This document shows positions 1 to 64,000 of a stretch of 64,000 bases of DNA, piece by piece. Within the stretch, counting starts at the first letter, position 1, and the number at the start of each line of letters is the position of its first letter. A model generated the notes under the pieces. The model made no database searches and was not told the DNA's origin. It saw only the letters and a program-made list of their open reading frames with translations. Both the position numbers and the translations under genes were made by a program. Source of the DNA: Candidatus Zixiibacteriota bacterium (lineage in GTDB: Bacteria > Zixibacteria > MSB-5A5 > GN15 > FEB-12); contig JAOUBJ010000005.1 in assembly GCA_029860345.1 (NCBI GenBank), positions 124,001 to 188,000 of the forward strand, read 5' to 3'.

Positions 1-462
1 GAAGAGGGACAGAAGCACCGCTTTCTGGGCATCGTTACGCAGGGTTTCACCGACGGCCGGACCTATGATGTGTTCCGACTGGATGGTAAATGTATTCCCT
101 TCAAAATTGGTGCCGATGATCTCTTTCAACCGAGCAGAGCGATCCCGCCCCTCGGCTTCGGACTCCGGTCGTTTGACCTTGACGATGAAAGCATTCGGTT
201 CCTCGAAGTCGGACAGTTGCGTGATCATGGCGGCCGGGAAGTCGGCTGAGATAGCTGATCGCATATCATCGATAGCGACTTCGTTTTCAAAGGTGCCGAT
301 AATCATGGTGCCGCCTGCAAAGTCGATCCCCAGGTTGGCTTTGCCCGTGATCACCATGGACAAAGCAAAGATACCCAGGGCCACCAAGGCCAACGAGATA
401 ACGAAGGCATACTTGCGGACACCGATGAAATCTATTTTGGTATCGCTGACAATTCTAAACAT
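1..462 (-). CDS. secF: SecF, protein-export membrane protein (N-terminal 154 residues; 3' end outside window)
   Basis: SecF pairs with SecD in the inner membrane and uses the proton gradient to help SecYEG release exported proteins on the periplasmic side. The reverse strand reads from an ATG at 462 as MFRIVSDTKIDFIGVRKY, followed by a hydrophobic first membrane segment (about residues 18-38) and the family motif GIDFAGGTM near residue 45. The periplasmic region follows, and the frame is open to the window edge. The start follows the secD stop by 18 nt, with AGAGG about 10 nt upstream. Gene order secD-secF is the usual one. Only the first half of the protein is visible, so the later membrane segments cannot be checked. 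Confidence 0.93.
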   Translation of the reverse strand, partial: MFRIVSDTKIDFIGVRKYAFVISLALVALGIFALSMVITGKANLGIDFAGGTMIIGTFENEVAIDDMRSAISADFPAAMITQLSDFEEPNAFIVKVKRPESEAEGRDRSARLKEIIGTNFEGNTFTIQSEHIIGPAVGETLRNDAQKAVLLSLF

Positions 463-480
463 ATACTTCGTTCCTCTCGG

Positions 481-2232
481 TTAGATACTCAGTTTGCGAT
501 AGCCTTTGCGGAAATCGAAGACCTGTTTGGTCACCACAAAAGCCGTGTAGAGTGAAATCACAATTCCCCAGAATAGGGTCACCGCAAAACCTTTGATGGG
601 GCCAGAGCCCAAAAGGAACAGCGCGCCGGCGGTAATCAGGGTTGTGACGTGAGAGTCGAAAATGGCAACAAAGGCGCGATCATATCCGGCATCGATTGAT
701 GCCCGCACGGTCTTTCCGGTGCGCAACTCTTCCCGGATGCGTTCGAAAATCAGAATGTTGGAATCGACCGACATACCGATGGTCAGGATGATACCGGCGA
801 TTCCAGGCATGGTAAGGGTAGCACCCAGCGCCGACATGACGGCCAGCAGAAAGAATATGTTGAAGCATAGACCGATATCGGCAATGAATCCTGATAGACG
901 ATAGTAAATGGCGATAAACACGAGGACCAGGGCAAGACCGAGCAGTGAGGCGTTGAATCCCTTGCTGATCGAGTCCGCCCCCAGGGTGGCGCCAACCACG
1001 TTTTTCTCGATTATCTCAACGGGCGCCGGGAGAGCGCCGGCTTTAAGCACGATCTCCATATTGCGAGCGTTATCTATCGACGCCGTTCCACCCATGGTGA
1101 TTTGTCCACGACGGCGAATCTTGCTGCTGATGAACGGCGCCGACTCCACCCGGTCATCCAGCAGGATGGCCAGCGGCTTGTCGATATTGGCGCCGGTCAA
1201 CTGGGCAAACCGAGACGCACCGTCGCCGGAGAGGCTGAAGTTAACCACGAACCCACCCATCTGATCACGACCAAGTGCGATATTCTCAAGGAACTTGCCC
1301 AGGAACTGCACTTTGCGTTTCAACAGGTATAGATAGTGGACCTCACGGTTGTTGCGTACTTCCGATCGGGTCGACCAGGACCACTGTACATCGATCGGCA
1401 GCAGATTGGCCACCGCCGGCAGTTGCAGCCATCGTTCCACTTTTTCGCGATCGCGTTTGTTGATGGCGAATTTGGGCCAGGCTGTACCGGTGCTGCTATT
1501 GTAATGAGCAAGCTCCAGACGTGAGGTCAGCGGATAGTCGCCTTCATCCAGAGCGCCGGTTTCATCAAAAGCAAACAGGTCGCTGGTGTCCGCGCCGGTG
1601 GTGTCATCGCCCAGTAAGTCTGCAATGACATCATCGCTGCCGGTCTGGGTTGAATCATCGGTCGAAGTGTCGGCAGTCAGTTCGGCGGTCAGGTCGTCGC
1701 TTTCGACCGCTTCTTCGGATGTCTCTTCGCCGCTCTTTTCTCTCTCGTAGGCGGCAATCACGGAGTCTATGCGGGTCAGTAGAAGATTGGCGTTTTCAGC
1801 CGTCTCCATCAGCTTGAACTGTAACAGCGCCGTTTGACCTATCAACTCCTCGGCCCGATTGGCATCGGTGTATCCGGGCAGATCAATGATGATTCGATCA
1901 TTGCCCTGTTTGACTATTGTCGGCTCGGCCACACCGAGACCATCGACGCGGTTGCGGATGACCTGCATGGCGCGGTCAACGGCGTCTTCCTGCGCTCCTT
2001 GGTCGAGTTCTTCCAGCTTGACTCGCAGTACCACATGGATACCGCCCTGGAGATCCAAACCCAGCCGGATAGCCTCCTGCTGTAACTTTAGCAGGCCACC
2101 GGGATCGTCTTCCTGCATGGTGACCCGGTCTGAATCGGTCATGGTCCACAGCTTAAAAGTGTCCCAGAAGGCAATACAGGCCAGGGCGACCAGAATGATG
2201 GTGAGGCCAATGCGCCAGTTGTGTTTTGACAT
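481..2232 (-). CDS. secD: SecD, protein-export membrane protein with an acidic insert
   Basis: SecD is the larger partner of SecF in the Sec translocon accessory complex. The 583-residue protein has a first membrane helix at about 8-27, the motif LGLDLQGGIHVVL near residue 60, a periplasmic region, and a C-terminal block of membrane helices with GMSVDSNILIFERIREE, all typical of SecD. The ATG at 2232 is preferred over the in-frame TTG at 2238 because AAGGA lies 6 nt before the ATG. Odd feature: about residues 165-232 form a low-complexity stretch rich in Asp, Glu, Thr and Ser, placed between conserved parts of the periplasmic domain. The gene lies directly upstream of secF. Confidence 0.96.
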   Translation of the reverse strand: MSKHNWRIGLTIILVALACIAFWDTFKLWTMTDSDRVTMQEDDPGGLLKLQQEAIRLGLDLQGGIHVVLRVKLEELDQGAQEDAVDRAMQVIRNRVDGLGVAEPTIVKQGNDRIIIDLPGYTDANRAEELIGQTALLQFKLMETAENANLLLTRIDSVIAAYEREKSGEETSEEAVESDDLTAELTADTSTDDSTQTGSDDVIADLLGDDTTGADTSDLFAFDETGALDEGDYPLTSRLELAHYNSSTGTAWPKFAINKRDREKVERWLQLPAVANLLPIDVQWSWSTRSEVRNNREVHYLYLLKRKVQFLGKFLENIALGRDQMGGFVVNFSLSGDGASRFAQLTGANIDKPLAILLDDRVESAPFISSKIRRRGQITMGGTASIDNARNMEIVLKAGALPAPVEIIEKNVVGATLGADSISKGFNASLLGLALVLVFIAIYYRLSGFIADIGLCFNIFFLLAVMSALGATLTMPGIAGIILTIGMSVDSNILIFERIREELRTGKTVRASIDAGYDRAFVAIFDSHVTTLITAGALFLLGSGPIKGFAVTLFWGIVISLYTAFVVTKQVFDFRKGYRKLSI

Positions 2233-2329
2233 AAGCAATCCTTTTCAGCTTATCGAGACGTTATTGATTTTTTCAGTGAATTTCGGCAAAAGCGTCCGCA
2301 GCCAGATGATCGGCCGGACGTATGAGGAG

Positions 2330-2752
2330 CTAACTGGTGCCGGAGGGTCGCGCGCCCACCAATGTGAACTGTCGACTGAGTTTGGTGTCGATCATTGGGG
2401 CGGTGGTGCAAAGGGCGCCGACATGCACATCTGTGTCGGACCAAACCGGCGACCGACCGCCGATCCCACGGCGGAGTTTGGTGCGGCCGGGGCCATTGTC
2501 CTTTTGCAGAACAAACGGCACCAACTGAGCTGCTGAATCATCGCCTGAGGGAGCACTGGTTGAAGCCCTATTACCGGGATCTGAATCAGAAGACGGTATC
2601 CCGGTCGTCAGTATCCGGCTGGAGTCGCCGGTTGCCTGATCAGTTTGTAGACAAAACCGGTCAGCCACGGCTGCCAGGGTCAAAAGCAGTATCAGACAAA
2701 GCAAGGCTTTGTGCCGACCGGCTCGGGCGATATGTTTGGTCAGTTCATTCAT
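2330..2752 (-). CDS. Small single-pass membrane protein of unknown function upstream of secD
   Basis: I do not recognise this 140-residue protein. It begins MNELTKHIARAGRHKALLCL, with a basic N-terminus and one hydrophobic segment at about residues 18-35, so it is probably anchored in the inner membrane with the rest outside. The remainder is polar, rich in Gly, Ser, Pro and Arg, with no domain I can name. It fills the space before secD where yajC often sits, but it does not look like YajC. A good promoter ends about 15 nt upstream of the ATG at 2752, which favours a real gene, although no clear ribosome-binding site is present. The frame could instead be a long leader of the secDF transcript. 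Confidence 0.5.
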   Translation of the reverse strand: MNELTKHIARAGRHKALLCLILLLTLAAVADRFCLQTDQATGDSSRILTTGIPSSDSDPGNRASTSAPSGDDSAAQLVPFVLQKDNGPGRTKLRRGIGGRSPVWSDTDVHVGALCTTAPMIDTKLSRQFTLVGARPSGTS

Positions 2753-2766
2753 AATCAAGTCGGGCG

Positions 2767-2794
2767 AATATAACATCTATCGCGATCAAGTCAA
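2767..2794 (-). promoter_or_regulatory. Sigma70-type promoter for the secDF side
   Basis: On the minus strand, TTGACT (2789-2794) and TATATT (2767-2772) are separated by 16 nt. Expected transcription start is near 2760, leaving only a few nucleotides before the ATG at 2752. Its -35 box is one arm of an 11-bp inverted repeat shared with the promoter facing the other way. Confidence 0.6.
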
Positions 2795-2822
2795 TGCAAA
2801 TTTGAGACTGGATTGACTTGAT
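2785..2822. repeat. Inverted repeat joining two back-to-back -35 boxes
   Basis: ATCAAGTCAAT at 2785-2795 and ATTGACTTGAT at 2812-2822 form a perfect 11-bp inverted repeat with a 16-nt gap. Each arm contains the -35 box of one of two divergent promoters (secDF side and M16 protease side). This may simply be two similar promoters or may be a shared operator. Confidence 0.6.
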
Positions 2823-2841
2823 TGCTGGGACTCGATAGTAT
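2813..2841 (+). promoter_or_regulatory. Sigma70-type promoter for the M16 protease gene
   Basis: TTGACT (2813-2818) and TAGTAT (2836-2841) are separated by exactly 17 nt. The downstream gene starts at 2907, giving a leader of roughly 60 nt. Confidence 0.6.
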
Positions 2842-2906
2842 ATCCTTTTATCGTTCGAGAAGACCATGAACTTGACCAGTAACCAGCACTTTTGCAGGAG
2901 AAAGCT

Positions 2907-5645
2907 ATGAGCCACAGCAGGGCAAAAACGGTTTCAAAAGCGGCACTGGGCTGCATCATCTTAACGATACTTACGGCCGGAATGGCACAAGCGGCCGGCA
3001 CAACTTACCATCTGGACAACGGAATGGAAGTGATTCTCAAGGAAACGCACGCTTCTCCGATGGTCGCAGCGATGGTCTTTGTCAGATCAGGGAGCAAATA
3101 CGAGTCCCGATTTGAGAACGGTATCACCCATTTTCTGGAGCACTTGCTTTTTGACGGCACTATTAACAAAAGCCGTGAGGAGATCGACGGTTCGATACGC
3201 GATCTGGGCGGCTATATCAATGCCTTTACGCGCAAAGAGATGACCGCCTATTTCGTCCTGATGCCCAAACAGTATGCTGATTTCGGCATGGTCACCATGT
3301 CCGACATGTTGTTCAATTCTACATTTCCGGACGAAGAGCTGCCCAAGGAACGAGGAGTTGTGATTGAGGAGATCAAGCGTGATATCGACTCCCCCGGCTG
3401 GGCGGCTGAGAAGTTCTTCACCGAAAAAGCGTTCATAGGCACCGATTATGACCGCCCGGTCCTCGGGTATGAGTCGTTTATTGCCAATATTCCTCGAGAA
3501 GCCATAATCGATTACTGGAAACGATACTACCGGCCGGACAATATGGTGCTCTTGGTTATCGGTGATTTTGAAACTGCCGACATGAAAAAGAGCGTGGCCT
3601 CGATTTACGGCGGGATCGAAACGGGTATAGCGCCCGAGAGGGCCGAAGCCGAGCCAACGGGTGACAATCTATCGGGCGGTCATGTTTTCGATACGGTTGC
3701 TGATGTCAGTTCGACCTATATCAAGTTTTCGTTCACCGCGCCGCATCACGGCGACAGTATGTATTTGCCGTTCGATCTGCTATCGCAATACTATGGAATG
3801 GCCGGAGCCTCGCCGCTGGTCAAGGCACTAACCGAGGGAGCTTCGCCGTTAGCTTCAGAGGCCGGCCTCTATCTGGATACTCGCGAGGAATTCTCGCGTC
3901 TGACGGTTTCAATCATCACCGAAAACGCAAACAATGTCGATTCCATTGTCGCCCTGGTACCGGCTCTATTGAAGCAGGCAAGCTCCCACCAGGCCGATCA
4001 AGAGACTATTGCCGGAATTATAACCAGCACCAAGTGCTCAGAGATTTACAACTCCGAGAAACTGCACTACCTGGGCTTCATGATCGCCCCCATGCTCATG
4101 ACATCCGGATGGGAGGCGGTTGAGAACTACGGCCCGGAACTATCCAAAGTCACCTGGACACAGGCCCAACAAGCCGCTGCCGCCTGGCTGGATGAGCCAA
4201 ACTTTGTGGCTACCGTGGTTCGACCATTAGTCGACTCAACCCATAGCGCCTGGCTGCCTGCCGAAATGACGGTCGATGAAGTCACCAGTCACTTTGAGAC
4301 AGCCGAGATCGCCGAGCATGATCTGACCAAAGGTCAGGCCCTCACCTATCCCGAACCGGATTCGGTAGAAATGGCTCTGCTGGACCCGGCCGAGTATCAC
4401 CGGCAGTTGATGGTCAGTGGTTTGACCGTGATCATCAAGAGCAGTCCCGACAGCCGTGTCTTTGGAGTCAGCCTTATCGGCAAGAACCGTAACGCCAACG
4501 AGCCGGTCGGCAAAGCCGGAATCACCGATTTTGTCAACCATTGCCTGGAAAGAGGAACCGTGAACCGCGACGCCGCTGAACTTTCCAGGGACCTGTCTCG
4601 CATCGGCGCCAACCTGACCATGTACGACAACCCGTGGATACCATACGATGATCACTATACGACGCGTCGGTTTTCATTCATCAAATTCGAGACTATTGAT
4701 GAATTCGCACGCGAGGGTTTTGATCTGTTCGCTGACCTGCTCTTGAATCCGACCTTTGATTCGACTGAAACCGAAAACGTCCGTTCTTCGCTTATCGGCG
4801 CTCTCGGTCGTAGCGCCGGATCTGCCCGCAAGGTGGCCCGCGGCCTTTTTTATCAGTCCTTTCTTGGTGACGGTCCTTTTGGGCAGCCGGTGGCCGGGAC
4901 AGCAGCAAGTATTGGTTCGATAACTCGCGAGGATCTCATCGCACACCACAAGAAAATCTACTCGCCCGGCAACATGATCCTCAGCATTGGCACCAACTTG
5001 CCGATCGACACGATTATGAGTTGGGTCAAGAGTAACTTCGGTCTGTTCCCGGCGGTCAGTACGGCGCCGACTGTGGTGTCTGCTCCGGCCTCAAGGGCAG
5101 AACCATTGACGGCTCACCGTGAAATGGAGGCCAAACAGATCAGCATGTATCTTGGCAACCCCCTTCCATCAGCCAGTAGTTCGGACGTGCCGGCTCTGGC
5201 CGTGGCTACTTCAATCCTGAACAGCCGGCTGTATCTGAACCTGCGCGAGAAGCAGGGGTTGGCCTACTCGGTCGGCGCCGGGACTGTTTTTGACCGCGAG
5301 TTTGGATGGTTGTATTGTGTCATGGGGACCTCGCACGAGAATTATCAAAAGGCGCTTGACGGTATCCTGTTGGAAATCGACAAACTCAAACTCGACGGCC
5401 CGACTTATAAGGAGATCAATACGGCTCGAAATCAGATTTGGGGGAGCGTTGGCCGGGCTCGTTTGTCGCGTGTCAACCAAGCCTACTGGCTGGCCGTGAA
5501 TGAGTATCTGGGACGACCGCTGGGCCACGATCAGACCTACCTGAAGGCGCTTTCAGAAGTTTCTGCCGATGCCATCCGCCGTGTCACAGCCAGGTATTTC
5601 AATACCGATGCTTACGTGCTGGCTTCGGCGGGCAAGAAGGAGTAA
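2907..5645 (+). CDS. Secreted M16 family zinc metalloprotease (two-domain insulinase type)
   Basis: A 912-residue pitrilysin/insulinase-family peptidase. A signal peptide (about residues 1-30, ending near MAQAAG) exports it. The first half carries the inverted zinc motif HFLEH at about residues 75-79, with the third ligand expected in VVIEEI near residue 155. The second half repeats the M16 fold without a second HxxEH, matching the usual pattern of one active and one inactive half. The ATG at 2907 has GGAG 6 nt upstream; the in-frame TTG at 2892 would add five residues and has no such site. It probably degrades peptides in the periplasm or at the surface. The gene is divergent from secDF and appears to be transcribed alone. 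Confidence 0.92.
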   Translation: MSHSRAKTVSKAALGCIILTILTAGMAQAAGTTYHLDNGMEVILKETHASPMVAAMVFVRSGSKYESRFENGITHFLEHLLFDGTINKSREEIDGSIRDLGGYINAFTRKEMTAYFVLMPKQYADFGMVTMSDMLFNSTFPDEELPKERGVVIEEIKRDIDSPGWAAEKFFTEKAFIGTDYDRPVLGYESFIANIPREAIIDYWKRYYRPDNMVLLVIGDFETADMKKSVASIYGGIETGIAPERAEAEPTGDNLSGGHVFDTVADVSSTYIKFSFTAPHHGDSMYLPFDLLSQYYGMAGASPLVKALTEGASPLASEAGLYLDTREEFSRLTVSIITENANNVDSIVALVPALLKQASSHQADQETIAGIITSTKCSEIYNSEKLHYLGFMIAPMLMTSGWEAVENYGPELSKVTWTQAQQAAAAWLDEPNFVATVVRPLVDSTHSAWLPAEMTVDEVTSHFETAEIAEHDLTKGQALTYPEPDSVEMALLDPAEYHRQLMVSGLTVIIKSSPDSRVFGVSLIGKNRNANEPVGKAGITDFVNHCLERGTVNRDAAELSRDLSRIGANLTMYDNPWIPYDDHYTTRRFSFIKFETIDEFAREGFDLFADLLLNPTFDSTETENVRSSLIGALGRSAGSARKVARGLFYQSFLGDGPFGQPVAGTAASIGSITREDLIAHHKKIYSPGNMILSIGTNLPIDTIMSWVKSNFGLFPAVSTAPTVVSAPASRAEPLTAHREMEAKQISMYLGNPLPSASSSDVPALAVATSILNSRLYLNLREKQGLAYSVGAGTVFDREFGWLYCVMGTSHENYQKALDGILLEIDKLKLDGPTYKEINTARNQIWGSVGRARLSRVNQAYWLAVNEYLGRPLGHDQTYLKALSEVSADAIRRVTARYFNTDAYVLASAGKKE

Positions 5646-5710
5646 CGGGCTTGATGGACATGACAACCGGGCGAAAGAGTGTGTTGGTAAACCGCCGCAC
5701 CGTTGTGTTG

Positions 5711-5743
5711 GGTCTTGATCACGCCGGAGGCGTGGTTGTGACC
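5711..5743. repeat. Repeated hairpin element, copy 1
   Basis: This segment contains CACGCC and GGCGTG arms around a short loop, followed by GTTGTGACC. It aligns without gaps to 6811-6843, exactly 1100 bases further on, with five differences in 33 bases. A second hairpin, TCCCGCC/GGCGGGA at 5784-5799, lies in the same gap. No gene was seen between 5646 and 5924. Confidence 0.55.
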
Positions 5744-5924
5744 TGACACATAACTACATGCCGGGCAAAGGCGGCAGGCCACATCCCGCCAGGGCGGGAC
5801 AAGACCTACCGCAACGCTTGGGAGCAGAACAAGTCTGCCAACAAGCCCAACGGTCCGGACCATCCGGCTGTATAGAATACGAAACAGACAATATGACATG
5901 AAAGATAACCCGTGGAGTTAAAAC

Positions 5925-6203
5925 ATGACCAAAGGTGAAGTGTGGAAACGGTTCTTTGAAGGAAAAGGGTGGCTGGCTGATGATGTCGTGCGTGGCAATG
6001 AGGGGGAGTCGATTAAGATCACCATCAGTTCCTTGTGCAATTCGCAGGAATCCGGGACGACCACATTTGACGCCGTTCTTGTCCTGAAAGAATACGACGT
6101 TCTGTGTGCCGAACTGCCCTCAGGCTCCGTGTTTTTTCAATGGGACGATATCGTTCACGTGATGGTTGGCGAGGCTAAGAAAAAGAAGGGCGGCTGGTTC
6201 TGA
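5925..6203 (+). CDS. Small cytoplasmic protein of unknown function
   Basis: I do not recognise this 92-residue protein. It starts at an ATG with GGAG about 8 nt upstream (MTKGEVWKRFFEGKGW), has no signal peptide or membrane segment, and ends in a lysine run followed by GGWF. The middle (DAVLVLKEYDVLCAELPSG, then VFFQWDDIVHVMV) has the alternating hydrophobic pattern of a small beta-rich fold, resembling proteins that bind a ligand or RNA through a beta-barrel. That is only a resemblance. Codon use looks like that of its neighbours. It stands alone, convergent with the STAS gene at 6230. Confidence 0.7.
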   Translation: MTKGEVWKRFFEGKGWLADDVVRGNEGESIKITISSLCNSQESGTTTFDAVLVLKEYDVLCAELPSGSVFFQWDDIVHVMVGEAKKKKGGWF

Positions 6204-6229
6204 TATTGGCGCTGACTACTCTTGTGTCG

Positions 6230-6568
6230 TCAGCGAAAACTCGCGATAGCCTCATCGACTGAATCAAAACATTTGAAGACCCGGTCTATCCGGCACTTCT
6301 CCATTATCGAGGAGACCACATCACAGGCTCCGGCCAGCCTGAAGTCCCCTCCTTTGTTGCGCAACGACACCAAGGCTGAAATACACATGCCAATGCCCCT
6401 TGAGTTCATCCAGGTAACCTTGGATAGGTCCATCACAACATTGGTGTGACCTTGGTTTATCAACCCATTAACAGCCTCCACCAAGGAGGCCTCATCCGGT
6501 TCACCCATGATCTTGCCCGATGCTGTGATGACTTGCGTTTCGTCCTTTTGACCTATAGTGAACTCCAT
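6230..6568 (-). CDS. STAS-domain anti-sigma-factor antagonist-like protein
   Basis: A 112-residue single STAS domain of the SpoIIAA/RsbV type. These proteins bind a partner kinase or anti-sigma factor and are switched by phosphorylation of one serine. Here that serine is probably Ser56 in WMNSRGIG, the position of the usual 'DSSGLG' motif. An upstream in-frame start would add 30 residues, but GGAGGAAAGG lies before the ATG at 6568 and the domain begins there. No RsbW-like kinase or phosphatase is adjacent, so the partner must be encoded elsewhere. The Arg-Gly after the serine, instead of Ser-Gly, is a modest departure from the family. Confidence 0.85.
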   Translation of the reverse strand: MEFTIGQKDETQVITASGKIMGEPDEASLVEAVNGLINQGHTNVVMDLSKVTWMNSRGIGMCISALVSLRNKGGDFRLAGACDVVSSIMEKCRIDRVFKCFDSVDEAIASFR

Positions 6569-6810
6569 ACTCTGACCTTTCCTCCGGATTCGAGACCAGG
6601 TTACCCGTCCGCAAGGTGAGTGACCCTGGTTTCCGATGCTGTCTCTACTTGCCGTCAAATATGCACTTTTGAATCGGGAGATTCAACCCTAAAACCCAAA
6701 AACGCGAGCAAACCACCGATTTCCGGTCACCTTTGGCGATTATCTATGGGTCTGATCCCGATGTGTGGCCGTCTCCAACCTTCTGGCTGTGTTATAATGT
6801 GGTTTCGCAG

Positions 6811-6843
6811 TGTCCTGACCACGCCCCAGGCGTGGTTGTGACC
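6811..6843. repeat. Repeated hairpin element, copy 2
   Basis: The arms CCACGCC and GGCGTGG form a near-perfect palindrome, followed by TTGTGACC. It matches 5711-5743 with five differences in 33 bases. Confidence 0.55.
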
Positions 6844-7004
6844 CTGCGACTCTCAATAAGGGGTTGTGAAAGAGCAATCTTTGAGACCTCCGGTTCACAG
6901 GCTCACCTTCGGCGAACGCAGGAACCGGAGGAACTTGCGCGAAACCACATTGGGATACAGCCTGCTTGGTCGGGGCGGGGTCGCCCAACGCCACTTGAAT
7001 GGAC

Positions 7005-7030
7005 TCACCCTACGACTCCGCTCAGGGTGA
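7005..7030. repeat. TCGACTNCGCTC hairpin family member
   Basis: The arms TCACCCT and AGGGTGA pair over 7 bp around a 12-nt loop (ACGACTCCGCTC), one base off the family loop. Confidence 0.7.
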
Positions 7031-7196
7031 AGCTTTCACCCGCCATTTCTGAAGACTCAGCGGGCACAGTTTGTGGAATGACAAGCCGCGAAGCGCAGCT
7101 AAGCGAATTATCGCCAGCCCCAAACCGAGTTTGAGAGTGCCACCCGCCGGGATCAGAGCGAATGCGAGACTGCTGAAAGAAAAAGCTACATTCTTC

Positions 7197-7224
7197 TTGA
7201 CATGTAAAACGCCGAGGATATATT
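7197..7224 (+). promoter_or_regulatory. Sigma70-type promoter for the Na/Pi cotransporter operon
   Basis: TTGACA (7197-7202) and TATATT (7219-7224) are separated by 16 nt. The ATG at 7268 is about 37 nt from the expected transcription start. Confidence 0.65.
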
Positions 7225-7267
7225 CCCCGCAAAAATCGGACGTTATACCAAAGAGTAGCCCGTCTAA

Positions 7268-8398
7268 ATGACCACCACCGTCGACTCCGGCCGACCCTAT
7301 AGTTCGCAATTTAAGCCAGGGGATTCTGTTGCCCTGAAACTGGCGGTCATGGCCGGGTTGCTCTACCTGTTCATCCTCTCGATCACACTATTGGGGTCCA
7401 CCTTCAAGCTGTTCGGCAAAGGTTTCGCCGAGACGATCTTTCAATCGACTTCGAACCCGGTGCTCGGTCTGATGATCGGAATGTTGGCGACGGCTATCGT
7501 GCAGTCATCGTCTACTACGACCTCACTCATCGTGCGCCTGGCTGCATCTGGTCCCAATGTATTACCTCTGGCCAGTGCAATTCCAATGGTCATGGGCGCT
7601 AATATCGGCACATCGGTCACCAACATCATTGTCTCCCTGGGTCATATTTCGCGGCGTGATGAGTTCCAACGTGCTTTCACCGGTTCGATGTTACACGACT
7701 TCTTCAACGTCTGCGCTGTGGCTATCTTGTTGCCGCTCGAATCGTACTTTCACATGATTGAGAAGTCGGCGCGTGTCCTGCAGATTCAGTTTTCCGATTT
7801 CGGAGGACTCAAGTTCACCTCTTTTTTGGGTGCGATCACCAAGCCGGTAGCAGAGTGGATTATTCAGCTGACCGGGGACAATCCATACGTCGCAGTTGTC
7901 CTGGCTTTGATAATGATGTTTGTGGCGCTGCGTTATATTGTGAAAGTGATGAAGACATTAGTCCTGGCGCGGGTTGAGAAATTCTTCCAAAGATATATTT
8001 TCCGCACGCCGGTCTTGAGTTTCCTGCTCGGTATGGCCATCACCGTTCTTGTCCAGTCATCATCGATTACCACTTCGATTGTGGTGCCGTTGTTAGGCGC
8101 GGGCGTGTTGAACGCCGTCCAGATATACCCCTACCTGTTGGGCGCCAACGTGGGGACCACAATCACGGCCTTCCTGGCCTCGTTTGTCACCGGATCGGTC
8201 GATGCCGTGGCAGTGGCTTTTGCTCATCTTATGTTCAACGTGTTCGGCATTGCGATTTTCTGGCCTCTCAAGCGCGTGCCGATCTTCCTGGCCGAAACGC
8301 TGGGTAAGCTCACGACCAGGTCCAAACTGGTTCCGATTGCGTATATAGTTGTAGTGTTCTTTGTGATTCCCGGAATCGTTATATATTTGATGGAGTAG
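7268..8398 (+). CDS. Na+/phosphate cotransporter family protein (NptA/PNaS type)
   Basis: A 376-residue inner-membrane protein with many hydrophobic helices. It has the two inverted halves typical of the sodium-phosphate symporter family, each marked by a QSSS motif (VQSSSTTTS at about 78-86 and VQSSSITTS at about 262-270) and by GANIGTSVTN / GANVGTTITA further on. It is expected to take up phosphate driven by sodium. Many bacterial members carry a PhoU-like C-terminal domain; here the protein ends soon after the last helix, and a PhoU-like protein is encoded 4 nt downstream. The start has no strong ribosome-binding site. Ion selectivity cannot be read from the sequence. Confidence 0.9.
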   Translation: MTTTVDSGRPYSSQFKPGDSVALKLAVMAGLLYLFILSITLLGSTFKLFGKGFAETIFQSTSNPVLGLMIGMLATAIVQSSSTTTSLIVRLAASGPNVLPLASAIPMVMGANIGTSVTNIIVSLGHISRRDEFQRAFTGSMLHDFFNVCAVAILLPLESYFHMIEKSARVLQIQFSDFGGLKFTSFLGAITKPVAEWIIQLTGDNPYVAVVLALIMMFVALRYIVKVMKTLVLARVEKFFQRYIFRTPVLSFLLGMAITVLVQSSSITTSIVVPLLGAGVLNAVQIYPYLLGANVGTTITAFLASFVTGSVDAVAVAFAHLMFNVFGIAIFWPLKRVPIFLAETLGKLTTRSKLVPIAYIVVVFFVIPGIVIYLME

Positions 8399-8402
8399 AT
8401 AG

Positions 8403-9086
8403 ATGTTTAGTAAATTCAAAGAACTGTTTAGTTCCGAAAACCTACTTGACTCAGCCTTCAAGACCACGCTCACCATGATGGAGTTCGATCAGAATATGTT
8501 CGATGCGGCTCGCAAGACTCTTCGCGAATCCGACAGTGACGAACTCCCCTTCGACATCAGAAAAACCGATCGCAAGATTAACAAGTTCGAACGACAGGTT
8601 CGCAGACAGGTGATGACCCACCTGACCATTGCCGGTACGCACAACCTTGCCCCCGGCATGGCTTTGATTTCGATCGTGATTGACGTCGAGCGGATCGGCG
8701 ATTACACCAAGAACATCGTCGACCTGGCCAGTATGCACAAGAAGCGGTTGAGCGGCGGCAAGCACGAAGGTATGCTGAAGGAGATTGAGGAGACTAATGA
8801 GGAGGCTTTCGCCAAGGTTATCCGGATTCTGAAGACACAGGACAAATCATTGGCTCGCGAGGTAATGCAGGTTGAGGTGGAGACCGGCAAGAAAGTGGAG
8901 GCTATCATCGCCAGTATCGTAGCCGGCAAGGACAAAAGCCTCGATACGGCCGACGCTGTGACATTGAGCATGTACGCCCGCTTCTTAAAACGGATCAACG
9001 CGCACCTTACTAATATCGCCAGTTCGATTGTGAATCCATTCCCGCGCATCGGATTTAGAGAGAAGAAGAAGCCGAAAAAATCTTAG
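8403..9086 (+). CDS. PhoU-like regulatory protein paired with the Na/Pi cotransporter
   Basis: A 227-residue, mostly helical soluble protein. Two PhoU-type helical motifs are visible: DVERIGDYTKNI at about 94-105 and a second, weaker copy, RFLKRINAHLTNI, near 193-205. PhoU proteins bind metal clusters through such E/D-xxRIGD motifs and restrain phosphate uptake or signalling. The gene starts 4 nt after the cotransporter stop, so translation is probably coupled, and the pair corresponds to the fused two-domain transporter seen elsewhere. The C-terminus is very basic (REKKKPKKS). Its last bases overlap the end of the convergent exchanger gene by 4 nt. Confidence 0.88.
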   Translation: MFSKFKELFSSENLLDSAFKTTLTMMEFDQNMFDAARKTLRESDSDELPFDIRKTDRKINKFERQVRRQVMTHLTIAGTHNLAPGMALISIVIDVERIGDYTKNIVDLASMHKKRLSGGKHEGMLKEIEETNEEAFAKVIRILKTQDKSLAREVMQVEVETGKKVEAIIASIVAGKDKSLDTADAVTLSMYARFLKRINAHLTNIASSIVNPFPRIGFREKKKPKKS

Positions 9087-10285
9087 CGCTTCTTGAGACC
9101 AAGACCCATGCGCATGGCCGGCAGAAGCTCTCGACGTTGCACAATGTGATATATGATCGCCAAGGCCAAATAAACTGCCATCATTTCCAAACGGATTTCC
9201 GAGAAGACAAGCTGAGCCAAAAAGAGCACCAGCAACGCCAGACCTTCCTTGCGATTGAACTTCAGATTCACTAGAACAGCAACACCAAACAGAGATTGCG
9301 CTGCGGTCAAGAGCAATTCGTGCTGCTGGAAACTATCCAGAACAAAAGGTTTTATCGCACTACCACTGATCGCGTAGACCAACGGAATCGTGCCCACCAA
9401 AAGTGTCCACTGATTCACTTTCGACGAGATCAACGCTTTGATGGCGGAGTTGGCGGCGCCGCGTAGCGCCCACGTGGCGGCGACTATGAATTCGGGCGCC
9501 TCGGACGCCAATGGCGCCAGCCACTGGATCAAAAGACGCTTATCAACGCCAAGTTCCTCGCCCAGATAGATTAATGAGTCTGCGAACTGATGGGCGGAAA
9601 AGAAAATCACCGCGCCCCCCCAAGCAAAAAGGGACACGGTCATCACTCTGCGTGGAACGGTTTTCATGTTAGCGATGATTTTTACCGGTCCCACGAATTC
9701 CGGCTCGATGGTTTCCATTTGGGCCGCCCGCCGTGTGTACATCGCAAACATCAGCACCAGGATAACCGTATCGATCAGGTTAAGACTGCCCTTCAGCGGA
9801 ATCGTGAAAGAATACAGCGTGGCCATGGCAAGGTAGAATATCTCCACCCGTTGCGTGGAATCCATGACAATCTCTTTGCGACGTTTCGCCCAGACATATA
9901 GAAACAGCACCACCGGCCAGCCAAGACCCACCAGCAGTCGATTGGCACCGGTCATGTTTGCGATAGCTAACGGCGCCTGCGAGGGATCATGGGCCGACCT
10001 CCAGGTAAATACAAAATCAACGGCGTACTCGGGCAGCACTGCCAGGAGAGCGAGGATAGCAACCGCCAACGACTCCGAGATGTCAATCTGCGCCGCCTCC
10101 GCTGCCCACGCCAGACAGAATGCCGACCCGAAGATAGCGAAACCAAACACGAGGCTGCCGACAATCGGGCCAACCTCGGAATCCGTCATGCCCAGGTAGA
10201 AACCGGGAATAGTGGCGGCAAGCGTCGTCGCCATCATTACATAGAGTCCGGGTGAAGTTGTGTACTTACCTGGTTGGTGACTCAT
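9083..10285 (-). CDS. Na+/Ca2+ exchanger superfamily (CaCA) membrane protein
   Basis: A 400-residue membrane protein with about ten helices. The two alpha-repeats that carry the ion-binding acidic residues are visible: LLAVLPEYAVDF near residue 80 and LASEAPEFIVAATWAL near residue 255. Both have the PE pair found in cation/Ca2+ exchangers. It probably exports Ca2+ or another cation in exchange for Na+ or H+; the ion is not predictable here. It lies 48 nt downstream of the PTS-IIA/CBS gene on the same strand, so it is probably the last gene of the DUF502 operon. Its stop overlaps the convergent PhoU-like gene. Confidence 0.85.
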   Translation of the reverse strand: MSHQPGKYTTSPGLYVMMATTLAATIPGFYLGMTDSEVGPIVGSLVFGFAIFGSAFCLAWAAEAAQIDISESLAVAILALLAVLPEYAVDFVFTWRSAHDPSQAPLAIANMTGANRLLVGLGWPVVLFLYVWAKRRKEIVMDSTQRVEIFYLAMATLYSFTIPLKGSLNLIDTVILVLMFAMYTRRAAQMETIEPEFVGPVKIIANMKTVPRRVMTVSLFAWGGAVIFFSAHQFADSLIYLGEELGVDKRLLIQWLAPLASEAPEFIVAATWALRGAANSAIKALISSKVNQWTLLVGTIPLVYAISGSAIKPFVLDSFQQHELLLTAAQSLFGVAVLVNLKFNRKEGLALLVLFLAQLVFSEIRLEMMAVYLALAIIYHIVQRRELLPAMRMGLGLKKR

Positions 10286-10333
10286 TTTACTACTGGATAC
10301 TCGGGGAACTCAATAAAAGTCGTGATGCCCTGA

Positions 10334-11239
10334 TCATCCCCTTATTACCATACTCACGATATCTTTGCGCAGCAGCACGCCGACCAGATTCTCGTTCTGG
10401 CAAACAAACACCCGGCGCACATCCTTGAAGATCATCATGGCAGCCACTTCCACAATGCGGGTATCGGGCGTTGTCACCTCGAAGTCGGAGCGGTAGAGTT
10501 GCGACACCTTGATTTTGTCTTCCTGCTTGAGCAATTCCTCGAACGGCTCGACATCCATTGAGTAGTTAAGATTGGAGATGAGCGACTTGTAATCCGGCAG
10601 GGCCGCCTTGATCAAATCCCGATCATCGATGACGCCCAGTAGCTTGTTTCTTTCGTCGACCACGGCCAGCGCAGAGAGGCGAAAACGGAACATTTCATTG
10701 GCCACGTCTTTGAGCGTGTTGTCCGGCGTTACGCAGGCGACTTTATGACGCATAACGTCCTTGACCATCAGCTCTTTGTCGACCTGGAGACCGGCGTCGC
10801 TGATTAGCTTGATAAGGTCGACCGGTCTTGTCACGGCCAGTACTTTCTCAAGAGTACCATCGACTCGCCCGAAAGCAGCCAACCCGGACAGCATCTGCAG
10901 ATACAACTTAGCAATAGTTGAAGGGGTCAGAAGCAGGCAGATGACGTGCGAAGGTATCCCGTCTGCGGTCTTGCCCACCAAGCCCTCTTTGGAAACGCCT
11001 ATCAGAATGTAGAGTTCGTTAACCGCATCGGTGCGAGCATGAGGAAAAGCAAAGCCATGACCATAGGATGTATTTTCGATATCTTCACGTTCTCTGATCG
11101 ACTTGAGGATTGAATCGAAATCCAGTTGCACACCTTCATGCTTGATCAAATCGAGCAGTTCGATAACCGCCTCATCCTTGGTCTTTGCCCGTAAGTTTAT
11201 CGAAATACGCCGTTCCATTATCAGGTTGGCCAGATTCAC
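10334..11239 (-). CDS. PTS EIIA (PtsN-like) domain fused to a CBS-domain pair
   Basis: A 301-residue cytoplasmic protein. Residues 1 to about 150 form a fructose/nitrogen-type PTS EIIA domain with the phosphorylatable histidine in FAFPHART (His67). Residues of about 155-300 form two CBS domains, which usually bind adenine nucleotides (RDLIKAAL and LRKDIVSMVIRG are typical CBS ends). The combination suggests a regulator that reads both PTS phosphorylation and nucleotide state. No sugar permease or other PTS gene is nearby, so transport is unlikely. The start codon overlaps the DUF502 stop by 4 nt, and the ion exchanger follows. Control of that exchanger is a reasonable but unproven role. Confidence 0.88.
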   Translation of the reverse strand: MNLANLIMERRISINLRAKTKDEAVIELLDLIKHEGVQLDFDSILKSIREREDIENTSYGHGFAFPHARTDAVNELYILIGVSKEGLVGKTADGIPSHVICLLLTPSTIAKLYLQMLSGLAAFGRVDGTLEKVLAVTRPVDLIKLISDAGLQVDKELMVKDVMRHKVACVTPDNTLKDVANEMFRFRLSALAVVDERNKLLGVIDDRDLIKAALPDYKSLISNLNYSMDVEPFEELLKQEDKIKVSQLYRSDFEVTTPDTRIVEVAAMMIFKDVRRVFVCQNENLVGVLLRKDIVSMVIRG

Positions 11240-11889
11240 TTAACTACCTCTCTTTTTTCGTTCGAACTACTTTGCGGTCGGCATTGAAATGTGGTCGGTG
11301 ACGCCACACCTCCTGAAACCAGGAACTTGACACCCTCTTCCACGGTCATGTTTACCGCCATGACCTCACTCGCCGGCACCACAAGTACAATCCCGGACAC
11401 GGGCGTCGGTGTCGACGGTACGAATACGGTGACATACTGGCTTGTCTCCCCGTTGATCTCCATTACCGGGCGTTTGGCCACGAAACAGAGCGCGTAGGCG
11501 CCACGGCGGGGGTACTCCACCAGCGCCACTTCTTTGAACGAGTCGACAGTCGGCAGGGCGATAGCTTCCAACAGTTGTTTGGCCGCCGAGTAAATGGGAC
11601 GAATGAGCGGCATGCGAACCAGGATGCTATCCCCCAGACGGTAGAGTCGAGCTCCGACTAAGTTGCGAGTAAAAAAACCGGCCAGGATAATCAGCAAGAT
11701 AGTGGTCACGATTCCCAGTCCGGGGTAGTACCACCCGACTACACGATGCAAAGCAGGTTCCAGCAGACCGTCGACTACTTCGAACAAAACTTTCAGCACC
11801 AGGTATGTCAGGATCAACGGCACCACGACCAGAACGCCGCTTACGAAGTGGCGTTTGACGATGGCTTTTACTGTATCAAGCAACTTCAT
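11236..11889 (-). CDS. DUF502 family membrane protein
   Basis: A 217-residue protein matching the DUF502 family. It has two N-terminal membrane helices (about 15-40 and 58-78), then RNLVGARLYRLGDSILVRMPLIRPIYSAAKQ (split here as RNLVGARLYR and MPLIRPIYSAAKQ) and VTVFVPSTPTPVSGIVLVVP, which are family landmarks. Function is not established; plant relatives (COV1/LCV) are membrane proteins of unclear biochemical role. It is the first gene of the operon that continues with the PTS-IIA/CBS protein (4-nt overlap) and the exchanger. A consensus promoter lies just upstream. Confidence 0.85.
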   Translation of the reverse strand: MKLLDTVKAIVKRHFVSGVLVVVPLILTYLVLKVLFEVVDGLLEPALHRVVGWYYPGLGIVTTILLIILAGFFTRNLVGARLYRLGDSILVRMPLIRPIYSAAKQLLEAIALPTVDSFKEVALVEYPRRGAYALCFVAKRPVMEINGETSQYVTVFVPSTPTPVSGIVLVVPASEVMAVNMTVEEGVKFLVSGGVASPTTFQCRPQSSSNEKREVVK

Positions 11890-11921
11890 TCAGACACCCG
11901 TCCCTGTGTAACACCGAAATG

Positions 11922-11950
11922 ATTATACCAGCGAGCAAGGAAGGTGTCAA
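11922..11950 (-). promoter_or_regulatory. Consensus sigma70 promoter for the DUF502 operon
   Basis: The minus strand has TTGACA (11945-11950), a 17-nt spacer and TATAAT (11922-11927), both hexamers matching the consensus exactly. The ATG at 11889 lies about 27 nt from the expected start of transcription. This is the best promoter in the window. Confidence 0.8.
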
Positions 11951-11964
11951 CAATTATCCAACGT

Positions 11965-13473
11965 CTACCTGGGGATCACGCCCGCGGCCGATGGGATATC
12001 GGAGACAAATTGAAGAATCGGCTCAGCATAGATACCGAAAAGTACAACACCAATCAATCCAATGGCTATGACTGCCACGGCCGGTGCATCAGGCTTGAGG
12101 CTATAAGGGGAGGCGGCGTTTGAGAAATACATCTGCTTGATAACATTGGCATAGTAGTACAACGAAAACACAGCCGTAATCAAACCGACACCGGCCACCC
12201 AGTACAACCAGGAGTGAAGTTCGTTGTGCGAAGCTAAAGACACAGCAGCTGCAAACACCTTGTACTTGGCCAAGAAACCGGCCAGCGGCGGGATGCCGGC
12301 CAGCGACAACATAAACACGGCCATGGCCGCCGCAATTCCCGGCGAAGACTGTGACAAACCACGGTAGGTTCCCAACTGGCACGATCCCGTCCGGTCTTCG
12401 ACCACGGCCACGATGGCAAAGGCACCCATGTTGGCAAACATGTAGGCAAACATATAGAAGCTGACGGCTTCGAGGCCCCATTCGTTGACGGCGACCATAC
12501 CGATCATCATATAGCCGGCCTGGGCAATTGACGAGTACGCCAACATGCGTTTGATGTTGGTCTGCCTGATAGCCACCACGTTGCCGTAGATCATGGCGGC
12601 ACAGGCCAGAATTCCGACCAGGTAGCCCCAATCGTTGGGGGCCATCTCACGTCCCCAAAAGGCCCAGAGACCGTTGACGAAGATTTTCGAAAACGCAACC
12701 AAACCCGCCGCTTTTGAGCCGACCGATAAGAAAGCGGCAATCGGGGTCGGGGAGCCTTCATATACATCCGGCGCCCATTGATGGAACGGCGGCAAGGCCA
12801 ACTTGAAACCCAGTCCGGCGATGATGATGATCAAGGCCACCATCGGAACCACCCCGATAGATCCATGCGCGATGAACATGGCCGCCAGGTTCATCTTCAT
12901 CGGCACGATTTCAGTCGTGGCCGACATACCGTAGAGGAACGAAAGACCATAGAGCAACAAGGCCGACGAAAAAGCGCCAAAGACAAAGTACTTGATACCG
13001 GCCTCAACGGATAGCTTGTCGTCCTTGTAAAAGGCGGCCAGGATAAACAACGGAATGGTCGTAAGTTCCAATCCGATCCACAGCGACAACAATTCCTGCG
13101 ACGAAGCAAGGAACATCATCCCAACCGTCGACATCAGAATCAACCCGAAGTACTCGCCTCTGTGGTTTACGATTCGTTGTCGGGTGATGCTAAACGAACT
13201 GCCGACGGCCATAAAGGCGGCGCCCAGAAAAATGACTTTGAAAAAGAGAGCCATCGGTTCATTGAAGAACATCCTCCCAAAGCCACGGCCGTAGCCGGTG
13301 ACCGACAGCAGGCCGCCGCAGATTAGGAGTCCGGCCAGTGTCAGATAGCCGACGGCATCACCTTTTTTTCGTCCTGTGATCAGGTCGAAGAGGATGACTA
13401 CCAGGGACCAGAGAAACAGAAATATCTCCGGCAGCATCAGACGCAGACTGTAATCGGGTAGCTCGAATTCCAT
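11965..13473 (-). CDS. nuoN: NADH-quinone oxidoreductase subunit N
   Basis: A 502-residue antiporter-like membrane subunit of respiratory complex I, one of three proton-pumping subunits (N, M, L). About 14 helices are visible, with the conserved stretches ELTTIPLFIL, GFKLALPPFHQW and MLAYSSIAQAGYMMIG, the last two carrying the lysine and surroundings typical of NuoN. It is the last gene of the operon, 4 nt after nuoM. No intrinsic terminator was found behind it, and the gap to the DUF502 gene also holds that gene's promoter. Confidence 0.95.
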   Translation of the reverse strand: MEFELPDYSLRLMLPEIFLFLWSLVVILFDLITGRKKGDAVGYLTLAGLLICGGLLSVTGYGRGFGRMFFNEPMALFFKVIFLGAAFMAVGSSFSITRQRIVNHRGEYFGLILMSTVGMMFLASSQELLSLWIGLELTTIPLFILAAFYKDDKLSVEAGIKYFVFGAFSSALLLYGLSFLYGMSATTEIVPMKMNLAAMFIAHGSIGVVPMVALIIIIAGLGFKLALPPFHQWAPDVYEGSPTPIAAFLSVGSKAAGLVAFSKIFVNGLWAFWGREMAPNDWGYLVGILACAAMIYGNVVAIRQTNIKRMLAYSSIAQAGYMMIGMVAVNEWGLEAVSFYMFAYMFANMGAFAIVAVVEDRTGSCQLGTYRGLSQSSPGIAAAMAVFMLSLAGIPPLAGFLAKYKVFAAAVSLASHNELHSWLYWVAGVGLITAVFSLYYYANVIKQMYFSNAASPYSLKPDAPAVAVIAIGLIGVVLFGIYAEPILQFVSDIPSAAGVIPR

Positions 13474-13477
13474 TTTG

Positions 13478-14968
13478 TTACCGCGCCATCAAAGTTATCA
13501 GATTCTCCAGAGTCGCGTTCATCAATAGACTCAGCGGCTTCGGATAGATGCCGACGAACAATGTCAACAACATCAACGGAACCACCGTCACCAACTCGCG
13601 AATGTTGATTTCTTTCAGGCCGCCCCACTTGGCCAGATCAAACTCACCGAGGAATACATTCTGCACCATCCTCAGCATGTAGGCGGCGCCCAGGACTACG
13701 CCCAACACCGAGATGCCGACCAGCACTTTGTTCAAGGCCGAGAAAGCGCCGACAAAAATCATGAACTCACTTATGAACCCGCTCATGCCCGGCAAACCGA
13801 GGGCAGCCATCGAGAAGAACACCATAATGCCGGAGTAAATCGGAAGTTTGGCGCCGAGTCCGCCAAAGGCTGCTATTTCGCGGGTGTGGGCGCGGTCATA
13901 GATGACTCCGACCAATAGGAATAATGCGCCGGTGATCAAACCGTGCGAGATCATCTGAAACATGCATCCGGCGATGGCCGTCACCGATGAAACAGCAGCC
14001 AGTGCGAGCATGCAATAACCCATGTGGGACACCGATGAATAGGCCACCAGCTTTTTGAGGTCCTTTTGCGCCATTGACACCAAGGCGCCGTAGATTATCG
14101 CAATGACGCCGAGCAGGGCTATCCAGAACGACAGCGTGCGCAGCGCTTCGGGGAACATCGGCCAACTGATTCGCAGCATGGCATAAGTTCCCATCTTCAA
14201 CAAGACACCGGCCAGGATTACCGATACTGCCGTGGGTGCCTCCACGTGTGCATCAGGTAGCCAGGTGTGGAACGGCCATACAGGTACCTTGATTGCGAAG
14301 GCTATGAAGAAGAAGATGAAGCAGACCATCTGCAAAGTGTGCGACAGCGCCGGGCTGGTTTCCAGCAGGGTCATCATGTTGAGCGTGTGCGGTTCCGACG
14401 TGAAGTACAGAATCAGAATCGATATCAACATGAAGATGGAGCCAAACAACGTATACAAGAAGAACTTGATCGCTGCGTACTCTTTGCGTGGTCCCCCCCA
14501 GACGCCGATCAGGAAATACATCGGCACCAGCATGATCTCCCAGAACACATAGAAGAGAAAAAAGTCAAGGGCTACAAACACGCCCATCATGCCGGCTTCC
14601 AGAAGGAGGAAGAAGGCAAAGTATTCTTTGACGCGGTTGGTAATGCCGAACGATGCAATCAACGAAATCGTGCTCAACAGTCCGGTCAGGAACAACATCG
14701 GCACCGAGATGCCGTCGACGCCCAGAAAGTACTGGATGTTCAGGCTCGGTATCCAGCTGTACGGTCCCTCCTGGTAGGCCATGGCCGCCGAACCGGAAAA
14801 GTTGACGAAGTAGTCCCAAGTGAGCCAAAAAGAGAGGAACATGGGAATCAGGCTGATGATGGTCGCCGTCCAACGAATGCTCTTGTGGTTTTCTTTTGGG
14901 AGCAGCATCACCACCACCGTCCCGACAATGGGAACGAATATCAATGAACTCAGATACGGGATTTCCAT
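13478..14968 (-). CDS. nuoM: NADH-quinone oxidoreductase subunit M
   Basis: A 496-residue antiporter-like membrane subunit of complex I. Landmarks: FFLFYVFWEIMLVPMYFLIG with the essential glutamate, KVPVWPFHTWLPDAHVEAPT, and LKKLVAYSSVSHMGY. The length is normal for NuoM. It starts 22 nt after the nuoL stop, and nuoN follows after 4 nt. Confidence 0.96.
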   Translation of the reverse strand: MEIPYLSSLIFVPIVGTVVVMLLPKENHKSIRWTATIISLIPMFLSFWLTWDYFVNFSGSAAMAYQEGPYSWIPSLNIQYFLGVDGISVPMLFLTGLLSTISLIASFGITNRVKEYFAFFLLLEAGMMGVFVALDFFLFYVFWEIMLVPMYFLIGVWGGPRKEYAAIKFFLYTLFGSIFMLISILILYFTSEPHTLNMMTLLETSPALSHTLQMVCFIFFFIAFAIKVPVWPFHTWLPDAHVEAPTAVSVILAGVLLKMGTYAMLRISWPMFPEALRTLSFWIALLGVIAIIYGALVSMAQKDLKKLVAYSSVSHMGYCMLALAAVSSVTAIAGCMFQMISHGLITGALFLLVGVIYDRAHTREIAAFGGLGAKLPIYSGIMVFFSMAALGLPGMSGFISEFMIFVGAFSALNKVLVGISVLGVVLGAAYMLRMVQNVFLGEFDLAKWGGLKEINIRELVTVVPLMLLTLFVGIYPKPLSLLMNATLENLITLMAR

Positions 14969-14990
14969 AACTTTGATCTATCCTCCAAAC

Positions 14991-17084
14991 TCAGGCAGGT
15001 TCTTTCTCTTTTGTTTCGGCGGCCGATGCTTGCTGTCCGATCGATCTTGAGAGGGCGGCGAGGAAAATGATACCGACCGTCAAGAGGATTGACAATAGAG
15101 GCAACCCACCCTCTCTGTCCGGCGATCCCATTTCCAGCTTGACAAATGCCAGCAGAACGATCAGCAGCATCGCAAAGAACGTATAGAATTGGACGTGACC
15201 GGTCTGGAAAAACCTCAGGATGTCGGCTCCCTGACGGACAATCCATCCGGACCCGTTAACAGCGCCGTCAACGATCCATTTATCGAACCACATTTTGATA
15301 TCCGACCACACGATAGTAAACCGAGCCGCGCCATTGACCAGACCGTCGATTATACCGGCGTCAAAACGCCACATCAAACGACCAAAGGCCATTGTCGGTC
15401 GCAGAAGGATCAGTTCGTACAGTTCATCGAAGTAGTACTTGTTGTACAGCAACGTATGGAGCGGTTTGAATCTCTCGGCCAGGCTGTCTGCGCTGATTGA
15501 TTTCTTGTAGTAGACCAAGTAGGCCAGCCCGATACCCGAAGCCGCCACGATGGTCGAAACAACCATCAGAAGATAGTTTGCATGCGGATGGTATCCCTCA
15601 CCGTGCGACACGAACGACGCGAAACCATGCTTGATCCAGGGTATACCCACCCAACCGGCGAAGATTGACAGGAAGGCCAGGAAGACCAACGGGTAGGTCA
15701 TCACCTTTGGCGACTCGTGCGCATTGTCGAAACGTTCCTTATCGCGCGGCTCGCCGTAGAAGGTCAAGAAGCAAAGTCGGAACATGTAGAATGCAGTCAT
15801 GAATGCAATCAACAACGTGAAGACGAAGAAGATGGGATGGTGCGATGAGGCCGCCACAATTTCATCTTTGGACCAAAACCCGGAAAGCGGGAAGATCCCG
15901 GCTATCGATAACGATGCGATAATGAACGTCGGACCGGTGATCTTTAGTTTGCCGAGGAGACCACCCATCTTCTGGATATCATTGGTGTGCACGGCGTGAA
16001 TCACCGAACCGGCGCCTAAGAACAAAAGTCCCTTGAAGAATGCATGCGTCATCAGGTGGAAAGTGCCGGCGTAGAATCCCGGTGAATGTTCCCCCACCGC
16101 GGTGTCGTAACCATAGAGACCGAGCGCCATTATCATGTAACCCAACTGGCTACAGGTTGAATAGGCGAGCACTCGCTTGATATCGTTTTGTACCAAGGCG
16201 ATTGACCCGGCCATAAATGAAGTTACCAATCCGATGACGGCCACTACCATTGACGCTTCCGCCGAACCTACAAACACACTCATCGAACGGGCCACCAAGT
16301 AGACCCCGGCTGCGACCATGGTGGCGGCATGAATCAGCGCCGAGACCGGCGTGGGTCCTTCCATGGCGTCCGGCAACCAGACATGCAGAGGAAACTGCGC
16401 CGATTTTCCGACGGCGCCGCAGAATATAAAGATGGCAGCGGCTGTCAGAATGCCGGTTGGAATCATGCCGGCTGCCACACTGTCGAAGACCTCACCATAG
16501 TTGAAAGTCCCGGCATAAACGGCAAGTAGAAAAAGTCCTACCAAAAAGCCGAGATCGCCCACCCGAGTTGTAAGAAACGCTTTTTTGCAGGCGTTGGCCG
16601 CTGATGCTTTCTCAAACCAAAAGCCGATCAGCAAATAACTTGTCAAGCCGACCAACTCCCAGAAGATGAAGATCATGAAAAAGTTGTTGGCCAGAACCAG
16701 TCCCAACATCGAGAACAAAAAGAGTGACAAGTACGAGAAGAACCGGCTGAACCTGGGGTCGCCATGCATGTATCCGATGGAGTAAATCTGCACACAAGCG
16801 CCAACGGTGGTTACAACCACCAACATCACGGCCGCCAGCGGGTCGATGAGGATACCTATCTCCGGTGCGAAACGGGTGAACTCGACAAACTTGTAAAACA
16901 TTTCGTAGGCTTGGCCGTGCGCCGACAGTTGCTCGATAAGGACCATAACCGACATGGCCCAGGACGAGAGAATCGCGGCAATTGAAACACCTGCCGAGAG
17001 TTTCTCATTCCATCGCAAGAAGAAGACGATCAGAACGAAGGACAACAAGGGAAGCAGCGCGATCAGGTATGAATGTTCAGTCAT
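14991..17084 (-). CDS. nuoL: NADH-quinone oxidoreductase subunit L
   Basis: A 697-residue complex I subunit, the distal pump with the long lateral helix. Landmarks: FFMIFIFWELVGLTSYLLIG, GKSAQFPLHVWLPDAMEGPT, and DIKRVLAYSTCSQLGYMIMA. Beyond the antiporter core, the C-terminal part carries the amphipathic helix and a final membrane anchor near residues 640-690, as expected for full-length NuoL. It lies 10 nt after nuoK. Confidence 0.96.
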   Translation of the reverse strand: MTEHSYLIALLPLLSFVLIVFFLRWNEKLSAGVSIAAILSSWAMSVMVLIEQLSAHGQAYEMFYKFVEFTRFAPEIGILIDPLAAVMLVVVTTVGACVQIYSIGYMHGDPRFSRFFSYLSLFLFSMLGLVLANNFFMIFIFWELVGLTSYLLIGFWFEKASAANACKKAFLTTRVGDLGFLVGLFLLAVYAGTFNYGEVFDSVAAGMIPTGILTAAAIFIFCGAVGKSAQFPLHVWLPDAMEGPTPVSALIHAATMVAAGVYLVARSMSVFVGSAEASMVVAVIGLVTSFMAGSIALVQNDIKRVLAYSTCSQLGYMIMALGLYGYDTAVGEHSPGFYAGTFHLMTHAFFKGLLFLGAGSVIHAVHTNDIQKMGGLLGKLKITGPTFIIASLSIAGIFPLSGFWSKDEIVAASSHHPIFFVFTLLIAFMTAFYMFRLCFLTFYGEPRDKERFDNAHESPKVMTYPLVFLAFLSIFAGWVGIPWIKHGFASFVSHGEGYHPHANYLLMVVSTIVAASGIGLAYLVYYKKSISADSLAERFKPLHTLLYNKYYFDELYELILLRPTMAFGRLMWRFDAGIIDGLVNGAARFTIVWSDIKMWFDKWIVDGAVNGSGWIVRQGADILRFFQTGHVQFYTFFAMLLIVLLAFVKLEMGSPDREGGLPLLSILLTVGIIFLAALSRSIGQQASAAETKEKEPA

Positions 17085-17094
17085 GCTTGTTATC

Positions 17095-17394
17095 CTACCA
17101 CTTCATCACATTAAGGTTGTCCATACCAATTCCACGCCAGTTGCGATAGATCAGAAGCACGATAGCCAGACCGACTACGGCTTCAGCCGCCGCGACGACA
17201 ACGATGAACAATGCGAACATCTGCCCGACCAGCGCATCCGTTGCAACAAACTTGTTAAAAGCGACAAAATTGATGTTGGCGGCGTTGAACATCAGCTCGA
17301 GCGACATCAAAATGCCGATAACGTTTCTGCGTGTCAGAACGCCGAACAATCCGATGGCGAAAAGAACCGCCGCCAATGCCAGATAGTAAAACAT
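17095..17394 (-). CDS. nuoK: NADH-quinone oxidoreductase subunit K
   Basis: A 99-residue membrane subunit of complex I with three helices. The conserved glutamates lie in the second and third helices (SLELMFNAANINFVAF and VAAAEAVVGLAIV). Its ATG shares one base with the nuoJ stop (TGATG), so translation is probably coupled. Confidence 0.95.
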   Translation of the reverse strand: MFYYLALAAVLFAIGLFGVLTRRNVIGILMSLELMFNAANINFVAFNKFVATDALVGQMFALFIVVVAAAEAVVGLAIVLLIYRNWRGIGMDNLNVMKW

Positions 17395-17900
17395 CAGGAG
17401 CGCTCCTTCCTGGCCAGGACAATGGCGCCGATCAAGGCAGCCAACAAGAGCACCGACACTACTTCAAACGGCAACATGAAGTCGGTCATCAGATATTTGC
17501 CGATACTACCGACGTTGTCGGCGATCAAGTCTCCCTTGGCGGGCGGCCACACTCCCGTCTCCTTGATGAGATAGGGGGCGCCGATGGCAAAGAGGCTGCA
17601 TACGACAAAGGCGATGGTGCCGTTTTGGTTGTGTTGGAGTGTTTTGCTCGACCCCAGATCGGTGGTCAACATGACCGTGAACACAATCAGTATGGCCACT
17701 GCTCCCACATAGATCAACACCTGCGCTGCGGCCAGGAATTCTGCGCCCAACAGAATATAGATTCCTGCAACCGCCGACAAACAGAGAATCAGGCAGAGCG
17801 CGCAGTGGAAGATATTTCTAAGGGTCACCACAAGCAGGCCGGAGACCAGGATCACCAAGGCGAGAATCCAGAAGACGATGCCGGGCTCAAGAAGTTCCAT
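17394..17900 (-). CDS. nuoJ: NADH-quinone oxidoreductase subunit J
   Basis: A 168-residue membrane subunit of complex I with five predicted helices. The third region, EFLAAAQVLIYVGAVAILIVF, is the conserved NuoJ helix that takes part in the E-channel. It begins inside the end of nuoI (14-nt overlap). Confidence 0.94.
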   Translation of the reverse strand: MELLEPGIVFWILALVILVSGLLVVTLRNIFHCALCLILCLSAVAGIYILLGAEFLAAAQVLIYVGAVAILIVFTVMLTTDLGSSKTLQHNQNGTIAFVVCSLFAIGAPYLIKETGVWPPAKGDLIADNVGSIGKYLMTDFMLPFEVVSVLLLAALIGAIVLARKERS

Positions 17901-18651
17901 CGGTTTGACCTCCCTGTTCTTTGTCTTCGTTTCCGGGAGCGGGATTTTTCGCGACCGTCGGCTTGGTCACCTCGGGCGGATCAGCCGGGAGATCCGGATC
18001 GGCGACGACCGGTGGTTCCTTGACAGCCTCCGGTGATGTTGTGGTATCCTTTCCATCAGCCTCAGGTACAGGCGTTGCCGTCTGTTTTTCTTGCGTACCG
18101 GCTGCCGGTTTTGCGCTATCCGTTGGTGGATCGTTCTTGGCCGGCGCTGTACTATCATTGGTGGTCTTGGTTTCGGCCGGTTTGTCCGGCTTTGGCTTTT
18201 TCTTCTTGCGAGTGTCGACATAGTCAACGTCGCGGCCCACCTGTTGAAGTTTGTCCACATCCCAGATGAGTTCGTCCTTGCCAAGCGTGGAAAACTCATA
18301 CTTGGTCGCCATCTTGAGAGCGCTGAAGTTGCACGCTTCCTCACACAGTCCGCAGAAGCAACAAAGACCGTTATCGACGACAAATTCGTCGAGCACCTTT
18401 TTCTTATTCTCATCACGATGGGCAACGATTTTGATGGCGGCCGTGGGGCAGGCTCGCATGCACAGTTCGCAGGACGTACAGTTGAGTTCGCCGGTTTCCT
18501 TGTCGGACAGCAGAACCACGATGCCGCGCGAACGTTCGGGCATATCCATACGCTCTTCGGGATACTGAATAGTGATCGCATGGCGGCCCAAATGTTTACC
18601 AGCTATGCCGAGGCCTTTGAGCAGGTTTCTGATATGGTCAAGTATACGCAT
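17887..18651 (-). CDS. nuoI: NADH-quinone oxidoreductase subunit I with a long Pro/Thr/Lys-rich tail
   Basis: NuoI carries clusters N6a and N6b, which pass electrons toward NuoB. Two ferredoxin motifs are present: CTSCELCMRACP (about 58-69) and CCFCGLCEEACN (about 97-108). The second lacks the usual proline after its last cysteine. From about residue 147 the protein runs into a hydrophilic tail of roughly 105 residues made mainly of Pro, Lys, Thr, Ala and Asp. This takes it to 254 residues, against the usual 160-180. The tail keeps the reading frame and overlaps the start of nuoJ. It has no cysteines and no domain I recognise. The gene lies 6 nt after nuoH. Confidence 0.93.
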   Translation of the reverse strand: MRILDHIRNLLKGLGIAGKHLGRHAITIQYPEERMDMPERSRGIVVLLSDKETGELNCTSCELCMRACPTAAIKIVAHRDENKKKVLDEFVVDNGLCCFCGLCEEACNFSALKMATKYEFSTLGKDELIWDVDKLQQVGRDVDYVDTRKKKKPKPDKPAETKTTNDSTAPAKNDPPTDSAKPAAGTQEKQTATPVPEADGKDTTTSPEAVKEPPVVADPDLPADPPEVTKPTVAKNPAPGNEDKEQGGQTDGTS

Positions 18652-18657
18652 ACCGTC

Positions 18658-19725
18658 CTACTCCCAGTAGAGCCCGTAGTGTTTCAGGATTGCGGCCAGG
18701 ATCAGATTGGCGAACGTTACCGGTACCAGGAATTTCCAGGCGAACTCCATCAACTGATCGACGCGCAACCTTGGATAGGTCCATCGCACCAGCATCAGGA
18801 AAAAGACCATGAGCAGCGTCTTGCCCAGGAACCACACCCACGAAGGCAACCAGGGACCGTTCCAACCGCCGAGAAATACAGTTGCGGCGATTGCAGACAC
18901 CGTGAACATATTTACAAATTCGGCCAGGAAGAACATGGCGAACTTCATACCTGAGTATTCGATATTGTACCCGGCCACCAATTCCTGTTCGGCTTCTGGA
19001 ATATCAAACGGCGTGCGGTTGGCTTCGGCGATGGCGGCGATTGTATAGGTTACAAAAGCAATTGGTCCGAAGGGCACACGGAAGATGAACCAGTTGAACC
19101 AGCCGGATTGCGCTTCGACAATGTCAACCATCGACAAAGAACCGGTGTAGAGAATAACGGCCAGCAGAGATACTACCATAGGCACCTCGTAGCTGACCAC
19201 CTGAGCGGCCGAGCGCATCCCGCCCAGCAGGGCATATTTGTTGTTGGAACCCCAGCCAGCCATCAAGAGCGAGATGACGGTGAACGTCGTTACGGCCATG
19301 ATGTACAGAATGCCGATATTGAGATCGGCCACGATCAAGCCACGACCGAACGGCATTGCAACATAGGCCAAAAAGGCGGCCACAAAACAGACGATAGGCG
19401 CCCAAAAGAATACGATCTTGTCACGTGTCTCGATTCTGATGTCTTCTTTTTGCAGTAGTTTAAGCGCATCCATAACCGTCTGGTACCAACCATGCCAACC
19501 TACGCGCATAGGACCGAAACGCTGTTGGATGTGGGCTGCTATCTTTCGTTCCCACCAAACCAGGAACAGGGCGAACAATGACAGCACACTGAACACCGTC
19601 ACGCCGAGTGCGCCGTACATGACGATGTTTTGCAGCGGCTCGGGCAGACCGATTGAGACCAATAGCTCGTGTAGCCATTTGAAAACGCCGTGGAGTTCAC
19701 CGATAGCAATAACCGGAGGGTTCAT
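18658..19725 (-). CDS. nuoH: NADH-quinone oxidoreductase subunit H
   Basis: A 355-residue membrane subunit at the quinone-binding joint of complex I. Landmarks are WWERKIAAHIQQRFGPMRVG near the first loop, the helix GWGSNNKYALLGGMRSAAQ with conserved acidic surroundings, and AEANRTPFDIPEAEQELVAG. Its start overlaps the nuoD stop by 4 nt. Confidence 0.96.
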   Translation of the reverse strand: MNPPVIAIGELHGVFKWLHELLVSIGLPEPLQNIVMYGALGVTVFSVLSLFALFLVWWERKIAAHIQQRFGPMRVGWHGWYQTVMDALKLLQKEDIRIETRDKIVFFWAPIVCFVAAFLAYVAMPFGRGLIVADLNIGILYIMAVTTFTVISLLMAGWGSNNKYALLGGMRSAAQVVSYEVPMVVSLLAVILYTGSLSMVDIVEAQSGWFNWFIFRVPFGPIAFVTYTIAAIAEANRTPFDIPEAEQELVAGYNIEYSGMKFAMFFLAEFVNMFTVSAIAATVFLGGWNGPWLPSWVWFLGKTLLMVFFLMLVRWTYPRLRVDQLMEFAWKFLVPVTFANLILAAILKHYGLYWE

Positions 19726-20825
19726 CGATCAACCTCGGGCATGATAATGTCAAGGGTGGCAAATATGGTCACCAAGTCGGCAATCAATACATCGGTGGCA
19801 ATCTCCGGCACCAGTCTGAGATGATTATATGAGCTGCCGCGCAGTTTGACCCGCACCGGTTTGGTGCTGCCGTCGGAGCGAATGTATACCCCCATCTCAC
19901 CGCGCGCACTTTCGATACGCGAGTAGACCTCGCCTGCCGGCGGTTTGAACTTCGGTTTGACTTTGCACTTGATGTCGCCTTCGGGCAGATTGTCCAGCGC
20001 CTGTTCGATGATTCTCAAAGACGCTTTCATCTCATCGATGCGTTGAATAAACCGGTCGTAGGAGTCGCCGTTTTTCTGAGTAGGTATCTCAAAATTAAAT
20101 TTGTCATAGATCGAGTAAGGGTCGTCGCGTCGGACATCGTAATCGACACCCGAAGCGCGCAGTACCGGCCCTGATGCACCGAAGGCAATGGCCTTCTCAG
20201 CCGTGAGTACGCCGATCCCTTTGGTGCGCACCAGCCAGATCGGATTTTCGTTCAAGAGTCCTTCATAGTCGGCGAACTTGCCCCACAGTTTATCCATAAA
20301 CTCCCGACACTTGGGCACGAACTCGTCCGGGATATCCTGCGACACACCGCCGATGCGAATGTAGTTGTAGGTCAGGCGCTGTCCGCAAGTCATCTCGAAC
20401 AAGTCGATAATATCTTCGCGTTCACGCAGGCCGTAGAGAAACGGCGTATAGGCGCCGACATCCATGGCCGTCACGCCCCAGAAAATCAGGTGTGAGGCAA
20501 TGCGGTTCAGCTCTACCATGATGACCCGCAGATACTCGGCCCGTTCGGGCACTTCCAATCCGGCCAGTTTTTCCACGGCCAGGGCGTAGACATGATCCGA
20601 GGCCATGGCCGTGACATACTCGAACCGATCCATCATGGGCGAACACTGCGGATAGGTGCGGTTTTCACAAATCTTCTCTATGGCCCGGTGAAGATAGCCG
20701 ATTACCGGCTCGATATGCACTACCTTTTCACCATCCATGGTCAACACCAGGCGACAGACGCCGTGCGTTGAGGGATGGTGCGGCCCCATATTAACCAGGA
20801 ATTCTTCGGTTCGCAGCTTGGCCAT
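19722..20825 (-). CDS. nuoD: NADH-quinone oxidoreductase subunit D (49-kDa homologue)
   Basis: A 367-residue soluble subunit that forms the quinone site together with NuoB. It opens with VNMGPHHPSTHGVCRLVL, the conserved HxxxH quinone-site loop, and contains YLHRAIEKICENRTYPQ and IESARGEMGVYI. It ends with the conserved LRLVPEIATDVLIADLVTIF, then LDIIMPEVDR. Its ATG overlaps the nuoC stop by one base (TAATG). Confidence 0.97.
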   Translation of the reverse strand: MAKLRTEEFLVNMGPHHPSTHGVCRLVLTMDGEKVVHIEPVIGYLHRAIEKICENRTYPQCSPMMDRFEYVTAMASDHVYALAVEKLAGLEVPERAEYLRVIMVELNRIASHLIFWGVTAMDVGAYTPFLYGLREREDIIDLFEMTCGQRLTYNYIRIGGVSQDIPDEFVPKCREFMDKLWGKFADYEGLLNENPIWLVRTKGIGVLTAEKAIAFGASGPVLRASGVDYDVRRDDPYSIYDKFNFEIPTQKNGDSYDRFIQRIDEMKASLRIIEQALDNLPEGDIKCKVKPKFKPPAGEVYSRIESARGEMGVYIRSDGSTKPVRVKLRGSSYNHLRLVPEIATDVLIADLVTIFATLDIIMPEVDR

Positions 20826-21304
20826 TACAGCTGTGGCATCCTTATGAAGTCGGGTGCATCCCAGTCTTTGCGCATGGGGTAACCCTGGTCCCAGTCGTCC
20901 GGCAACAGGAATCGGTTCAAGTCGCCGTGGTTGGCAATGTCGATCCCGAACAGCTCCCAGATTTCACGCTCGTGCCATTCGGCAGCCGGCCAAACTTCTT
21001 TGGTGGACTCGATCACCGCCTGATCGTATGGGAGCGCGACCTTGAAGTCGAGGCGCAGGCTGAACGTGATGGAAGACAAAGAATAGACGACCTCAAACCG
21101 TTCGCCGGTGTCGACACCTGAGATGTTGTTCAAAAAATCGAACTTGAGGTTTTCGTGGTCGCGAAGCATCAGCGCGACTTTCATAAGGTCGCTCGGCTTC
21201 ACATCGAACATCAGATCGAAGACACCACTCTCTGAAGGGGTCATCGTTCCCTGGCTGAGCTTGAGTATCTTCTCTTTGAGTTCGTCTTTATTCATGTCGG
21301 TCAT
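20825..21304 (-). CDS. nuoC: NADH-quinone oxidoreductase subunit C (30-kDa homologue)
   Basis: A 159-residue soluble subunit of complex I. The family signature EREIWELFGIDIANH is present, followed by RFLLPDDWDQGYPMRKD. The open frame runs much further upstream, through nuoB. The ATG at 21304 (MTDMNKDEL) or the one at 21295 fits the family length and lies just after the nuoB stop; an AGG stretch precedes both. It is a separate protein and is not fused to NuoD. Confidence 0.93.
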   Translation of the reverse strand: MTDMNKDELKEKILKLSQGTMTPSESGVFDLMFDVKPSDLMKVALMLRDHENLKFDFLNNISGVDTGERFEVVYSLSSITFSLRLDFKVALPYDQAVIESTKEVWPAAEWHEREIWELFGIDIANHGDLNRFLLPDDWDQGYPMRKDWDAPDFIRMPQL

Positions 21305-21314
21305 GCCTGTCGTG

Positions 21315-21827
21315 CTATTTTTCGTGCCAGTCAGCAAGCTTCTGCGACTTGATTTTCTTTTGGAGATGAAGGCAACCTTCCAAAAGCGACTCCGGTCGTG
21401 GCGGACATCCGGGTATATAAATATCGACCGGGACAATATGGTCGATCCCCTTCTCGACGGCATAGCTGTCATAGTAAAACGGTCCGCCCTTGATGGTGCA
21501 TCCTCCCATGGCGATCACGTAGCGCGGCTCAGCCATTTGGTCATACAGTCGACGCAAGCGTGGCGCCATCTTTTTGGTAATTGTACCGGCGGCAATAATC
21601 AGATCGGCCTGCCGGGGCGTGGGGCGGAAGATCATGCCGAGTCGATCAAAGTCATAGCGTGAGGCGCCGGTGCACATAAGTTCGATAGCACAGCAAGCGG
21701 TCGCGAACAGAAGATACCACATGGAACAAGCCTGCGAATGGCTGAGAATGGATTCAAGCTGCGTGGCGACAATCCCGCCACCTGGAATTTGTTCAGCATA
21801 TACCGGAACTTTTTTGATCAGACCCAT
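21315..21827 (-). CDS. nuoB: NADH-quinone oxidoreductase subunit B (N2 cluster)
   Basis: A 170-residue soluble subunit carrying cluster N2, the last iron-sulfur centre before quinone. The four cysteine ligands are visible: the CC pair in ATACCAIELM, one in MGGCTIKGGP and one in IPGCPPRPE. It overlaps the end of nuoA by 10 nt. Confidence 0.97.
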   Translation of the reverse strand: MGLIKKVPVYAEQIPGGGIVATQLESILSHSQACSMWYLLFATACCAIELMCTGASRYDFDRLGMIFRPTPRQADLIIAAGTITKKMAPRLRRLYDQMAEPRYVIAMGGCTIKGGPFYYDSYAVEKGIDHIVPVDIYIPGCPPRPESLLEGCLHLQKKIKSQKLADWHEK

Positions 21828-22171
21828 TTGAGGGCTCCCTTTTTCCAGGCGTAGACGAGTCCGAAGAACAATATCAAAATGAAGATCACCATTTCAACCA
21901 GGGCGTAGAGGCCGAGTTGGCCGTATGCTACCGCCCACGGAAACAGGAAGACCGCCTCGACGTCGAAGATGACAAAGATCAGCGCGAAGATATAGTAGCG
22001 ATTGTGAAACTTGATCCAGGAATTACCGATGGGCAACTCGGCGCATTCGTAGTTGACGTTTTTCTCGGGGTATGGATTATGCGGCCTGAGAAGACGGGCC
22101 AAGAAGAACGTAAACAGCACCATCCCGGCGCCAACACAGATGAAAATCAAGACCGCCAGGTACTCGGACAT
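21818..22171 (-). CDS. nuoA: NADH-quinone oxidoreductase subunit A
   Basis: A 117-residue membrane subunit of complex I with three helices. It has the family loop NYECAELPIGNSWIKFHNRY, with the conserved Cys-Glu pair, then FVIFDVEAVFLFPWA. It is the first gene of the 11-gene operon, with AGAGG about 11 nt before the ATG. nuoE, nuoF and nuoG, which form the NADH-oxidising arm, are absent from the operon and from the window. Confidence 0.95.
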   Translation of the reverse strand: MSEYLAVLIFICVGAGMVLFTFFLARLLRPHNPYPEKNVNYECAELPIGNSWIKFHNRYYIFALIFVIFDVEAVFLFPWAVAYGQLGLYALVEMVIFILILFFGLVYAWKKGALKWV

Positions 22172-22674
22172 TTCTCAATACCTCTCATTTCCGGTGAACT
22201 CGTGTCCATGTGACCGAATTCACAAATAACGTTGGCGAAAGAAAGGCTGGTGCGCCCATAAGTCAAGATGTTTTTTGCGGAGTTTGGTGCCTTCTCGATT
22301 CGCTCAGGGTGAGTTTGGGGGGCAGTCAGAGTGAGGTGTACGGGTTTCGTTAATGGCCACCTCATGGTGAGCGGAGTCGAACCATGAACGCTCGGTATGA
22401 TCACCTACGAGAGCACATTATAAGAATGTAGGGCAGGTCTGTCTTCTTTAATGCTGGAAAAGTCCCGCGCGGCGTCATTGCGAACGGGTCGGCGTTTCGC
22501 GGACGAGCGCGGCAATCTCATGCCTCGACTCCGCTCGGCATGACATAATTACAACGAATTGAGATTGCCACGGCATCCGGCCAATAGGAGCCACTTGTGG
22601 CCGCAGGATACCTCGCAACGACGGGTCCGTGGGTTTATCGACAAGCCCCTTGCTGTGTGTTTACTGTCCTACTC
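22172..22674. other. Intergenic region upstream of nuoA with hairpin repeats, no gene seen
   Basis: About 500 bases. It contains a degenerate (22294-22312) and an intact (22518-22543) member of the TCGACTNCGCTC family. A TTGACT sits on the minus strand near 22260-22265 without a convincing -10, so the nuo promoter is not located. No protein-like frame. Confidence 0.55.
22518..22543. repeat. TCGACTNCGCTC hairpin family member
   Basis: The arms TCATGCC and GGCATGA pair over 7 bp around the loop TCGACTCCGCTC. The arm sequence differs from the TCACCCT type, yet pairing is kept. Confidence 0.75.
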
Positions 22675-24345
22675 TCACCAGGCCGACGGCGCCGGACCGC
22701 CCGTGAACATGTAATCCACTAAATAGATGAGGTCGGCTATATCGATCTGGGTGCCGCCGATACCGTCGACATTGGCTGTCTCCATTATCGAAGGTTCGGG
22801 ACCTCCCTGAAACATGTACTCGACAAGGTAGACCAAATCCGAGATGTCTACATGGCCGTCAGCGTTCAGGTCACCCGAAATGTGGCCCACGAAGACAAGC
22901 CGGCCAACTGCCGTGAACGGTGCACCGTCCAAATACTCACCTTCAACGGTGTAAGGCTGCACACTGATGTCCATCAGAGCTCCATAACCTTCAATGAACT
23001 CTCCGGCATGGAAGACTACTTCAAGGACATCGCCATCGAAAGCGGGAAGTGAAGGAATCACGGCTGCTGAAGTTGGAGAAACAGTGGCATTGATCGAAAG
23101 TGTCGCCGTATTAACATCAGAGGCGGTGTAGCCGGAATCGAAATTGCCCATATACGATGTCAGTTCCAAGGGAGTTACACTGTGCGCAAAGTAATAGTAC
23201 ATCGTATCAGGATCGGGCGCGGCTGCCGGTGTCGTCCCCCATTCGGTCAGATTGGACAGGATCGAAACATTTCCAGAGCCCCCATTTGCTACCGCCAGAT
23301 CGTTGTCATTGTCGCCATCAAGGTCGGCCGAGAAGATCGCCACGGGACCGTTACCTGCCCCATAATCGCCGGCCGCTGCAAATGTTCCGTCACCATTGTT
23401 CAGCAGGATGGAGACATTGCCGGAGTTCGAATTTGCCAAAGCCAGGTCGTTATCACCATCTCCGTCAAGGTCGGCCGAGGATACAGACGAAGGCTCATTC
23501 CCTGCTGCATAACCGGCCGCGGCGGCAAATGTCCCGTCACCGTTGTTCAAAAGGACTGAGACACTATTAGAAGACTGATTGGCCACCGCCAGATCGTTGT
23601 CGGTATCGCCGTCCAAGTCGGCTGAGAAGACCGACCAGGGCGCTGTCCCGACAGCATAGTTGACCCGTGTAGCGAAGGTCCCGTCGCCATTGTTCAGCAA
23701 GATAGAAACGTTGTTGGCAAGCCGGTTGGCCACGGCCAGGTCGTTGTCGGTATCGCCGTCCAGGTCGGTTGCGAAAACTGACCAGGCGGCATTCCCGGCA
23801 GCATAGAATACCCGAGGAGCAAAGGTCCCATCGCCATTGTTCAGCAGGATAGAAACATTGTCGGACTGTCGATTCGCCACCACGATATCGTTGTCGGTAT
23901 CACCGTCAAAATCGGCTGAGAAAAGGGCGCGAGGCTTGCCTCCGGCGGTGTAATTGACCGCCGCCGCAAATGTCCCGTCGCCATTGTTAAGCAGGATTGA
24001 GACATTGTTGTTGTTGGCGTTCGTCACAGCCAGGTCGTTGTAGGTGTCTCCATCAAAGTCGATTGAGAAAACTCCGGACGGGAAAGCACCTGTTGCATGA
24101 TTGGCAGCCGTGGTAAAAATCCCAATACCGTTGTTCAGCAGAACAGTGACGTCACCGGAAACGCGATTGGCCAGGGCCAGGTCGTTATCATTATCCCCGT
24201 CAAAGTCAGCTGAGAACACGGCCCGGGGGCCACCTCCGACCCCATAATTGACCGCGGGATCAAACAGCGGATCAATGGACAAAACGGCTCCGACCAGAGC
24301 CAGGGTCAACAGTAGGGTCAGCAACAGGAGTGTTGGTTTTGACAT
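22675..24345 (-). CDS. Secreted FG-GAP/VCBS repeat protein with C-terminal dockerin-like tag
   Basis: A 556-residue exported protein (signal peptide about 1-23). Residues of about 28-375 are seven tandem repeats of about 49 residues with the pattern 'FSADLDGDTDNDLAVAN ... NVSILLNNGDGTF', the calcium-binding FG-GAP/VCBS blade, so a seven-bladed beta-propeller is likely. A beta-rich domain follows (about 380-490), and the protein ends in two EF-hand-like dockerin repeats (GDLNADGHVDISDLVYLVEY and QIDIADLIYLVDYMFTGG). Start: AGAGAGG lies 8-9 nt before the ATG at 24345. The protein probably acts at the cell surface or outside. No catalytic domain is seen, and the ligand is unknown. It stands alone between repeat-rich gaps. 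Confidence 0.88.
   Translation of the reverse strand: MSKPTLLLLTLLLTLALVGAVLSIDPLFDPAVNYGVGGGPRAVFSADFDGDNDNDLALANRVSGDVTVLLNNGIGIFTTAANHATGAFPSGVFSIDFDGDTYNDLAVTNANNNNVSILLNNGDGTFAAAVNYTAGGKPRALFSADFDGDTDNDIVVANRQSDNVSILLNNGDGTFAPRVFYAAGNAAWSVFATDLDGDTDNDLAVANRLANNVSILLNNGDGTFATRVNYAVGTAPWSVFSADLDGDTDNDLAVANQSSNSVSVLLNNGDGTFAAAAGYAAGNEPSSVSSADLDGDGDNDLALANSNSGNVSILLNNGDGTFAAAGDYGAGNGPVAIFSADLDGDNDNDLAVANGGSGNVSILSNLTEWGTTPAAAPDPDTMYYYFAHSVTPLELTSYMGNFDSGYTASDVNTATLSINATVSPTSAAVIPSLPAFDGDVLEVVFHAGEFIEGYGALMDISVQPYTVEGEYLDGAPFTAVGRLVFVGHISGDLNADGHVDISDLVYLVEYMFQGGPEPSIMETANVDGIGGTQIDIADLIYLVDYMFTGGPAPSAW
23245..24264 (-). repeat. Tandem coding repeat of about 147 bp, seven units
   Basis: The FG-GAP units are also similar as DNA. 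The phrase for NVSILLNNGDGTF recurs about every 147 bases (for example near 23387, 23534, 23681 and 23828) with few changes, which suggests recent duplication or repeat homogenisation. Confidence 0.7.
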
Positions 24346-24617
24346 GATATATCCTCTCTGTAATAGTCAATATCGTGCAGTAATGGCTTACGATTCCACG
24401 GGGACTCCTGGTAGAGTGATCTCCGGGAAAGCGTGAAGTATATGGCGCTTAGACCACTGGAAATATACCTGATTTCCAGAAATCTCCAAGCCGAAATTCC
24501 CATATATGGGTTACAAAAGCCGGGCCGGTGGGGTAGTGCATTGTTGTGGTGGTCGAGTCTTCAAGGCATGTTGAAAGAGTTCCCTCGTGAGGGCTTGTTG
24601 AAGAACCCTCGGCGCCT

Positions 24618-24719
24618 CGGGTGGCCGTCTCAAACCTTGTTTGGGACGGTTTTGCGATATGGAGAAGATCACCCCCAAAGCGACCTTGAGGGTGCCACCC
24701 GACGGAGAGATTGCCGCGG
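24618..24719. repeat. Direct repeat A, copy 1
   Basis: About 100 bases beginning GGGTGGCCGTCTCAAACC and ending CGGAGAGATTGCCGCG. It is nearly identical to 24916-25015, with a few substitutions and a short indel after TTTGGGACGG. Confidence 0.75.
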
Positions 24720-24743
24720 TACGTCCGCCGCAACAATACCATG

Positions 24744-24786
24744 TCATGCTGAGCGCAGTCGAAGCATGAGCGCAGTCGAAGCATGA
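24744..24786. repeat. TCGACTNCGCTC hairpin family member with a partial tandem duplication
   Basis: In inverted orientation, TCATGCT and AGCATGA pair around GAGCGCAGTCGA (24744-24769). The right part is immediately duplicated to 24786 with a 19-nt period. Confidence 0.7.
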
Positions 24787-24804
24787 GCGCGGCGACGTAG
24801 GAAT

Positions 24805-24830
24805 TCACCCTTCGACTGCGCTCAGGGTGA
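24805..24830. repeat. TCGACTNCGCTC hairpin family member
   Basis: The arms TCACCCT and AGGGTGA pair perfectly around TCGACTGCGCTC. Confidence 0.75.
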
Positions 24831-24915
24831 CACGGTTGAGAACGTACTTCGCGATTCGCGGGATGTCGAAACCACAGGGATTTCGACCTACGGTTTTCTG
24901 CCGATCTCGGCGGGT

Positions 24916-25015
24916 CGGGTGGCCGTCTCAAACCTTGTTTGGGACGGGGTTTGGCATAGAGAAGATCACCCCCAAAGCGACTTTGAGGGTGCCACCCGAC
25001 GGAGAGATTGCCGCG
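24916..25015. repeat. Direct repeat A, copy 2
   Basis: The second copy of the segment at 24618-24719. Related fragments occur inverted near 28640-28660 (GTTTGAGACGGCCACTCGG) and near 7130-7151. Confidence 0.75.
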
Positions 25016-25091
25016 TCGCTACGACACAGGTGCCTTCGCTCCTCGCAATGACGTTGAGCGAAGCGCAAGGGACCCATTTATGGGTGATTTA

Positions 25092-25955
25092 TCACCCCTC
25101 GGCTTCGATCTCGGCCATCAGGTCGGCGCCGACCTCCAGCTGGTCGTAGGTGCTCTCAGACGATTGATAGAGAACCAACAATGTCACGCGGCGGTTGCGG
25201 GCATCGGAAGGCTTGTCCATTATCATTGGAAATCGGTCGGCATAGCCGCGCACTTCGCGGATTTGGTCGGGGCTGAGACCGGAAACTTCCATAAGTTGTC
25301 TGGCCGAGTTGGCTCTGTCGGTGGACAGTTCCCAGTTGGTGTAACCTTTACGGCCGGCGTAGTTGGCGTCGGTGTGGCCTTCAATCGAGATACGATTGTT
25401 CAGTTGGCCCAATTCACGGGCGATAGTGATCAGAATCACGGCCGACTTCTGCAAGAGCTTGGCCGATCCGGGTTCAAAGAAGGCGGGTGAGTTTTCAGAC
25501 TCGTTGAGGATGATACGGAGACCCTCAGAAGTCATTTGCATTTTCACATTTTTCTTGAGCCTTTGAAAGGCCTCCTGCTTTTCCAGTTCGTGGGCTATCC
25601 GTTTGGCCGCTGAGTTCATTGTTTTGCGTTCGACATCGGAGGGTCCTTTAGGCGAATCTGCCTGCGCCGATTTCAGCCCGACATCGGATGAAACTCTTGG
25701 GATCACGGAGGCCGAACCTTTCAAGACACCGGCTGCGCCTTCTCTTTGGTACTTCCCGGGATCGCGAAAATAGCCGCCGACCGCTTCACGCACTTCCGGT
25801 TTCTGACCGACCAGCCACATGACCATAAAGAAGGCCATCATGGCTGTCATAAAATCGGCAAAGGCTACTTTCCAGGCACCGCCGTGGTGGCCGCCATGAC
25901 CACCGCGTTTGACTCTCTTAACGATAATTGGTTGTTGTTCGTTGCCGTCGGCCAT
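25092..25955 (-). CDS. motB: MotB-type motor stator protein
   Basis: A 287-residue protein. Basic N-terminus, then a single membrane helix with the proton-binding aspartate in FADFMTAMMAFFMVMWLVG (Asp34), a plug/linker region, and a C-terminal OmpA-like peptidoglycan-binding domain (about 140-270) with ISIEGHTDANYAG and NWELSTDRANSARQLM. With MotA it forms the ion channel that drives flagellar rotation. It lies 5 nt after motA. The aspartate-threonine surroundings look like the H+-type rather than the Na+-type stator, though this cannot be settled from sequence alone. Confidence 0.92.
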   Translation of the reverse strand: MADGNEQQPIIVKRVKRGGHGGHHGGAWKVAFADFMTAMMAFFMVMWLVGQKPEVREAVGGYFRDPGKYQREGAAGVLKGSASVIPRVSSDVGLKSAQADSPKGPSDVERKTMNSAAKRIAHELEKQEAFQRLKKNVKMQMTSEGLRIILNESENSPAFFEPGSAKLLQKSAVILITIARELGQLNNRISIEGHTDANYAGRKGYTNWELSTDRANSARQLMEVSGLSPDQIREVRGYADRFPMIMDKPSDARNRRVTLLVLYQSSESTYDQLEVGADLMAEIEAEG

Positions 25956-25960
25956 TTCGA

Positions 25961-26818
25961 TTATCTCTTTTTGGCCTCGTTGCAGGCGGTTTCGAGCTCA
26001 AGGAAATCCGGCCGGACTTGATTGAACAGTGATCGGCGGGCGAACTCGACCGCGATGACACCGGCGACACCTTTGTTGAAAGCCAGCAGCGCATGTTTGA
26101 TACAGGTCAAGTACTGCTTGTTTTCATCGACCCGATGTTTGAGCGTAGTGGCCAAAGGTCCCACAAAACCGTAACAGGCTAAAATACCCAGAAAGGTTCC
26201 GACCAAAGCAGCCGCAACGTTGGCGCCTATCTCTTCAGGAGGACCATCGATGTGTCCCATGGTGATGACAACGCCCAACACAGCGGCCACGATACCGAGA
26301 CCGGGCAGTGAATCAGCGGTGTTGGAGAGGGCGCTGGGCGGAGCAATCTCCTCCTCATGGAGGGCCTCGATATCGGAATCCATCAGGTCTTCAAGATCAT
26401 GCGGTTGCACGGCGCCCGAGATAATTACGCGCATGGTGTCGGCGAAAAACGCCATGGCTTCGTGATTCTTCAGAAACTTCGGGTAGCGCTGGAATATCTC
26501 ACTGTCATCCGGATGTTCGATATGGTTTTCCAGGCCGACCAGACCATCGCGTCGGGCGACATTGAAGACTTCAAACATCATGACGAGAATGTCCAGATAG
26601 TCTTTTTTGACAAAGCCACCGCCGAGAACACCGGTGATCTGCTTGATCAGACTCTTCAGTACCGCAACCGGCGTGGAGATAATCAAGGCTCCAAGCGCCG
26701 CCCCGCCGATAATCAGAACTTCATTCGGCTGGTTGAGGGCAAGCACCTGACCGCCGTGCCACATGTATCCCCCCAGAACCGAACCGAGTACGACAATTGC
26801 ACCAACAAATACTAACAT
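25961..26818 (-). CDS. motA: MotA-type motor stator protein
   Basis: A 285-residue inner-membrane protein with four helices: two at the N-terminus and two around 170-220 (SLPGLGIVAAVLGVVITMG, then ALVGTFLGILACYGFVGPLA). The large cytoplasmic loop between them (about 60-165) contacts the rotor. The conserved prolines and the PGLG motif are present. It forms an operon with motB. No other flagellar or chemotaxis gene lies in the window, so the rest of the motor is encoded elsewhere, or the pair powers another machine. Confidence 0.92.
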   Translation of the reverse strand: MLVFVGAIVVLGSVLGGYMWHGGQVLALNQPNEVLIIGGAALGALIISTPVAVLKSLIKQITGVLGGGFVKKDYLDILVMMFEVFNVARRDGLVGLENHIEHPDDSEIFQRYPKFLKNHEAMAFFADTMRVIISGAVQPHDLEDLMDSDIEALHEEEIAPPSALSNTADSLPGLGIVAAVLGVVITMGHIDGPPEEIGANVAAALVGTFLGILACYGFVGPLATTLKHRVDENKQYLTCIKHALLAFNKGVAGVIAVEFARRSLFNQVRPDFLELETACNEAKKR

Positions 26819-27053
26819 AAATAATGTTTCCCACCGTCTTGGACTATTTCAACGACGCCTTTCAAAGCGGCTATTACTCTATATTTCGACAGTTTAGGGC
26901 CGATCTTGAACGGCTCGGCGATGGGTCTCCAGAGCTTCCGGGGGAAGTCCCGGCTTGTCTTTAGGCGGACAAAAAACTTGCCGGGACTCAGGCCGAACGG
27001 TAGTTTGCCGCCAGTTTGGAGCTTCAAAAGAACAAGGCGTTCACGGAGGTGAC

Positions 27054-28451
27054 ATGCGCTTCTTGACCGATAGACGACTGGTTTTGATCCTGGCTGTAAT
27101 GGCTGTTTACCTGTTGTACGGGCTGGCTTTCGGCGATGACGCCAATACCGGCGCCGAATTGGCTGTGACAGATTCAACTACCCATGAGGATAGCGGGCAT
27201 GGGGGGCCGGTTCTGGGCATATTGCTGGGCCTGATCGTGATACTCTTGGTAGCCAAACTTGGGGGGGATGTTTTCGAACGCTGGGACCAGCCGGCGGTGT
27301 TGGGAGAGTTGGTCATGGGCATGATTCTCGGCAACCTCTATATGGTCGGAATCGACCTGTTCGAGCCGTTCAAACATGACCTCACACTGGAAATACTGGC
27401 CGAGTTGGGCGTGATAATCCTGTTGTTCGATGTTGGCTTGGAATCATCGGTCAAAGAGATGATGAAAGTCGGGCTGGCTTCGTTTATGGTGGCGCTGTTC
27501 GGCGTGGTGGCGCCGTTCTTCCTGGGCTGGGGCGTGGGCTATTGGTTCTTGCCGAACGAGTCGATCTACGTGCATGTTTTCATCGGAGCCACGTTGACGG
27601 CCACATCGGTGGGTATCACAGCCCGCGTGCTCAAAGACATCGGCAAGAGCAAGTCGCGTGAAGCCAAGATTATTTTGGGAGCTGCGGTGATCGACGACAT
27701 CCTGGGACTGGTGATCCTGGCCGTCGTCGCAGGTATTATCGGAGCGGTAAATGCCGGCCAGGGTGACGGTGTGTCATCCGGTATGATTCTGTGGATCATC
27801 AGCAAAGCCGTTCTGTTCATTGTCGGCGCAATTGTGATCGGATCGTTTATACTACCCCACTTTTTCCGGTTCGCCATTCGGCTCAGAGGCAAAGGTGTGT
27901 TTCTGTCGTTTTGCCTGTTGGTCTGTTTCGGATTGGCCTTACTGGCCGGTAAGGTCGGTCTGGCACCGATAGTGGGTGCTTTTGCCGCCGGGCTGATCCT
28001 GGACGATATTCATTTTCATCAGTTCCGCGAAAAAGGGGAACACAACATCGAGGAATTAATCGCGCCGATAGCCACCTTCCTGGTGCCTATCTTTTTCGTG
28101 CGTATGGGAATGATGGTCGAGTTGAGCACATTCGGGCAGGTTGAGATTCTGGGCTTTGCTGTCGTCATGACGTTGGCCGCAATTGCCGGTAAACAGGCTT
28201 GCTCACTGGCCATTTTCGACAAACAGACGAACCGAATCGCTATCGGCCTGGGGATGATTCCGCGCGGCGAAGTGGGGCTGATATTCGCCGGCATCGGAGC
28301 CAAACTGATGCTCGACGGCGACCCGGTAATCTCCACAAGTACTTACTCGGCGGTGGTGATTATGGTTATTGTTACAACGCTGGTGACACCGCCGGCTTTG
28401 AAAATGTCACTGTTGCGCGGCGACAAGAAAACCCCGGCGCAGGCAACCTGA
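27054..28451 (+). CDS. Cation/proton antiporter, CPA2 (KefB/Nha-like) family
   Basis: A 465-residue membrane protein with about 13 helices. After a signal-like N-terminal helix (1-22) and a short acidic segment, it follows the Na+/H+ exchanger fold: LAELGVIILLFDVGLESS, then FIGATLTATSVGITARVLKD, AAVIDDILGLVILAVVAG (the double-aspartate ion site) and LGMIPRGEVGLIFAGIG. There is no C-terminal TrkA-N/RCK domain, unlike KefB/KefC. The ATG at 27054 has GGAGGT about 5 nt upstream; the frame extends 33 codons further without a good start. It probably exports Na+ or K+ in exchange for H+. Confidence 0.9.
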   Translation: MRFLTDRRLVLILAVMAVYLLYGLAFGDDANTGAELAVTDSTTHEDSGHGGPVLGILLGLIVILLVAKLGGDVFERWDQPAVLGELVMGMILGNLYMVGIDLFEPFKHDLTLEILAELGVIILLFDVGLESSVKEMMKVGLASFMVALFGVVAPFFLGWGVGYWFLPNESIYVHVFIGATLTATSVGITARVLKDIGKSKSREAKIILGAAVIDDILGLVILAVVAGIIGAVNAGQGDGVSSGMILWIISKAVLFIVGAIVIGSFILPHFFRFAIRLRGKGVFLSFCLLVCFGLALLAGKVGLAPIVGAFAAGLILDDIHFHQFREKGEHNIEELIAPIATFLVPIFFVRMGMMVELSTFGQVEILGFAVVMTLAAIAGKQACSLAIFDKQTNRIAIGLGMIPRGEVGLIFAGIGAKLMLDGDPVISTSTYSAVVIMVIVTTLVTPPALKMSLLRGDKKTPAQAT

Positions 28452-28527
28452 GCCGACCATGTAGGACAGAACCGCTGGTAGTTCTGCCGCCCATAAATGG
28501 GTCTTTGGCGCTACGCGCCCACCCGTG

Positions 28528-28553
28528 TCATGCTGGGCGCGGTCGAAGCATAA
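28528..28553. repeat. TCGACTNCGCTC hairpin family member (diverged)
   Basis: In inverted orientation, TCATGCT and AGCATAA pair with one mismatch around GGGCGCGGTCGA. Confidence 0.6.
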
Positions 28554-28816
28554 GACCGGTTTGTAGGTTATGCCATCTTTCATTGGCGGAACCACTAAAC
28601 CGCCGCGGCGGACGCCCTACTAATCTTCGCTCCGAGCAAAGTTTGAGACGGCCACTCGGCTTTTGTGGTTTCGGGAGTGGCGTTGGGCGACCTCGCCCGA
28701 CGCCTGCCATGTAACTCAAATGCTGTCAGGCGAGTCGCCTTACAGCACCCAATAGCGCGCGAAGCGCGAAAAACACGGCTTGACCGTGTCAAGTCGCAGA
28801 TGGGATTCTATAACAG

Positions 28817-28842
28817 GCATGCTTCGACTTCGCTCAGCATGA
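28817..28842. repeat. TCGACTNCGCTC hairpin family member
   Basis: CATGCT and AGCATG pair over 6 bp around TCGACTTCGCTC. Confidence 0.7.
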
Positions 28843-28882
28843 GGTGGCTTTACAGATGTTGCCAGCCAACTGGATAGCGGCG

Positions 28883-31800
28883 CTAAGGACAAGGCGGCGG
28901 CGGTGGTCCGCCCATGAATATGTAGTCCACCAAAAACACTAAGTCGGCGATGTCGATCTGGCCATCCGGTGACCCATTGATATTTCCTTCCTCCAGGCAG
29001 GGTGGTTCGGGGCCACCACTGAACATGTAATCAATAAAGTAGATCAAGTCGGAAATGTTAATCGGGTAGGAGCCGGAGTGATTGACATCGCCTGGAAAGT
29101 CGCAGCAGCCGGGCGGATCATAGTAGAAGAAGCTGAAAGTCTCTGAAGAATATGTTTCGGCGAGAGCAAGGTCGCTTGCCATCACCCGCCAGTAAAGCCA
29201 TACATTAGGGTCGGCCAGGTAGGAGACCTCGGTATCATAGAGTCCGGTCATTGAAATGGAGCCGGTGAAGCCTGGATTGTCGGCCAGTTGCACTGTGTAG
29301 CTGACCACGTCGCCGGGATCGTTGTCGGTGGCCGGTTGCCAGGTTAGGAGGGCCAGCTGTGTGGGCAGAGTATCTCCGTCGGGCGGGCCGATCAGGCTGA
29401 AACTGCCGGGCGCTTGATTGACGGCGTTGATCCGAAATGCGGCCGGGTCTGAAAAGTCGGTATACTCAAACCCATCGTGCGACCGTGTCCGCCAAAAATA
29501 GATCTGGTCCTCAACCAGGGTCACATCGACCGTCCAGGTGGTCCAGGGGAAAACCTGCGGTACCGCCGAGGTAGAAGTAATCAGATTGGATAAACCGGGA
29601 TCATCGTACAATTCGAAGTCGTAGGTGAGCGTGTCGCCGTCCGGGTCGGCGGCGTTAAAAGTCTGGAGCGTGGGCGTTGTGGTGGAGATCAGTTCGCCGG
29701 CCCGTGGCGCGTAGGGGATGCCCGGATTCCCCCGGCTGTTCATTCTGAATTCGAATTCACTCCAAGCCGACCAGGTGACACCATTGTTCGTGCGCACCGT
29801 GACGACATAGGTCTGGCCGTCTTCAAGCAGATCCCCGCTGTAAACGACACTACTATCGTCACCACTTTGAAGGTCCAGAGCCCACAGGTTGTCACTGTTG
29901 TGGCAGTTTCTGCCGGTTCCAACATGCACTTCGTACATCATGGTCGGATTGGCTGTGCTGTCTATGACGCTCCATGAAAAAGTAGGCGTATGATTCACGA
30001 CGTTCTCAGCAACCTCACCGACCACTACGACATCGGCTACGGTCGGGTTTTGTGAATGAGTCTCGGGCACAAAGAAATCTATGATTCGTTGGAACACCGT
30101 ATCCGGCGGCGCCCATCCGGTGGCCTGCCATTGATCCGAGATAGCCTCAAACCCGAAGCTGAACAGCACCAGCTTGTAATTGCCGTCATAGGTCAAGCAG
30201 GTGGAGCCGGCTGGTATGGTGAAATTGGATACCGAGCCGTTGATAGGCTCCATCGACTGCGGGTCGGTCTGGTTGGCTGTCGGACCATAGCGAATCTTCA
30301 GACCGCCGCCGACCGGCGATCCATCGACTCCGAACATGATGGGATAGATCACACTCGAATCGTAGGTAGCGCGCAGGTAGTTGTGCAGAAAGGCTTGATT
30401 GTCACTGTCCAGTTGTCGGATAATCGACTGTCCGTTCAAAAACAATGAACCGCCCGCATCCATATACGTTTGCATGGCTGCGACATCAGCAGCACCAAGA
30501 ATGTTCGTCCGTTCATCTCCGGTCAGCCACATTACTATCGGATAGTTATTCAACAGGGCGCCGCTGGGTGAGCCGAGTTGCGCCTTATCGTGCAGATCGA
30601 AAGTCAATCGCCTGGCAAACAACGGTGCGATCAGAGCCTGTTCCCAGTCGGCACTATTGTCATCGTCGACCAGGAGTACCTGGGCCGGGCCGATGTTTAC
30701 CAGGAGTCCGAGCGTGGGCACAGGGTTGGGGTTGTCGGAGTCAAAGCTCAAGTAAAACGAATCCAGACAAGATGCAAACCCGGTCGGGACACTGAATACG
30801 ATCGGGTTATCGTTGTTGTCACCGAAACCACCTTCGCCGTTCACCGTGCCGAAATCGGCCGTCGGATCATCGAAGATGATGTCGTTGTTGTCGCAGCTCA
30901 TTGTCGCCGTCACATTGATAGCCGTCAGCCAGATGTTCTTCACCGTGCAGGTGAAAGTAATACTCTCACCCTCTTCAACGACGCCGTTGTCATTACCGTA
31001 GAGTGAGTCCGAAAAACGATAAGTCATGAACTGATACCGTGGCCGTGAATACGTGATGTCCAGATTGGCATGCATCAACGAATCGGAGTCCGAGATATCC
31101 CACACCGCGGTCTTGGTGGAGCCGGTTTCCCAGGCGTGAGTGTTCGGAGTCGTCAGGTCATCGAATTCCGACTGGGTCGATGTTGACCAGACATCACCGC
31201 CGTCGCCACGATTGAAATTGGCTTCCAGGTCGAACCGTCCGTCGGCCTGCTCCACTGAGACTTTGAAGCGAGGTTCGTTTTCGTTACCCCACTGGGTTTC
31301 GTCGATATGCAAAATCAACAAACCCGAACCGGGCAGATCGAACTCCTTGTCTATGGCCTGACGGTTTTCAACAAGGAAATACTCGCTGCCCTGTTGGCCT
31401 TCGGTCCAGATACGATAGGCGACCTGATTGTACTGGGCGACCGGAATATCAACGTTGGTTAGGTTGGCCGTGACATTTATGGGTGTCACCATCCCCAACT
31501 GTGATTTGCACCAGGCATCCAAAAAGGCCGGATGATCGCCGCCATCGCCCCAACTGCCAAAAGCCATGAGCGTCCAGTTGCCGGCGCCGGATGAAGAGTA
31601 GTCGGTGTCGTACAGATCGGGCAGGCCAAGGTAGTGCCCGTACTCGTGAGCAAAGACCCCGAATGAATGAATCTCTCCACCCTGCTCTTCCGGTTCGATA
31701 GAATATATGCTGATGTTCACGCCGTCCAATTGATGCCAGTCCCACGTCCCGCCCATGTGGGGCCAGATATGGTTGTCACTGCCCGACCAATCAGCACCTT

Positions 31801-32452
31801 CGCCGGGGAAGACGATAAACAGTCCATCAAGTTCACCGTTGCCGTCGACATCGTAGTTGCCGTAATCGACATCAGGATCGGCCGCCACCACGGCCTCGTC
31901 GGCGAGCACGGCGGCGCATCCGGGACATGGTCCCCAGCCATTGTTGCCGTTAACGTAATAGGCGTAGGTCTCAGGCATGCGGTACCACCCGACCACGTCT
32001 CCCTGAAGAATGAATCCACCGGCCGAGTTGTCGCGGAAAAACTCGCTCATGGTATAAAACTGATCGTACTCATTGATTGAGAACAGCCGAGTTTGAAAAT
32101 CAGCCGGCTGAGCAAAGACGCCACCGCCCGAAGCCGGGTTGTCCGAGAAGTCGGTCATTATGACCAGCACGCGCAGAGTGTCCGGACTGGCCGGATCGAA
32201 TTGAAGCCGCTCGGCGGCCTTGTCGTAAAGCTTGAGATAGCCGCCAGTATTCGGCCAGACGCCATTGGCCCGAGCCGCGGCCATCCGTTCGGCCAACTGC
32301 TCAAGCTGACCAGCCTGTTTGAGTCGCTCATACAATTCCGGTGACGGCGGCGAGGCAGTAATCGAGGCTGAAATAAGCAGTATGATCAACAGGCAACAAA
32401 CAGCAACCATAGACTGCGCGATGGAGGTTCGTCTGAGGACAGGTGCGGTCAT
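28883..32452 (-). CDS. Secreted M6-type (immune-inhibitor-A-like) metalloprotease with dockerin-like tag
   Basis: A 1189-residue exported protein. Start: ATG at 32452 with GGAG 8 nt upstream; the frame continues upstream without support. Signal peptide within residues 1-36. The catalytic domain (about 75-480) carries the zinc motif FAHEYGHYLGLPDLYDTD near residue 268, as in M6 peptidases. Middle regions are beta-rich: a segment with a GATase-like flavour around 620-800, then fibronectin-like repeats (about 830-1110). The C-terminus holds two dockerin-like EF-hand repeats (INISDLIYFIDYMFSGGPEP and IDIADLVFLVDYIFMGGPPP). It probably degrades external protein. It shares its end tag with the FG-GAP and M28 proteins in this window. 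Confidence 0.88.
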   Translation of the reverse strand: MTAPVLRRTSIAQSMVAVCCLLIILLISASITASPPSPELYERLKQAGQLEQLAERMAAARANGVWPNTGGYLKLYDKAAERLQFDPASPDTLRVLVIMTDFSDNPASGGGVFAQPADFQTRLFSINEYDQFYTMSEFFRDNSAGGFILQGDVVGWYRMPETYAYYVNGNNGWGPCPGCAAVLADEAVVAADPDVDYGNYDVDGNGELDGLFIVFPGEGADWSGSDNHIWPHMGGTWDWHQLDGVNISIYSIEPEEQGGEIHSFGVFAHEYGHYLGLPDLYDTDYSSSGAGNWTLMAFGSWGDGGDHPAFLDAWCKSQLGMVTPINVTANLTNVDIPVAQYNQVAYRIWTEGQQGSEYFLVENRQAIDKEFDLPGSGLLILHIDETQWGNENEPRFKVSVEQADGRFDLEANFNRGDGGDVWSTSTQSEFDDLTTPNTHAWETGSTKTAVWDISDSDSLMHANLDITYSRPRYQFMTYRFSDSLYGNDNGVVEEGESITFTCTVKNIWLTAINVTATMSCDNNDIIFDDPTADFGTVNGEGGFGDNNDNPIVFSVPTGFASCLDSFYLSFDSDNPNPVPTLGLLVNIGPAQVLLVDDDNSADWEQALIAPLFARRLTFDLHDKAQLGSPSGALLNNYPIVMWLTGDERTNILGAADVAAMQTYMDAGGSLFLNGQSIIRQLDSDNQAFLHNYLRATYDSSVIYPIMFGVDGSPVGGGLKIRYGPTANQTDPQSMEPINGSVSNFTIPAGSTCLTYDGNYKLVLFSFGFEAISDQWQATGWAPPDTVFQRIIDFFVPETHSQNPTVADVVVVGEVAENVVNHTPTFSWSVIDSTANPTMMYEVHVGTGRNCHNSDNLWALDLQSGDDSSVVYSGDLLEDGQTYVVTVRTNNGVTWSAWSEFEFRMNSRGNPGIPYAPRAGELISTTTPTLQTFNAADPDGDTLTYDFELYDDPGLSNLITSTSAVPQVFPWTTWTVDVTLVEDQIYFWRTRSHDGFEYTDFSDPAAFRINAVNQAPGSFSLIGPPDGDTLPTQLALLTWQPATDNDPGDVVSYTVQLADNPGFTGSISMTGLYDTEVSYLADPNVWLYWRVMASDLALAETYSSETFSFFYYDPPGCCDFPGDVNHSGSYPINISDLIYFIDYMFSGGPEPPCLEEGNINGSPDGQIDIADLVFLVDYIFMGGPPPPPCP

Positions 32453-32489
32453 GTCGGATTCTCCGTGCCTTTGTGTGGGACCTGTACCT

Positions 32490-32517
32490 AAGATAGTCCG
32501 AAACGGAGTTCTGTCAA
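32490..32517 (-). promoter_or_regulatory. Sigma70-type promoter for the M6 protease gene
   Basis: On the minus strand, TTGACA (32512-32517) and TATCTT (32490-32495) are separated by 16 nt, about 30 nt upstream of the coding start after allowing for the transcription start. Confidence 0.6.
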
Positions 32518-32572
32518 GCCGCATGGTGGGTGTCTTAGCGACGCCGTGGTTTTGTCGATAACGAAAAGATGG

Positions 32573-32687
32573 ATTCCCGCCTTCGCGGGATTGACAGAGA
32601 TAGCGCCGGAATGACACCCCGCGCCACGCGGGGTCCTTTGCGCGTCGCGTATCTTTGGGCCATACCCTTCGACTCCGCTCAGGGTGA
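32573..32687. repeat. Cluster of three hairpins including a TCGACTNCGCTC family member
   Basis: ATTCCCGC/GCGGGAT with a CTTC loop (32573-32591), CCCCGCG/CGCGGGG (32617-32633), and ACCCT/AGGGT around TCGACTCCGCTC (32662-32687). A partial copy of the last, without the loop half, follows to about 32709. Confidence 0.65.
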
Positions 32688-32721
32688 GGTGGGACCCCGC
32701 TCAAGGTGAGGTTTGGAACGC

Positions 32722-33759
32722 TCAATCGTCCAACTTCACTTTGAGAATGACCTTGCCGGCCATAAGCGTGTCATCACGACCGGGAAACTGTATCTCGATG
32801 AGTTTACCGATTCGGTCCAGAAGCGTATCTTTGTTCCAGAGAGTCTGTTGGTCTTCACTGTCGATGTACACCCGGACAGCCTTAGCCGAGTCTGAGTATC
32901 GTGGACCCAATTCGAGATTCACCACCCGGTATGATGGTTCACCGACCGTCTCGACATTCACCGACAGCGCCATAGCTTCGGTCTCAACCAGATGCCAGAT
33001 TTTCTCCAGCATAGACTCAACTGCCGCATCTGATGAATCGGCCGAAAAGACGGCGCCATCGAGCTGCTCACCGTTAATTATGAGTCTATTGTCCCTGACC
33101 CGAATTCTGTTGGGCGGCTCTTCATCGTCGGCCGATGGTTTTACCACCTGAGCCAGCAGTGAGCCGGAAACTTTCTGTCGGATCGGTTCGACCGATGGTT
33201 CGCTCTCCACTTCGGCTAATCCGGCCAACGCCCCGGCCAACTGTCTGGCCTCAGACTCGGTGTTTATAGGCGCAAACACGTAGGATTCCACTCCATTGTT
33301 CGTCAACGAAGACACTTTGATGTCATCTAATCCGGCGGCCGACATGGCAACATTCCACAGGGAGGGCGAGGTTCCCAAACGTTCTCCCAACCCGGCCACG
33401 GATACTTCATAACCGACCGTCTGAGTGTAGCTGAACGGCACCAAGCCCACGAACGAGATCACAGTCAACATTACGGCACAAGCAGCCCACACCAAAGGTC
33501 GTGAGCGCCATTGATATTTGATTGAGGACATGATATTCTCCCAAGCTGTAACATGGTTTTCAAGTTCGGTCAACCGGTTGCGAACTGTCTCGAACGACGG
33601 CGGATCGGCCACCTTGCTTGCGGTCTCAAACAGTCTTCTCAGATGATGACTCGTCTGAGCGGCCCGGGCGCAGCCGGTACAGAGCTTTAGATGGGCGATC
33701 ACTTCAAGGCTTGGCGGCGTCCCTGAGTCAATCTGCCGTATCACATCCTGGCAACGCAT
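32722..33759 (-). CDS. Membrane-bound anti-sigma factor with zinc-finger (ZAS) motif
   Basis: A 345-residue protein. The N-terminal cytoplasmic domain (1 to about 100) contains HLKLCTGCARAA, the H-x3-C-x2-C motif of zinc-type anti-sigma factors. One membrane helix follows (about 112-133, LVWAACAVMLTVISFVGLVP), then a roughly 210-residue domain outside the cytoplasm that I do not recognise. The ATG at 33759 lies inside the sigma-factor gene (32-nt overlap) with GGAG 9 nt upstream. It should hold the adjacent ECF sigma factor inactive until an envelope signal, probably read by the C-terminal domain, releases it. Confidence 0.87.
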   Translation of the reverse strand: MRCQDVIRQIDSGTPPSLEVIAHLKLCTGCARAAQTSHHLRRLFETASKVADPPSFETVRNRLTELENHVTAWENIMSSIKYQWRSRPLVWAACAVMLTVISFVGLVPFSYTQTVGYEVSVAGLGERLGTSPSLWNVAMSAAGLDDIKVSSLTNNGVESYVFAPINTESEARQLAGALAGLAEVESEPSVEPIRQKVSGSLLAQVVKPSADDEEPPNRIRVRDNRLIINGEQLDGAVFSADSSDAAVESMLEKIWHLVETEAMALSVNVETVGEPSYRVVNLELGPRYSDSAKAVRVYIDSEDQQTLWNKDTLLDRIGKLIEIQFPGRDDTLMAGKVILKVKLDD

Positions 33760-34288
33760 AGGCACTATCTCCAATAGTCTGTTTTTGTTCAGTCTTCCGT
33801 CGGTCGTGCTCGAACCGTTCGCGCAGTTTTTTTCGGCTGCGGGCAAGGCGCGTCTTGATCGTACCCTCCGGCCTGTCGAAGGCCACAGCCAACTGTTCGA
33901 TTGACCAGTCTTCCATTTCGTAGAGGACAACAAGCGCCTGATCCTCGCTGGACAAGGCGGTCAGGAGTTGCCTAAGTTGACGACGATGCTCGTGCGTCGG
34001 TCGCGGATCGGTTACGCCGATGGCATCGATGTTCTCGGCGGTCAGAGGTTGTCGGCGCCGCCACCACGGGCTGCGCCGGCGGTTCTTGTGCTGGTTGACG
34101 ATTATCCGATACAACCAGGGCCGGAAAGCGTCATGATCTCGCAGCCGTTCCAGTCCGCGCATGGCTTTAAGCAACGCCTGCTGATACAAGTCATCACCAT
34201 CATCGTCGTTCCCGACCAAACGTCGGCAGAAGATCGCCGCCTCTCGGTGCACCGGTTTCAGAAGCTTCCAAAACAACTTATTGTCCAT
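33728..34288 (-). CDS. ECF-type RNA polymerase sigma factor
   Basis: A 186-residue sigma-70 family factor with regions 2 and 4 only. Region 2 contains DGDDLYQQALLKAMRGLERL and FRPWLYRIIVNQHKNRRR (-10 recognition). Region 4 contains SSEDQALVVLYEMEDWSIEQ and GTIKTRLARSRKKLRERF (-35 helix-turn-helix). A cognate anti-sigma gene overlaps its 3' end. The last 25 residues after region 4 are polar and may be needed only for the overlap. A candidate autoregulatory promoter lies immediately upstream. The regulon is unknown. Confidence 0.93.
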   Translation of the reverse strand: MDNKLFWKLLKPVHREAAIFCRRLVGNDDDGDDLYQQALLKAMRGLERLRDHDAFRPWLYRIIVNQHKNRRRSPWWRRRQPLTAENIDAIGVTDPRPTHEHRRQLRQLLTALSSEDQALVVLYEMEDWSIEQLAVAFDRPEGTIKTRLARSRKKLRERFEHDRRKTEQKQTIGDSAYALPGCDTAD

Positions 34289-34626
34289 ACCACTAATAAG
34301 ACACGGCAGGACGCCGACACGGTTTCATTTAATTGGGCGCATCAGCCCATACCGCGCAGAGGGCGACCTTGCCTCGCCCTTTTGGAAGTTCCCCTGGGGA
34401 CTGCGCTGGGGGTGAAATCCACCTGGCTCTTAAGTTGCCCCGGTTCCTTTTCAGCCAAAAGCGGGATGAGACCCGGCACGCCTTGTTTGACAACAGGGTA
34501 ACACATTCACCTCTGGTGAAGCCAGGACCCGGCTGAACAAAGCCGTGGGGCGCACCAGGTCGTACACCAGGTATGTTAACAACAGATGGAGAGGAGCCCA
34601 GATGTTATTTCGAGTGGTGAGACTCG
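34289..34626. other. Intergenic region between the ECF sigma gene and the giant kinase
   Basis: About 340 bases. Apart from the candidate sigma promoter at its left end, I see no gene, no clear terminator and no hairpin-family member. Confidence 0.5.
34297..34326 (-). promoter_or_regulatory. Candidate ECF-type promoter upstream of the sigma gene
   Basis: On the minus strand, GAAACC (34321-34326), a 16-nt spacer and GTGTCTTA (34297-34304) resemble GAAC/GTC-type ECF promoters. Transcription would start almost at the ATG (34288), giving little or no leader. Confidence 0.3.
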
Positions 34627-37600
34627 TCAGGCCGGATGAGTGACGCGATTAAGTTCGTCGCGCACGGCCGCAGCCAGACGACGACGGGTCAGCGGCTTTT
34701 TCACAAAGGCGCCGGCGCCCATCTTTAGGGCGGCCGCGACCCGGTCGCTCTCGGCAAAACCAGAGACAATGATTGCCCGCTGTTCGGGGTTAACCAATTG
34801 TGTTTGTCGGAACGTCTCAGCGCCGTCGATCCCCGGAGGCATTATCATGTCCAGAATCAGCAGGTCGTATGCATGATCCTTGAGCACCTTCAGCGCTTCT
34901 TCACCGCTTTCGACGGCCGTGGTATGGTAACCGAGGCTGCCGAGCAACTTGATACTAACATCACGCTGTACTTTGTCATCGTCAACGATCAGAATCGACT
35001 CTCTGCCGCCGACAATCTCGTGGTGCAACTGAGTGCCAACGGTATCCCGTGTGACCGGAAAATACAAGAAGAAGCTGGTTCCTTTGCCCATGTTGCTGAT
35101 CAGGTCGATGTGTCCATCGTGGTCCTTGATGACAGCGTCGACCACACTGATACCCAGTCCGGACCCTCGTTTTTTGTCCGCTGTCTTGGTTGTAAAGAAC
35201 GGCTCGAATATCTTCTGCCTGATTTCATCCGGAATCCCGCAACCGGCGTCGGTGATGGTCAGCTTGACGTACTCTCCCTGCGGTACTCGGGCGTAGTTGA
35301 TCCACATTTCGTCGACGTAAAAATTCTCTGTCCTGAGAGTGATCTGGCCGATGTCCTGCATTGCCTCGCGGGCGTTGACCAGAAGGTTGGAGATAGCTCG
35401 GAACACCTGCGATCGACCTCCCTTGATGTTCATGAGGTCTTCCGCCAAGTCGGAAACCAGCACCAAGGTCGATGGCGGAGACTCTATCTGCCTGACCGCC
35501 TGCGAAACCACATCGTTGAGATTCATCACTTCCTGGTTGTAATGACCACGTCGACCCAGGGTCAGCAGTTGTTGATTGATGTCGGCGATCTGTCGAGATG
35601 CGTTTTCGATGTCGTCCAGGTATTTTAGAGCGGAATGATCGGTGCCGAGTTCCTCACGAATAAATTCAGGGTAGGCCATCAACGGCGCCAGCAAGTTGTT
35701 GAAATCGTGAGCCACCTGGCCGGCGATCTGTCCAGCTGTTTCCAGTCGTTGAGCGCGCGACTCAAGTTCTTGCAGACGCTTGGTCTCGGTGATGTCTGAA
35801 CAGAAGGCCATGTACAGCCCTTCGGAAAGTGCAACGGCATCCAAAGACACCGAGACCAGTGAACCGTCCTTTTTACGGAATCTGCTTTCCGAACTGGTCC
35901 GTCCGGATTCCTTTAGGTTTTCAAAGCGTGCCCTGGCTTCATTGCTTAGCTTGGGATCGACTAAGTCGGTGATTGACATGTTGGTCAGTTCTTCTATTGA
36001 GTAACCGGTCAGCCGGAAGGCAGCTTCGTTGACATCGACATATCGACCCTGGGGATCGGCGATAAAAACAGCGTCGGGCGCGTGGCTGATATATGTGCGG
36101 AATCTCTCTTCGCTGGCTCGCAGTGCTTCGTTGGCCAATCGCTGCTCGGTTATATCCTCAGCCGAGGCGAGTGTTCCGGTTATCTGCCCGTTCTTGTCTC
36201 GCAGTACAGAATTGTGCCAGGAAACCAGACGCTCCCGGCCCGACTTGGTGAGGATGGGATTCTCATAGTACTCAACCGGATCGATATGCCCTGACATAAG
36301 TTGGTCAAAAACCGCTCTCGTTGGTAATCTGTGTTCTTCGGGGAGGAAGTTTTCAAACCAGTCTTTCCCTTCGATTTCATCCTTGGCATAACCGAGAATC
36401 TCACACCCGGCTCGGTTGATCATCGTCACCTGGCCATCGGTATCCAGCGCCACAAGAATAGAGCCGGCAATGTCCAGATACTTCTGGGCGCGATCACGTT
36501 CAACTCTTACATTCTCTTCGGCTTGTTTGCGTTCGGTAATATCCTGGATCGTGCCAATCATTCTTATGGCGTTGCCTTCGGAATCAAACTCCAGTTTTCC
36601 CATGCCGTGGACCCAACGGACTTTGCCATCGTTCCGGCGTACAATGCGATACTGTCGATCAAAAGAGTTGTGTTTATTGAGAACTTCTTCTGTGAGGTAC
36701 GAAAGCAACTCTTCTCGGTAGTCGGGATGTACAATCTGTAACCAGCCGTCGATGTCCTTTTTGTAGTCGGCCTCGATACCGAAAACAGTGTTCAAAACAT
36801 CAGAGCTGGTCCATTTACCCTGGGCAACATCAAGATCGTAGGAGCCTAGTGAAGCCACCTGTTGCGACTCTCGGAGAGTGTAGTCTCTTTCGATCAAGGC
36901 TCGATCGGCCCGAACTCGCTCGATTTCTGCAGCAGCGCGGGCTCCGAGAATAGTCAGCAGATTCCTGGCTGTATCCTGCAGCTCGTTCGAGAACGGCTTG
37001 GTGTCCATCACAACCAAAATGCCCAAAGCACTGCCGGTCGAACTGAAGAGAGGAGTTCCCATGTAGCTCTCAGCGCCAAGCTTCACCAGGTCCACATCGT
37101 CGGGGAACAGAGCCTGGATATCACGAGGGTAGACGCAGGCTTGCTTACCTGAAACGTTCTCGCAGGGGGTCCCGGTCAGGTCGTAAACCATATTTTCAAC
37201 AATGTTGTCACCGGCACAGATGGCCAGAGTTTGCACCTGCTCTTTGTGGCCCGGCAACAACTCGCCGATAAGCGCGTACTGCATGCCCAGAGCTTGAGAC
37301 AAGAATTGGACCAGTGATTGAAAAAACTCTTCACCGGTCTTGGCCGAGGTTCCTTCGACGGCCAGTCGCAACATGTGTTCGGCCCGCTTTCTCTGGGTGA
37401 TATCACTGGTGAGAACCACCACACTGTCCACATCTCCCTGCTCGTCCATCACAGCATAGAAGTGTTGCGAAATCCACAGATGTCGCCCTTTACGTGACTT
37501 CTTGATTTCCAGTTCCGGTATGAAGAGGTAGCCACCGTCATGGTAGATCTTTTCTACTTTCGGCCGCCAATCACCAAGGTAATCGTCACGGTGATCGAAC

Positions 37601-40600
37601 CTCAATGACTGGCGTTCCCGAGTTTCGTAGTCGGCCATGTCGTCTTCGCGGACCTTCCAGATCTCTCGCCAGGCTTCATTGTACGTAAGCAATTGACCGG
37701 TGCGGCTGCGCACAGAAATGCCGACCGGTGAGTGGTCGATGACGGCGCGGCTGAGTTCTTCACTCTCTCTCAAGGCCGCCTCGGCCCGAGTGCGTTCGGT
37801 GATGTCGTAGGCCGTGCCCTGGGTACCGATGATATTTCTGTCACTATCGTAGAGAGGCAAAGCGTTGAATACCAGATGAACGTCCTGGCCAGACTTGGAA
37901 AGGTGCGAGGTCTCATAGCCCTTCATGGAACCACCGGCGAGATGGCGTGCGAATTCTTTAGTGTCGCGCTCGTGAATTTCCGGGCGCTGAAAGTCGCCGA
38001 ATGGACGGCCCATCATTTCCTTGGTCGTGTATCCCAGCGTCTGTTCCCACGCCTGATTGAGATAGGTGAACTTGCCCTCGGCATCGCATTTCCAGATCAG
38101 GTGCTGTGAAGTTTCGACAAGTTTGCGGTATTTCTGTTCACTCTCCTCGATTGCTTGCCGCGCCTGTTTTCGTTCGGTAACGTCTCGTACCATCGCCTGC
38201 AGGTAGTTGCCACCGGCCAGGTCGAGCCGATTGACCGTCACCTCGGCGTCAAAAGCGGTTCCATCATGTTGACAATGCACCCATTCAAACCGCAGCGACT
38301 CTCCGGCCATTGCCGCCACAGCGATCTCGCCCACCCGCTTTTCGGAATCGGTACCGTCAGGCTGGGTCGGAGGCGAAAAGTTGATCGGCGACTTCCCGAT
38401 CATTTGCTCCCGGGTACAGCCGAAGATCTCCAGTGTTTTTGGGTTGCAGTCAATGAACCGCGGTCCTTCGTCGGTTACTTGTATGATGAAAATAGCATCA
38501 CCGGCCGCTTCGAATAGGGTGCGGTGTCTGGATTCGCTTTCGCGTAGCGCCTCCTCGGCCCGTTTGCGTTCGGTGATTACTTCGGTGTAGACTATGATTC
38601 CGCCGACTGAGCCATCAGCCTCATACCACGGGCGGCATTCCCAACGAGTCCAGTCTACCGTGCCGTCCTCCCGGTAATAAGGATCGTCTTCTGCGCTTGA
38701 TATCTCCCCGGCTAACGCCTTTTGGTGCACATCTCTCCATTTCCGGGGAAGGTCCGGGAAGACCTCATAGTGATGCTTGCCTATGACATCACGCTCCTGA
38801 ACCTTGTATTCGTCAAGATAACGTTGACTGACATAGATGTACTTTAGGTCTTTGTCGTGGACGGCAACGCAGCTTCGGTTGTGCTCGATTATGTAGCTCA
38901 TCAAGTCATGGGAGTGTTTAAGCGTCTCCGCCGCCCGCTTGCGTTCGGTGACATCTTCGAAGATACAATGTGTCTGTTTGAACGTACCGTCGTCGTTATA
39001 GCCGACTCTTCCAACAAATGAGGCGATAATGCGGCTACCGTCTTTCTTCATCATAGTATGTTCGACGCCATCTATGGAACCAGCGTCTATGAACATGGGG
39101 AAACATCGTTCAAAAACATCCTTGAAACCGGGATCAATAAACTCGGCGAAGCTTCGGCCGATCACTTCCTCGCGACTGTAGCCCAGCGTCCGGCACCAGG
39201 TGTCGTTGACTTCGAGAAAACTGCCGTTTTCATCAAGCGACTGGTAACCCAGGGGAGCCAGTTGAAAGAGTTTTCTGAACCGGTCCTCGCTTTGAGCCAG
39301 AGCCTCCTCGGCCTGCTTGCGCGCGGTGATGTCGATCATGGTACCGAGGAGATTGGTCGGTTTTCCGCTTGAGTCACAAACCAACTCCGCCTGAGCATGG
39401 ACCCAAATCACTTTACCGTCAGGACGCAGCATGCGATGGTCATTGTCGTATGGCTTGACACCGCGGATAGCCAAATCCAGTTGCTCTTTAACCCACTCCT
39501 GATCGTCCGGATGTGCAAATCTGACAGTCGCTTCTAAACTACCATCGTATTCACCGGGATCGACCCCAAGCAGGCGATACATCTCATCGGACCAAAGCAC
39601 CTCATTTGTCTGGAGATTCCAGTCCAAAAGACCCATGCCTGCGACGTGCTGTGCTTTAAGCAGCCCGTCGGTACTCTTTTGTAGAGCTTCTTCCGCTCGC
39701 TTGCGCTCTGTGATGTCCGTGAAAGTAGTATAAACCTGAGTCGGGCTGTCATCTCCAGCTGTAAACTGTGGCACGGCGTTAACGAGTATCCAACGATATG
39801 TTTCAGTATCGGGATTGAAGACGCCCATGATCACATCATTCACCACCTTGCCGGTTTTGAGTGCAATCATGGAAGGATGTGTTTCCCCCGGAAAATCGGA
39901 CCCATCTTCGTGAACAGCTTTCCAGCGTGGGTCAATGGATGTTCGACCTTGCATTTGATCCACTGTCAAACCCAGGATCCGCTCAGCGGCCGGATTAGCA
40001 GAGACGATTTCCCCGGCTGCATTCTGGTAGACCACTCCTTGTTCCATTGTCTTGAACAAGACGCGGTACTTTTCTTCACTCTCCCGTAGCGCCTCCTCGG
40101 CCAGCCTGCGCTCGGTGATATCGCGACTAATAGCTACGAAAAAGGGCCGACTATTGAGATGTACGTAATGCGAGTTGACTTCGACGGGGACTTGGTTTCC
40201 ATCCTTGTGGAGATTTGTGCGTTCAAAAAGCGAGTGCCCATTCTCAGTCATTTCTCTCGTAAACCTGGCGTTGTCGGCGGGCACAGTTGGGTCGCGCAGG
40301 TCGACCGGTCTCATCTGGAGTAGTTCATCACGGGAGTAACCCCACATCCGACAAGCAATATCATTCACTTCAACGAAGTTGCCGGGGGAACCGATATCGT
40401 CGGCCTTGGCTACTGTAATTGCATCCTGGCCGGCGTTGAAAAGCGCCCGATATTTGTCTTCGCTCTCCAGCAATGCCTCCACGACCCTCTCTTGTTCAGC
40501 CGACAACCGCAGATTGACCACTGTTGTGGCAGCCAGATCGGCAAAGAACTCCAGATACCGAAAGGTCTGCTCACTTGGCCGCTGGCCGTCGGTCGGGTCG

Positions 40601-41475
40601 TCCATGGAAATCACCCCGATCACCGCACTATCGGGGCCGTACATTGGGACATAAGCCTCATCACATGAGTTCCACGTATCTCCGACTTGCTGGTGGCGAC
40701 TGGATAGTCTGATGGGATCAGACAGACTAAGCTCGCTCCGCCTTTCCGCGGGAATGAAATACGATTTGCTTACACGGAAATCGGCTCGCTCCGAACCGTA
40801 GATTGAAGATCGCTCTTGTGGGCTGAGAAGTCCGGACTGCAGGATTTCGATATCCTGTTCGCTCAGCCCCACAAAGGTGGCGTCGACAATCTCCCAATCC
40901 TTGAACAAGTATACTGCTACAGATGCCCAACCGGAATCGTGAACCGCGGGGGCTACAACATCGAGCACCTGTCGTTCGGTGGTTGCCGCCTGGACCTGGT
41001 TGGTTGCTCTGAGGAGGGTGGCAAGCTTCATTCGTGTTCTTTCGGCAACACTTGACGACTTCTCTGGTTGAGACTCAGTTGGCCTATGTCCGGTGACATC
41101 GGCCATTGTAAGGATCAACGCCGTTACGTGTCCGCCCTCATCCCGGACCGGCGCCAATCTCCAGTCAAACCAACTGACGCCACGTTCTTTGTTCTTCTCG
41201 TATTCAAACGGCTTGGCCTCAACATGATAAGGTCGGCCGGTCTCAATTACCTTTTGGAATATCCGGAGGTTTTCTTCGTTGGGGTACAGATCAAAGTGGT
41301 TCTTGCCGGGATAGAAAGAAGGGTCCTGCCCATGAGCCTCGGCGTAGGCGCGATTCACCCGGACAAAATCAAACTGCGGATCGAGGTAGGCCACGAGTAT
41401 CGGCGAATCATCGAGCAACGCCTTCAACAGGTTTTGATTATCCACTGATGTGATTTCGCGATTGCCGGAACTCAA
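34627..41475 (-). CDS. Giant cytoplasmic hybrid sensor histidine kinase (about 12 PAS, 2 GAF, kinase, receiver)
   Basis: About 2280 residues. Order read from the sequence: PAS, GAF, eight PAS, GAF, three PAS, histidine kinase, receiver. Most PAS units end in the DITERKxAEEAL coiled linker and start with a (R)ESE-type helix. Kinase boxes: HDFNNLLAPLMAYPEF (phospho-acceptor His), NLLVNAREAM (N), DAGCGIP (G1), FEPFFTTK (F), GSGLGISV (G2). The C-terminal receiver (last 125 residues) has LLILDMIMPPGIDGAE and the lysine in FVKKPLT, with no output domain after it. No membrane helix is seen. The start is uncertain: TTG at 41475 has AGAGGG 5 nt upstream; TTG at 41493 would add six residues. Signals and partner are unknown. 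Confidence 0.92.
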   Translation of the reverse strand: MSSGNREITSVDNQNLLKALLDDSPILVAYLDPQFDFVRVNRAYAEAHGQDPSFYPGKNHFDLYPNEENLRIFQKVIETGRPYHVEAKPFEYEKNKERGVSWFDWRLAPVRDEGGHVTALILTMADVTGHRPTESQPEKSSSVAERTRMKLATLLRATNQVQAATTERQVLDVVAPAVHDSGWASVAVYLFKDWEIVDATFVGLSEQDIEILQSGLLSPQERSSIYGSERADFRVSKSYFIPAERRSELSLSDPIRLSSRHQQVGDTWNSCDEAYVPMYGPDSAVIGVISMDDPTDGQRPSEQTFRYLEFFADLAATTVVNLRLSAEQERVVEALLESEDKYRALFNAGQDAITVAKADDIGSPGNFVEVNDIACRMWGYSRDELLQMRPVDLRDPTVPADNARFTREMTENGHSLFERTNLHKDGNQVPVEVNSHYVHLNSRPFFVAISRDITERRLAEEALRESEEKYRVLFKTMEQGVVYQNAAGEIVSANPAAERILGLTVDQMQGRTSIDPRWKAVHEDGSDFPGETHPSMIALKTGKVVNDVIMGVFNPDTETYRWILVNAVPQFTAGDDSPTQVYTTFTDITERKRAEEALQKSTDGLLKAQHVAGMGLLDWNLQTNEVLWSDEMYRLLGVDPGEYDGSLEATVRFAHPDDQEWVKEQLDLAIRGVKPYDNDHRMLRPDGKVIWVHAQAELVCDSSGKPTNLLGTMIDITARKQAEEALAQSEDRFRKLFQLAPLGYQSLDENGSFLEVNDTWCRTLGYSREEVIGRSFAEFIDPGFKDVFERCFPMFIDAGSIDGVEHTMMKKDGSRIIASFVGRVGYNDDGTFKQTHCIFEDVTERKRAAETLKHSHDLMSYIIEHNRSCVAVHDKDLKYIYVSQRYLDEYKVQERDVIGKHHYEVFPDLPRKWRDVHQKALAGEISSAEDDPYYREDGTVDWTRWECRPWYEADGSVGGIIVYTEVITERKRAEEALRESESRHRTLFEAAGDAIFIIQVTDEGPRFIDCNPKTLEIFGCTREQMIGKSPINFSPPTQPDGTDSEKRVGEIAVAAMAGESLRFEWVHCQHDGTAFDAEVTVNRLDLAGGNYLQAMVRDVTERKQARQAIEESEQKYRKLVETSQHLIWKCDAEGKFTYLNQAWEQTLGYTTKEMMGRPFGDFQRPEIHERDTKEFARHLAGGSMKGYETSHLSKSGQDVHLVFNALPLYDSDRNIIGTQGTAYDITERTRAEAALRESEELSRAVIDHSPVGISVRSRTGQLLTYNEAWREIWKVREDDMADYETRERQSLRFDHRDDYLGDWRPKVEKIYHDGGYLFIPELEIKKSRKGRHLWISQHFYAVMDEQGDVDSVVVLTSDITQRKRAEHMLRLAVEGTSAKTGEEFFQSLVQFLSQALGMQYALIGELLPGHKEQVQTLAICAGDNIVENMVYDLTGTPCENVSGKQACVYPRDIQALFPDDVDLVKLGAESYMGTPLFSSTGSALGILVVMDTKPFSNELQDTARNLLTILGARAAAEIERVRADRALIERDYTLRESQQVASLGSYDLDVAQGKWTSSDVLNTVFGIEADYKKDIDGWLQIVHPDYREELLSYLTEEVLNKHNSFDRQYRIVRRNDGKVRWVHGMGKLEFDSEGNAIRMIGTIQDITERKQAEENVRVERDRAQKYLDIAGSILVALDTDGQVTMINRAGCEILGYAKDEIEGKDWFENFLPEEHRLPTRAVFDQLMSGHIDPVEYYENPILTKSGRERLVSWHNSVLRDKNGQITGTLASAEDITEQRLANEALRASEERFRTYISHAPDAVFIADPQGRYVDVNEAAFRLTGYSIEELTNMSITDLVDPKLSNEARARFENLKESGRTSSESRFRKKDGSLVSVSLDAVALSEGLYMAFCSDITETKRLQELESRAQRLETAGQIAGQVAHDFNNLLAPLMAYPEFIREELGTDHSALKYLDDIENASRQIADINQQLLTLGRRGHYNQEVMNLNDVVSQAVRQIESPPSTLVLVSDLAEDLMNIKGGRSQVFRAISNLLVNAREAMQDIGQITLRTENFYVDEMWINYARVPQGEYVKLTITDAGCGIPDEIRQKIFEPFFTTKTADKKRGSGLGISVVDAVIKDHDGHIDLISNMGKGTSFFLYFPVTRDTVGTQLHHEIVGGRESILIVDDDKVQRDVSIKLLGSLGYHTTAVESGEEALKVLKDHAYDLLILDMIMPPGIDGAETFRQTQLVNPEQRAIIVSGFAESDRVAAALKMGAGAFVKKPLTRRRLAAAVRDELNRVTHPA

Positions 41476-41493
41476 TTGGACCCTCTTCCCCAA

Positions 41494-41900
41494 CCCGGGC
41501 TAAAACAAGACACTTCCGAATAATACGAAACTAAACTCCAACGCACGAATGGTCACTCAGGCGGCGCTTGAAGCCCGGATTCAACCACCACACAAACATG
41601 ATTTAATTCCGAAACACCTGCAGCCTGCGTGACTCTTGGTCCGGAGATGCTATCCAACAGATGCTTAAGTTATTTATCGGCTCTTTGGCTGTCGATGTCA
41701 AGCGTTAAACCTGATTTTCCTTGGTCAACCGCTCATGCCTCAGTATATTACCACAGAATACGGCTGCCCGAAGGTGGCCGAGACAGCGAGATCGAAAAAG
41801 TGAATCCAACCGCTATTCGGTCTCCCCATTGGACTGGGCTCTCCCTCACCTTTTGCGTGCCCTCGTCTTCCCGTCGTACCAACATGTTGAAAGGTTCGTT
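41494..41900. other. Divergent intergenic region between the giant kinase and the M28 peptidase
   Basis: About 400 bases with no gene. A weak promoter-like pair for the plus strand is TTGGTC (41721-41726) and TATATT (41744-41749) with a 17-nt spacer. No repeat-family member is present. Confidence 0.4.
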
Positions 41901-44750
41901 ATGTTCAAGACCGTAATCACTCTGACCCTCCTGATGGCGCCACTTCACTCACACACAATTGCCCAAGACCTTTACAAAGTAACCATCGACAGCCGAAGCG
42001 CGGCTGATCGGCTGGAAAGCTGCCAGGCGGACGTCGTGCTGAGAGTCGAAAACGGATACCTGGTGCTCGTGGATAGCAAGGGCATTGAAAGGCTGACCCA
42101 GAGCGGGTTGAGGTGCGAAGAGATTGCGACCGATGTAGACCGCGGTGAAATCGCGCTGGACACTCGGCTGGACTTGGCCAACCGCGGACGTTATCCAATG
42201 TTGTTCGAAGAAGGCCAGGTGCGTTTGTATCGTGCCGATCCATTGGTACCATCGCGTCTGGGAAAAACAACGGGGCTGGCCGGGTTGCCGACAGGTGGGT
42301 TGCGCATCGTTTACAGGGAGAGCCAACCTCTCAACATGGGACGACTGAGCCAAGTGATGGACCTGAACGCGCTGATCGGGCTGGTGGAGCAGGATTCGCT
42401 TGAGTCGTACTCGGCCCAACTGGAGACATTCTGGTGGCGTGTCACCGGTACCAGCGGCAACTATATCAGCCGGAATTGGATTATCGACAAATTGTCCGAG
42501 TTCGGCTATGACTCCGTCGGTATCGACAGCTTCACCACCGAGATTTACGGACGGATAAAAAAGGTATACAACGTCGTGGCCGTCAAAGAGGGAGCCGAGT
42601 ATCCTCTGCATGAGATAATTGTAGGAGCCCATCGTGATGCCGTACCGGACTCCCCCGGCGCCGACGACAATGGTTCCGGCACGGTGGCCACTCTGGAGAT
42701 AGCCCGTATCCTTTCGACCATCGATACTCGCTCCACTTTCAAGTTTATTCTGTTCGATGGCGAAGAGCAAGGTCTCCACGGCTCCTGGCACTACGCCAAC
42801 AAGGCAGCTATGGCGGGCGATAGTATCATCTTCATGCTGAACATGGATATGATAGCAGAACTGACCAACACCAACCAAGCCTACATATACCGCGGAGGCG
42901 ACGACATCTATGCTCCCCTGTGGGCAACTCTGGCCGACTCGCTTGACGGTATCAACATCACGGCCATCCTGCGCGGAATGAGTGGCGGTTCAGACCACTA
43001 TCCGTTCTATTCGAATGGCTTCGACGCCATCTTTGCCCATGAGCGGTATTTTTCGCAAGTCTACCACACCTATCGAGACAGTATCGGCTACATGAATTTC
43101 GATTACTTCACACGCATGACCAAAGCCTGTTTGGCGACGGCCTATGCCGTCGACGCTGCTTACGTTGCTCAGCCGATGGTACTGTTTGAGTACGATGCGG
43201 ATGAACTGCCTATCATATATCCGGGGATGGATACGACGGCGCAGGTTTCAATTACCGCTTACGCGGGCGAAACACTTTTGCCGGGCACGACCCAGATGCA
43301 TTACTCAGTGGATGGAGGCTCATTCGTTGCCACGCCGCTTGATGACCTCGGTGATGGTCTGTACTCGGCAACGATTCCGGCCCAAGTTTGCCTGGCCACG
43401 GTAGAGTATTACTTCAGCGGCGAGGGCGCGGCCAGCGGCATGACCTACTACCCGGACACGAACTCACCCTATCTGGTCGTGGCGGCTACCGGTGCCACCA
43501 CCAGGTTCACCGATAATCTCGAGACCGACCAGGGCTGGACCGTCAACGGCAACGCATCCCATGGCGCCTGGGAACGGGCGGAGGTCGATGGCGGCGCCTA
43601 CGGCGCTCCGCCTCGGGATCACGACGGTTCCGGCATGTGCTACCAGACGGGGGAAAGCTACGGAGAGGATGTCGACGGCGGCCTTACCAACGTATTCTCA
43701 CCGGTGGTCCTGCTTGGCGGCGGCAGTCCTCTGATCGAGTATGCGCTTTGGTATTCCAACTCCACCGGTGCTGCTCCCCACGAAGATGTTCTTAAAACCT
43801 ATTACTCTGAAAACGGGGGGGCCAATTGGGTGCAGATGGAAGAACTCGGCCCGGTGGACGATGCCGACGGCGGTTGGAAAATGCACCGAATTTGGCTGGA
43901 TCAGTTTGCGCCCGCAGCTACATCGGTGTCAATCCGATTCAACGCTTCGGACTATGGCGATGATTCACAGGTGGAAGCGGCGGTCGATGCCGTTCGGGTT
44001 GTTGAATACTCGTGCGATCCGCTTATTCTAACGGAGCAACTTCCCGACTGGACGGTCGGTATGCCCTACCTGGCGCAGTTGATAACGGTCGGCGGCGAGG
44101 GAAACGTGACCTACAGTGATCTGAACAACGACTTGAACGGAACCGGATTGAGCCTGGACCCCTCCGGCCTTCTTTCGGGCGCCGCGCTCAGCCACGGCGA
44201 CCTGGGATTCACGGCCGTGGCCACCGACACGATCGGGCAGGACGATGCAAGACTATTCGGTATTACTATCAACGTAGCGCCGGACATCGCCAACCTGAAC
44301 CTGGATGATGCCTTCGCGGGCGTGGCCTACGGATTTCAACTGGTATCTACCGGGGGGACAGGTCAACTGTCCTGGACTGACCCGAGCAACGATCTGAGTG
44401 GGACCGGTCTGACTCTGAGTGTCGACGGCCTGCTGTCCGGCACGCCGGTGGACACCGGTACGATTTTATTCACAGCCCAACTTGAAGACATTGCCGGCGC
44501 AACCGACCAACAGCTCCTTAGCCTTTTGGTTCGCGTCTGGTTTATTTGCGGTGATATCGATCACAGCGGCGGTCTGCCGGACATTTCGGATTTGGTTTAC
44601 CTGGTAGACTATATGTTTACCGACGGACCGCCACCGGCGGTGATGGAATCAGCCGACGTCAACAACTCCGGCGGCGATATCGACATTGCCGATCTGGTGT
44701 ATCTTGTAGACTTCATGTTCACCGACGGTCCACCACCGGTCTGCCCGTGA
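41901..44750 (+). CDS. Secreted M28 family zinc aminopeptidase-like protein with dockerin-like tag
   Basis: A 949-residue exported protein. Start: ATG at 41901, AAAGG about 8 nt upstream, followed at once by a signal peptide (MFKTVITLTLLMAPLHSHTIAQ); the open frame upstream has no such features. The M28 catalytic domain (about 165-480) shows the metal ligands GAHRDAV (His244), GADDNGSG (Asp256), FDGEEQG (Glu288/289), MLNMDMI (Asp315) and SGGSDHYP (His366). A beta-rich region with a jelly-roll look follows (about 590-770), then two He_PIG-like Ig repeats with NDLxGTGLxL (about 780-930). The end is a dockerin-like pair (DISDLVYLVDYMFTDGPPP and IDIADLVYLVDFMFTDGPPP). It probably trims external peptides. 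Confidence 0.9.
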   Translation: MFKTVITLTLLMAPLHSHTIAQDLYKVTIDSRSAADRLESCQADVVLRVENGYLVLVDSKGIERLTQSGLRCEEIATDVDRGEIALDTRLDLANRGRYPMLFEEGQVRLYRADPLVPSRLGKTTGLAGLPTGGLRIVYRESQPLNMGRLSQVMDLNALIGLVEQDSLESYSAQLETFWWRVTGTSGNYISRNWIIDKLSEFGYDSVGIDSFTTEIYGRIKKVYNVVAVKEGAEYPLHEIIVGAHRDAVPDSPGADDNGSGTVATLEIARILSTIDTRSTFKFILFDGEEQGLHGSWHYANKAAMAGDSIIFMLNMDMIAELTNTNQAYIYRGGDDIYAPLWATLADSLDGINITAILRGMSGGSDHYPFYSNGFDAIFAHERYFSQVYHTYRDSIGYMNFDYFTRMTKACLATAYAVDAAYVAQPMVLFEYDADELPIIYPGMDTTAQVSITAYAGETLLPGTTQMHYSVDGGSFVATPLDDLGDGLYSATIPAQVCLATVEYYFSGEGAASGMTYYPDTNSPYLVVAATGATTRFTDNLETDQGWTVNGNASHGAWERAEVDGGAYGAPPRDHDGSGMCYQTGESYGEDVDGGLTNVFSPVVLLGGGSPLIEYALWYSNSTGAAPHEDVLKTYYSENGGANWVQMEELGPVDDADGGWKMHRIWLDQFAPAATSVSIRFNASDYGDDSQVEAAVDAVRVVEYSCDPLILTEQLPDWTVGMPYLAQLITVGGEGNVTYSDLNNDLNGTGLSLDPSGLLSGAALSHGDLGFTAVATDTIGQDDARLFGITINVAPDIANLNLDDAFAGVAYGFQLVSTGGTGQLSWTDPSNDLSGTGLTLSVDGLLSGTPVDTGTILFTAQLEDIAGATDQQLLSLLVRVWFICGDIDHSGGLPDISDLVYLVDYMFTDGPPPAVMESADVNNSGGDIDIADLVYLVDFMFTDGPPPVCP

Positions 44751-44767
44751 ACAAGCTACCCCAATGA

Positions 44768-45169
44768 TTACATCTGCAGCGTCCCGGCCATGCGATAATG
44801 CCAGCGAATCCGGTCGCCTTCCTTGGTGGTGTACTTGTCGCAGGCTACCGCACCCATCTCGCCGTTGACCGAGTACATCCAGAAATATCCGCCCTCATTG
44901 GGGACGTCGTCGATCCTGGTGACATAGGCGCCCTGAAGCGAGGACATGTACTTGACATCGTACTGCTGCAACAGGACATCGAGCACCGTCATAGAATCCA
45001 CACCGACCATCTCGTAAATCAGGCTGTCGGATGGGTCGGCCAAATCTATCTGCTTGACCGGTTCGTTGTCGGTTACTTCGATGTCCTCCTCTTTCTGGCT
45101 ACAGGACACAATGAGGATCAACGCCGTCAAGGTGGTAACAATGCTCACGAATCGATAGTATGATTTCAT
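44768..45169 (-). CDS. Lipoprotein with DUF4430 domain
   Basis: A 133-residue protein. The N-terminus is a lipoprotein signal ending in LILIVSCSQK, so Cys23 is the probable lipid-attachment site. The rest fits DUF4430, a small domain related to the C-terminal part of cobalamin-binding transcobalamin: 'TVLDVLLQQYDVKY ... YVTRIDDV ... GGYFWMYSVNG ... DRIRWHY'. In known relatives the domain packs over a ligand, but here no ligand is implied by the context. It is convergent with the M28 peptidase gene (17-nt gap). Confidence 0.8.
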   Translation of the reverse strand: MKSYYRFVSIVTTLTALILIVSCSQKEEDIEVTDNEPVKQIDLADPSDSLIYEMVGVDSMTVLDVLLQQYDVKYMSSLQGAYVTRIDDVPNEGGYFWMYSVNGEMGAVACDKYTTKEGDRIRWHYRMAGTLQM

Positions 45170-45283
45170 GCTGGCCTCACGATATGCTCATGGTTTTATT
45201 CTGCATCATCTGTAGGTACGCAAAAGTGGGAGACAAATCAAGAAAAGGGGCGCATCCGGTACCGATCGTGTCCAAAATTAAAC

Positions 45284-45313
45284 TTGAATAGACCAAGGCT
45301 GTTTTGGTATTCT
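45284..45313 (+). promoter_or_regulatory. Possible sigma70-type promoter for the 45334 gene
   Basis: TTGAAT (45284-45289) and TATTCT (45308-45313) with an 18-nt spacer, a short distance upstream of the ATG at 45334. Confidence 0.4.
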
Positions 45314-45333
45314 TGTCAGAGAGGATAGATTTC

Positions 45334-46245
45334 ATGGACTACGGACGCATCATCGGTGATTCATTCCGAATAGCCTGGCAACACAAATCGCTATGGGTAT
45401 TTGGCCTCTTCGCCGGCACCGTCGGCTCCGGTCTCAGTTTTGATCCAAGCGCTCGGGATTTCTTCCTGAGGGGGAGCGAATGGCGAGAATCCGTCGAGTC
45501 GGCCGGTTCGTTGATTGGCATGGAATTGGTTTTCGCATGGATAATGATAGTGTTCGTCATCGGCCTGATTCTAATGGCCATGCACTTGGTTTGTCTGCCC
45601 GCTCTGATTGACAGCGTAAATAAAATAGTACGAGGTGGCCTCTTCCAACTGAGCAGTTCCTTTTCCGTGGGGCTGGACTTCTTCTGGCGTTTTCTGGGAC
45701 TGGCGTTGATCTCCATCACGATAGGGTTGATAGGATTCGGACTCAGCGTGATGGTTGGATTAGCAATGCCCGACGTCGATACAGCAATACTGGCTATTGC
45801 CGCGCTGTTGTTTCTGCCCGTGGTGCTGTTCGTTAGTTTCCTCCTCAGTAGCATCTTCGCGCTGGCCCAACGCGCTATGGTGGTGCGAAACGTCGGCATC
45901 GCCGACGGCTTGCATGAAGGCTTCGAACTGCTCAGGCAAAACCTCGGCAGGAGTCTCTTGGTTTTCCTGATCTATATAGGTCTTTCCATCGGAATGGCCT
46001 TCGGCCTCGTGGTGATCCTGCTAATCATCGCAATTCCGGCGATCCTGGTGGTAGTGATTGCAGAAGATGCCTGGGTCTTGATGGTTATCCTCGGTTTCCT
46101 TTTCGGGTTACCACTGTTGATGGCCATGATAGCCTTTATCTCCACAGCGCTGCAAAACCTGTACACGCTTTTTTACTTCGAATTGGTGGAACCGAGAGGA
46201 CAAGTCCCCCCCGGCTCAGCTACCCCGGCGGCCCCGATAGCATAG
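45334..46245 (+). CDS. Polytopic membrane protein of unknown function
   Basis: A 303-residue protein with about six membrane helices. It begins MDYGRIIGDSFRIAWQHKSL followed by WVFGLFAGT, a start often seen in bacterial membrane proteins of the glycerophosphodiester-phosphodiesterase-membrane-domain/DUF7544-like group. The C-terminus is Pro- and Ala-rich. The ATG at 45334 follows GAGAGGAT; the frame opens nine codons earlier without support. No catalytic motif is visible. It lies 41 nt before the PDZ-protein gene on the same strand, so the two may be cotranscribed. Confidence 0.75.
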   Translation: MDYGRIIGDSFRIAWQHKSLWVFGLFAGTVGSGLSFDPSARDFFLRGSEWRESVESAGSLIGMELVFAWIMIVFVIGLILMAMHLVCLPALIDSVNKIVRGGLFQLSSSFSVGLDFFWRFLGLALISITIGLIGFGLSVMVGLAMPDVDTAILAIAALLFLPVVLFVSFLLSSIFALAQRAMVVRNVGIADGLHEGFELLRQNLGRSLLVFLIYIGLSIGMAFGLVVILLIIAIPAILVVVIAEDAWVLMVILGFLFGLPLLMAMIAFISTALQNLYTLFYFELVEPRGQVPPGSATPAAPIA

Positions 46246-46286
46246 TTTTCCTTGCCTTGGAGGGCCCCAACAGGTTATTGTCTGGT

Positions 46287-47468
46287 ATGAAACGGTTCCT
46301 GATCTATACTGTCCTGACGGCGTCGCTGATTGTGTCGGCCTCGGCCCAGGATGCTTTCTATTCAATCTTCAGCTTCAACGGCTTCACGCCCAAGGTAAGT
46401 TTCAATGACCGCTCGACGGCTTTGCAGCACTCTCTTTTTCCAAAACTGTACGACACCCGGTCGGTTCGCACCGACATGCGTTGGCTGGCCGACAACGACA
46501 GCCTGTTGACGGCTTTTTGGCAGAACAAAGGGGACTCCGTTCTGCACATCCTGAGAGAACTGTCCGGCATCGAGTGGTACGAGTCGGAGTTTGATATCTA
46601 CCTGGTCAGGTTCTACCCCACCCTGGGTGCATCCGATCCGTGCATCATTCCGATGGGCGGGATGGGGGACGGGACATCGTTCGAGGTGGCGCCCGATGGT
46701 AATCGGCTCATCTTGAATCTGCTGTTTCAGTTATCACGGCGGATGCTGGCCCAGGCGGTGCAGCCGGAGGACTCGGTGGTGCTCGGTATTGCCTACCATC
46801 CCCTGATGCAGCCGGGACCATACCGGCAGGACAACCTGGCCATGCTGCTGGCTATTACCGCTGCTCACTCCGTTATGGGTTATGATTCGACAATGGATGC
46901 CTGGGCGTCGGCCTTTTGGAAATATCATACGCCGGGCCGCAAGATTCTTGAAAAATACCTGTACAACCAATGGATCCTCAGCCCTGATCGTCCCCTGGCC
47001 GATTGGATCGCTTCCGAATCGTACAGTTCGCCCTTGGTTCGATTGACCCGTCCGCCCAAACCGGTACGGCCGGGCTTCGGCGCCAAGCAGCAGCCGCTGG
47101 TCGACGGTTTGCCGTTCAAGGGGGAGCTTGGTTTCTCGGTCAAGTTTGACGAGTCCGACCGCATGGTGGTGAATCAGATAGATGTCAACCGGTTGGCTTT
47201 CGCCAATGGTCTCCGGGAGGGTGATCGGTTGCATAGGGTGGATGGTCGTCGAGCGAAGAGTCACCGGGAACTGGTCGAACGATTGTTGGCCGGTCTTGAT
47301 GCCGGCGGGACACTGCTTGAGATTGTCCGTGACGGAAAGACCGAGACACTTCTGATGCAGCCATTGAAACCGCTCGACGAGACCGACTACTATTATCTGG
47401 ACGCCTACGACGATTACGACATCGACACCACCGGCACCGCCCCCGACCCGGATGAGGATGAACAGTAG
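46287..47468 (+). CDS. Secreted protein with C-terminal PDZ domain, function unknown
   Basis: A 393-residue protein with a signal peptide (MKRFLIYTVLTASLIVSASA). The body (about 25-270) is a globular region I do not recognise. The C-terminal part (about 280-365) is a PDZ domain: GELGFSVKFDESD, then NRLAFANGLREGDRLHRVDG and LLEIVRDGKTETLLM. The end is acidic (last 25 residues, mostly Asp, Glu and Tyr). There is no protease triad: HxxxH-type or GNSGG motifs are absent, so it is not an obvious HtrA or site-2 protease. The ATG at 46287 starts the signal peptide exactly; the frame upstream adds ten residues from a TTG. Confidence 0.72.
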   Translation: MKRFLIYTVLTASLIVSASAQDAFYSIFSFNGFTPKVSFNDRSTALQHSLFPKLYDTRSVRTDMRWLADNDSLLTAFWQNKGDSVLHILRELSGIEWYESEFDIYLVRFYPTLGASDPCIIPMGGMGDGTSFEVAPDGNRLILNLLFQLSRRMLAQAVQPEDSVVLGIAYHPLMQPGPYRQDNLAMLLAITAAHSVMGYDSTMDAWASAFWKYHTPGRKILEKYLYNQWILSPDRPLADWIASESYSSPLVRLTRPPKPVRPGFGAKQQPLVDGLPFKGELGFSVKFDESDRMVVNQIDVNRLAFANGLREGDRLHRVDGRRAKSHRELVERLLAGLDAGGTLLEIVRDGKTETLLMQPLKPLDETDYYYLDAYDDYDIDTTGTAPDPDEDEQ

Positions 47469-47504
47469 GGGGCGTTGCTCCTTAATGAATTTCCTTGAAA
47501 CCGG

Positions 47505-48455
47505 CTAGCCCTTATCCACCCGCCGCTGCGCTTCCATCTCCAATGTGGTGCGGGTGTAGTCGAAAGTGTCGAGCAGGCGTTGATGATCGGCTGGGGCGGC
47601 ATCAACCAAATCCTGCGGGAAGCGATTCAACAACTGGACGAATCCGGTCATCGAGTAAACGAAAAGAGCCAGGTCGCTGACAGACGTGAAGGGTCGCGTG
47701 ACGGCGTGGACGATCTTAGGTAGCACCATAGGTATCTTCCGGTATCTAATCTGTCTGCCGACGACACGACTGATCCGTTGGGCGGCCTGCTCAAATGACA
47801 CAGCATCTGGACCGGCCATACGAAAACGCAGCCCCGACAAGTCCCGCCGTTCAACAGCCTGGGCGGCAATCTCGCCCATGTCAACAGGCGATATGCACGG
47901 CAGCGCCGGCGGCCCACCACCGGGCACCATCATGCTACTCCCGCGAATCATGCGGAAAAACATCTCCATCGAAGGTGGCGCTCCAAGGACGGTCCAATTG
48001 AAATTCGAATAGGTCAGCGCCTGTTCGACATCGAGCTTGATCTGGGCGATCTCTTTTCTGAGTGCGAAATCGAATCCACCGGGCATGTCTAACCTTATGT
48101 CATAGATGGAGACATAGATCACGCGTGCAACGCCCATTCGCTCAGCCTGGGCGATAACCTGAAGTACCGCGTCTCGTTCGATCATGCGCATGCTTCGAAT
48201 CGACTTGGGGCTGAAGGCAGAGACGCTAATGACTACCGCACGCACACCATCCAGGGCCTGGCTGATCGAAGTCTTCGATACAATATCCCCTTCCACGATC
48301 TCAGGTGATTCACCGAGTAACTTCCGAGCATTACTGGCGCTTCGGCTTAGAACTCTCACCAAGGCGCCCCTGGCCAGGAGATTCCGGACAATGTAGCGGC
48401 CATAATGGCCGGTTCCGCCCAGAACGATGATTGGTTTTCTCTCGGTGTCGTTCAA
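47505..48455 (-). CDS. NmrA-like NAD(P)-binding oxidoreductase
   Basis: A 316-residue atypical short-chain dehydrogenase. The N-terminal Rossmann fold has IIVLGGTGHYGRYIVRNLL (GGTGxxG). The middle shows the NmrA/complex-I-NDUFA9-like pattern with 'RVIYVSIYDIRLD', and no classical YxxxK pair is evident. It may act as a redox sensor or as a reductase on an unknown substrate. The start is a TTG at 48455 with GAGG about 8 nt upstream; there is no ATG before the fold. It lies 13 nt after the methyltransferase-like gene on the same strand. Confidence 0.82.
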   Translation of the reverse strand: MNDTERKPIIVLGGTGHYGRYIVRNLLARGALVRVLSRSASNARKLLGESPEIVEGDIVSKTSISQALDGVRAVVISVSAFSPKSIRSMRMIERDAVLQVIAQAERMGVARVIYVSIYDIRLDMPGGFDFALRKEIAQIKLDVEQALTYSNFNWTVLGAPPSMEMFFRMIRGSSMMVPGGGPPALPCISPVDMGEIAAQAVERRDLSGLRFRMAGPDAVSFEQAAQRISRVVGRQIRYRKIPMVLPKIVHAVTRPFTSVSDLALFVYSMTGFVQLLNRFPQDLVDAAPADHQRLLDTFDYTRTTLEMEAQRRVDKG

Positions 48456-48468
48456 TTAATGCCTCGCT

Positions 48469-49026
48469 TCAAAACAGGAAAGGGATGAACATCCGGGTTC
48501 GCTTCATGTAGTCCTGATAGGCAGCACCGAAAAAGCGAATGTTTTCGGCTTCTTCCATCCTTGCGGTCATTACCAAAAAGTAACTCGCCACCATCGCCAA
48601 GACAATGCCCGGCAGAGAAGGCTGTTTGAAGAAGATACCCCAGGTCAAGAATAGCAATGAACTATAGATCGGATGACGCACATATCGAAAGGCGCCGCCT
48701 GTCACCAACACGGTTGTCTTTTCAATTCCTATCAACGATGAATCCTCTCGCTCACTACTGGGCTTCCCCATCCGACGTAATGAATGAACGCCGTGAATGA
48801 ACCAGTAGGTGCAGATAGTAAGAAGAAGCCACGAGATCAACTGGTGGATACTAAAGGGATCATCAAACCAATTGTCAGTTCTTAGCAGCGCCTGAGCCAG
48901 GATCAGTTCCCAGGCAAAAAAGCGATAGAAGCCGTGGGAGCGCCTATCGCGCAGGCTTGATCGGGACAGCCAGAAAAGTCCGACCGACACGACGATGAAG
49001 ACGGCTTCTTTGTACTGAAACAGCAT
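48469..49026 (-). CDS. ICMT/PEMT-like membrane methyltransferase
   Basis: A 185-residue membrane protein with about five helices. The C-terminal half has the signature of isoprenylcysteine/phospholipid methyltransferases: GAFRYVRHPIYSSLLFLTWG, which binds S-adenosylmethionine, then MEEAENIRFFGAAYQDYMKR and TRMFIPFLF. Bacterial members methylate unknown small molecules or lipids. It is probably cotranscribed with the downstream NmrA-like gene. The substrate is not predictable. Confidence 0.82.
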   Translation of the reverse strand: MLFQYKEAVFIVVSVGLFWLSRSSLRDRRSHGFYRFFAWELILAQALLRTDNWFDDPFSIHQLISWLLLTICTYWFIHGVHSLRRMGKPSSEREDSSLIGIEKTTVLVTGGAFRYVRHPIYSSLLFLTWGIFFKQPSLPGIVLAMVASYFLVMTARMEEAENIRFFGAAYQDYMKRTRMFIPFLF

Positions 49027-49162
49027 CTGTTCTTCTCAGCGGGGTTGTTAGCTTTAGCTGTGGTGTCATCGTCCGAAGATGCAACTAACACCTTCGTGGC
49101 TCCCCTGTCCAGTAGAAATCTACCACCGACCAACAGCGCCATTTCGCCCCAACCCTCCCCAT

Positions 49163-49191
49163 AAAAAAACCCCCGCCGGCTAAGCAGGGGT
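49163..49191 (-). terminator. Intrinsic terminator, leftward
   Basis: On the minus strand, ACCCCTGC and GCGGGGGT pair over 8 bp (one G-U) around a 7-nt loop, followed by a run of seven T. It probably ends transcripts from the kinase operon, whose last stop is at 49574. Confidence 0.7.
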
Positions 49192-49518
49192 CTGGTCTAA
49201 CAAAACTGGCTGGTAAACAACCAAGTTCTGAGACAGGTACCATGCAACCTTTGTGCCGGTTGGTGGCCCCAAGATGGCCTTCCCGATTAAAGCTCCTGCC
49301 GGCAGCACGTTTCGCGGTGATGATTCATACCGGCAGACTCTCAAACAGTCTCCAACAGGCGATTCCTGTAGGTGGACCGTTGACGCCTGTGCAGTCGGGT
49401 GCAGGGTCGGAGACCGTCCAGATGCAACCTGGTTCGGTCATTGAGCAATAACGTGCTTACATCCGGGCCAAAAGAGAGATTCCGGGCCTGGTGTAGAGCC
49501 TGTCTGGTGCCTGTTCGT

Positions 49519-49544
49519 TCACCCTTCGACTACGCTCAGGGTGA
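49519..49544. repeat. TCGACTNCGCTC hairpin family member
   Basis: TCACCCT and AGGGTGA pair over 7 bp around TCGACTACGCTC. Confidence 0.75.
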
Positions 49545-49573
49545 CAGGGCCAGCTGCTCTCTGGGTGGCCTGG

Positions 49574-51262
49574 TCAGGCCGAGACAGGCGTATCGACGCA
49601 GATATCGGCCAAAGGGAAGGTAGTGGTGATTGATGTGCCCTGAGACAGGGCTGACTCTATAGACAACTTGCCGCCGTGATTCTCTATGATTCGCTTGCAA
49701 ACAAGCAGACCAAAGCCGTGGCCGTCCTTTTTGGTAGTGAACTTTTCAGCAAAAGCCTTCTCCAACAGGGCCGGCTCCATACCGGCCCCTGAGTCACTGA
49801 TGGTCATGGCAAACATTCCATGGGCGCGGTCGATGGTGATACCCACGTTAATCTCGCGTCGGGCGCATTCGATAGTTGCATCGGCGGCGTTGTTGAACAG
49901 GTTGTACAGCAACTGCTGGATATGGGTGGCATCGGCTTCAAACAGAATCGGATCTTTCAGAGCTGCAATGTTGAGAGACACGCCGGCAAACCGCTTTTGT
50001 GGTTTGAGATAGTCGACCACCTCCATCAGAAGCTGATCGAACCGAATGGCTTCCTTCTTCGAAGCGATCGGCGTCAGGTCCATCAAGTTCCCGGTGAAGG
50101 TCTTGATCTTATCGATGTTATCGAGAATCGCATGGAGATACCTGGGGAGTTCGTCGTAGTTCTGCTTTTTGAGATGGAAATCCAGGAGCGACAGGTTGCC
50201 GGTGACGACACCCAGGAAATTGTTCAGCTCGTGGCCGATCTCGGCCGACATCTCACCACGCGTGGCCATTTTCTCAAGCTGAATGGTCTCATCCTGTAGC
50301 TCTTTGAGACGTGCGTAGGCATCCTTGGCTTCTTCCAATAGAGTAATATTCTCAAGCGATAAGGCCAACTGGCTGGCGGTGATGGAGAGAAAGGTCAAAT
50401 CGGTCTCTTTCAATGTATCCGATTCCTGATTTAGACCTATCATAAGCAGCCCATAGTGAGACCCGGCGCGACTCAGCGGCACCGTCACCACACGATGGGT
50501 CGGTTCCAGACAGGGCGGAAACAAGTATTCAACCAGGGAGGGGTCGGGACAGGCCAGGTACAAGGGATGTTGATGAATGTCGTTGACATAAAACGGAGCT
50601 TCCAACAGTTCCGGATCGATGGCGCTCAGGCAGGCCGTCAGGGGCTGATCGGCCAGCGTGGTTTCTTCGGTCTGGTCATCGACGATGGAGACCCTTCTGC
50701 AGTCTGCCCCGAGGCTGTCCCAGTAGAGGGCGACGCCGTGCGTCGAACGGCAGTGGACCATGGCGAATTTCAAAGAAAGAGTGGTAAGCGACTTTCGATC
50801 TCCGGCCGTATAAAGCATCTGACTCAGGTCCGAGAGACGTTCAAGCTGGACGCCGCCGTCTTTGTCGGCCGCCAATTGACGAATTTTCAGGACTGCTTTG
50901 TCGACCGCCTGTCTGATCTCCTTCAGTTCGAACGGTTTTAGAATATACTCAAAAGCACCCTGCTTGATAGCATCCTTGGCAGAGTTCAGGTCGGCATAGC
51001 CGGTGATGAAGATGACCACAACGTCGGGACGAACCTCACGCGCTTTTGCGGCCAACTCGATGCCATTCATGTGCGGCATACGAATATCGGTTATAATCAG
51101 ATCGACCGGAGTCTCTTCAACCAGTTTCAAGGCGTCAGGACCGTTGGACGCAACCTGGACCAGATGCCCTTCATCCTCCAGCATGTCGCGTACCAGGGAG
51201 AGGACGATTTCCTCGTCATCAGCCACGACAACATGGACGGGTTTTTCGTCAGTCTGGGTCAT
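49574..51262 (-). CDS. Receiver-GAF-histidine kinase hybrid (cytoplasmic)
   Basis: A 562-residue protein. Receiver domain (about 8-125) with LIITDIRMPHMNGIE (phospho-Asp) and the conserved Lys in FEYILKPFELKEIRQ. A GAF-like sensory region follows (about 145-320), then a coiled coil and a kinase: GHELNNFLGVVTGNLSLLDF (His), NLFNNAADATIE (N), DSGAGM (G1) and GHGFGLLVCK (G2). Placing the receiver before the kinase means a phosphorylated receiver could switch the kinase. Its start overlaps the stop of the single-domain receiver by 4 nt, so the two are translationally coupled. It is the last gene of the five-gene signalling operon. Confidence 0.92.
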   Translation of the reverse strand: MTQTDEKPVHVVVADDEEIVLSLVRDMLEDEGHLVQVASNGPDALKLVEETPVDLIITDIRMPHMNGIELAAKAREVRPDVVVIFITGYADLNSAKDAIKQGAFEYILKPFELKEIRQAVDKAVLKIRQLAADKDGGVQLERLSDLSQMLYTAGDRKSLTTLSLKFAMVHCRSTHGVALYWDSLGADCRRVSIVDDQTEETTLADQPLTACLSAIDPELLEAPFYVNDIHQHPLYLACPDPSLVEYLFPPCLEPTHRVVTVPLSRAGSHYGLLMIGLNQESDTLKETDLTFLSITASQLALSLENITLLEEAKDAYARLKELQDETIQLEKMATRGEMSAEIGHELNNFLGVVTGNLSLLDFHLKKQNYDELPRYLHAILDNIDKIKTFTGNLMDLTPIASKKEAIRFDQLLMEVVDYLKPQKRFAGVSLNIAALKDPILFEADATHIQQLLYNLFNNAADATIECARREINVGITIDRAHGMFAMTISDSGAGMEPALLEKAFAEKFTTKKDGHGFGLLVCKRIIENHGGKLSIESALSQGTSITTTFPLADICVDTPVSA

Positions 51263-51627
51263 AGCGAAAGTGCTTTTGAGAGAACCTCTTCAACGGTTCG
51301 AGTGACCTCTTCCAGATCGAACGGTTTGGTCAGACAACCATAGGCGCCTGCCTCCTGAGCCAGTCGTGCCAGTTCATCGGGCAGGGAGTCGGTCATTATG
51401 AAACGTGAGGATGGACGGGCCGCCGTCACCTCGGTAAACACCTGATAACCATTTTTCCGAGGCATGTGTAAGTCACACAGGATAATGTCAAAGTCGCCAT
51501 CCAGCGCCTGCTCGATACCATACTGACCGTCGACGGCTGAATCGACCTGATGACCTTGCTCACTCAAGTATTCGGTCAAAAGTTCTCTGATAACCTCTGA
51601 ATCGTCCACAATCAAAATCCGAGCCAT
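51259..51627 (-). CDS. Single-domain response regulator (CheY-like)
   Basis: A 122-residue receiver domain only. Acidic pocket in ILIVDDSE, phospho-acceptor Asp in FDIILCDLHMPRKNGYQV and Lys in YGCLTKPFDLEEV. The Ser/Thr switch region reads RFIMTDSLPDE. There is no output domain, so it must act by protein contact or pass phosphate on. It lies 8 nt after the preceding receiver gene. Confidence 0.92.
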   Translation of the reverse strand: MARILIVDDSEVIRELLTEYLSEQGHQVDSAVDGQYGIEQALDGDFDIILCDLHMPRKNGYQVFTEVTAARPSSRFIMTDSLPDELARLAQEAGAYGCLTKPFDLEEVTRTVEEVLSKALSL

Positions 51628-51635
51628 GAGTTACC

Positions 51636-52007
51636 TCACTGGGCGATACATTCAGCCACTGTGTTCATTAGGTCCGAGATCGAGAACGGCTTGGATAGAA
51701 ACGCACACGCGCCACCCTTGGCCGAATCGCTGACGGAGAACAGAGTAGAGTAACCGCTGATGACCACAACCTGATAGTTTGGGTCCTGTTCGCGAGCGAA
51801 TTTCACCACTTCTTCACCCGATACTCGGGGCATTTTCAGGTCGGTGATAATCAGATCGTATTTTGTCGACTTGATTTTTTCGATAGCTTCGTCACCGTCA
51901 CAGGCCGTTGAAACCTGATAGTCTTCGCCGAGAACCTCAAGAAGAAACTCTCGGATGATCTCCTCATCATCTACAACTAAAATGGATTTGGCGGCTGAAT
52001 CCTGCAT
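51636..52007 (-). CDS. Single-domain response regulator (CheY-like)
   Basis: A 123-residue receiver domain only. SILVVDDEEIIREFLLEVLG, Asp in YDLIITDLKMPRVSGEEV and Lys in CAFLSKPFSISDL. The ATG at 52007 follows AGGA closely; the open frame extends further upstream into the kinase gene but has no domain there. It begins 10 nt after the kinase stop and is the likely first phosphate acceptor. Confidence 0.92.
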   Translation of the reverse strand: MQDSAAKSILVVDDEEIIREFLLEVLGEDYQVSTACDGDEAIEKIKSTKYDLIITDLKMPRVSGEEVVKFAREQDPNYQVVVISGYSTLFSVSDSAKGGACAFLSKPFSISDLMNTVAECIAQ

Positions 52008-52017
52008 GGTCCTAAGT

Positions 52018-53706
52018 TCAAACCTGTACGTCAGACTGTTTTGGTACCGTCTCACTTGAATTATCGGAAGCTGAGGCCGGTTTCTGAACAGGCAGAATAA
52101 GAGTAAACTTGGTTCCCCGACTAACGACCGAGTCGACTTTAATCTCGCCGCCGTGATCCTTGATAATACCGTAGCTGACCGAGAGCCCCAGTCCTGTTCC
52201 CTTGCCGACTTCTTTGGTGGTGAAGAACGGCTCGAATATCTTCTTGATCGTCTCCGGTTCAATGCCACTGCCCTGGTCGGCGATTTGCACTTCGACCGCT
52301 CCGCCGAACTCTCCCAGGGCCGGACTGAATCGCGACTTGATGCTAATCACACCCTGAGGCTTGGAAGCATGCATGGCATTGATAATCAAATTGGTGAATA
52401 CTTGCTGCAACTGTCCGCCACTTCCCTGGATGATCGGCAGATTACTATCGAGTTCAAGACTCAACTCGATCTGGTTCATGTGTAGCTGATGCTCCACAAA
52501 GGTGACAGTATCCTCTATGGTCGCGTTGATATCGACATCTTCAAACTCGGTGGCCCGCCGTGAACGCGAGAACCTGAGAAGGTTTTGGACAATAGCCTTA
52601 CAACGCCGCGCCTGGGTCTCGATATCGGTAAGGTAGCGAATGAAGCTCATCATCTCCTTGTTGTCGGGATCGGCGGTTTTCTTCTTCTTCATCTTCTCCA
52701 GAGCGAATTGAGCATAACCCAGAATCCCGCCAAGTGGGTTGTTCAGTTCATGGGCGACTCCGGCTGCAAGTTGACCGATAGCACTCATCTTCTCTGACTG
52801 GATCAACTGAGCCTGGGCATCTTCAAGTTCCAGGGTGCGCTGGATGATTTTCTCTTCGAGAGTACGGTTGTATTCCTCAATTTCGTTTCGTGTTTGCTGC
52901 AACGACTCAATCATCTTGTTAAATGTATTGGCCAGTTGACCGAGCTCGTCACTTTGATTTACACTTACACGCTGACTCAGATCCCCTCGTGCTACCTGGT
53001 CTGTTACATCGACCAGCATCTGTACCGGTTTGGTCACAAACCGAACAATGAAGGTGATAAAGAGAATAGTGATAGCCACGACCAGCAGGGTAAGGATTAT
53101 AGCGGCCACTCTCGCTTCAGCAATAGCCTCATTGACCGCTTCGAGGCTCAAAACCAGTTTGATGTCCCCGAGGTGTTCGCGAACAAAGGTCTTGGTCAAG
53201 GAACGATCAATACCACCTGTGATGCCGAGATTTTCGCGATCCAGTTTTTCCACCCGTGACATCACCGGGTAGTTCATTTCGATGTAGACCTTGCCTGTGG
53301 CGTCTTCAACGTAGTAGTCATGGCAGTAGGCGGCATCGGGATCGTTGGGGTGGCTGATTTCTCTGAGCCGAATTGCCGAATCTACATCCCACTGTCCGAG
53401 TTGCGAGAGTATCTCACCCTCAAGGTTGTAGATTGTCGCACACCGAATATCCTCGAAAACCGAGAACTTGTCCAGCAATTCATCCAGTTCCTGCGTGTCC
53501 TCAAACAACACGCCGCTTTCGGCTTGCAGGGCGAGTATGCGAACCATTGTCTCGCCGTTCTTTTCGAGCCCCAAGCGGAAACCGTCTTCCTGTCTCTGGA
53601 TCAGATAGGCGCTCATCACAAAAATGGAGCAAACCAGGATAACCGATATCGGCGCCACGAATTTGGTGCGAAGCTTGCAGCGGCTAATCATGCTCGGGAG
53701 GTTCAT
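52018..53706 (-). CDS. Membrane sensor histidine kinase with HAMP domain
   Basis: A 562-residue kinase. First membrane helix at about 17-37, an extracytoplasmic sensor region of about 165 residues, second helix at about 203-227, then HAMP (about 228-282, VTKPVQMLVDVTDQVARGDL). A coiled coil and the kinase core follow: GVAHELNNPLGGILGYAQF (His), NLIINAMHAS (N), DQGSGIEP (G1), FEPFFTTKEVGKG (F) and GTGLGLSVSYG (G2). Its start overlaps the solute-binding-protein stop by 4 nt (ATGA), strong support for joint function: the binding protein probably presents its ligand to this sensor domain. Two receivers follow directly. Confidence 0.94.
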   Translation of the reverse strand: MNLPSMISRCKLRTKFVAPISVILVCSIFVMSAYLIQRQEDGFRLGLEKNGETMVRILALQAESGVLFEDTQELDELLDKFSVFEDIRCATIYNLEGEILSQLGQWDVDSAIRLREISHPNDPDAAYCHDYYVEDATGKVYIEMNYPVMSRVEKLDRENLGITGGIDRSLTKTFVREHLGDIKLVLSLEAVNEAIAEARVAAIILTLLVVAITILFITFIVRFVTKPVQMLVDVTDQVARGDLSQRVSVNQSDELGQLANTFNKMIESLQQTRNEIEEYNRTLEEKIIQRTLELEDAQAQLIQSEKMSAIGQLAAGVAHELNNPLGGILGYAQFALEKMKKKKTADPDNKEMMSFIRYLTDIETQARRCKAIVQNLLRFSRSRRATEFEDVDINATIEDTVTFVEHQLHMNQIELSLELDSNLPIIQGSGGQLQQVFTNLIINAMHASKPQGVISIKSRFSPALGEFGGAVEVQIADQGSGIEPETIKKIFEPFFTTKEVGKGTGLGLSVSYGIIKDHGGEIKVDSVVSRGTKFTLILPVQKPASASDNSSETVPKQSDVQV

Positions 53707-54662
53707 CGGTACACCTCCTTGGCCACTGCCACCAGATCGTCCGGGATTGTAATACCCACGTGTCCGGCGGTTTTTTCATTGTAATGGAACCAGACGAAAT
53801 CGGCCTGGGTAACAGGAATCTGGCCCGGGTTTCTTCCGGCCAATATACGCTTGACAATCTCACCGGCTTGTTGACCGATTGCCTTGTAGTCAAAATCCAG
53901 CGCGAACAACGCGCCCGACTCTACCACGTGCCGCGAAAAACCCATGAACGGGACGCCCTTGCGGAGCGTGTTCATCAGGATGTATCGGGTGGATCGCGGG
54001 TCAAACAGATTTGGGTCGGCAACGCTCCAGATACCGTCGGTGATCTTGGCCAGAGAGTCGAGCGCTTTGGGTAGCTCTTTGAAATCGTTTACAAGCATCG
54101 GCACCAAAGTGATACCGGCGTTGTCTGCCACCACCCTGGCGTGAGCGATCAGTGCGGCTGTATTGTCCGTGTACAATACACCGACATCTTTCAGTCCGGG
54201 AATTATCTTCTTGAAATACTTAAACTGGAGATCGACCGGAACGTTGAGCGAGGCGCCGGTAATACTGCCTCCGGGCTTGGCCATCGACTTGACATAGCCC
54301 GAAAGAACCGGGTACTTTACCGCCGAGAAAACCGTGGGGACATTTTCAATATTGGTTTTGGCGAACTCTGTGGCCGAACTGCCGACGGTCAGGATAACTT
54401 TGGGGGACACTTGGTCGAGCGAGTCGATGATGGTCAGGTTGCCGGCAACATTGTCGCCGACTTGAAACTCATGAAAGGTCGCACCGGGGTGTGTTCGCTT
54501 GATCACTTTGCGCGCACCCTGCAAAGTGCGCAGGGTGGACTTCAAGCTATCCCGGGTGATTATGCCTATATGAATATCCTCACCGGCCTGCGCGACAGCT
54601 GAGCCGGCCAGCAGATATAGAATCACCGCGCATACGAGCACTCTCTTGGACCACTCGTTCAT
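53703..54662 (-). CDS. Periplasmic ABC-type solute-binding protein (DUF534/TrpX-like fold) coupled to a kinase
   Basis: A 319-residue exported protein with a signal peptide (about 1-28, ending AVAQAG). The body follows the type I periplasmic-binding fold of the BMP/TrpX group: 'KVILTVGSSATEFAK', 'NVPTVFSAVKYPVLSGYV', 'GASLNVPVDLQFKYFKKIIPG', then 'GVPFMGFSRHVVESGALFAL' and 'IGQQAGEIVKRILAGRNPG'. No permease or ATPase gene lies nearby; instead its stop overlaps a membrane kinase. A sensory role, not transport, is therefore likely. The ATG at 54662 has only a weak ribosome site. Ligands of this group are often amino acids or similar small molecules; the specific one is unknown here. Confidence 0.85.
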   Translation of the reverse strand: MNEWSKRVLVCAVILYLLAGSAVAQAGEDIHIGIITRDSLKSTLRTLQGARKVIKRTHPGATFHEFQVGDNVAGNLTIIDSLDQVSPKVILTVGSSATEFAKTNIENVPTVFSAVKYPVLSGYVKSMAKPGGSITGASLNVPVDLQFKYFKKIIPGLKDVGVLYTDNTAALIAHARVVADNAGITLVPMLVNDFKELPKALDSLAKITDGIWSVADPNLFDPRSTRYILMNTLRKGVPFMGFSRHVVESGALFALDFDYKAIGQQAGEIVKRILAGRNPGQIPVTQADFVWFHYNEKTAGHVGITIPDDLVAVAKEVYR

Positions 54663-54991
54663 TGGCGTACCGGACCGTATCTTATTGACAACGTTGACAA
54701 TCCTATGCTGTTGGGCGCTCCCCCTTCTGGGTCCAGCACCACGGGTTGTATGGTCATAGCTATCGGACACAACGCGCAAAACTTGACAACCGATGCTGGG
54801 TCTGGGGGGATCGAGCAGGTCAGGGCAGCTGACCCATTGGTGATCGTCATTATAACAATCCACTTTTTGTTCTCAGGGGACCTTAAGATTTTTTTCACAG
54901 GACCGACCTTAGAATGTAAAGTGCATTCTGTCTAAGAAGCCGGAATCTGGAAAATACAATGTTCAAAATAACTCGTGCAGGAGGAGTTGCC
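54663..54991. other. Divergent regulatory region with inverted repeat
   Basis: About 330 bases between the kinase operon and the TonB-receptor operon. An inverted repeat, AGAATG/CATTCT with a 7-nt loop (54911-54929), sits about 65 nt upstream of the receptor start and could be an operator. An AT-rich patch lies at 54850-54895. Neither promoter could be placed with confidence. Confidence 0.5.
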
Positions 54992-57685
54992 TTGTACAAA
55001 CAACTTCTATCGTTGTTCTTGCTCCCACTTGCAGTCCTGTTGCTCTTCGGAGCGACGTCACTTCACGCAAGTGTGAGCGGCAAGATATCGGGAGAGGTTT
55101 TAGACTCCCAAACCGGCGAACCGATCGTGGGGGCGACGGTTCGTATCTCAGGGACTAGTCTGGTAACACGAACGGATGATGACGGTGAGTATTTCATGAT
55201 CAACATACCAGTTGGTAAATGCGATCTTTTCGTCACCTCCGTCGGTCATGAGACAATGACCAAGAAGGGAGTGCGTGTTCTGGTTGATCTGACTACACCC
55301 GTTGATTTCGAACTGGCTCAACAAGTCATCGAAATCGGTGGGGCGGTTGTCGTAGTGGCATCCAATCCGATCATCCAACTAGACCAGACGGAGTCGCGGA
55401 TCACCTTCACCGCCGATCGACTGAAAGAACTACCCAACATAGTAACAGTTCAGTCGGTACTTACCAATTATCCCGGCGTAGTGATCGGTCGTGATCAGAA
55501 TCTTCACGTCCGCGGCGGCCGGGACGGCCAGGTATCCTACTACTACGACGGATTCTCGATTCAGGATCCGTTCTACTCGACCTCCGGCATTCGGATAATG
55601 CCCACCGCCCTTGAAGAACTCTCACTGACGTCCGGCGGCTACACCGCCGAGTATGGTGAGGCGCTCTCAGGTGTGGTCAGGGCGGTGACTCGTGAGGGCG
55701 GACCGGAGTTCCACGGCGGGATAAAGCTCTACGAAGGGGCTACGCATCCGTATGACGTCACCACCGGCGACTGGGGTGATCTCACCCGGACCGGAAATCG
55801 GTCCGTTGCTTTCAACCTGTCCGGACCGCTGATGGGTTTTGATCCCAAACGTTTCAATTTCTTCACAGCCGGTGAGTATCTCACCGACGAAACATCCCTG
55901 CCGGCCAACGGGATGGACGCCTACACCTGGACAGCCAAAATCTCGGCACAGCCGACTCCACACTTGCGAGTAAAAAGTAATTTTACTTATCATGATCAGA
56001 GCGGCAGGCTGTACAACCATCGGGATGTGAACGGCATCTCCTATGATTTCAATCTTGATGGGTTACCATCGATGGAGCGGAATTCATATCTCTTGGGTCT
56101 GACCAGCAATTACAACTTCAGCGAAAGCGTAATCTGGTCGTCCACATTCAACGTCTTCAGCACCCGTACCTGGCGTGGCCCCAAGGACCTCATCCACACT
56201 TACTGGAATGAATGGCCCGGGTATTCCGAGGACGCAGAAGGCGTCTACAACGGTACGATTGACGACGACAACTACCTGGGTCTCGGTTATCGCGACTTCA
56301 ACGATCCCTATCATGCGACCGGTTTCACCACCGGAAATGACTTTGAACCCACGTTTCGTCGGCGAGAAGCTCATTACACTTCATTTAAGACCAGCCTGCT
56401 GACCCAGTTGAATAAGACCAATCAGATCAAGGGCGGTCTTGAAGTGCGTCGTTACAAGGTCGATTGGGACCTCAAACAGTTCTACAACGAGTTCCCTTAT
56501 GGTGAAAAGTATTCCAGCCGTCCGCTCTTGGCCTCGGCCTTCCTTCAGGATAAATTGGAGTACAAAGACTTTGTTATTAATGTAGGATTGCGTTTCGATT
56601 ATCGTGACGCTGATATCGAGTACAATCTGGCTGCTCGCGGCACGACCGCCGAAGAGGAGGCTCACTATGTGAAGTCCGAGTCTGAGTCGCGCCTATCGCC
56701 GCGGCTGGGCGTCTCCTTCCCGATATCCGAAAAATCCGTGATGCACTTCAACTACGGCATCTACTTTCAGGAGCCACGCTACGTCTTTATGTATACCAAT
56801 CTGCAGGGCGATGTCACCTCCGGACTGCCGTTGTTGGGTAATCCCGACCTGGAACCGGAGCAGACGATTTCCTACGAATTGGGCCTGGATCACCTGATCG
56901 GCGATGACTTGAAATTCGATGTGACCGCCTATTATAAGGACATCAAGGATCTCGTCACCACCCGCGCTTCGGTGCGCGATGCCGCCAACATTATAACATA
57001 CTTCGACAATGGCGACTATGGTTCGGTCACCGGCTTTGATGTTGAAGTGGAGAAACTGCCTCTGGGTGGGTACTTCGGCGGATCGATATCCTATGGTTAC
57101 ATGCTGGCCACCGGCAACAGTTCTTTCGCCACCGAACCTTACTATACGTTTATAACCTCAAATGCTGATTCTCTGGCACCGGTGGGCGAGTACCCGCTCG
57201 ACTTTGACCAGCGCCACACGGTCACAGCGGTTCTCAGTTATCGGGTACCGGCGGAGTGGGACGGCCATTTCTTCGGTATGCCCCTCCCGGGCGCATGGGG
57301 CATTACAACCGTTGGTCACTATGGCTCGGGACTGCCTTACACACCAACCGATCCGTTCGGCAATCGGTTCGGCGAGCGCAACGAAGGTCGTCTACCGGCC
57401 AACTACACAGTGGATATGCGCTTCAGCAAGGACTTCAATATCGGCGGCGCCAGCCAGGTTTTGAGCCTGTTTACAGAGGTCGACAATCTGTTTGACCGAC
57501 GAAACGTGATAAACGTTTACACCCGTACCGGCCAGCCGGACAACGACGGACAGCTAGCCCAGATCAGTCTGGGCACGGCTGAAGTTCAGTCGTCGCTGTC
57601 ACGGCTTGATCGGCTTTACGATCACGATCCCCAGAATTATTCCCCACCCCGCACTATTCGGTTCGGGCTGGAGTACAACTTTTAG
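54992..57685 (+). CDS. TonB-dependent outer-membrane receptor with N-terminal carboxypeptidase-regulatory-like domain
   Basis: An 897-residue receptor. The start is the TTG at 54992, with AGGAGGAG 5-6 nt upstream and a signal peptide beginning at once (MYKQLLSLFLLPLAVLLLFG); the ATG at 54959 lacks a ribosome site. After the signal peptide comes a CarboxypepD-reg-like domain (about 25-110, GKISGEVLDSQTGEPIVGAT), a plug domain with QSVLTNYPGVVIGR and LHVRGGRDGQVSYYYDGF, then a long beta-barrel ending in a terminal Phe (IRFGLEYNF). No clear TonB box was seen. It probably binds a substrate at the surface. It leads an operon with a tagged secreted protein and a PorV-like protein. Confidence 0.9.
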   Translation: MYKQLLSLFLLPLAVLLLFGATSLHASVSGKISGEVLDSQTGEPIVGATVRISGTSLVTRTDDDGEYFMINIPVGKCDLFVTSVGHETMTKKGVRVLVDLTTPVDFELAQQVIEIGGAVVVVASNPIIQLDQTESRITFTADRLKELPNIVTVQSVLTNYPGVVIGRDQNLHVRGGRDGQVSYYYDGFSIQDPFYSTSGIRIMPTALEELSLTSGGYTAEYGEALSGVVRAVTREGGPEFHGGIKLYEGATHPYDVTTGDWGDLTRTGNRSVAFNLSGPLMGFDPKRFNFFTAGEYLTDETSLPANGMDAYTWTAKISAQPTPHLRVKSNFTYHDQSGRLYNHRDVNGISYDFNLDGLPSMERNSYLLGLTSNYNFSESVIWSSTFNVFSTRTWRGPKDLIHTYWNEWPGYSEDAEGVYNGTIDDDNYLGLGYRDFNDPYHATGFTTGNDFEPTFRRREAHYTSFKTSLLTQLNKTNQIKGGLEVRRYKVDWDLKQFYNEFPYGEKYSSRPLLASAFLQDKLEYKDFVINVGLRFDYRDADIEYNLAARGTTAEEEAHYVKSESESRLSPRLGVSFPISEKSVMHFNYGIYFQEPRYVFMYTNLQGDVTSGLPLLGNPDLEPEQTISYELGLDHLIGDDLKFDVTAYYKDIKDLVTTRASVRDAANIITYFDNGDYGSVTGFDVEVEKLPLGGYFGGSISYGYMLATGNSSFATEPYYTFITSNADSLAPVGEYPLDFDQRHTVTAVLSYRVPAEWDGHFFGMPLPGAWGITTVGHYGSGLPYTPTDPFGNRFGERNEGRLPANYTVDMRFSKDFNIGGASQVLSLFTEVDNLFDRRNVINVYTRTGQPDNDGQLAQISLGTAEVQSSLSRLDRLYDHDPQNYSPPRTIRFGLEYNF

Positions 57686-57700
57686 AGCGGAGCCCAGAGC

Positions 57701-60439
57701 ATGAAAACGACACACAAAACAACCGGGGTTGGTTGGGTGACACTACTGCTTCTGCTGGTTCCGGTTACCCTGGTGATGGCCCGTCCGGCCACCCAGGGAG
57801 GCTACCAGAACCCGAGTGATCCCCGCCCACCGTCGGCCCTTTCGCCCGGCGTCCACACGCTGGATCAGATCACTCATAACAAGGGCAACATTGTAACCAC
57901 CATCGACAATTTCGGATATATCGGCGGTTACCAATACTATGGTTATCCTTCGGGCGAATGGCCGCGCAATTCCGGCCATGACTACATAGGTGAGATTCGT
58001 TATTGGATGGGTGCCGTGACTCCCGGCGGTGATACGCTGGTGGCCAACACCTACGATGATTTCGAAGCCACCCCCATGCCGGTCAACGGTGAAGACGAGT
58101 ATTTGATCTATCTGTCAACCGACACCAGCCGCTACTGGAACTATGATCCCACCGACACAGTGGGACTCGGTGGCGGCAGCCCGGCTTTCGGTTGGCGCGT
58201 CTGGGACCCCTCCGGCGACGTCTTCGATTTCAACGAAATCTGGGATCCGCTGGCGGCTACTTATGATCCGGGCGGCCCAACTTCACTTCAGGAGTCGCAC
58301 TATCGGTTCAACGATGCCGCCGAAGGAGCACCGCTATTGGGCCTGGAGCTGACTCAGACTATCATGCAGTGGAACTACTGCTACAACGAGGACTTCCTCT
58401 TCGTTGTCCTGGAGATCACCAATACTTCGGTAGTAGATTATTCGGAGTTTGCTTTCGGTCTGTATATCGATATCGACGTCGGTGGTCCCGACGGCACCGG
58501 TGAAAACGGACGCCTTAACGACATGGTTGCATACGATGTCGACGACAACCTGGCCTGGAACTATGATGTTGCCGGATATGACCCGGGTTGGAAAACCAAG
58601 ACCGGCGTCATGGGCACCAAGATTCTGGAGATGCCGGACGGCCTCGGCATGACGGCCTTTCGCTCCGACGACTGGGCGATTGTTACCGGAATCGATGATC
58701 CGGGCATGTTTGAATTGATCAACAGTACGCAGTTCGATGAGTCACTACCGCCAACCGATCAATTCTATATTCAGTGTACGCGAGGTATCGACCTCACCGC
58801 CGGCAAAACTGTGCGTTGCGTTTTCGCGCTGGTGGCCGGTAAAGACGAAGCTGACTTCCGTAACAATGCCTCCCTGGCTCAGAATCTGTATGATAACAAC
58901 TTTATCGGCCCTCAGCCACCGGCCACACCTACCTTGACGGCACGCGCCAGCGAGGGCCAGGTCTATCTGAACTGGGACGACACGGCAGAAGTCAGCATCG
59001 ACCCGCTGAGCAGCGAAGTCGACTTTGTCGGATACAAACTGTACCGCAGTAACAACCAGGGCAGGTCCTGGGGCGCTGTGGATGACGAAAACGATAATAG
59101 CTGCCTCGATATCGACTATGACAGGATCGCCGAGTTTAGTGTCTCCTACCCAGGTGATCCAATCAACCATTCGTACATCGACACCGGTCTCTACAACGGC
59201 GTGGAATACTGGTATTGTCTGGTTGCCTATGATCGTGGAGATTTGGAAACAGGCGTGGATGTGCTGCAATCGGGCTTCGGCATCGCCGGTGAGGTGTCCA
59301 ACGTTGTGGCGGCAACTCCAACAGCCGCCCCGGCCGGATTCTATGATGCCGCTTCATCCGTTAAACACACCTACGACGGAGCGGGATCACCTTCCCAGGG
59401 CAATGTTGTCCCGATCGTCTTTGACACCGACGACATTACCGGTTCTGAGTACCAGGTGGTGTTTGAAGACACGCCGGATAACGAAGCCACCGTCTGGCAT
59501 CTGATAAACGTCACCAGCGGCGACACGCTGCTGTTCGATCAGGAAACGATGTCCGGCGACGAAGGTCTCTACGAAGTGGTCGAAGGGCTAAGAGTGGTTG
59601 TCACCGATGTCGATCGGGAACCGGCCAGCTTTGGCCAAACCGGTTTTTCAGGCGCTGACACCAGCTTCAATGTTTTTGAAATCCTGGGACCGCCGGTCGC
59701 CTGGTTGTATGACGACCCCAGCTACGTGTGGGGCAATGAGCCCTACCGTAACACTTACGAGCTGCGCTACACTGGAGATTCCACGCGCGCCACCTGGCTT
59801 TTGGACTGGTACTACGGCCAGGACATTCCGTACTGGGTACCCTTCGAGGTTTGGAACACGACCTCAGGCGAGCGCGTATCGATTTCAGTGCTGGATTGGG
59901 GTGGCACCGGCGTGTGGGACGCCAGCCAGTTAATGACTATTGTCGACTGGCCTTACAATGCCGCTTCCTCGGTAACCGACAGCGCCTTCCCTAATCATTA
60001 CAGTTGGCTGTTCGACCTTGACGTGGATACCTACGATCCGGCCACCGGTGATGTGGTGACCATGGAAGGGGCGCCCATGAACGGTCCGGCCGACGTCTTC
60101 ACGTTCAAGCCGGATGGAATCAGCGCCTCGGCCGCCAGTAACGAACTCAAAAACATCCGTGTCGTGCCCAACCCGTACTTTGGACGTTTCTCAGGCTATG
60201 TCGAGACGGCCAGCGAGGCTTCGGAGATCACTTTTAACCGAATCCCGGTGGGTTGCACGATCAGAATATACACGCTGGCCGGCGATTTGGTGGCGACACT
60301 GCATCACACCGATGGTGACGGTTCGGAAAGCTGGAACCTGCAGTCGGATAACGGCCGCCAGGTAGCCAGCGGCATGTACGTATACCACGTTGAATCAGAG
60401 TATGGCGAGCACCTCGGTCGCTTTGCCATAATCAAATAG
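57701..60439 (+). CDS. Secreted protein with fibronectin-type region and C-terminal sorting-like (T9SS/FlgD-like) domain
   Basis: A 912-residue exported protein with GGAG about 10 nt before its ATG and a signal peptide (about 1-27, VPVTLVMARPA). The long N-terminal beta-rich region (about 30-400) has no domain I can name. A fibronectin-type III segment follows near 405-520 (ASEGQVYLNWDDTAE, then VGYKLYRSNNQG). The final 90 residues match the C-terminal domain used for type IX secretion or a FlgD-like fold: 'NIRVVPNPYFG', 'GCTIRIYTLAGDLVATL' and 'ASGMYVYHVES ... GRFAIIK'. It lies 15 nt after the receptor gene and 13 nt before the PorV-like gene. It may be a surface protein assembled by the same operon. 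Confidence 0.85.
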   Translation: MKTTHKTTGVGWVTLLLLLVPVTLVMARPATQGGYQNPSDPRPPSALSPGVHTLDQITHNKGNIVTTIDNFGYIGGYQYYGYPSGEWPRNSGHDYIGEIRYWMGAVTPGGDTLVANTYDDFEATPMPVNGEDEYLIYLSTDTSRYWNYDPTDTVGLGGGSPAFGWRVWDPSGDVFDFNEIWDPLAATYDPGGPTSLQESHYRFNDAAEGAPLLGLELTQTIMQWNYCYNEDFLFVVLEITNTSVVDYSEFAFGLYIDIDVGGPDGTGENGRLNDMVAYDVDDNLAWNYDVAGYDPGWKTKTGVMGTKILEMPDGLGMTAFRSDDWAIVTGIDDPGMFELINSTQFDESLPPTDQFYIQCTRGIDLTAGKTVRCVFALVAGKDEADFRNNASLAQNLYDNNFIGPQPPATPTLTARASEGQVYLNWDDTAEVSIDPLSSEVDFVGYKLYRSNNQGRSWGAVDDENDNSCLDIDYDRIAEFSVSYPGDPINHSYIDTGLYNGVEYWYCLVAYDRGDLETGVDVLQSGFGIAGEVSNVVAATPTAAPAGFYDAASSVKHTYDGAGSPSQGNVVPIVFDTDDITGSEYQVVFEDTPDNEATVWHLINVTSGDTLLFDQETMSGDEGLYEVVEGLRVVVTDVDREPASFGQTGFSGADTSFNVFEILGPPVAWLYDDPSYVWGNEPYRNTYELRYTGDSTRATWLLDWYYGQDIPYWVPFEVWNTTSGERVSISVLDWGGTGVWDASQLMTIVDWPYNAASSVTDSAFPNHYSWLFDLDVDTYDPATGDVVTMEGAPMNGPADVFTFKPDGISASAASNELKNIRVVPNPYFGRFSGYVETASEASEITFNRIPVGCTIRIYTLAGDLVATLHHTDGDGSESWNLQSDNGRQVASGMYVYHVESEYGEHLGRFAIIK

Positions 60440-60452
60440 AAGGAGGTGCGAA

Positions 60453-61451
60453 GTGAGAAAGATTATCTGGCTGATGTTGCTGCTTATGGTGGCCACGACC
60501 GCCTCCGCAGGACATTCCAAAATGGGTAGCGCCGGCGCTCAGTTTCTGAAAATCGGCGTTGGCTCCAGGTACCAGGGTACCGGTGAAGCTTCGGTGGCCA
60601 TGGCCAACGATGTATACGCTATGTTCTGGAACCCCGCCGGTCTGGTCGAAGTTGAGAATTCCGCAATCGGCTTCACCAATGTCAACTGGCTTCTGGATAT
60701 CGACCTCAACTATGTCGGCTACGCCAAGCACTTCGAAGACATCGGCGTCTTTGGTGTCTCGGCGGCCGTGTTGTCGATGGAGGATCAGGAGATCACCACC
60801 CTCGATGATCAGGACGGCACCGGGGATTTCTATTCAGCTGTCTCTTACGCCGTCGGCGTGAGCTATGCTCGCCAACTTACCGATCGGTTTGCATTCGGCG
60901 GATCGTTCAAGTATGTCGGTGAACGAATCCACAAGGAAAACGCATCTACATTCGCCTTCGACTTCGGTACCCTGCTATACACCGGATTCAAATCGCTACG
61001 GATGGGGATGAGTATTACCAACATGGGTCCGGACCTTCAGTTTTCGGGACCCGACCTTGATGTAGCCTATGACGAGCTGGATGGAGACGGCGCCAACACG
61101 CCAATCGGCGCCTCGGTCAAAACCACTCCGTATGATCTGCCGATGATGTTCCGGTTTGGTCTTGCCTATGACTTTGCGGTTGCCTCTAAGTCAGATGTAA
61201 CGATCTCGGCTGAGATGAAGCATCCCAATGACAGTCACCAGCAGGGATCGATCGGCGCCGAATGGCAGTACGATGAAATGTTCTTCCTCAGGAGCGGCTA
61301 TAAGTTCCAGTCCGATGAGGAAGGGTTGTCCTTTGGTGGAGGCCTTATAACCAACATCTCCGGCGAAACCGATCTCTTGATCGACTACGCCTGGCAGGAC
61401 TTTGGCCGACTACAATCTACCCACCGGTTCAGCGTTGGGTTCAATTTTTAG
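60453..61451 (+). CDS. PorV/PorQ-like outer-membrane beta-barrel protein
   Basis: A 332-residue barrel of the PorV/PorQ family (FadL-related). The start is a GTG with AGGAGGTG about 5 nt upstream; signal peptide 1-19 (ending TTASAG). Typical start of the mature protein: GAQFLKIGVGSRYQGTGEAS, then DVYAMFWNPAGLVEV and IGFTNVNWLLDI. The end is a strand with terminal Phe (RFSVGFNF). PorV helps type IX secretion by shuttling sorted substrates; here the upstream gene encodes a protein with a matching C-terminal domain. An intrinsic terminator follows within 25 nt. Confidence 0.88.
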   Translation: MRKIIWLMLLLMVATTASAGHSKMGSAGAQFLKIGVGSRYQGTGEASVAMANDVYAMFWNPAGLVEVENSAIGFTNVNWLLDIDLNYVGYAKHFEDIGVFGVSAAVLSMEDQEITTLDDQDGTGDFYSAVSYAVGVSYARQLTDRFAFGGSFKYVGERIHKENASTFAFDFGTLLYTGFKSLRMGMSITNMGPDLQFSGPDLDVAYDELDGDGANTPIGASVKTTPYDLPMMFRFGLAYDFAVASKSDVTISAEMKHPNDSHQQGSIGAEWQYDEMFFLRSGYKFQSDEEGLSFGGGLITNISGETDLLIDYAWQDFGRLQSTHRFSVGFNF

Positions 61452-61472
61452 AGGCTCTTTGCGATTGAGAGA

Positions 61473-61499
61473 AAGCCCGCCTTGTGGCGGGCTTTTTTG
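61473..61499 (+). terminator. Intrinsic terminator of the receptor/PorV operon
   Basis: AAGCCCGCC (61473-61481) and GGCGGGCTT (61486-61494) form a 9-bp stem with a TTGT loop, followed by TTTTT. Confidence 0.9.
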
Positions 61500-61576
61500 T
61501 AACAACTCTGGACTTGACGTGTAGAATGGATGATATTGTCGGACGATATGCAAGATACTCAAGGAGCAGCGACCGA

Positions 61577-63163
61577 ATGAAAACAGTTTTGTCTCGACTT
61601 TCTATTGCAGGTATGTTGATAGTTCTTTTTGTGTCAGCCGGTACCGCCGGGGCGGCTGATCGACCCGTGGATATCCTGGGCGAATACTTCGATCTACTGA
61701 TCTCCGGTAACATTGAATCGGCCCACTACCTCTGGAGCGGGCCTTCGTTGGAACGAGCTTCCCGGTTCGGTATCGAATACACCGATATACCTCTAAAGAA
61801 CGACTGCAACTCACCCATAATCCGTGATCTGAAACTGTATCGGAATCATCTTCAGCCGGTGGCCAAGCGCATTATCAGCCTGGGCGATCCGGCCTACCAG
61901 CTTCTTCTGTACTCAAGTATCGTAGAAGGAGAGTTGGTCGAACACAATTATTTCCTGAATTTCGATGGACAGTATTGGTGGTTGTGCTACCCTCAGGATT
62001 ACTACTGCCGCGACTGGCCGATTCGGGAAAGTCGCTACCTGAGAGTGCACGTGGATCCTACCGCCGAACGATACCTCAACCCGGTATGCTTAGAGGCGAC
62101 CGATTCATTCATTGAGCAGACTGCCCGGTTGCTGAAACTATCCAAAGATCAGCTTAAGCTGCTGACCGACGAAAAGATTGACTACTTCTACTGCGGCAGT
62201 GATTCAACCATCGAGCAGATCACCGGACATCTCGTTAAGGGCGTTTTCGATCTGCCGTCCAACGATCTGATTTCATCGTTCTTTCCACACTACCATGAGT
62301 TGATCCACTTCCTGGTAAACCTGAAACTTCAGAAACTGCCGCTTTACACTCAGCCACTTATGAGAGAGGGGATTGCCGTAACACTCGGTGGTCGCTGGGG
62401 TAAGACACCGACTTCTCTCATTGATCTGGGTGGGTTCTTGTATCGAGAGAAAATAGTCGACCTGGACAGCCTGCTGGCCATGTCGCTGTTCGAGCCCCAT
62501 TCCGGTGCCGACATCGCCTACCCGGTGGCCGGCCTGTTCTGTGCTTACCTGCTCGAGCGTATGGATCAAGAGCGATTCTTCGAAGTATACCTGAAACTCT
62601 CGGGCGATTTCAAAACTGTCTATGGCCAAACCACTCAGGTAGTCAAACAGATTCTGATCGAAGCAACCGAAGACGAAAACTGGGAAGAGTTTCTTGAGGG
62701 ATTCGACAAGTTCATCGACGAGGTGATGGATGACCGACTGATGATTCGACCCGGCAGGCTGGCCAAGGGGAAAGAACTGATAAAGGGGGACAGCTACATC
62801 GTTCGCGAAAACAAACATTGGCTCGGTTTCGAATTCAGCTTCGAGCCGGAGCAGGAGATATCCGGCAATCTGATGTTCGGTTTCGACAAGCGTCTGGCCG
62901 CGGTCTCTTCGGTCTTGTTTGGAGAACAGTACGGCGTTACCACCAATGTCGACGGATATCGGTTCGGCGTTCGTTTTGACCGTAACGAAGTCGGCCTGTA
63001 TGACTACGCCACCAGTCATTTGATGGCCAAGTATATCTGGGGAATCACGCCGTCGGGCGATTATTTCGATGAAGACAACAACCGCATAACGCTGATGCTC
63101 CACAAAGACCTTCTGAAGGATCACCTGCCCGAGAAGAACGACGTCAAGTACCTGGCCAAATAG
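61577..63163 (+). CDS. Secreted peptidase-MA-like (HExxH) protein, function uncertain
   Basis: A 528-residue exported protein. Start: ATG at 61577 with AAGGAG 10 nt upstream, then a signal peptide (about 1-27). Residues around 235-240 read HYHELIHFLVN, an HExxH zinc motif, followed about 25 residues later by MREGIAVTLGG, the second glutamate region of gluzincins of the peptidase-MA-like type. The N-terminal 200 residues look like a mixed alpha/beta domain without a known motif. The C-terminal 120 residues (about 400-525) are beta-rich and may form a separate carbohydrate- or wall-binding domain. Catalysis is plausible but not proven. It probably shares a transcript with rmuC 17 nt downstream. 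Confidence 0.72.
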   Translation: MKTVLSRLSIAGMLIVLFVSAGTAGAADRPVDILGEYFDLLISGNIESAHYLWSGPSLERASRFGIEYTDIPLKNDCNSPIIRDLKLYRNHLQPVAKRIISLGDPAYQLLLYSSIVEGELVEHNYFLNFDGQYWWLCYPQDYYCRDWPIRESRYLRVHVDPTAERYLNPVCLEATDSFIEQTARLLKLSKDQLKLLTDEKIDYFYCGSDSTIEQITGHLVKGVFDLPSNDLISSFFPHYHELIHFLVNLKLQKLPLYTQPLMREGIAVTLGGRWGKTPTSLIDLGGFLYREKIVDLDSLLAMSLFEPHSGADIAYPVAGLFCAYLLERMDQERFFEVYLKLSGDFKTVYGQTTQVVKQILIEATEDENWEEFLEGFDKFIDEVMDDRLMIRPGRLAKGKELIKGDSYIVRENKHWLGFEFSFEPEQEISGNLMFGFDKRLAAVSSVLFGEQYGVTTNVDGYRFGVRFDRNEVGLYDYATSHLMAKYIWGITPSGDYFDEDNNRITLMLHKDLLKDHLPEKNDVKYLAK

Positions 63164-63180
63164 CAACTGAAAAGAGATTG

Positions 63181-64000
63181 ATGGACGGCGTTAGCATAAT
63201 AATCATCGGCGGACTCGGACTGGTGGTTGTCCTGTTGGTCAGTTTGTTGGTCGGTCAACGTCGGCCTGACAGCGACGCTCCACGAAAAATCGAACTGGCC
63301 CTGGAAAAGCTCAAGAGCGAATTACTGGAGAAACAGTTGGAGGGGCTGGTCAGTTTGCGTGATTCGCTGGACAGTACCGGCCGTCTGATGAACGAACGCC
63401 TGGCCGAGGGTACCGGCGCTATCGACAAGCGTATGGAACTACTGGTCGACATCGAGCACCGGCTGGGGCAGCTTCAGACCCAGGCTGAGAATATCGAAGC
63501 GGTCGGAAAGAACATCCAATCACTCTCCGACCTACTGAAGCCACCCAAACTCCGAGGCAGCCTTGGGGAGATGCTGCTTGAGAATCTGCTGGCTCAGATA
63601 TTGCCGCGCTCGATGTTCGACACGCAACATAGGTTTGCGTCGGGCAAGCGTGTCGATGCTGTAGTAAAGCTAGCCGATAGACTCTTGCCGATAGACTCCA
63701 AATTTCCTCTCGAACCGTTTGAACGACTTCGCGCCGAACCGGATTCATCGGAAGCTCGAAAAGAGTTTGTGCGCTCGCTCAAGAAACATGTCGATGACAT
63801 CAGCGGCCGTTATATCCTGCCTGCCGAGCAGACCACCGACGTTGCGCTCATGTATATTCCATCGGAGGCGGTCTACTATCGTTTCGTTTCCGATGATCTC
63901 GAAACCGGTTTCGAGTATGCCCTGTCCAGGAACGTCATCCCCAGTTCACCGGGTCATCTGTATGCCTTCCTGGCGTCGCTGGCATCTGTGTATGCACATG
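63181..64000 (+). CDS. rmuC: RmuC-like DNA recombination protein (3' end outside window)
   Basis: The first 273 residues are visible. N-terminal membrane helix (about 5-24), then a coiled-coil region (about 35-105), then the RmuC nuclease-like core: KLRGSLGEMLLENLLAQILP, FASGKRVDAVVKLADRLLPI and IDSKFPLEPFERL. It continues with ALMYIPSEAVYYRFVSDDL. RmuC limits inversions at short inverted repeats, as known from E. coli; its activity has not been shown biochemically in this group. The frame is open at the window end. The ATG at 63181 has a purine-rich AAAAGAGATTG stretch just before it. Confidence 0.92.
   Translation, partial: MDGVSIIIIGGLGLVVVLLVSLLVGQRRPDSDAPRKIELALEKLKSELLEKQLEGLVSLRDSLDSTGRLMNERLAEGTGAIDKRMELLVDIEHRLGQLQTQAENIEAVGKNIQSLSDLLKPPKLRGSLGEMLLENLLAQILPRSMFDTQHRFASGKRVDAVVKLADRLLPIDSKFPLEPFERLRAEPDSSEARKEFVRSLKKHVDDISGRYILPAEQTTDVALMYIPSEAVYYRFVSDDLETGFEYALSRNVIPSSPGHLYAFLASLASVYAH

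Follow-up and report, generated by a model that had tools for sequence, protein, structure and literature searches.

The window, which is the whole stretch of 64,000 nucleotides analysed here (contig C5, positions 124001-188000), comes from a 4.76 Mb genome in 35 contigs that is 99.3% complete. On its reverse strand lies an operon for an 11-subunit complex I, in which nuoD directly adjoins nuoH and, as judged from open reading frames (ORFs) and family profiles, nuoE, nuoF and nuoG are absent between them. The features of the operon are:

11965-22171, reverse strand: nuoA-B-C-D-H-I-J-K-L-M-N operon, 11 subunits (ORFs; Pfam and NCBIfam profiles for A, B, C, D, H, I and J, and Pfam profiles for K, L, M and N)
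19944-19964, reverse strand: NuoD residues 288-294 (KVKPKFK), where cyanobacterial NdhH has Lys315 and Lys321, which contact ferredoxin
17887-18651, reverse strand: nuoI, 254 amino acids, in which a low-complexity tail comes after two 4Fe-4S motifs (translation, Pfam and NCBIfam)
18382-18420, reverse strand: inter-cluster hairpin of NuoI, residues 78-90 (HRDENKKKVLDEF), where cyanobacterial NdhI has its ferredoxin-contacting lysines
18328-18363, reverse strand: second Fe-S motif of NuoI, residues 97-108 (C97 C98 F C100 G L C103 E E A C107 N108)
17890-18216, reverse strand: C-terminal tail of NuoI, residues 146-254, with a basic start (DTRKKKKPK), a P/T/A-rich middle and an acidic end
17887-17889, reverse strand: nuoI stop codon, inside nuoJ
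17394-17900, reverse strand: nuoJ (ORF and Pfam), sharing 14 bp with the end of nuoI

The operon is flanked upstream by a gene for an FG-GAP protein, followed by MotB- and MotA-like genes, and downstream by genes for DUF502, PTS-EIIA/CBS and Na/Ca exchanger proteins (Pfam). The end of the FG-GAP repeat protein (22675-24345, upstream of nuoA) resembles a dockerin-type repeat by eye, the Pfam match being to FG-GAP only. Related NuoI proteins were found at 13 named loci, seven of them from Zixiibacteriota/Zixibacteria, two named 'bacterium', one from Ignavibacterium and three from other groups, of which two are Bacillota or Limnochordales. A plasmid database search matched 143 records, none covering 80% of the query, and a matching region that was inspected has no annotated features.

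The 254-residue translation of nuoI contains no internal stop. Pfam matches stop at residue 110. TIGR01971, the best-scoring profile for NuoI, reaches residue 135 and is covered in full (1-121 of 121, E 6.3e-32), its score of 109.7 bits being just below the curated cut-off of 113.05. The cysteine ligands are invariant in an alignment of 14 sequences. Residues 146-254 are in frame and of low complexity, and these 109 residues include 19 P, 16 T, 15 K, 13 A, 12 D and 8 E, with one Leu, no Cys and no aromatic residue; a search for tandem repeats found none. The first-pass annotation, which had described a low-complexity tail of about 100 residues running in frame to the overlap with nuoJ, is borne out on this point. 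The low-complexity end exceeds chance expectation. When 371 ORFs, picked greedily from 524 kb of the source genome without gene curation and each at least 100 amino acids long, are compared, a C-terminal suffix of at least 40 amino acids with at most 10% order-promoting residues occurs in just two, NuoI (122 amino acids) and one other (56 amino acids). The AlphaFold model of NuoI has a mean pLDDT of 51.3, which is low in the folded core as well, and therefore says nothing about disorder of the tail. The composition of the tail, with few hydrophobic and almost no aromatic anchors, argues against ordered packing of the Escherichia coli type, and the tail is probably disordered.

Three NuoF-type (51 kDa) domains are encoded in the source genome. 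One is within a complete nuoA-B-C-D-E-F-G-H-I-J-K-L-M-N series on contig C2 (nuoN identified by a 36% match), the second is in a 2-oxoacid oxidoreductase operon and the third is in a PduS-like protein whose gene neighbours that of a microcompartment shell protein. The absence of NuoEFG noted at first therefore holds for the complex encoded in the window but not for the cell. The NuoI of the 14-subunit complex on contig C2 has 170 amino acids and an end of a different kind.

Searches of 132 genomes of the phylum revealed a window-type NuoI in 97 (E<=1e-25). Reading of 94 orthologues (G054, G083 (split gene), G075 and the second copy in G076 being left out), with a tail counted if it had at least 20 residues, showed that 85 carry a tail of 22-123 residues (median 59). 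All 85 copies read in ten families are tailed, as is every orthologue read from the source's own order, so close relatives with the tail missing or altered by a frameshift were not seen. The nine tail-less orthologues end no more than three residues from the point at which the tail starts, and all belong to families f12, f13 and f14. Sequence and length of the tail are free among the orthologues but the charge layout is kept. No conserved segment after the basic start was seen in the orthologue alignments, nor any conserved linear motif in the tails. Pooled tails consist of 19% K, 16% P, 16% A, 14% E, 8% D and 8% T, with 5% order-promoting residues, one aromatic residue and no Cys across all tails. 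All 85 tails are net positive over their first 12 residues and 78/85 are net negative over their last 15, the acidic end failing in 7/85. This basic-to-acidic polarity beats within-tail shuffles (p<0.05) in 60 of the 85 tails, which come from related genomes and are not independent, and each of the ten tail-bearing families shows it in its mean.

Among the 16 closest pairs listed, 13 gave finite values of dN/dS, which were 0.10-0.54 for the tail and 0.01-0.10 for the core; some pairs are from a shared genome and some have a saturated dS (>1). No finite value reaches 1, so the tail evolves like a weakly constrained coding sequence. Of 80 tail-bearing loci in which the spacing could be measured, 78 have the stop codon of nuoI within -14 to +11 bp of the start of nuoJ. 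Low complexity and a position at the end of a gene would suit a sequencing error, a frameshift or a lost stop codon; the in-frame tail in 85/94 genomes, together with the dN/dS of the tail, rules this out and leaves it next to no probability. The tail is a genuine in-frame extension under coding constraint, carried by the NuoI of a second complex I that lacks the NADH module.

The sequence 3' of nuoI in f13 and f14 (five loci, three frames) contains no Lys/Pro/Glu-rich tail, which indicates that these NuoI really end there. At L119, L122 and L123 (f13, f14) the tail-less nuoI is separated from nuoJ by 218-357 bp, the distance at most other loci being near zero or an overlap. A tree was constructed from six concatenated subunits, for which 23 of 46 rows were kept and rows with at least 15% gaps were dropped, including the tail-less L115, L119 and L121 and all f2 rows. 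In this tree six tail-less rows from f12-f14 group together (support 0.995), as do 14 tail-bearing rows (0.983), and two Bacillota and the source's own 14-subunit complex fall outside both Zixibacteria groups. One gain of the tail, or one loss in f12-f14, explains the tree. Since the sampled tail-bearing members form one clade, the traits that they have in common count as one event. The gap-filtered tree replaced the first trees, which included partial loci and contained odd placements, with the tail-less L115 among tail-bearing rows.

Matches to nuoE, nuoF and nuoG were sought in 33 related loci, including the nine tail-less ones, and none was found. Both nuoD and nuoH are visible in 29 of the 33, and in 7/9 tail-less loci nuoD is followed by nuoH; the nuoD side was covered at a minority of the short tail-bearing loci. 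NuoG was matched in 117/132 genomes of the phylum (E<=1e-60), including 80/85 tailed and 7/9 tail-less genomes, which therefore probably encode a 14-subunit complex as well. The tail is absent from all 21 NuoI taken as 14-subunit, which are the source's own copy and 20 chosen second matches, 18 of the latter having a match to NuoG no more than a few kb away on their contig and those of G014 and G026 assigned to this type by likeness. A third type, with the order nuoA-B-C-D-H-I-J-K-L onward, is found at L211-L213 in G022, G038 and G041, three genomes from which the window-type complex is missing, with no nuoE, nuoF or nuoG match in the 10-kb stretches. Its NuoI core is about 31-36% identical to that of the window type, and the long C-terminal parts of the three look similar to one another but are neither K/P/A/E-rich nor of low complexity. 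L211-L213 represent a further 11-subunit complex without this tail.

In the Bacillota class of L067, 17 NuoI end 14-49 residues past the core with a different motif, in a comparison of 21 rows in which L179 and L180 repeat L067 and L065, and L066 and L196 differ again. Within the set from Limnochordales and other Bacillota (L065, L067 and L179-L195), the full 11-subunit order is seen in L065 and L067, and nuoD lies beside nuoH in most of the other loci. Some of these NuoI ends reach 49 residues and a few are P/A-rich; unlike the Zixibacteria tails, they start with a motif like N-Y/F-G-[IV]-K-T and are without the basic-to-acidic layout. Because f12-f14 and L211-L213 are without the tail and the Bacillota have other ends, the tail is no general substitute for NuoEFG. 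Complexes I without NuoEFG do not need it, and it does not mark them in general. A link between the tail and the absence of nuoEFG had been anticipated, and it holds in so far as none of the 21 14-subunit NuoI is tailed, but nine tail-less loci are equally without nuoE, nuoF and nuoG matches. The view of the tail as a consequence of the missing NuoEFG is weakened by these tail-less 11-subunit relatives.

The tail-bearing NuoI also differ in the second 4Fe-4S motif. A Cys-Pro pair at the last Cys of each 4Fe-4S motif is typical, although it is not a stated family rule. The window NuoI keeps Cys-Pro in motif 1, and motif 2 has Cys-Asn (N108) and the extra Cys98. The residue after the last Cys of motif 2 is Asn in 84/84 readable tail-bearing orthologues (motif 2 being unreadable in one further tail-bearing orthologue) and Pro in 9/9 tail-less ones, and the residue after the first Cys is Cys in 81/84 and Ile in 9/9, respectively. 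The second motif presumably provides, by comparison with Thermus Nqo9, three ligands to cluster N6a and one to N6b. The Asn and Cys changes may be a single clade-level event, and are no proof of a link with the tail.

The folded core of the complex bears on the electron donor. Cyanobacterial NDH-1L is likewise without NuoEFG, and in the available parts of two descriptions of it (PMC7021789, PMC6992706) the donor port combines a basic hairpin in the homologue of NuoI with lysines in that of NuoD, ferredoxin touching Lys86, Lys89 and Lys91 of NdhI and Lys315 and Lys321 of NdhH. NdhI 62-137 matches the window NuoI 57-131, and placement by the phmmer end points, with an uncertainty of one residue, puts Lys89 at K83 or K84 and Lys91 at K85 or V86. 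Lys86 falls on D80 or E81, neither of them a lysine, which counts against the docking reading. NdhH 313-394 matches the final 82 residues of NuoD at equal length, so the same kind of placement puts Lys315 at K288 and Lys321 at K294. Of 27 related NuoD that could be read here, 26 have K or R at position 288, among them 6/6 readable tail-less ones; the 14-subunit NuoD of the source genome has H there, and an insertion of 25 residues close by. Position 294 is K or R in all, but is not specific because the 14-subunit NuoD also has Lys there. The mean net charge of the NuoI hairpin is +1.2 (n=94), compared with -2.7 in the 14-subunit paralogues (n=21), and that of the tail-less NuoI is near neutral (-1 to +1). 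As the tail-less members keep the basic NuoD positions and a near-neutral hairpin, the port exists without the tail.

These features of the folded core support ferredoxin as the predicted donor, independently of the tail. For the proposed docking arm they count against a need for the tail, since the lysines that match the cyanobacterial contacts belong to the core whether or not a tail follows. The source genome encodes a ferredoxin-like protein of 62 amino acids with 15 acidic residues and one basic residue. Two further small ferredoxin-like proteins carry almost no net charge (-1 and -2), and there are five POR gamma domains. A motif scan of the window for ferredoxin-like ORFs returned only NuoI itself, as did a scan for C..C..C...C[PGA], a pattern that misses other ferredoxin types, in ORFs of at least 50 amino acids from 19 stretches.

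The 11-subunit complex of Desulfitobacterium hafniense (PMC11238625) is also encoded by nuoABCDHIJKLMN without NuoEFG, with ferredoxin among the candidate donors. Unlike that system, the source genome encodes a 14-subunit complex I in addition, and its 11-subunit NuoI has a long tail, the main text of PMC11238625 naming NuoI once and not using the word 'extension'. In Saganbacteria it has been suggested that a Nuo without NuoEFG could use ferredoxin (PMC6349859); the available parts of that paper and of PMC4436894 hold nothing bearing on a NuoI tail. Literature searches found no paper on an 11-subunit complex I in Zixibacteria, and no such NuoI tail is described in the titles or abstract openings among the matches listed. 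Cyanobacterial NDH-1 has NdhV, NdhO and NdhS around the port (PMC7021789, PMC6992706, in the parts available), while in Zixibacteria NuoI itself bears a charged tail.

The closest structural parallel is the C-terminal extension of E. coli NuoI (residues 139-180), which, as presented in the available part of PMC8357420, contacts NuoG (805 square angstroms), NuoE, NuoB, NuoF and NuoD and heads toward the electron-input side. Residue 135 of the window NuoI aligns with residue 137 of E. coli NuoI, so the extension starts at the equivalent place. The E. coli extension is ordered, has 42 residues and belongs to a 14-subunit complex, in contrast to the longer, K/P/A/E-rich tail of Zixibacteria with its few hydrophobic anchors. 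Because it exits NuoI where the E. coli extension does, the tail could reach the donor side. The first-pass annotation had proposed that the tail is a docking arm for a donor; its retention in relatives and its exit toward the donor side are consistent with this, but the existence of 11-subunit relatives without a tail counts against it.

We tentatively favour, as one possible reading, a probably disordered arm beside the ferredoxin port that perhaps tunes the docking of the donor. The donor would be an acidic ferredoxin in its reduced form, delivering electrons to cluster N6a; as in cyanobacterial NDH-1, it would dock on a basic surface to which the NuoI hairpin and NuoD both contribute. The Lys-rich root of the tail, near the Fe-S domain, would widen the basic docking basin, and the acidic tip would compete for the same basin, giving faster release or keeping other proteins off. 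The step from a ferredoxin-type port to tail-tuned docking is one that we infer, and perhaps holds; the fast evolution of the tail and its spread of 22-123 residues count against it. Such electrostatic tuning is placed barely ahead of a loosely constrained, lineage-specific extension without a role at the donor, serving solubility, as an entropic bristle or for spacing, which is similarly possible. A single gain that did little harm, with the 3' end fixed by the coupling to nuoJ, would explain the freedom of sequence and length, a dN/dS several-fold above that of the core, the tail-less sister clade with the same operon type and the narrow range of stop positions relative to nuoJ. It accounts less well for the polarity common to the ten family means, for the rarity of such ends in the genome, for dN/dS below 1 in every finite pair (with the shared genomes and saturated dS mentioned above) and for a tail in every copy read of the ten families.

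Both of these readings are placed ahead of an assembly or stability clamp, in which the tail would run along NuoB, NuoD or NuoC, or hold an extra subunit. The E. coli extension, which covers several subunits from the same starting point, provides the precedent, but it is ordered, and the scarcity of hydrophobic and aromatic anchors and of any conserved segment past the basic start of the Zixibacteria tail makes a clamp rather unlikely. Tethering of a protein other than ferredoxin, such as an oxidoreductase or hydrogenase, next to N6a would fit the proposal by Moparthi and Hagerhall, as told in the available part of PMC11238625, that 11-subunit complexes are a platform for several donors, and the genome does encode several redox complexes; as no linear motif that would give specificity was seen in the tails and no candidate partner emerged, we regard it as very improbable. 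The docking reading can also be extended to a disordered electrostatic gate, in which the Lys-rich root and acidic tip compete with ferredoxin for the basic basin at N6a, gained once together with the change from Cys-Pro to Cys-Asn and the extra Cys, and marking a distinct ferredoxin:quinone type of complex I that coexists with the normal one. In this full form it is distinctly unlikely.

Which protein feeds electrons to a complex I without the NADH module is presented as an open question in the available part of PMC11238625. Zixibacteria offer a natural comparison, with tailed and tail-less 11-subunit complexes in sister clades. Should docking of the donor indeed be tuned by the tail, the choice of donor could be tested directly, as the segment is short and simple to delete.

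Some further observations concern the NADH-type modules in these genomes. In most genomes of f15-f17 (e.g. G111, G113 and G119) the NuoG match is limited to the first 250-450 residues or so, exceptions being G116, in which the match differs from that pattern, and G122, which has no NuoG match; the NuoG of f15-f17 may be divergent. In f12 the NuoG match contains one in-frame TAA in both G100 (contig C156) and G101 (contig C26), which may lie outside the gene proper or be a break. In the source genome, a microcompartment shell gene adjoins a gene for a PduS/RnfC-like protein with a 51-kDa domain (L037, 8286-10163, contig C3). At L036 (5079-10613, contig C1, approximately 130079-135613), genes for the alpha, beta and gamma parts of a 2-oxoacid oxidoreductase (OFOR) are followed by NuoE-like, NuoF-like (618 amino acids) and Fer2/Fer4 genes, so that an OFOR is joined with an NADH-type module in one gene row.

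Follow-up and report, generated by a model that had tools for sequence, protein, structure and literature searches.

A phylum-wide candidate sensing module of Zixibacteriota joins a binding-protein-coupled kinase to outer-membrane receptor genes and sigma-28-type promoters

What does a solute-binding protein do when its gene is joined to that of a membrane histidine kinase and no permease gene lies beside it? This question is raised by an operon in a 64,000-nucleotide stretch of a Candidatus Zixiibacteriota genome (the window), and we address it by following the operon, its neighbours and its promoters across the phylum. The operon consists of five genes:

SBP, 53703..54662, minus strand: periplasmic binding protein with signal peptide (PF04392, E 5.8e-40; 319 aa)
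HK1, 52018..53706, minus strand: membrane histidine kinase (TM, PAS-like periplasmic domain at about 38-188, TM, HAMP, HisKA, HATPase)
REC1, 51636..52007, minus strand: single-domain receiver of 123 aa, starting 10 nt past HK1
REC2, 51259..51627, minus strand: single-domain receiver of 122 aa, overlapping RGK by 4 nt
RGK, 49574..51262, minus strand: soluble kinase (receiver-GAF-HisKA-HATPase; 562 aa)

The order binding protein, HAMP kinase, receiver, receiver, receiver-GAF-kinase is that given in the preliminary description of this DNA, and both 4-nt stop/start overlaps reported there are present (SBP/HK1, 53703-53706; REC2/RGK, 51259-51262). A domain search of the operon genes likewise found no permease, ATPase or DNA-binding domain, as had been claimed. 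While the genes, order and overlaps stand, the set of five was drawn too narrowly: it left out the promoters and the adjacent operon on the plus strand (54959-63163), which are part of one unit with the five-gene operon.

SBP was detected by profile search in 100 of 132 Zixibacteriota genomes, normally as one copy each (the homologue in one of the 100, G113, is distant and its kinase neighbours differ), and by coordinates an orthologue of the HK1 sensor region adjoins it essentially always. A single contig-level scan of 84,980 species genomes with SBP recovered close relatives only, at 42 loci; two of these bear the label Calditrichota, and the rest are Zixiibacteriota by label or lack a classification. 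The gene order SBP-HK-REC-(REC)-(RGK) is kept throughout these loci and 40 further stretches, 38 of which were chosen as SBP neighbourhoods in distant families, and a permease next to SBP was seen in none of these mapped loci (42 loci and 40 stretches). An inserted ABC permease gene or an unconserved order had been named beforehand as what would speak against a binding protein locked to the kinase rather than part of an importer; the proposed comparison of SBP neighbourhoods across related genomes instead revealed an SBP/kinase order conserved over the phylum. Moreover, among 78 SBP/HK1 junctions in relatives (from two overlapping collections, so that some genomes were possibly counted twice) the -4 nt overlap is by far the commonest class. 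Because the order recurs across the phylum and this overlap prevails among the junctions, the operon is far beyond a chance arrangement. Ligands of PF04392 proteins are diverse; the SBP alignment has a strictly conserved long motif near the second lobe, MGFSR.VVESGALFALDFDYKAIG, which suits a putative ligand cleft.

Several individual records deserve mention. The two Calditrichota-labelled contigs (L013, L026) carry the block at Zixibacteriota-like identity and are probably mislabelled bins. The SBP gene is broken by a TGA at L043 7911-8950 (G058) and the kinase gene has an in-frame TAA at L086 10534-12228 (G073), both of which could reflect assembly error or decay. The distant PF04392 protein of G113 (family f15; L082 3971-10503) adjoins a dCache-HAMP-PAS kinase and a REC-PAS-kinase-REC hybrid and is another SBP/kinase set within Zixibacteriota. 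Plasmid matches to SBP fall below 60% identity and have unrelated neighbours; on Rhizobium ruizarguesonis plasmid pRlX2 (L117 4809-7605) a related SBP gene overlaps a dCache-HAMP adenylate/guanylate cyclase gene, again without a permease, and is a further pairing of a binding protein with a signal transducer. Finally, one genome has a PF04392-like domain fused to a TolC-like outer-membrane efflux protein (OEP) in two places (L002 1225-3561, G000:C3; L003 874-3285, G000:C5:19900), with a receiver gene immediately upstream of the fusion gene in L002.

In the aligned members the phospho-accepting histidines (H319 of HK1, H344 of RGK) and the receiver aspartates (D56 of REC1, D52 of REC2, D59 of RGK) are invariant and the ATP-site motifs of HK1 and RGK are invariant or nearly so, which makes phosphotransfer by HK1, RGK and the receivers plausible. 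The parts differ in how consistently they are kept. Family f19 (L076, L078-L080, L112) has one receiver and no RGK, and L023-L025 have neither REC2 nor RGK, with SBP, kinase, one receiver and outer-membrane genes kept in both groups; families f9, f10 and f13 mostly keep REC2 and RGK and are without REC1. Judged by gene content, the core is TBDR, NEXT, PorV (these three are described below), SBP, HK1 and one receiver, and REC2 and RGK, missing in some lineages, are therefore accessories. A relay in which the first kinase controls the second had been suggested as a possibility; since RGK is absent from family f19 and from L023-L025 while the rest remains, such control is an elaboration and not the essence, and RGK was rejected as an essential output. 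In family f9 the receptor side has an extra single-domain receiver gene after the PorV gene (L091 17300-17734; L092 276-).

In nearly every locus the other flank of SBP is occupied by outer-membrane genes, which in the window are:

TBDR, 54959..57685, plus strand: TonB-dependent receptor (CarboxypepD_reg + Plug + barrel; 908 aa), divergent from SBP
NEXT, 57701..60439, plus strand: large secreted surface protein of 912 aa whose C-terminal sorting domain is T9SS-like and degenerate
C1, 60453..61451, plus strand: PorV/PorQ-family outer-membrane protein of 332 aa
C2, 61484..63163, plus strand: uncharacterised protein with no family match, kept in families f1, f3 and f4 only

TBDR, NEXT and PorV genes lie side by side in nearly all mapped loci. 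The C-terminus of NEXT scores 15.1 bits with TIGR04183 against a cut-off of 23, and its predicted fold is of low confidence (pLDDT 65), with FN3 and beta-sandwich matches only, at low TM-score. The set resembles Bacteroidota SusC-type receptors with T9SS/PorV in its CarboxypepD_reg-Plug-barrel architecture, its PorV-family protein and a SprA homologue encoded elsewhere in the same genome. It differs from them in that a domain and family search found no SusD-like lipoprotein partner of TBDR at the locus, the partner being instead the FN3/T9SS-tailed NEXT. Bare divergence of the TBDR and SBP operons could be passive neighbourhood. However, three layouts occur, namely the divergent one, a one-direction TBDR-NEXT-PorV-SBP-HK-REC in f19 and a one-direction SBP-HK-REC2-RGK-TBDR-NEXT in f13, and that the two groups of genes stay linked across these changed layouts argues for a functional link. 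Elsewhere the same genome has further TBDR-PorV sets, paralogous to this one and without a kinase (a NEXT-like protein belongs to one of them), which points to the TBDR set as a general module to which the sensor was added, or with which it was kept, here.

The region between the two operons contains the last of the ten parts that we list:

Sigma-28/FliA-type promoter (predicted), 54760..54786, minus strand: TCAAGTTT-N11-TCCGATAG, 98 nt upstream of the SBP start, 13/16 consensus matches

A k-mer search found CCGATA in 59 of 60 divergent intergenic regions, and the full element around it, TCAAGTTT-N11-NCCGATAN, is of the type of the E. coli sigma-28 consensus, TAAAGTTT-n11-GCCGATAA (PMC2859248). 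We scored 73 distinct upstream regions for at least 12 of 16 matches to the E. coli consensus at spacings of 8-14. At spacing 11 this level was reached by 54/73 SBP and 41/73 TBDR upstreams, compared with 1 to 15 (SBP) and 1 to 14 (TBDR) at spacings 8-10 and 12-14, and by 0 to 11 upstreams of the remaining block genes. The TBDR upstream of the window itself reaches 10/16 only, and in family f19 the motif was not found at the block. The exact pattern has only two occurrences in the window's own 4.76 Mb genome. In 18 related genomes it has 18, of which 11 fall in the SBP/TBDR intergenic region and 6 lie ahead of a single conserved FHA-domain gene. The second exact site in the window's own genome (L138 1501-1856) lies immediately ahead of a yajC-like gene, after which come genes for peptide deformylase and formyltransferase, and may reflect chance or regulation. 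The FHA-associated promoter (L168-L173, sites at 1501) is near-perfect and conserved in at least six Zixibacteriota genomes, ahead of genes for an FHA-FHA protein (231 aa) and then a metallophosphoesterase. A sigma-54 promoter in the divergent region was also considered and rejected, there being no excess over shuffles.

The same motif precedes 23 of 30 cheW orthologues at 12/16 or better (2.3% in shuffles), and 123 of the 132 Zixibacteriota genomes encode a FliA-family sigma factor above the cut-off; these two results support assigning the motif to the motility sigma factor. That the SBP and TBDR operons are made under sigma-28 is thus well supported as a prediction. As in the sigma-28/FliA regulon (class 3: aer, trg and che genes), the promoter is of the TAAAGTTT-N11-GCCGATAA type and is common to cheW in the same genomes. 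Unlike in that regulon, it serves an outer-membrane receptor set and an SBP-kinase pair, not chemoreceptor or filament genes, and it persists in lineages without flagellin. The motif was not found in flagellin upstream regions, and flagellin promoters were accordingly rejected as its source.

The link to motility has limits. Family f2 has a flagellin gene close to the PorV gene of the block. Families f13 and f14 keep module and motif with no flagellin match, and f15-f18 have flagellin and lack the module, so that the module is not strictly tied to flagella and strict co-occurrence was rejected. In f13 and f14 (G103-G109) a FliA-type factor is kept together with the motif and without a convincing flagellin gene, which suggests another role of sigma-28 there.

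Taken together, our data suggest that the ten parts form a phylum-wide outer-membrane-to-kinase sensing system under the sigma-28 regulon. We put the probability of this reading at roughly 0.55. The gene set, its coupling, its conservation, the absence of a permease, the active-site residues and the promoter motif were observed; the flow of ligand, contact between SBP and kinase, phosphotransfer, FliA's use of the promoter and an effect on motility are inferred. In such a system TBDR, the T9SS-like surface protein and the PorV-family protein would import or handle an extracellular ligand, SBP would take it up in the periplasm, and liganded SBP would control the PAS-like periplasmic domain of HK1. 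The precedent of adjacent genes in characterised SBP/kinase couples (10/11; PMC11113362), together with translational coupling, makes it most likely, by analogy, that SBP docks on this domain, whether in the liganded or the unliganded form. HK1 would then phosphorylate at least one CheY-like receiver, and REC2 and the soluble RGK would broaden the pathway in most lineages. Since the receivers have no output domain and no DNA-binding domain is present, the output would pass through protein contact. Both operons would be transcribed with the sigma-28 (FliA) regulon, and the system would thus be made when late motility genes are on. Motility behaviour would be the most likely target, and the module may act on flagella. 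A more specific version is doubtful: a chemosensory input without methyl-accepting proteins, in which the TBDR complex feeds SBP and the kinase, the free receivers target the motor or the chemotaxis apparatus, and the flagellar sigma factor switches the module on.

Among the alternatives, it is possible, and we entertain it tentatively, that the SBP-coupled kinase controls envelope or nutrient uptake only, autoregulating the TBDR operon through an unlinked DNA-binding regulator, with sigma-28 setting the timing and no effect on motility. The constant neighbours are indeed TBDR and surface-protein genes, the module survives in f13 and f14 without flagellin, and FliA-type factors can be rewired for non-flagellar uses (PMC8325347). 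However, no mapped locus has a DNA-binding regulator, the receivers are single-domain and CheY-like, the promoter class is common to cheW, and family f2 has flagellin close to the block.

The periplasmic domain of HK1 raises another alternative. It is predicted (pLDDT 79) to fold as a PAS-like domain flanked by two long TM helices, with the periplasmic or extracellular domains of WalK and CitA and the output domain of LapD as nearest structures, and the only family match there is a weak one to CHASE8 (E 1e-4; 22.6 bits vs the Pfam cut-off of 27). This match, the likeness to LapD and the constantly linked outer-membrane partner recall YfiBNR of P. aeruginosa, where a regulator in the periplasm stands between a component of the outer membrane and a membrane protein whose periplasmic domain is CHASE8-like (logic as outlined in PMC4887326 and PMC4655355); SBP would then repress the kinase and bind no solute, and under envelope stress the outer-membrane complex would sequester it. 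We consider this unlikely, as the periplasmic protein belongs to PF04392 and not to YfiR (DUF4154), the CHASE8 score lies under the cut-off, and the conserved second-lobe motif of SBP suits a putative ligand cleft. Membership in YfiBNR itself was rejected: YfiR, the OmpA-like YfiB and GGDEF are absent from the locus, which has a kinase and receivers instead. Very improbable, finally, is a binding protein serving an ABC importer encoded elsewhere, with the kinase link secondary: the family carries an annotation as ABC transporter substrate-binding protein and TrpX (NF041285) is the closest NCBIfam model, but SBP reaches 111 bits (curated cut-off 390), is in most cases coupled translationally to the kinase, has no permease beside it in the mapped loci and shares its adjacency to a kinase gene with 10/11 characterised couples (PMC11113362), and its assignment as TrpX or as an importer component was rejected.

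Returning to the sensing system, RedCDEF of Myxococcus has two kinases and receivers in one locus and no DNA-binding output; unlike there, a binding protein and outer-membrane genes are present here. RedCDEF is mentioned in PMC3018481, in which loci with more than two two-component genes made up 2.4% of the loci surveyed. Precedents for binding-protein-coupled kinases are LuxP-LuxQ, TorT-TorS and XylFII-LytS (PMC6321045), and as in these the SBP gene adjoins that of a kinase with a periplasmic domain and has no permease of its own. By adjacency and a predicted folded periplasmic domain the HK1/SBP pair falls among such kinases, and contact between SBP and HK1 is predicted. Here, unlike in those systems, the binding protein is of the PF04392 family, the linkage to TBDR, T9SS-like and PorV genes is constant, the promoters are of the sigma-28 type, and free receivers and a REC-GAF-kinase replace a hybrid kinase with a DNA-binding regulator. 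The literature that we searched on CHASE8 or PF04392 with kinases and on TonB/T9SS in Zixibacteria held no description of the block, which is not proof of absence. Binding-protein-coupled kinases are already known; what this literature lacks is one of the PF04392 type that goes with a TonB/T9SS-like/PorV set and sigma-28 promoters.

Such kinases are known singly, and here the pair is a single-copy, phylum-wide trait tied to an outer-membrane receptor set and sigma-28-type promoters. TBDR, the T9SS-like surface protein and the PorV-family protein, otherwise annotated by family only, thereby gain hypotheses as to their function. The block provides a testable claim on how an uncultured phylum may sense its surroundings while motile.
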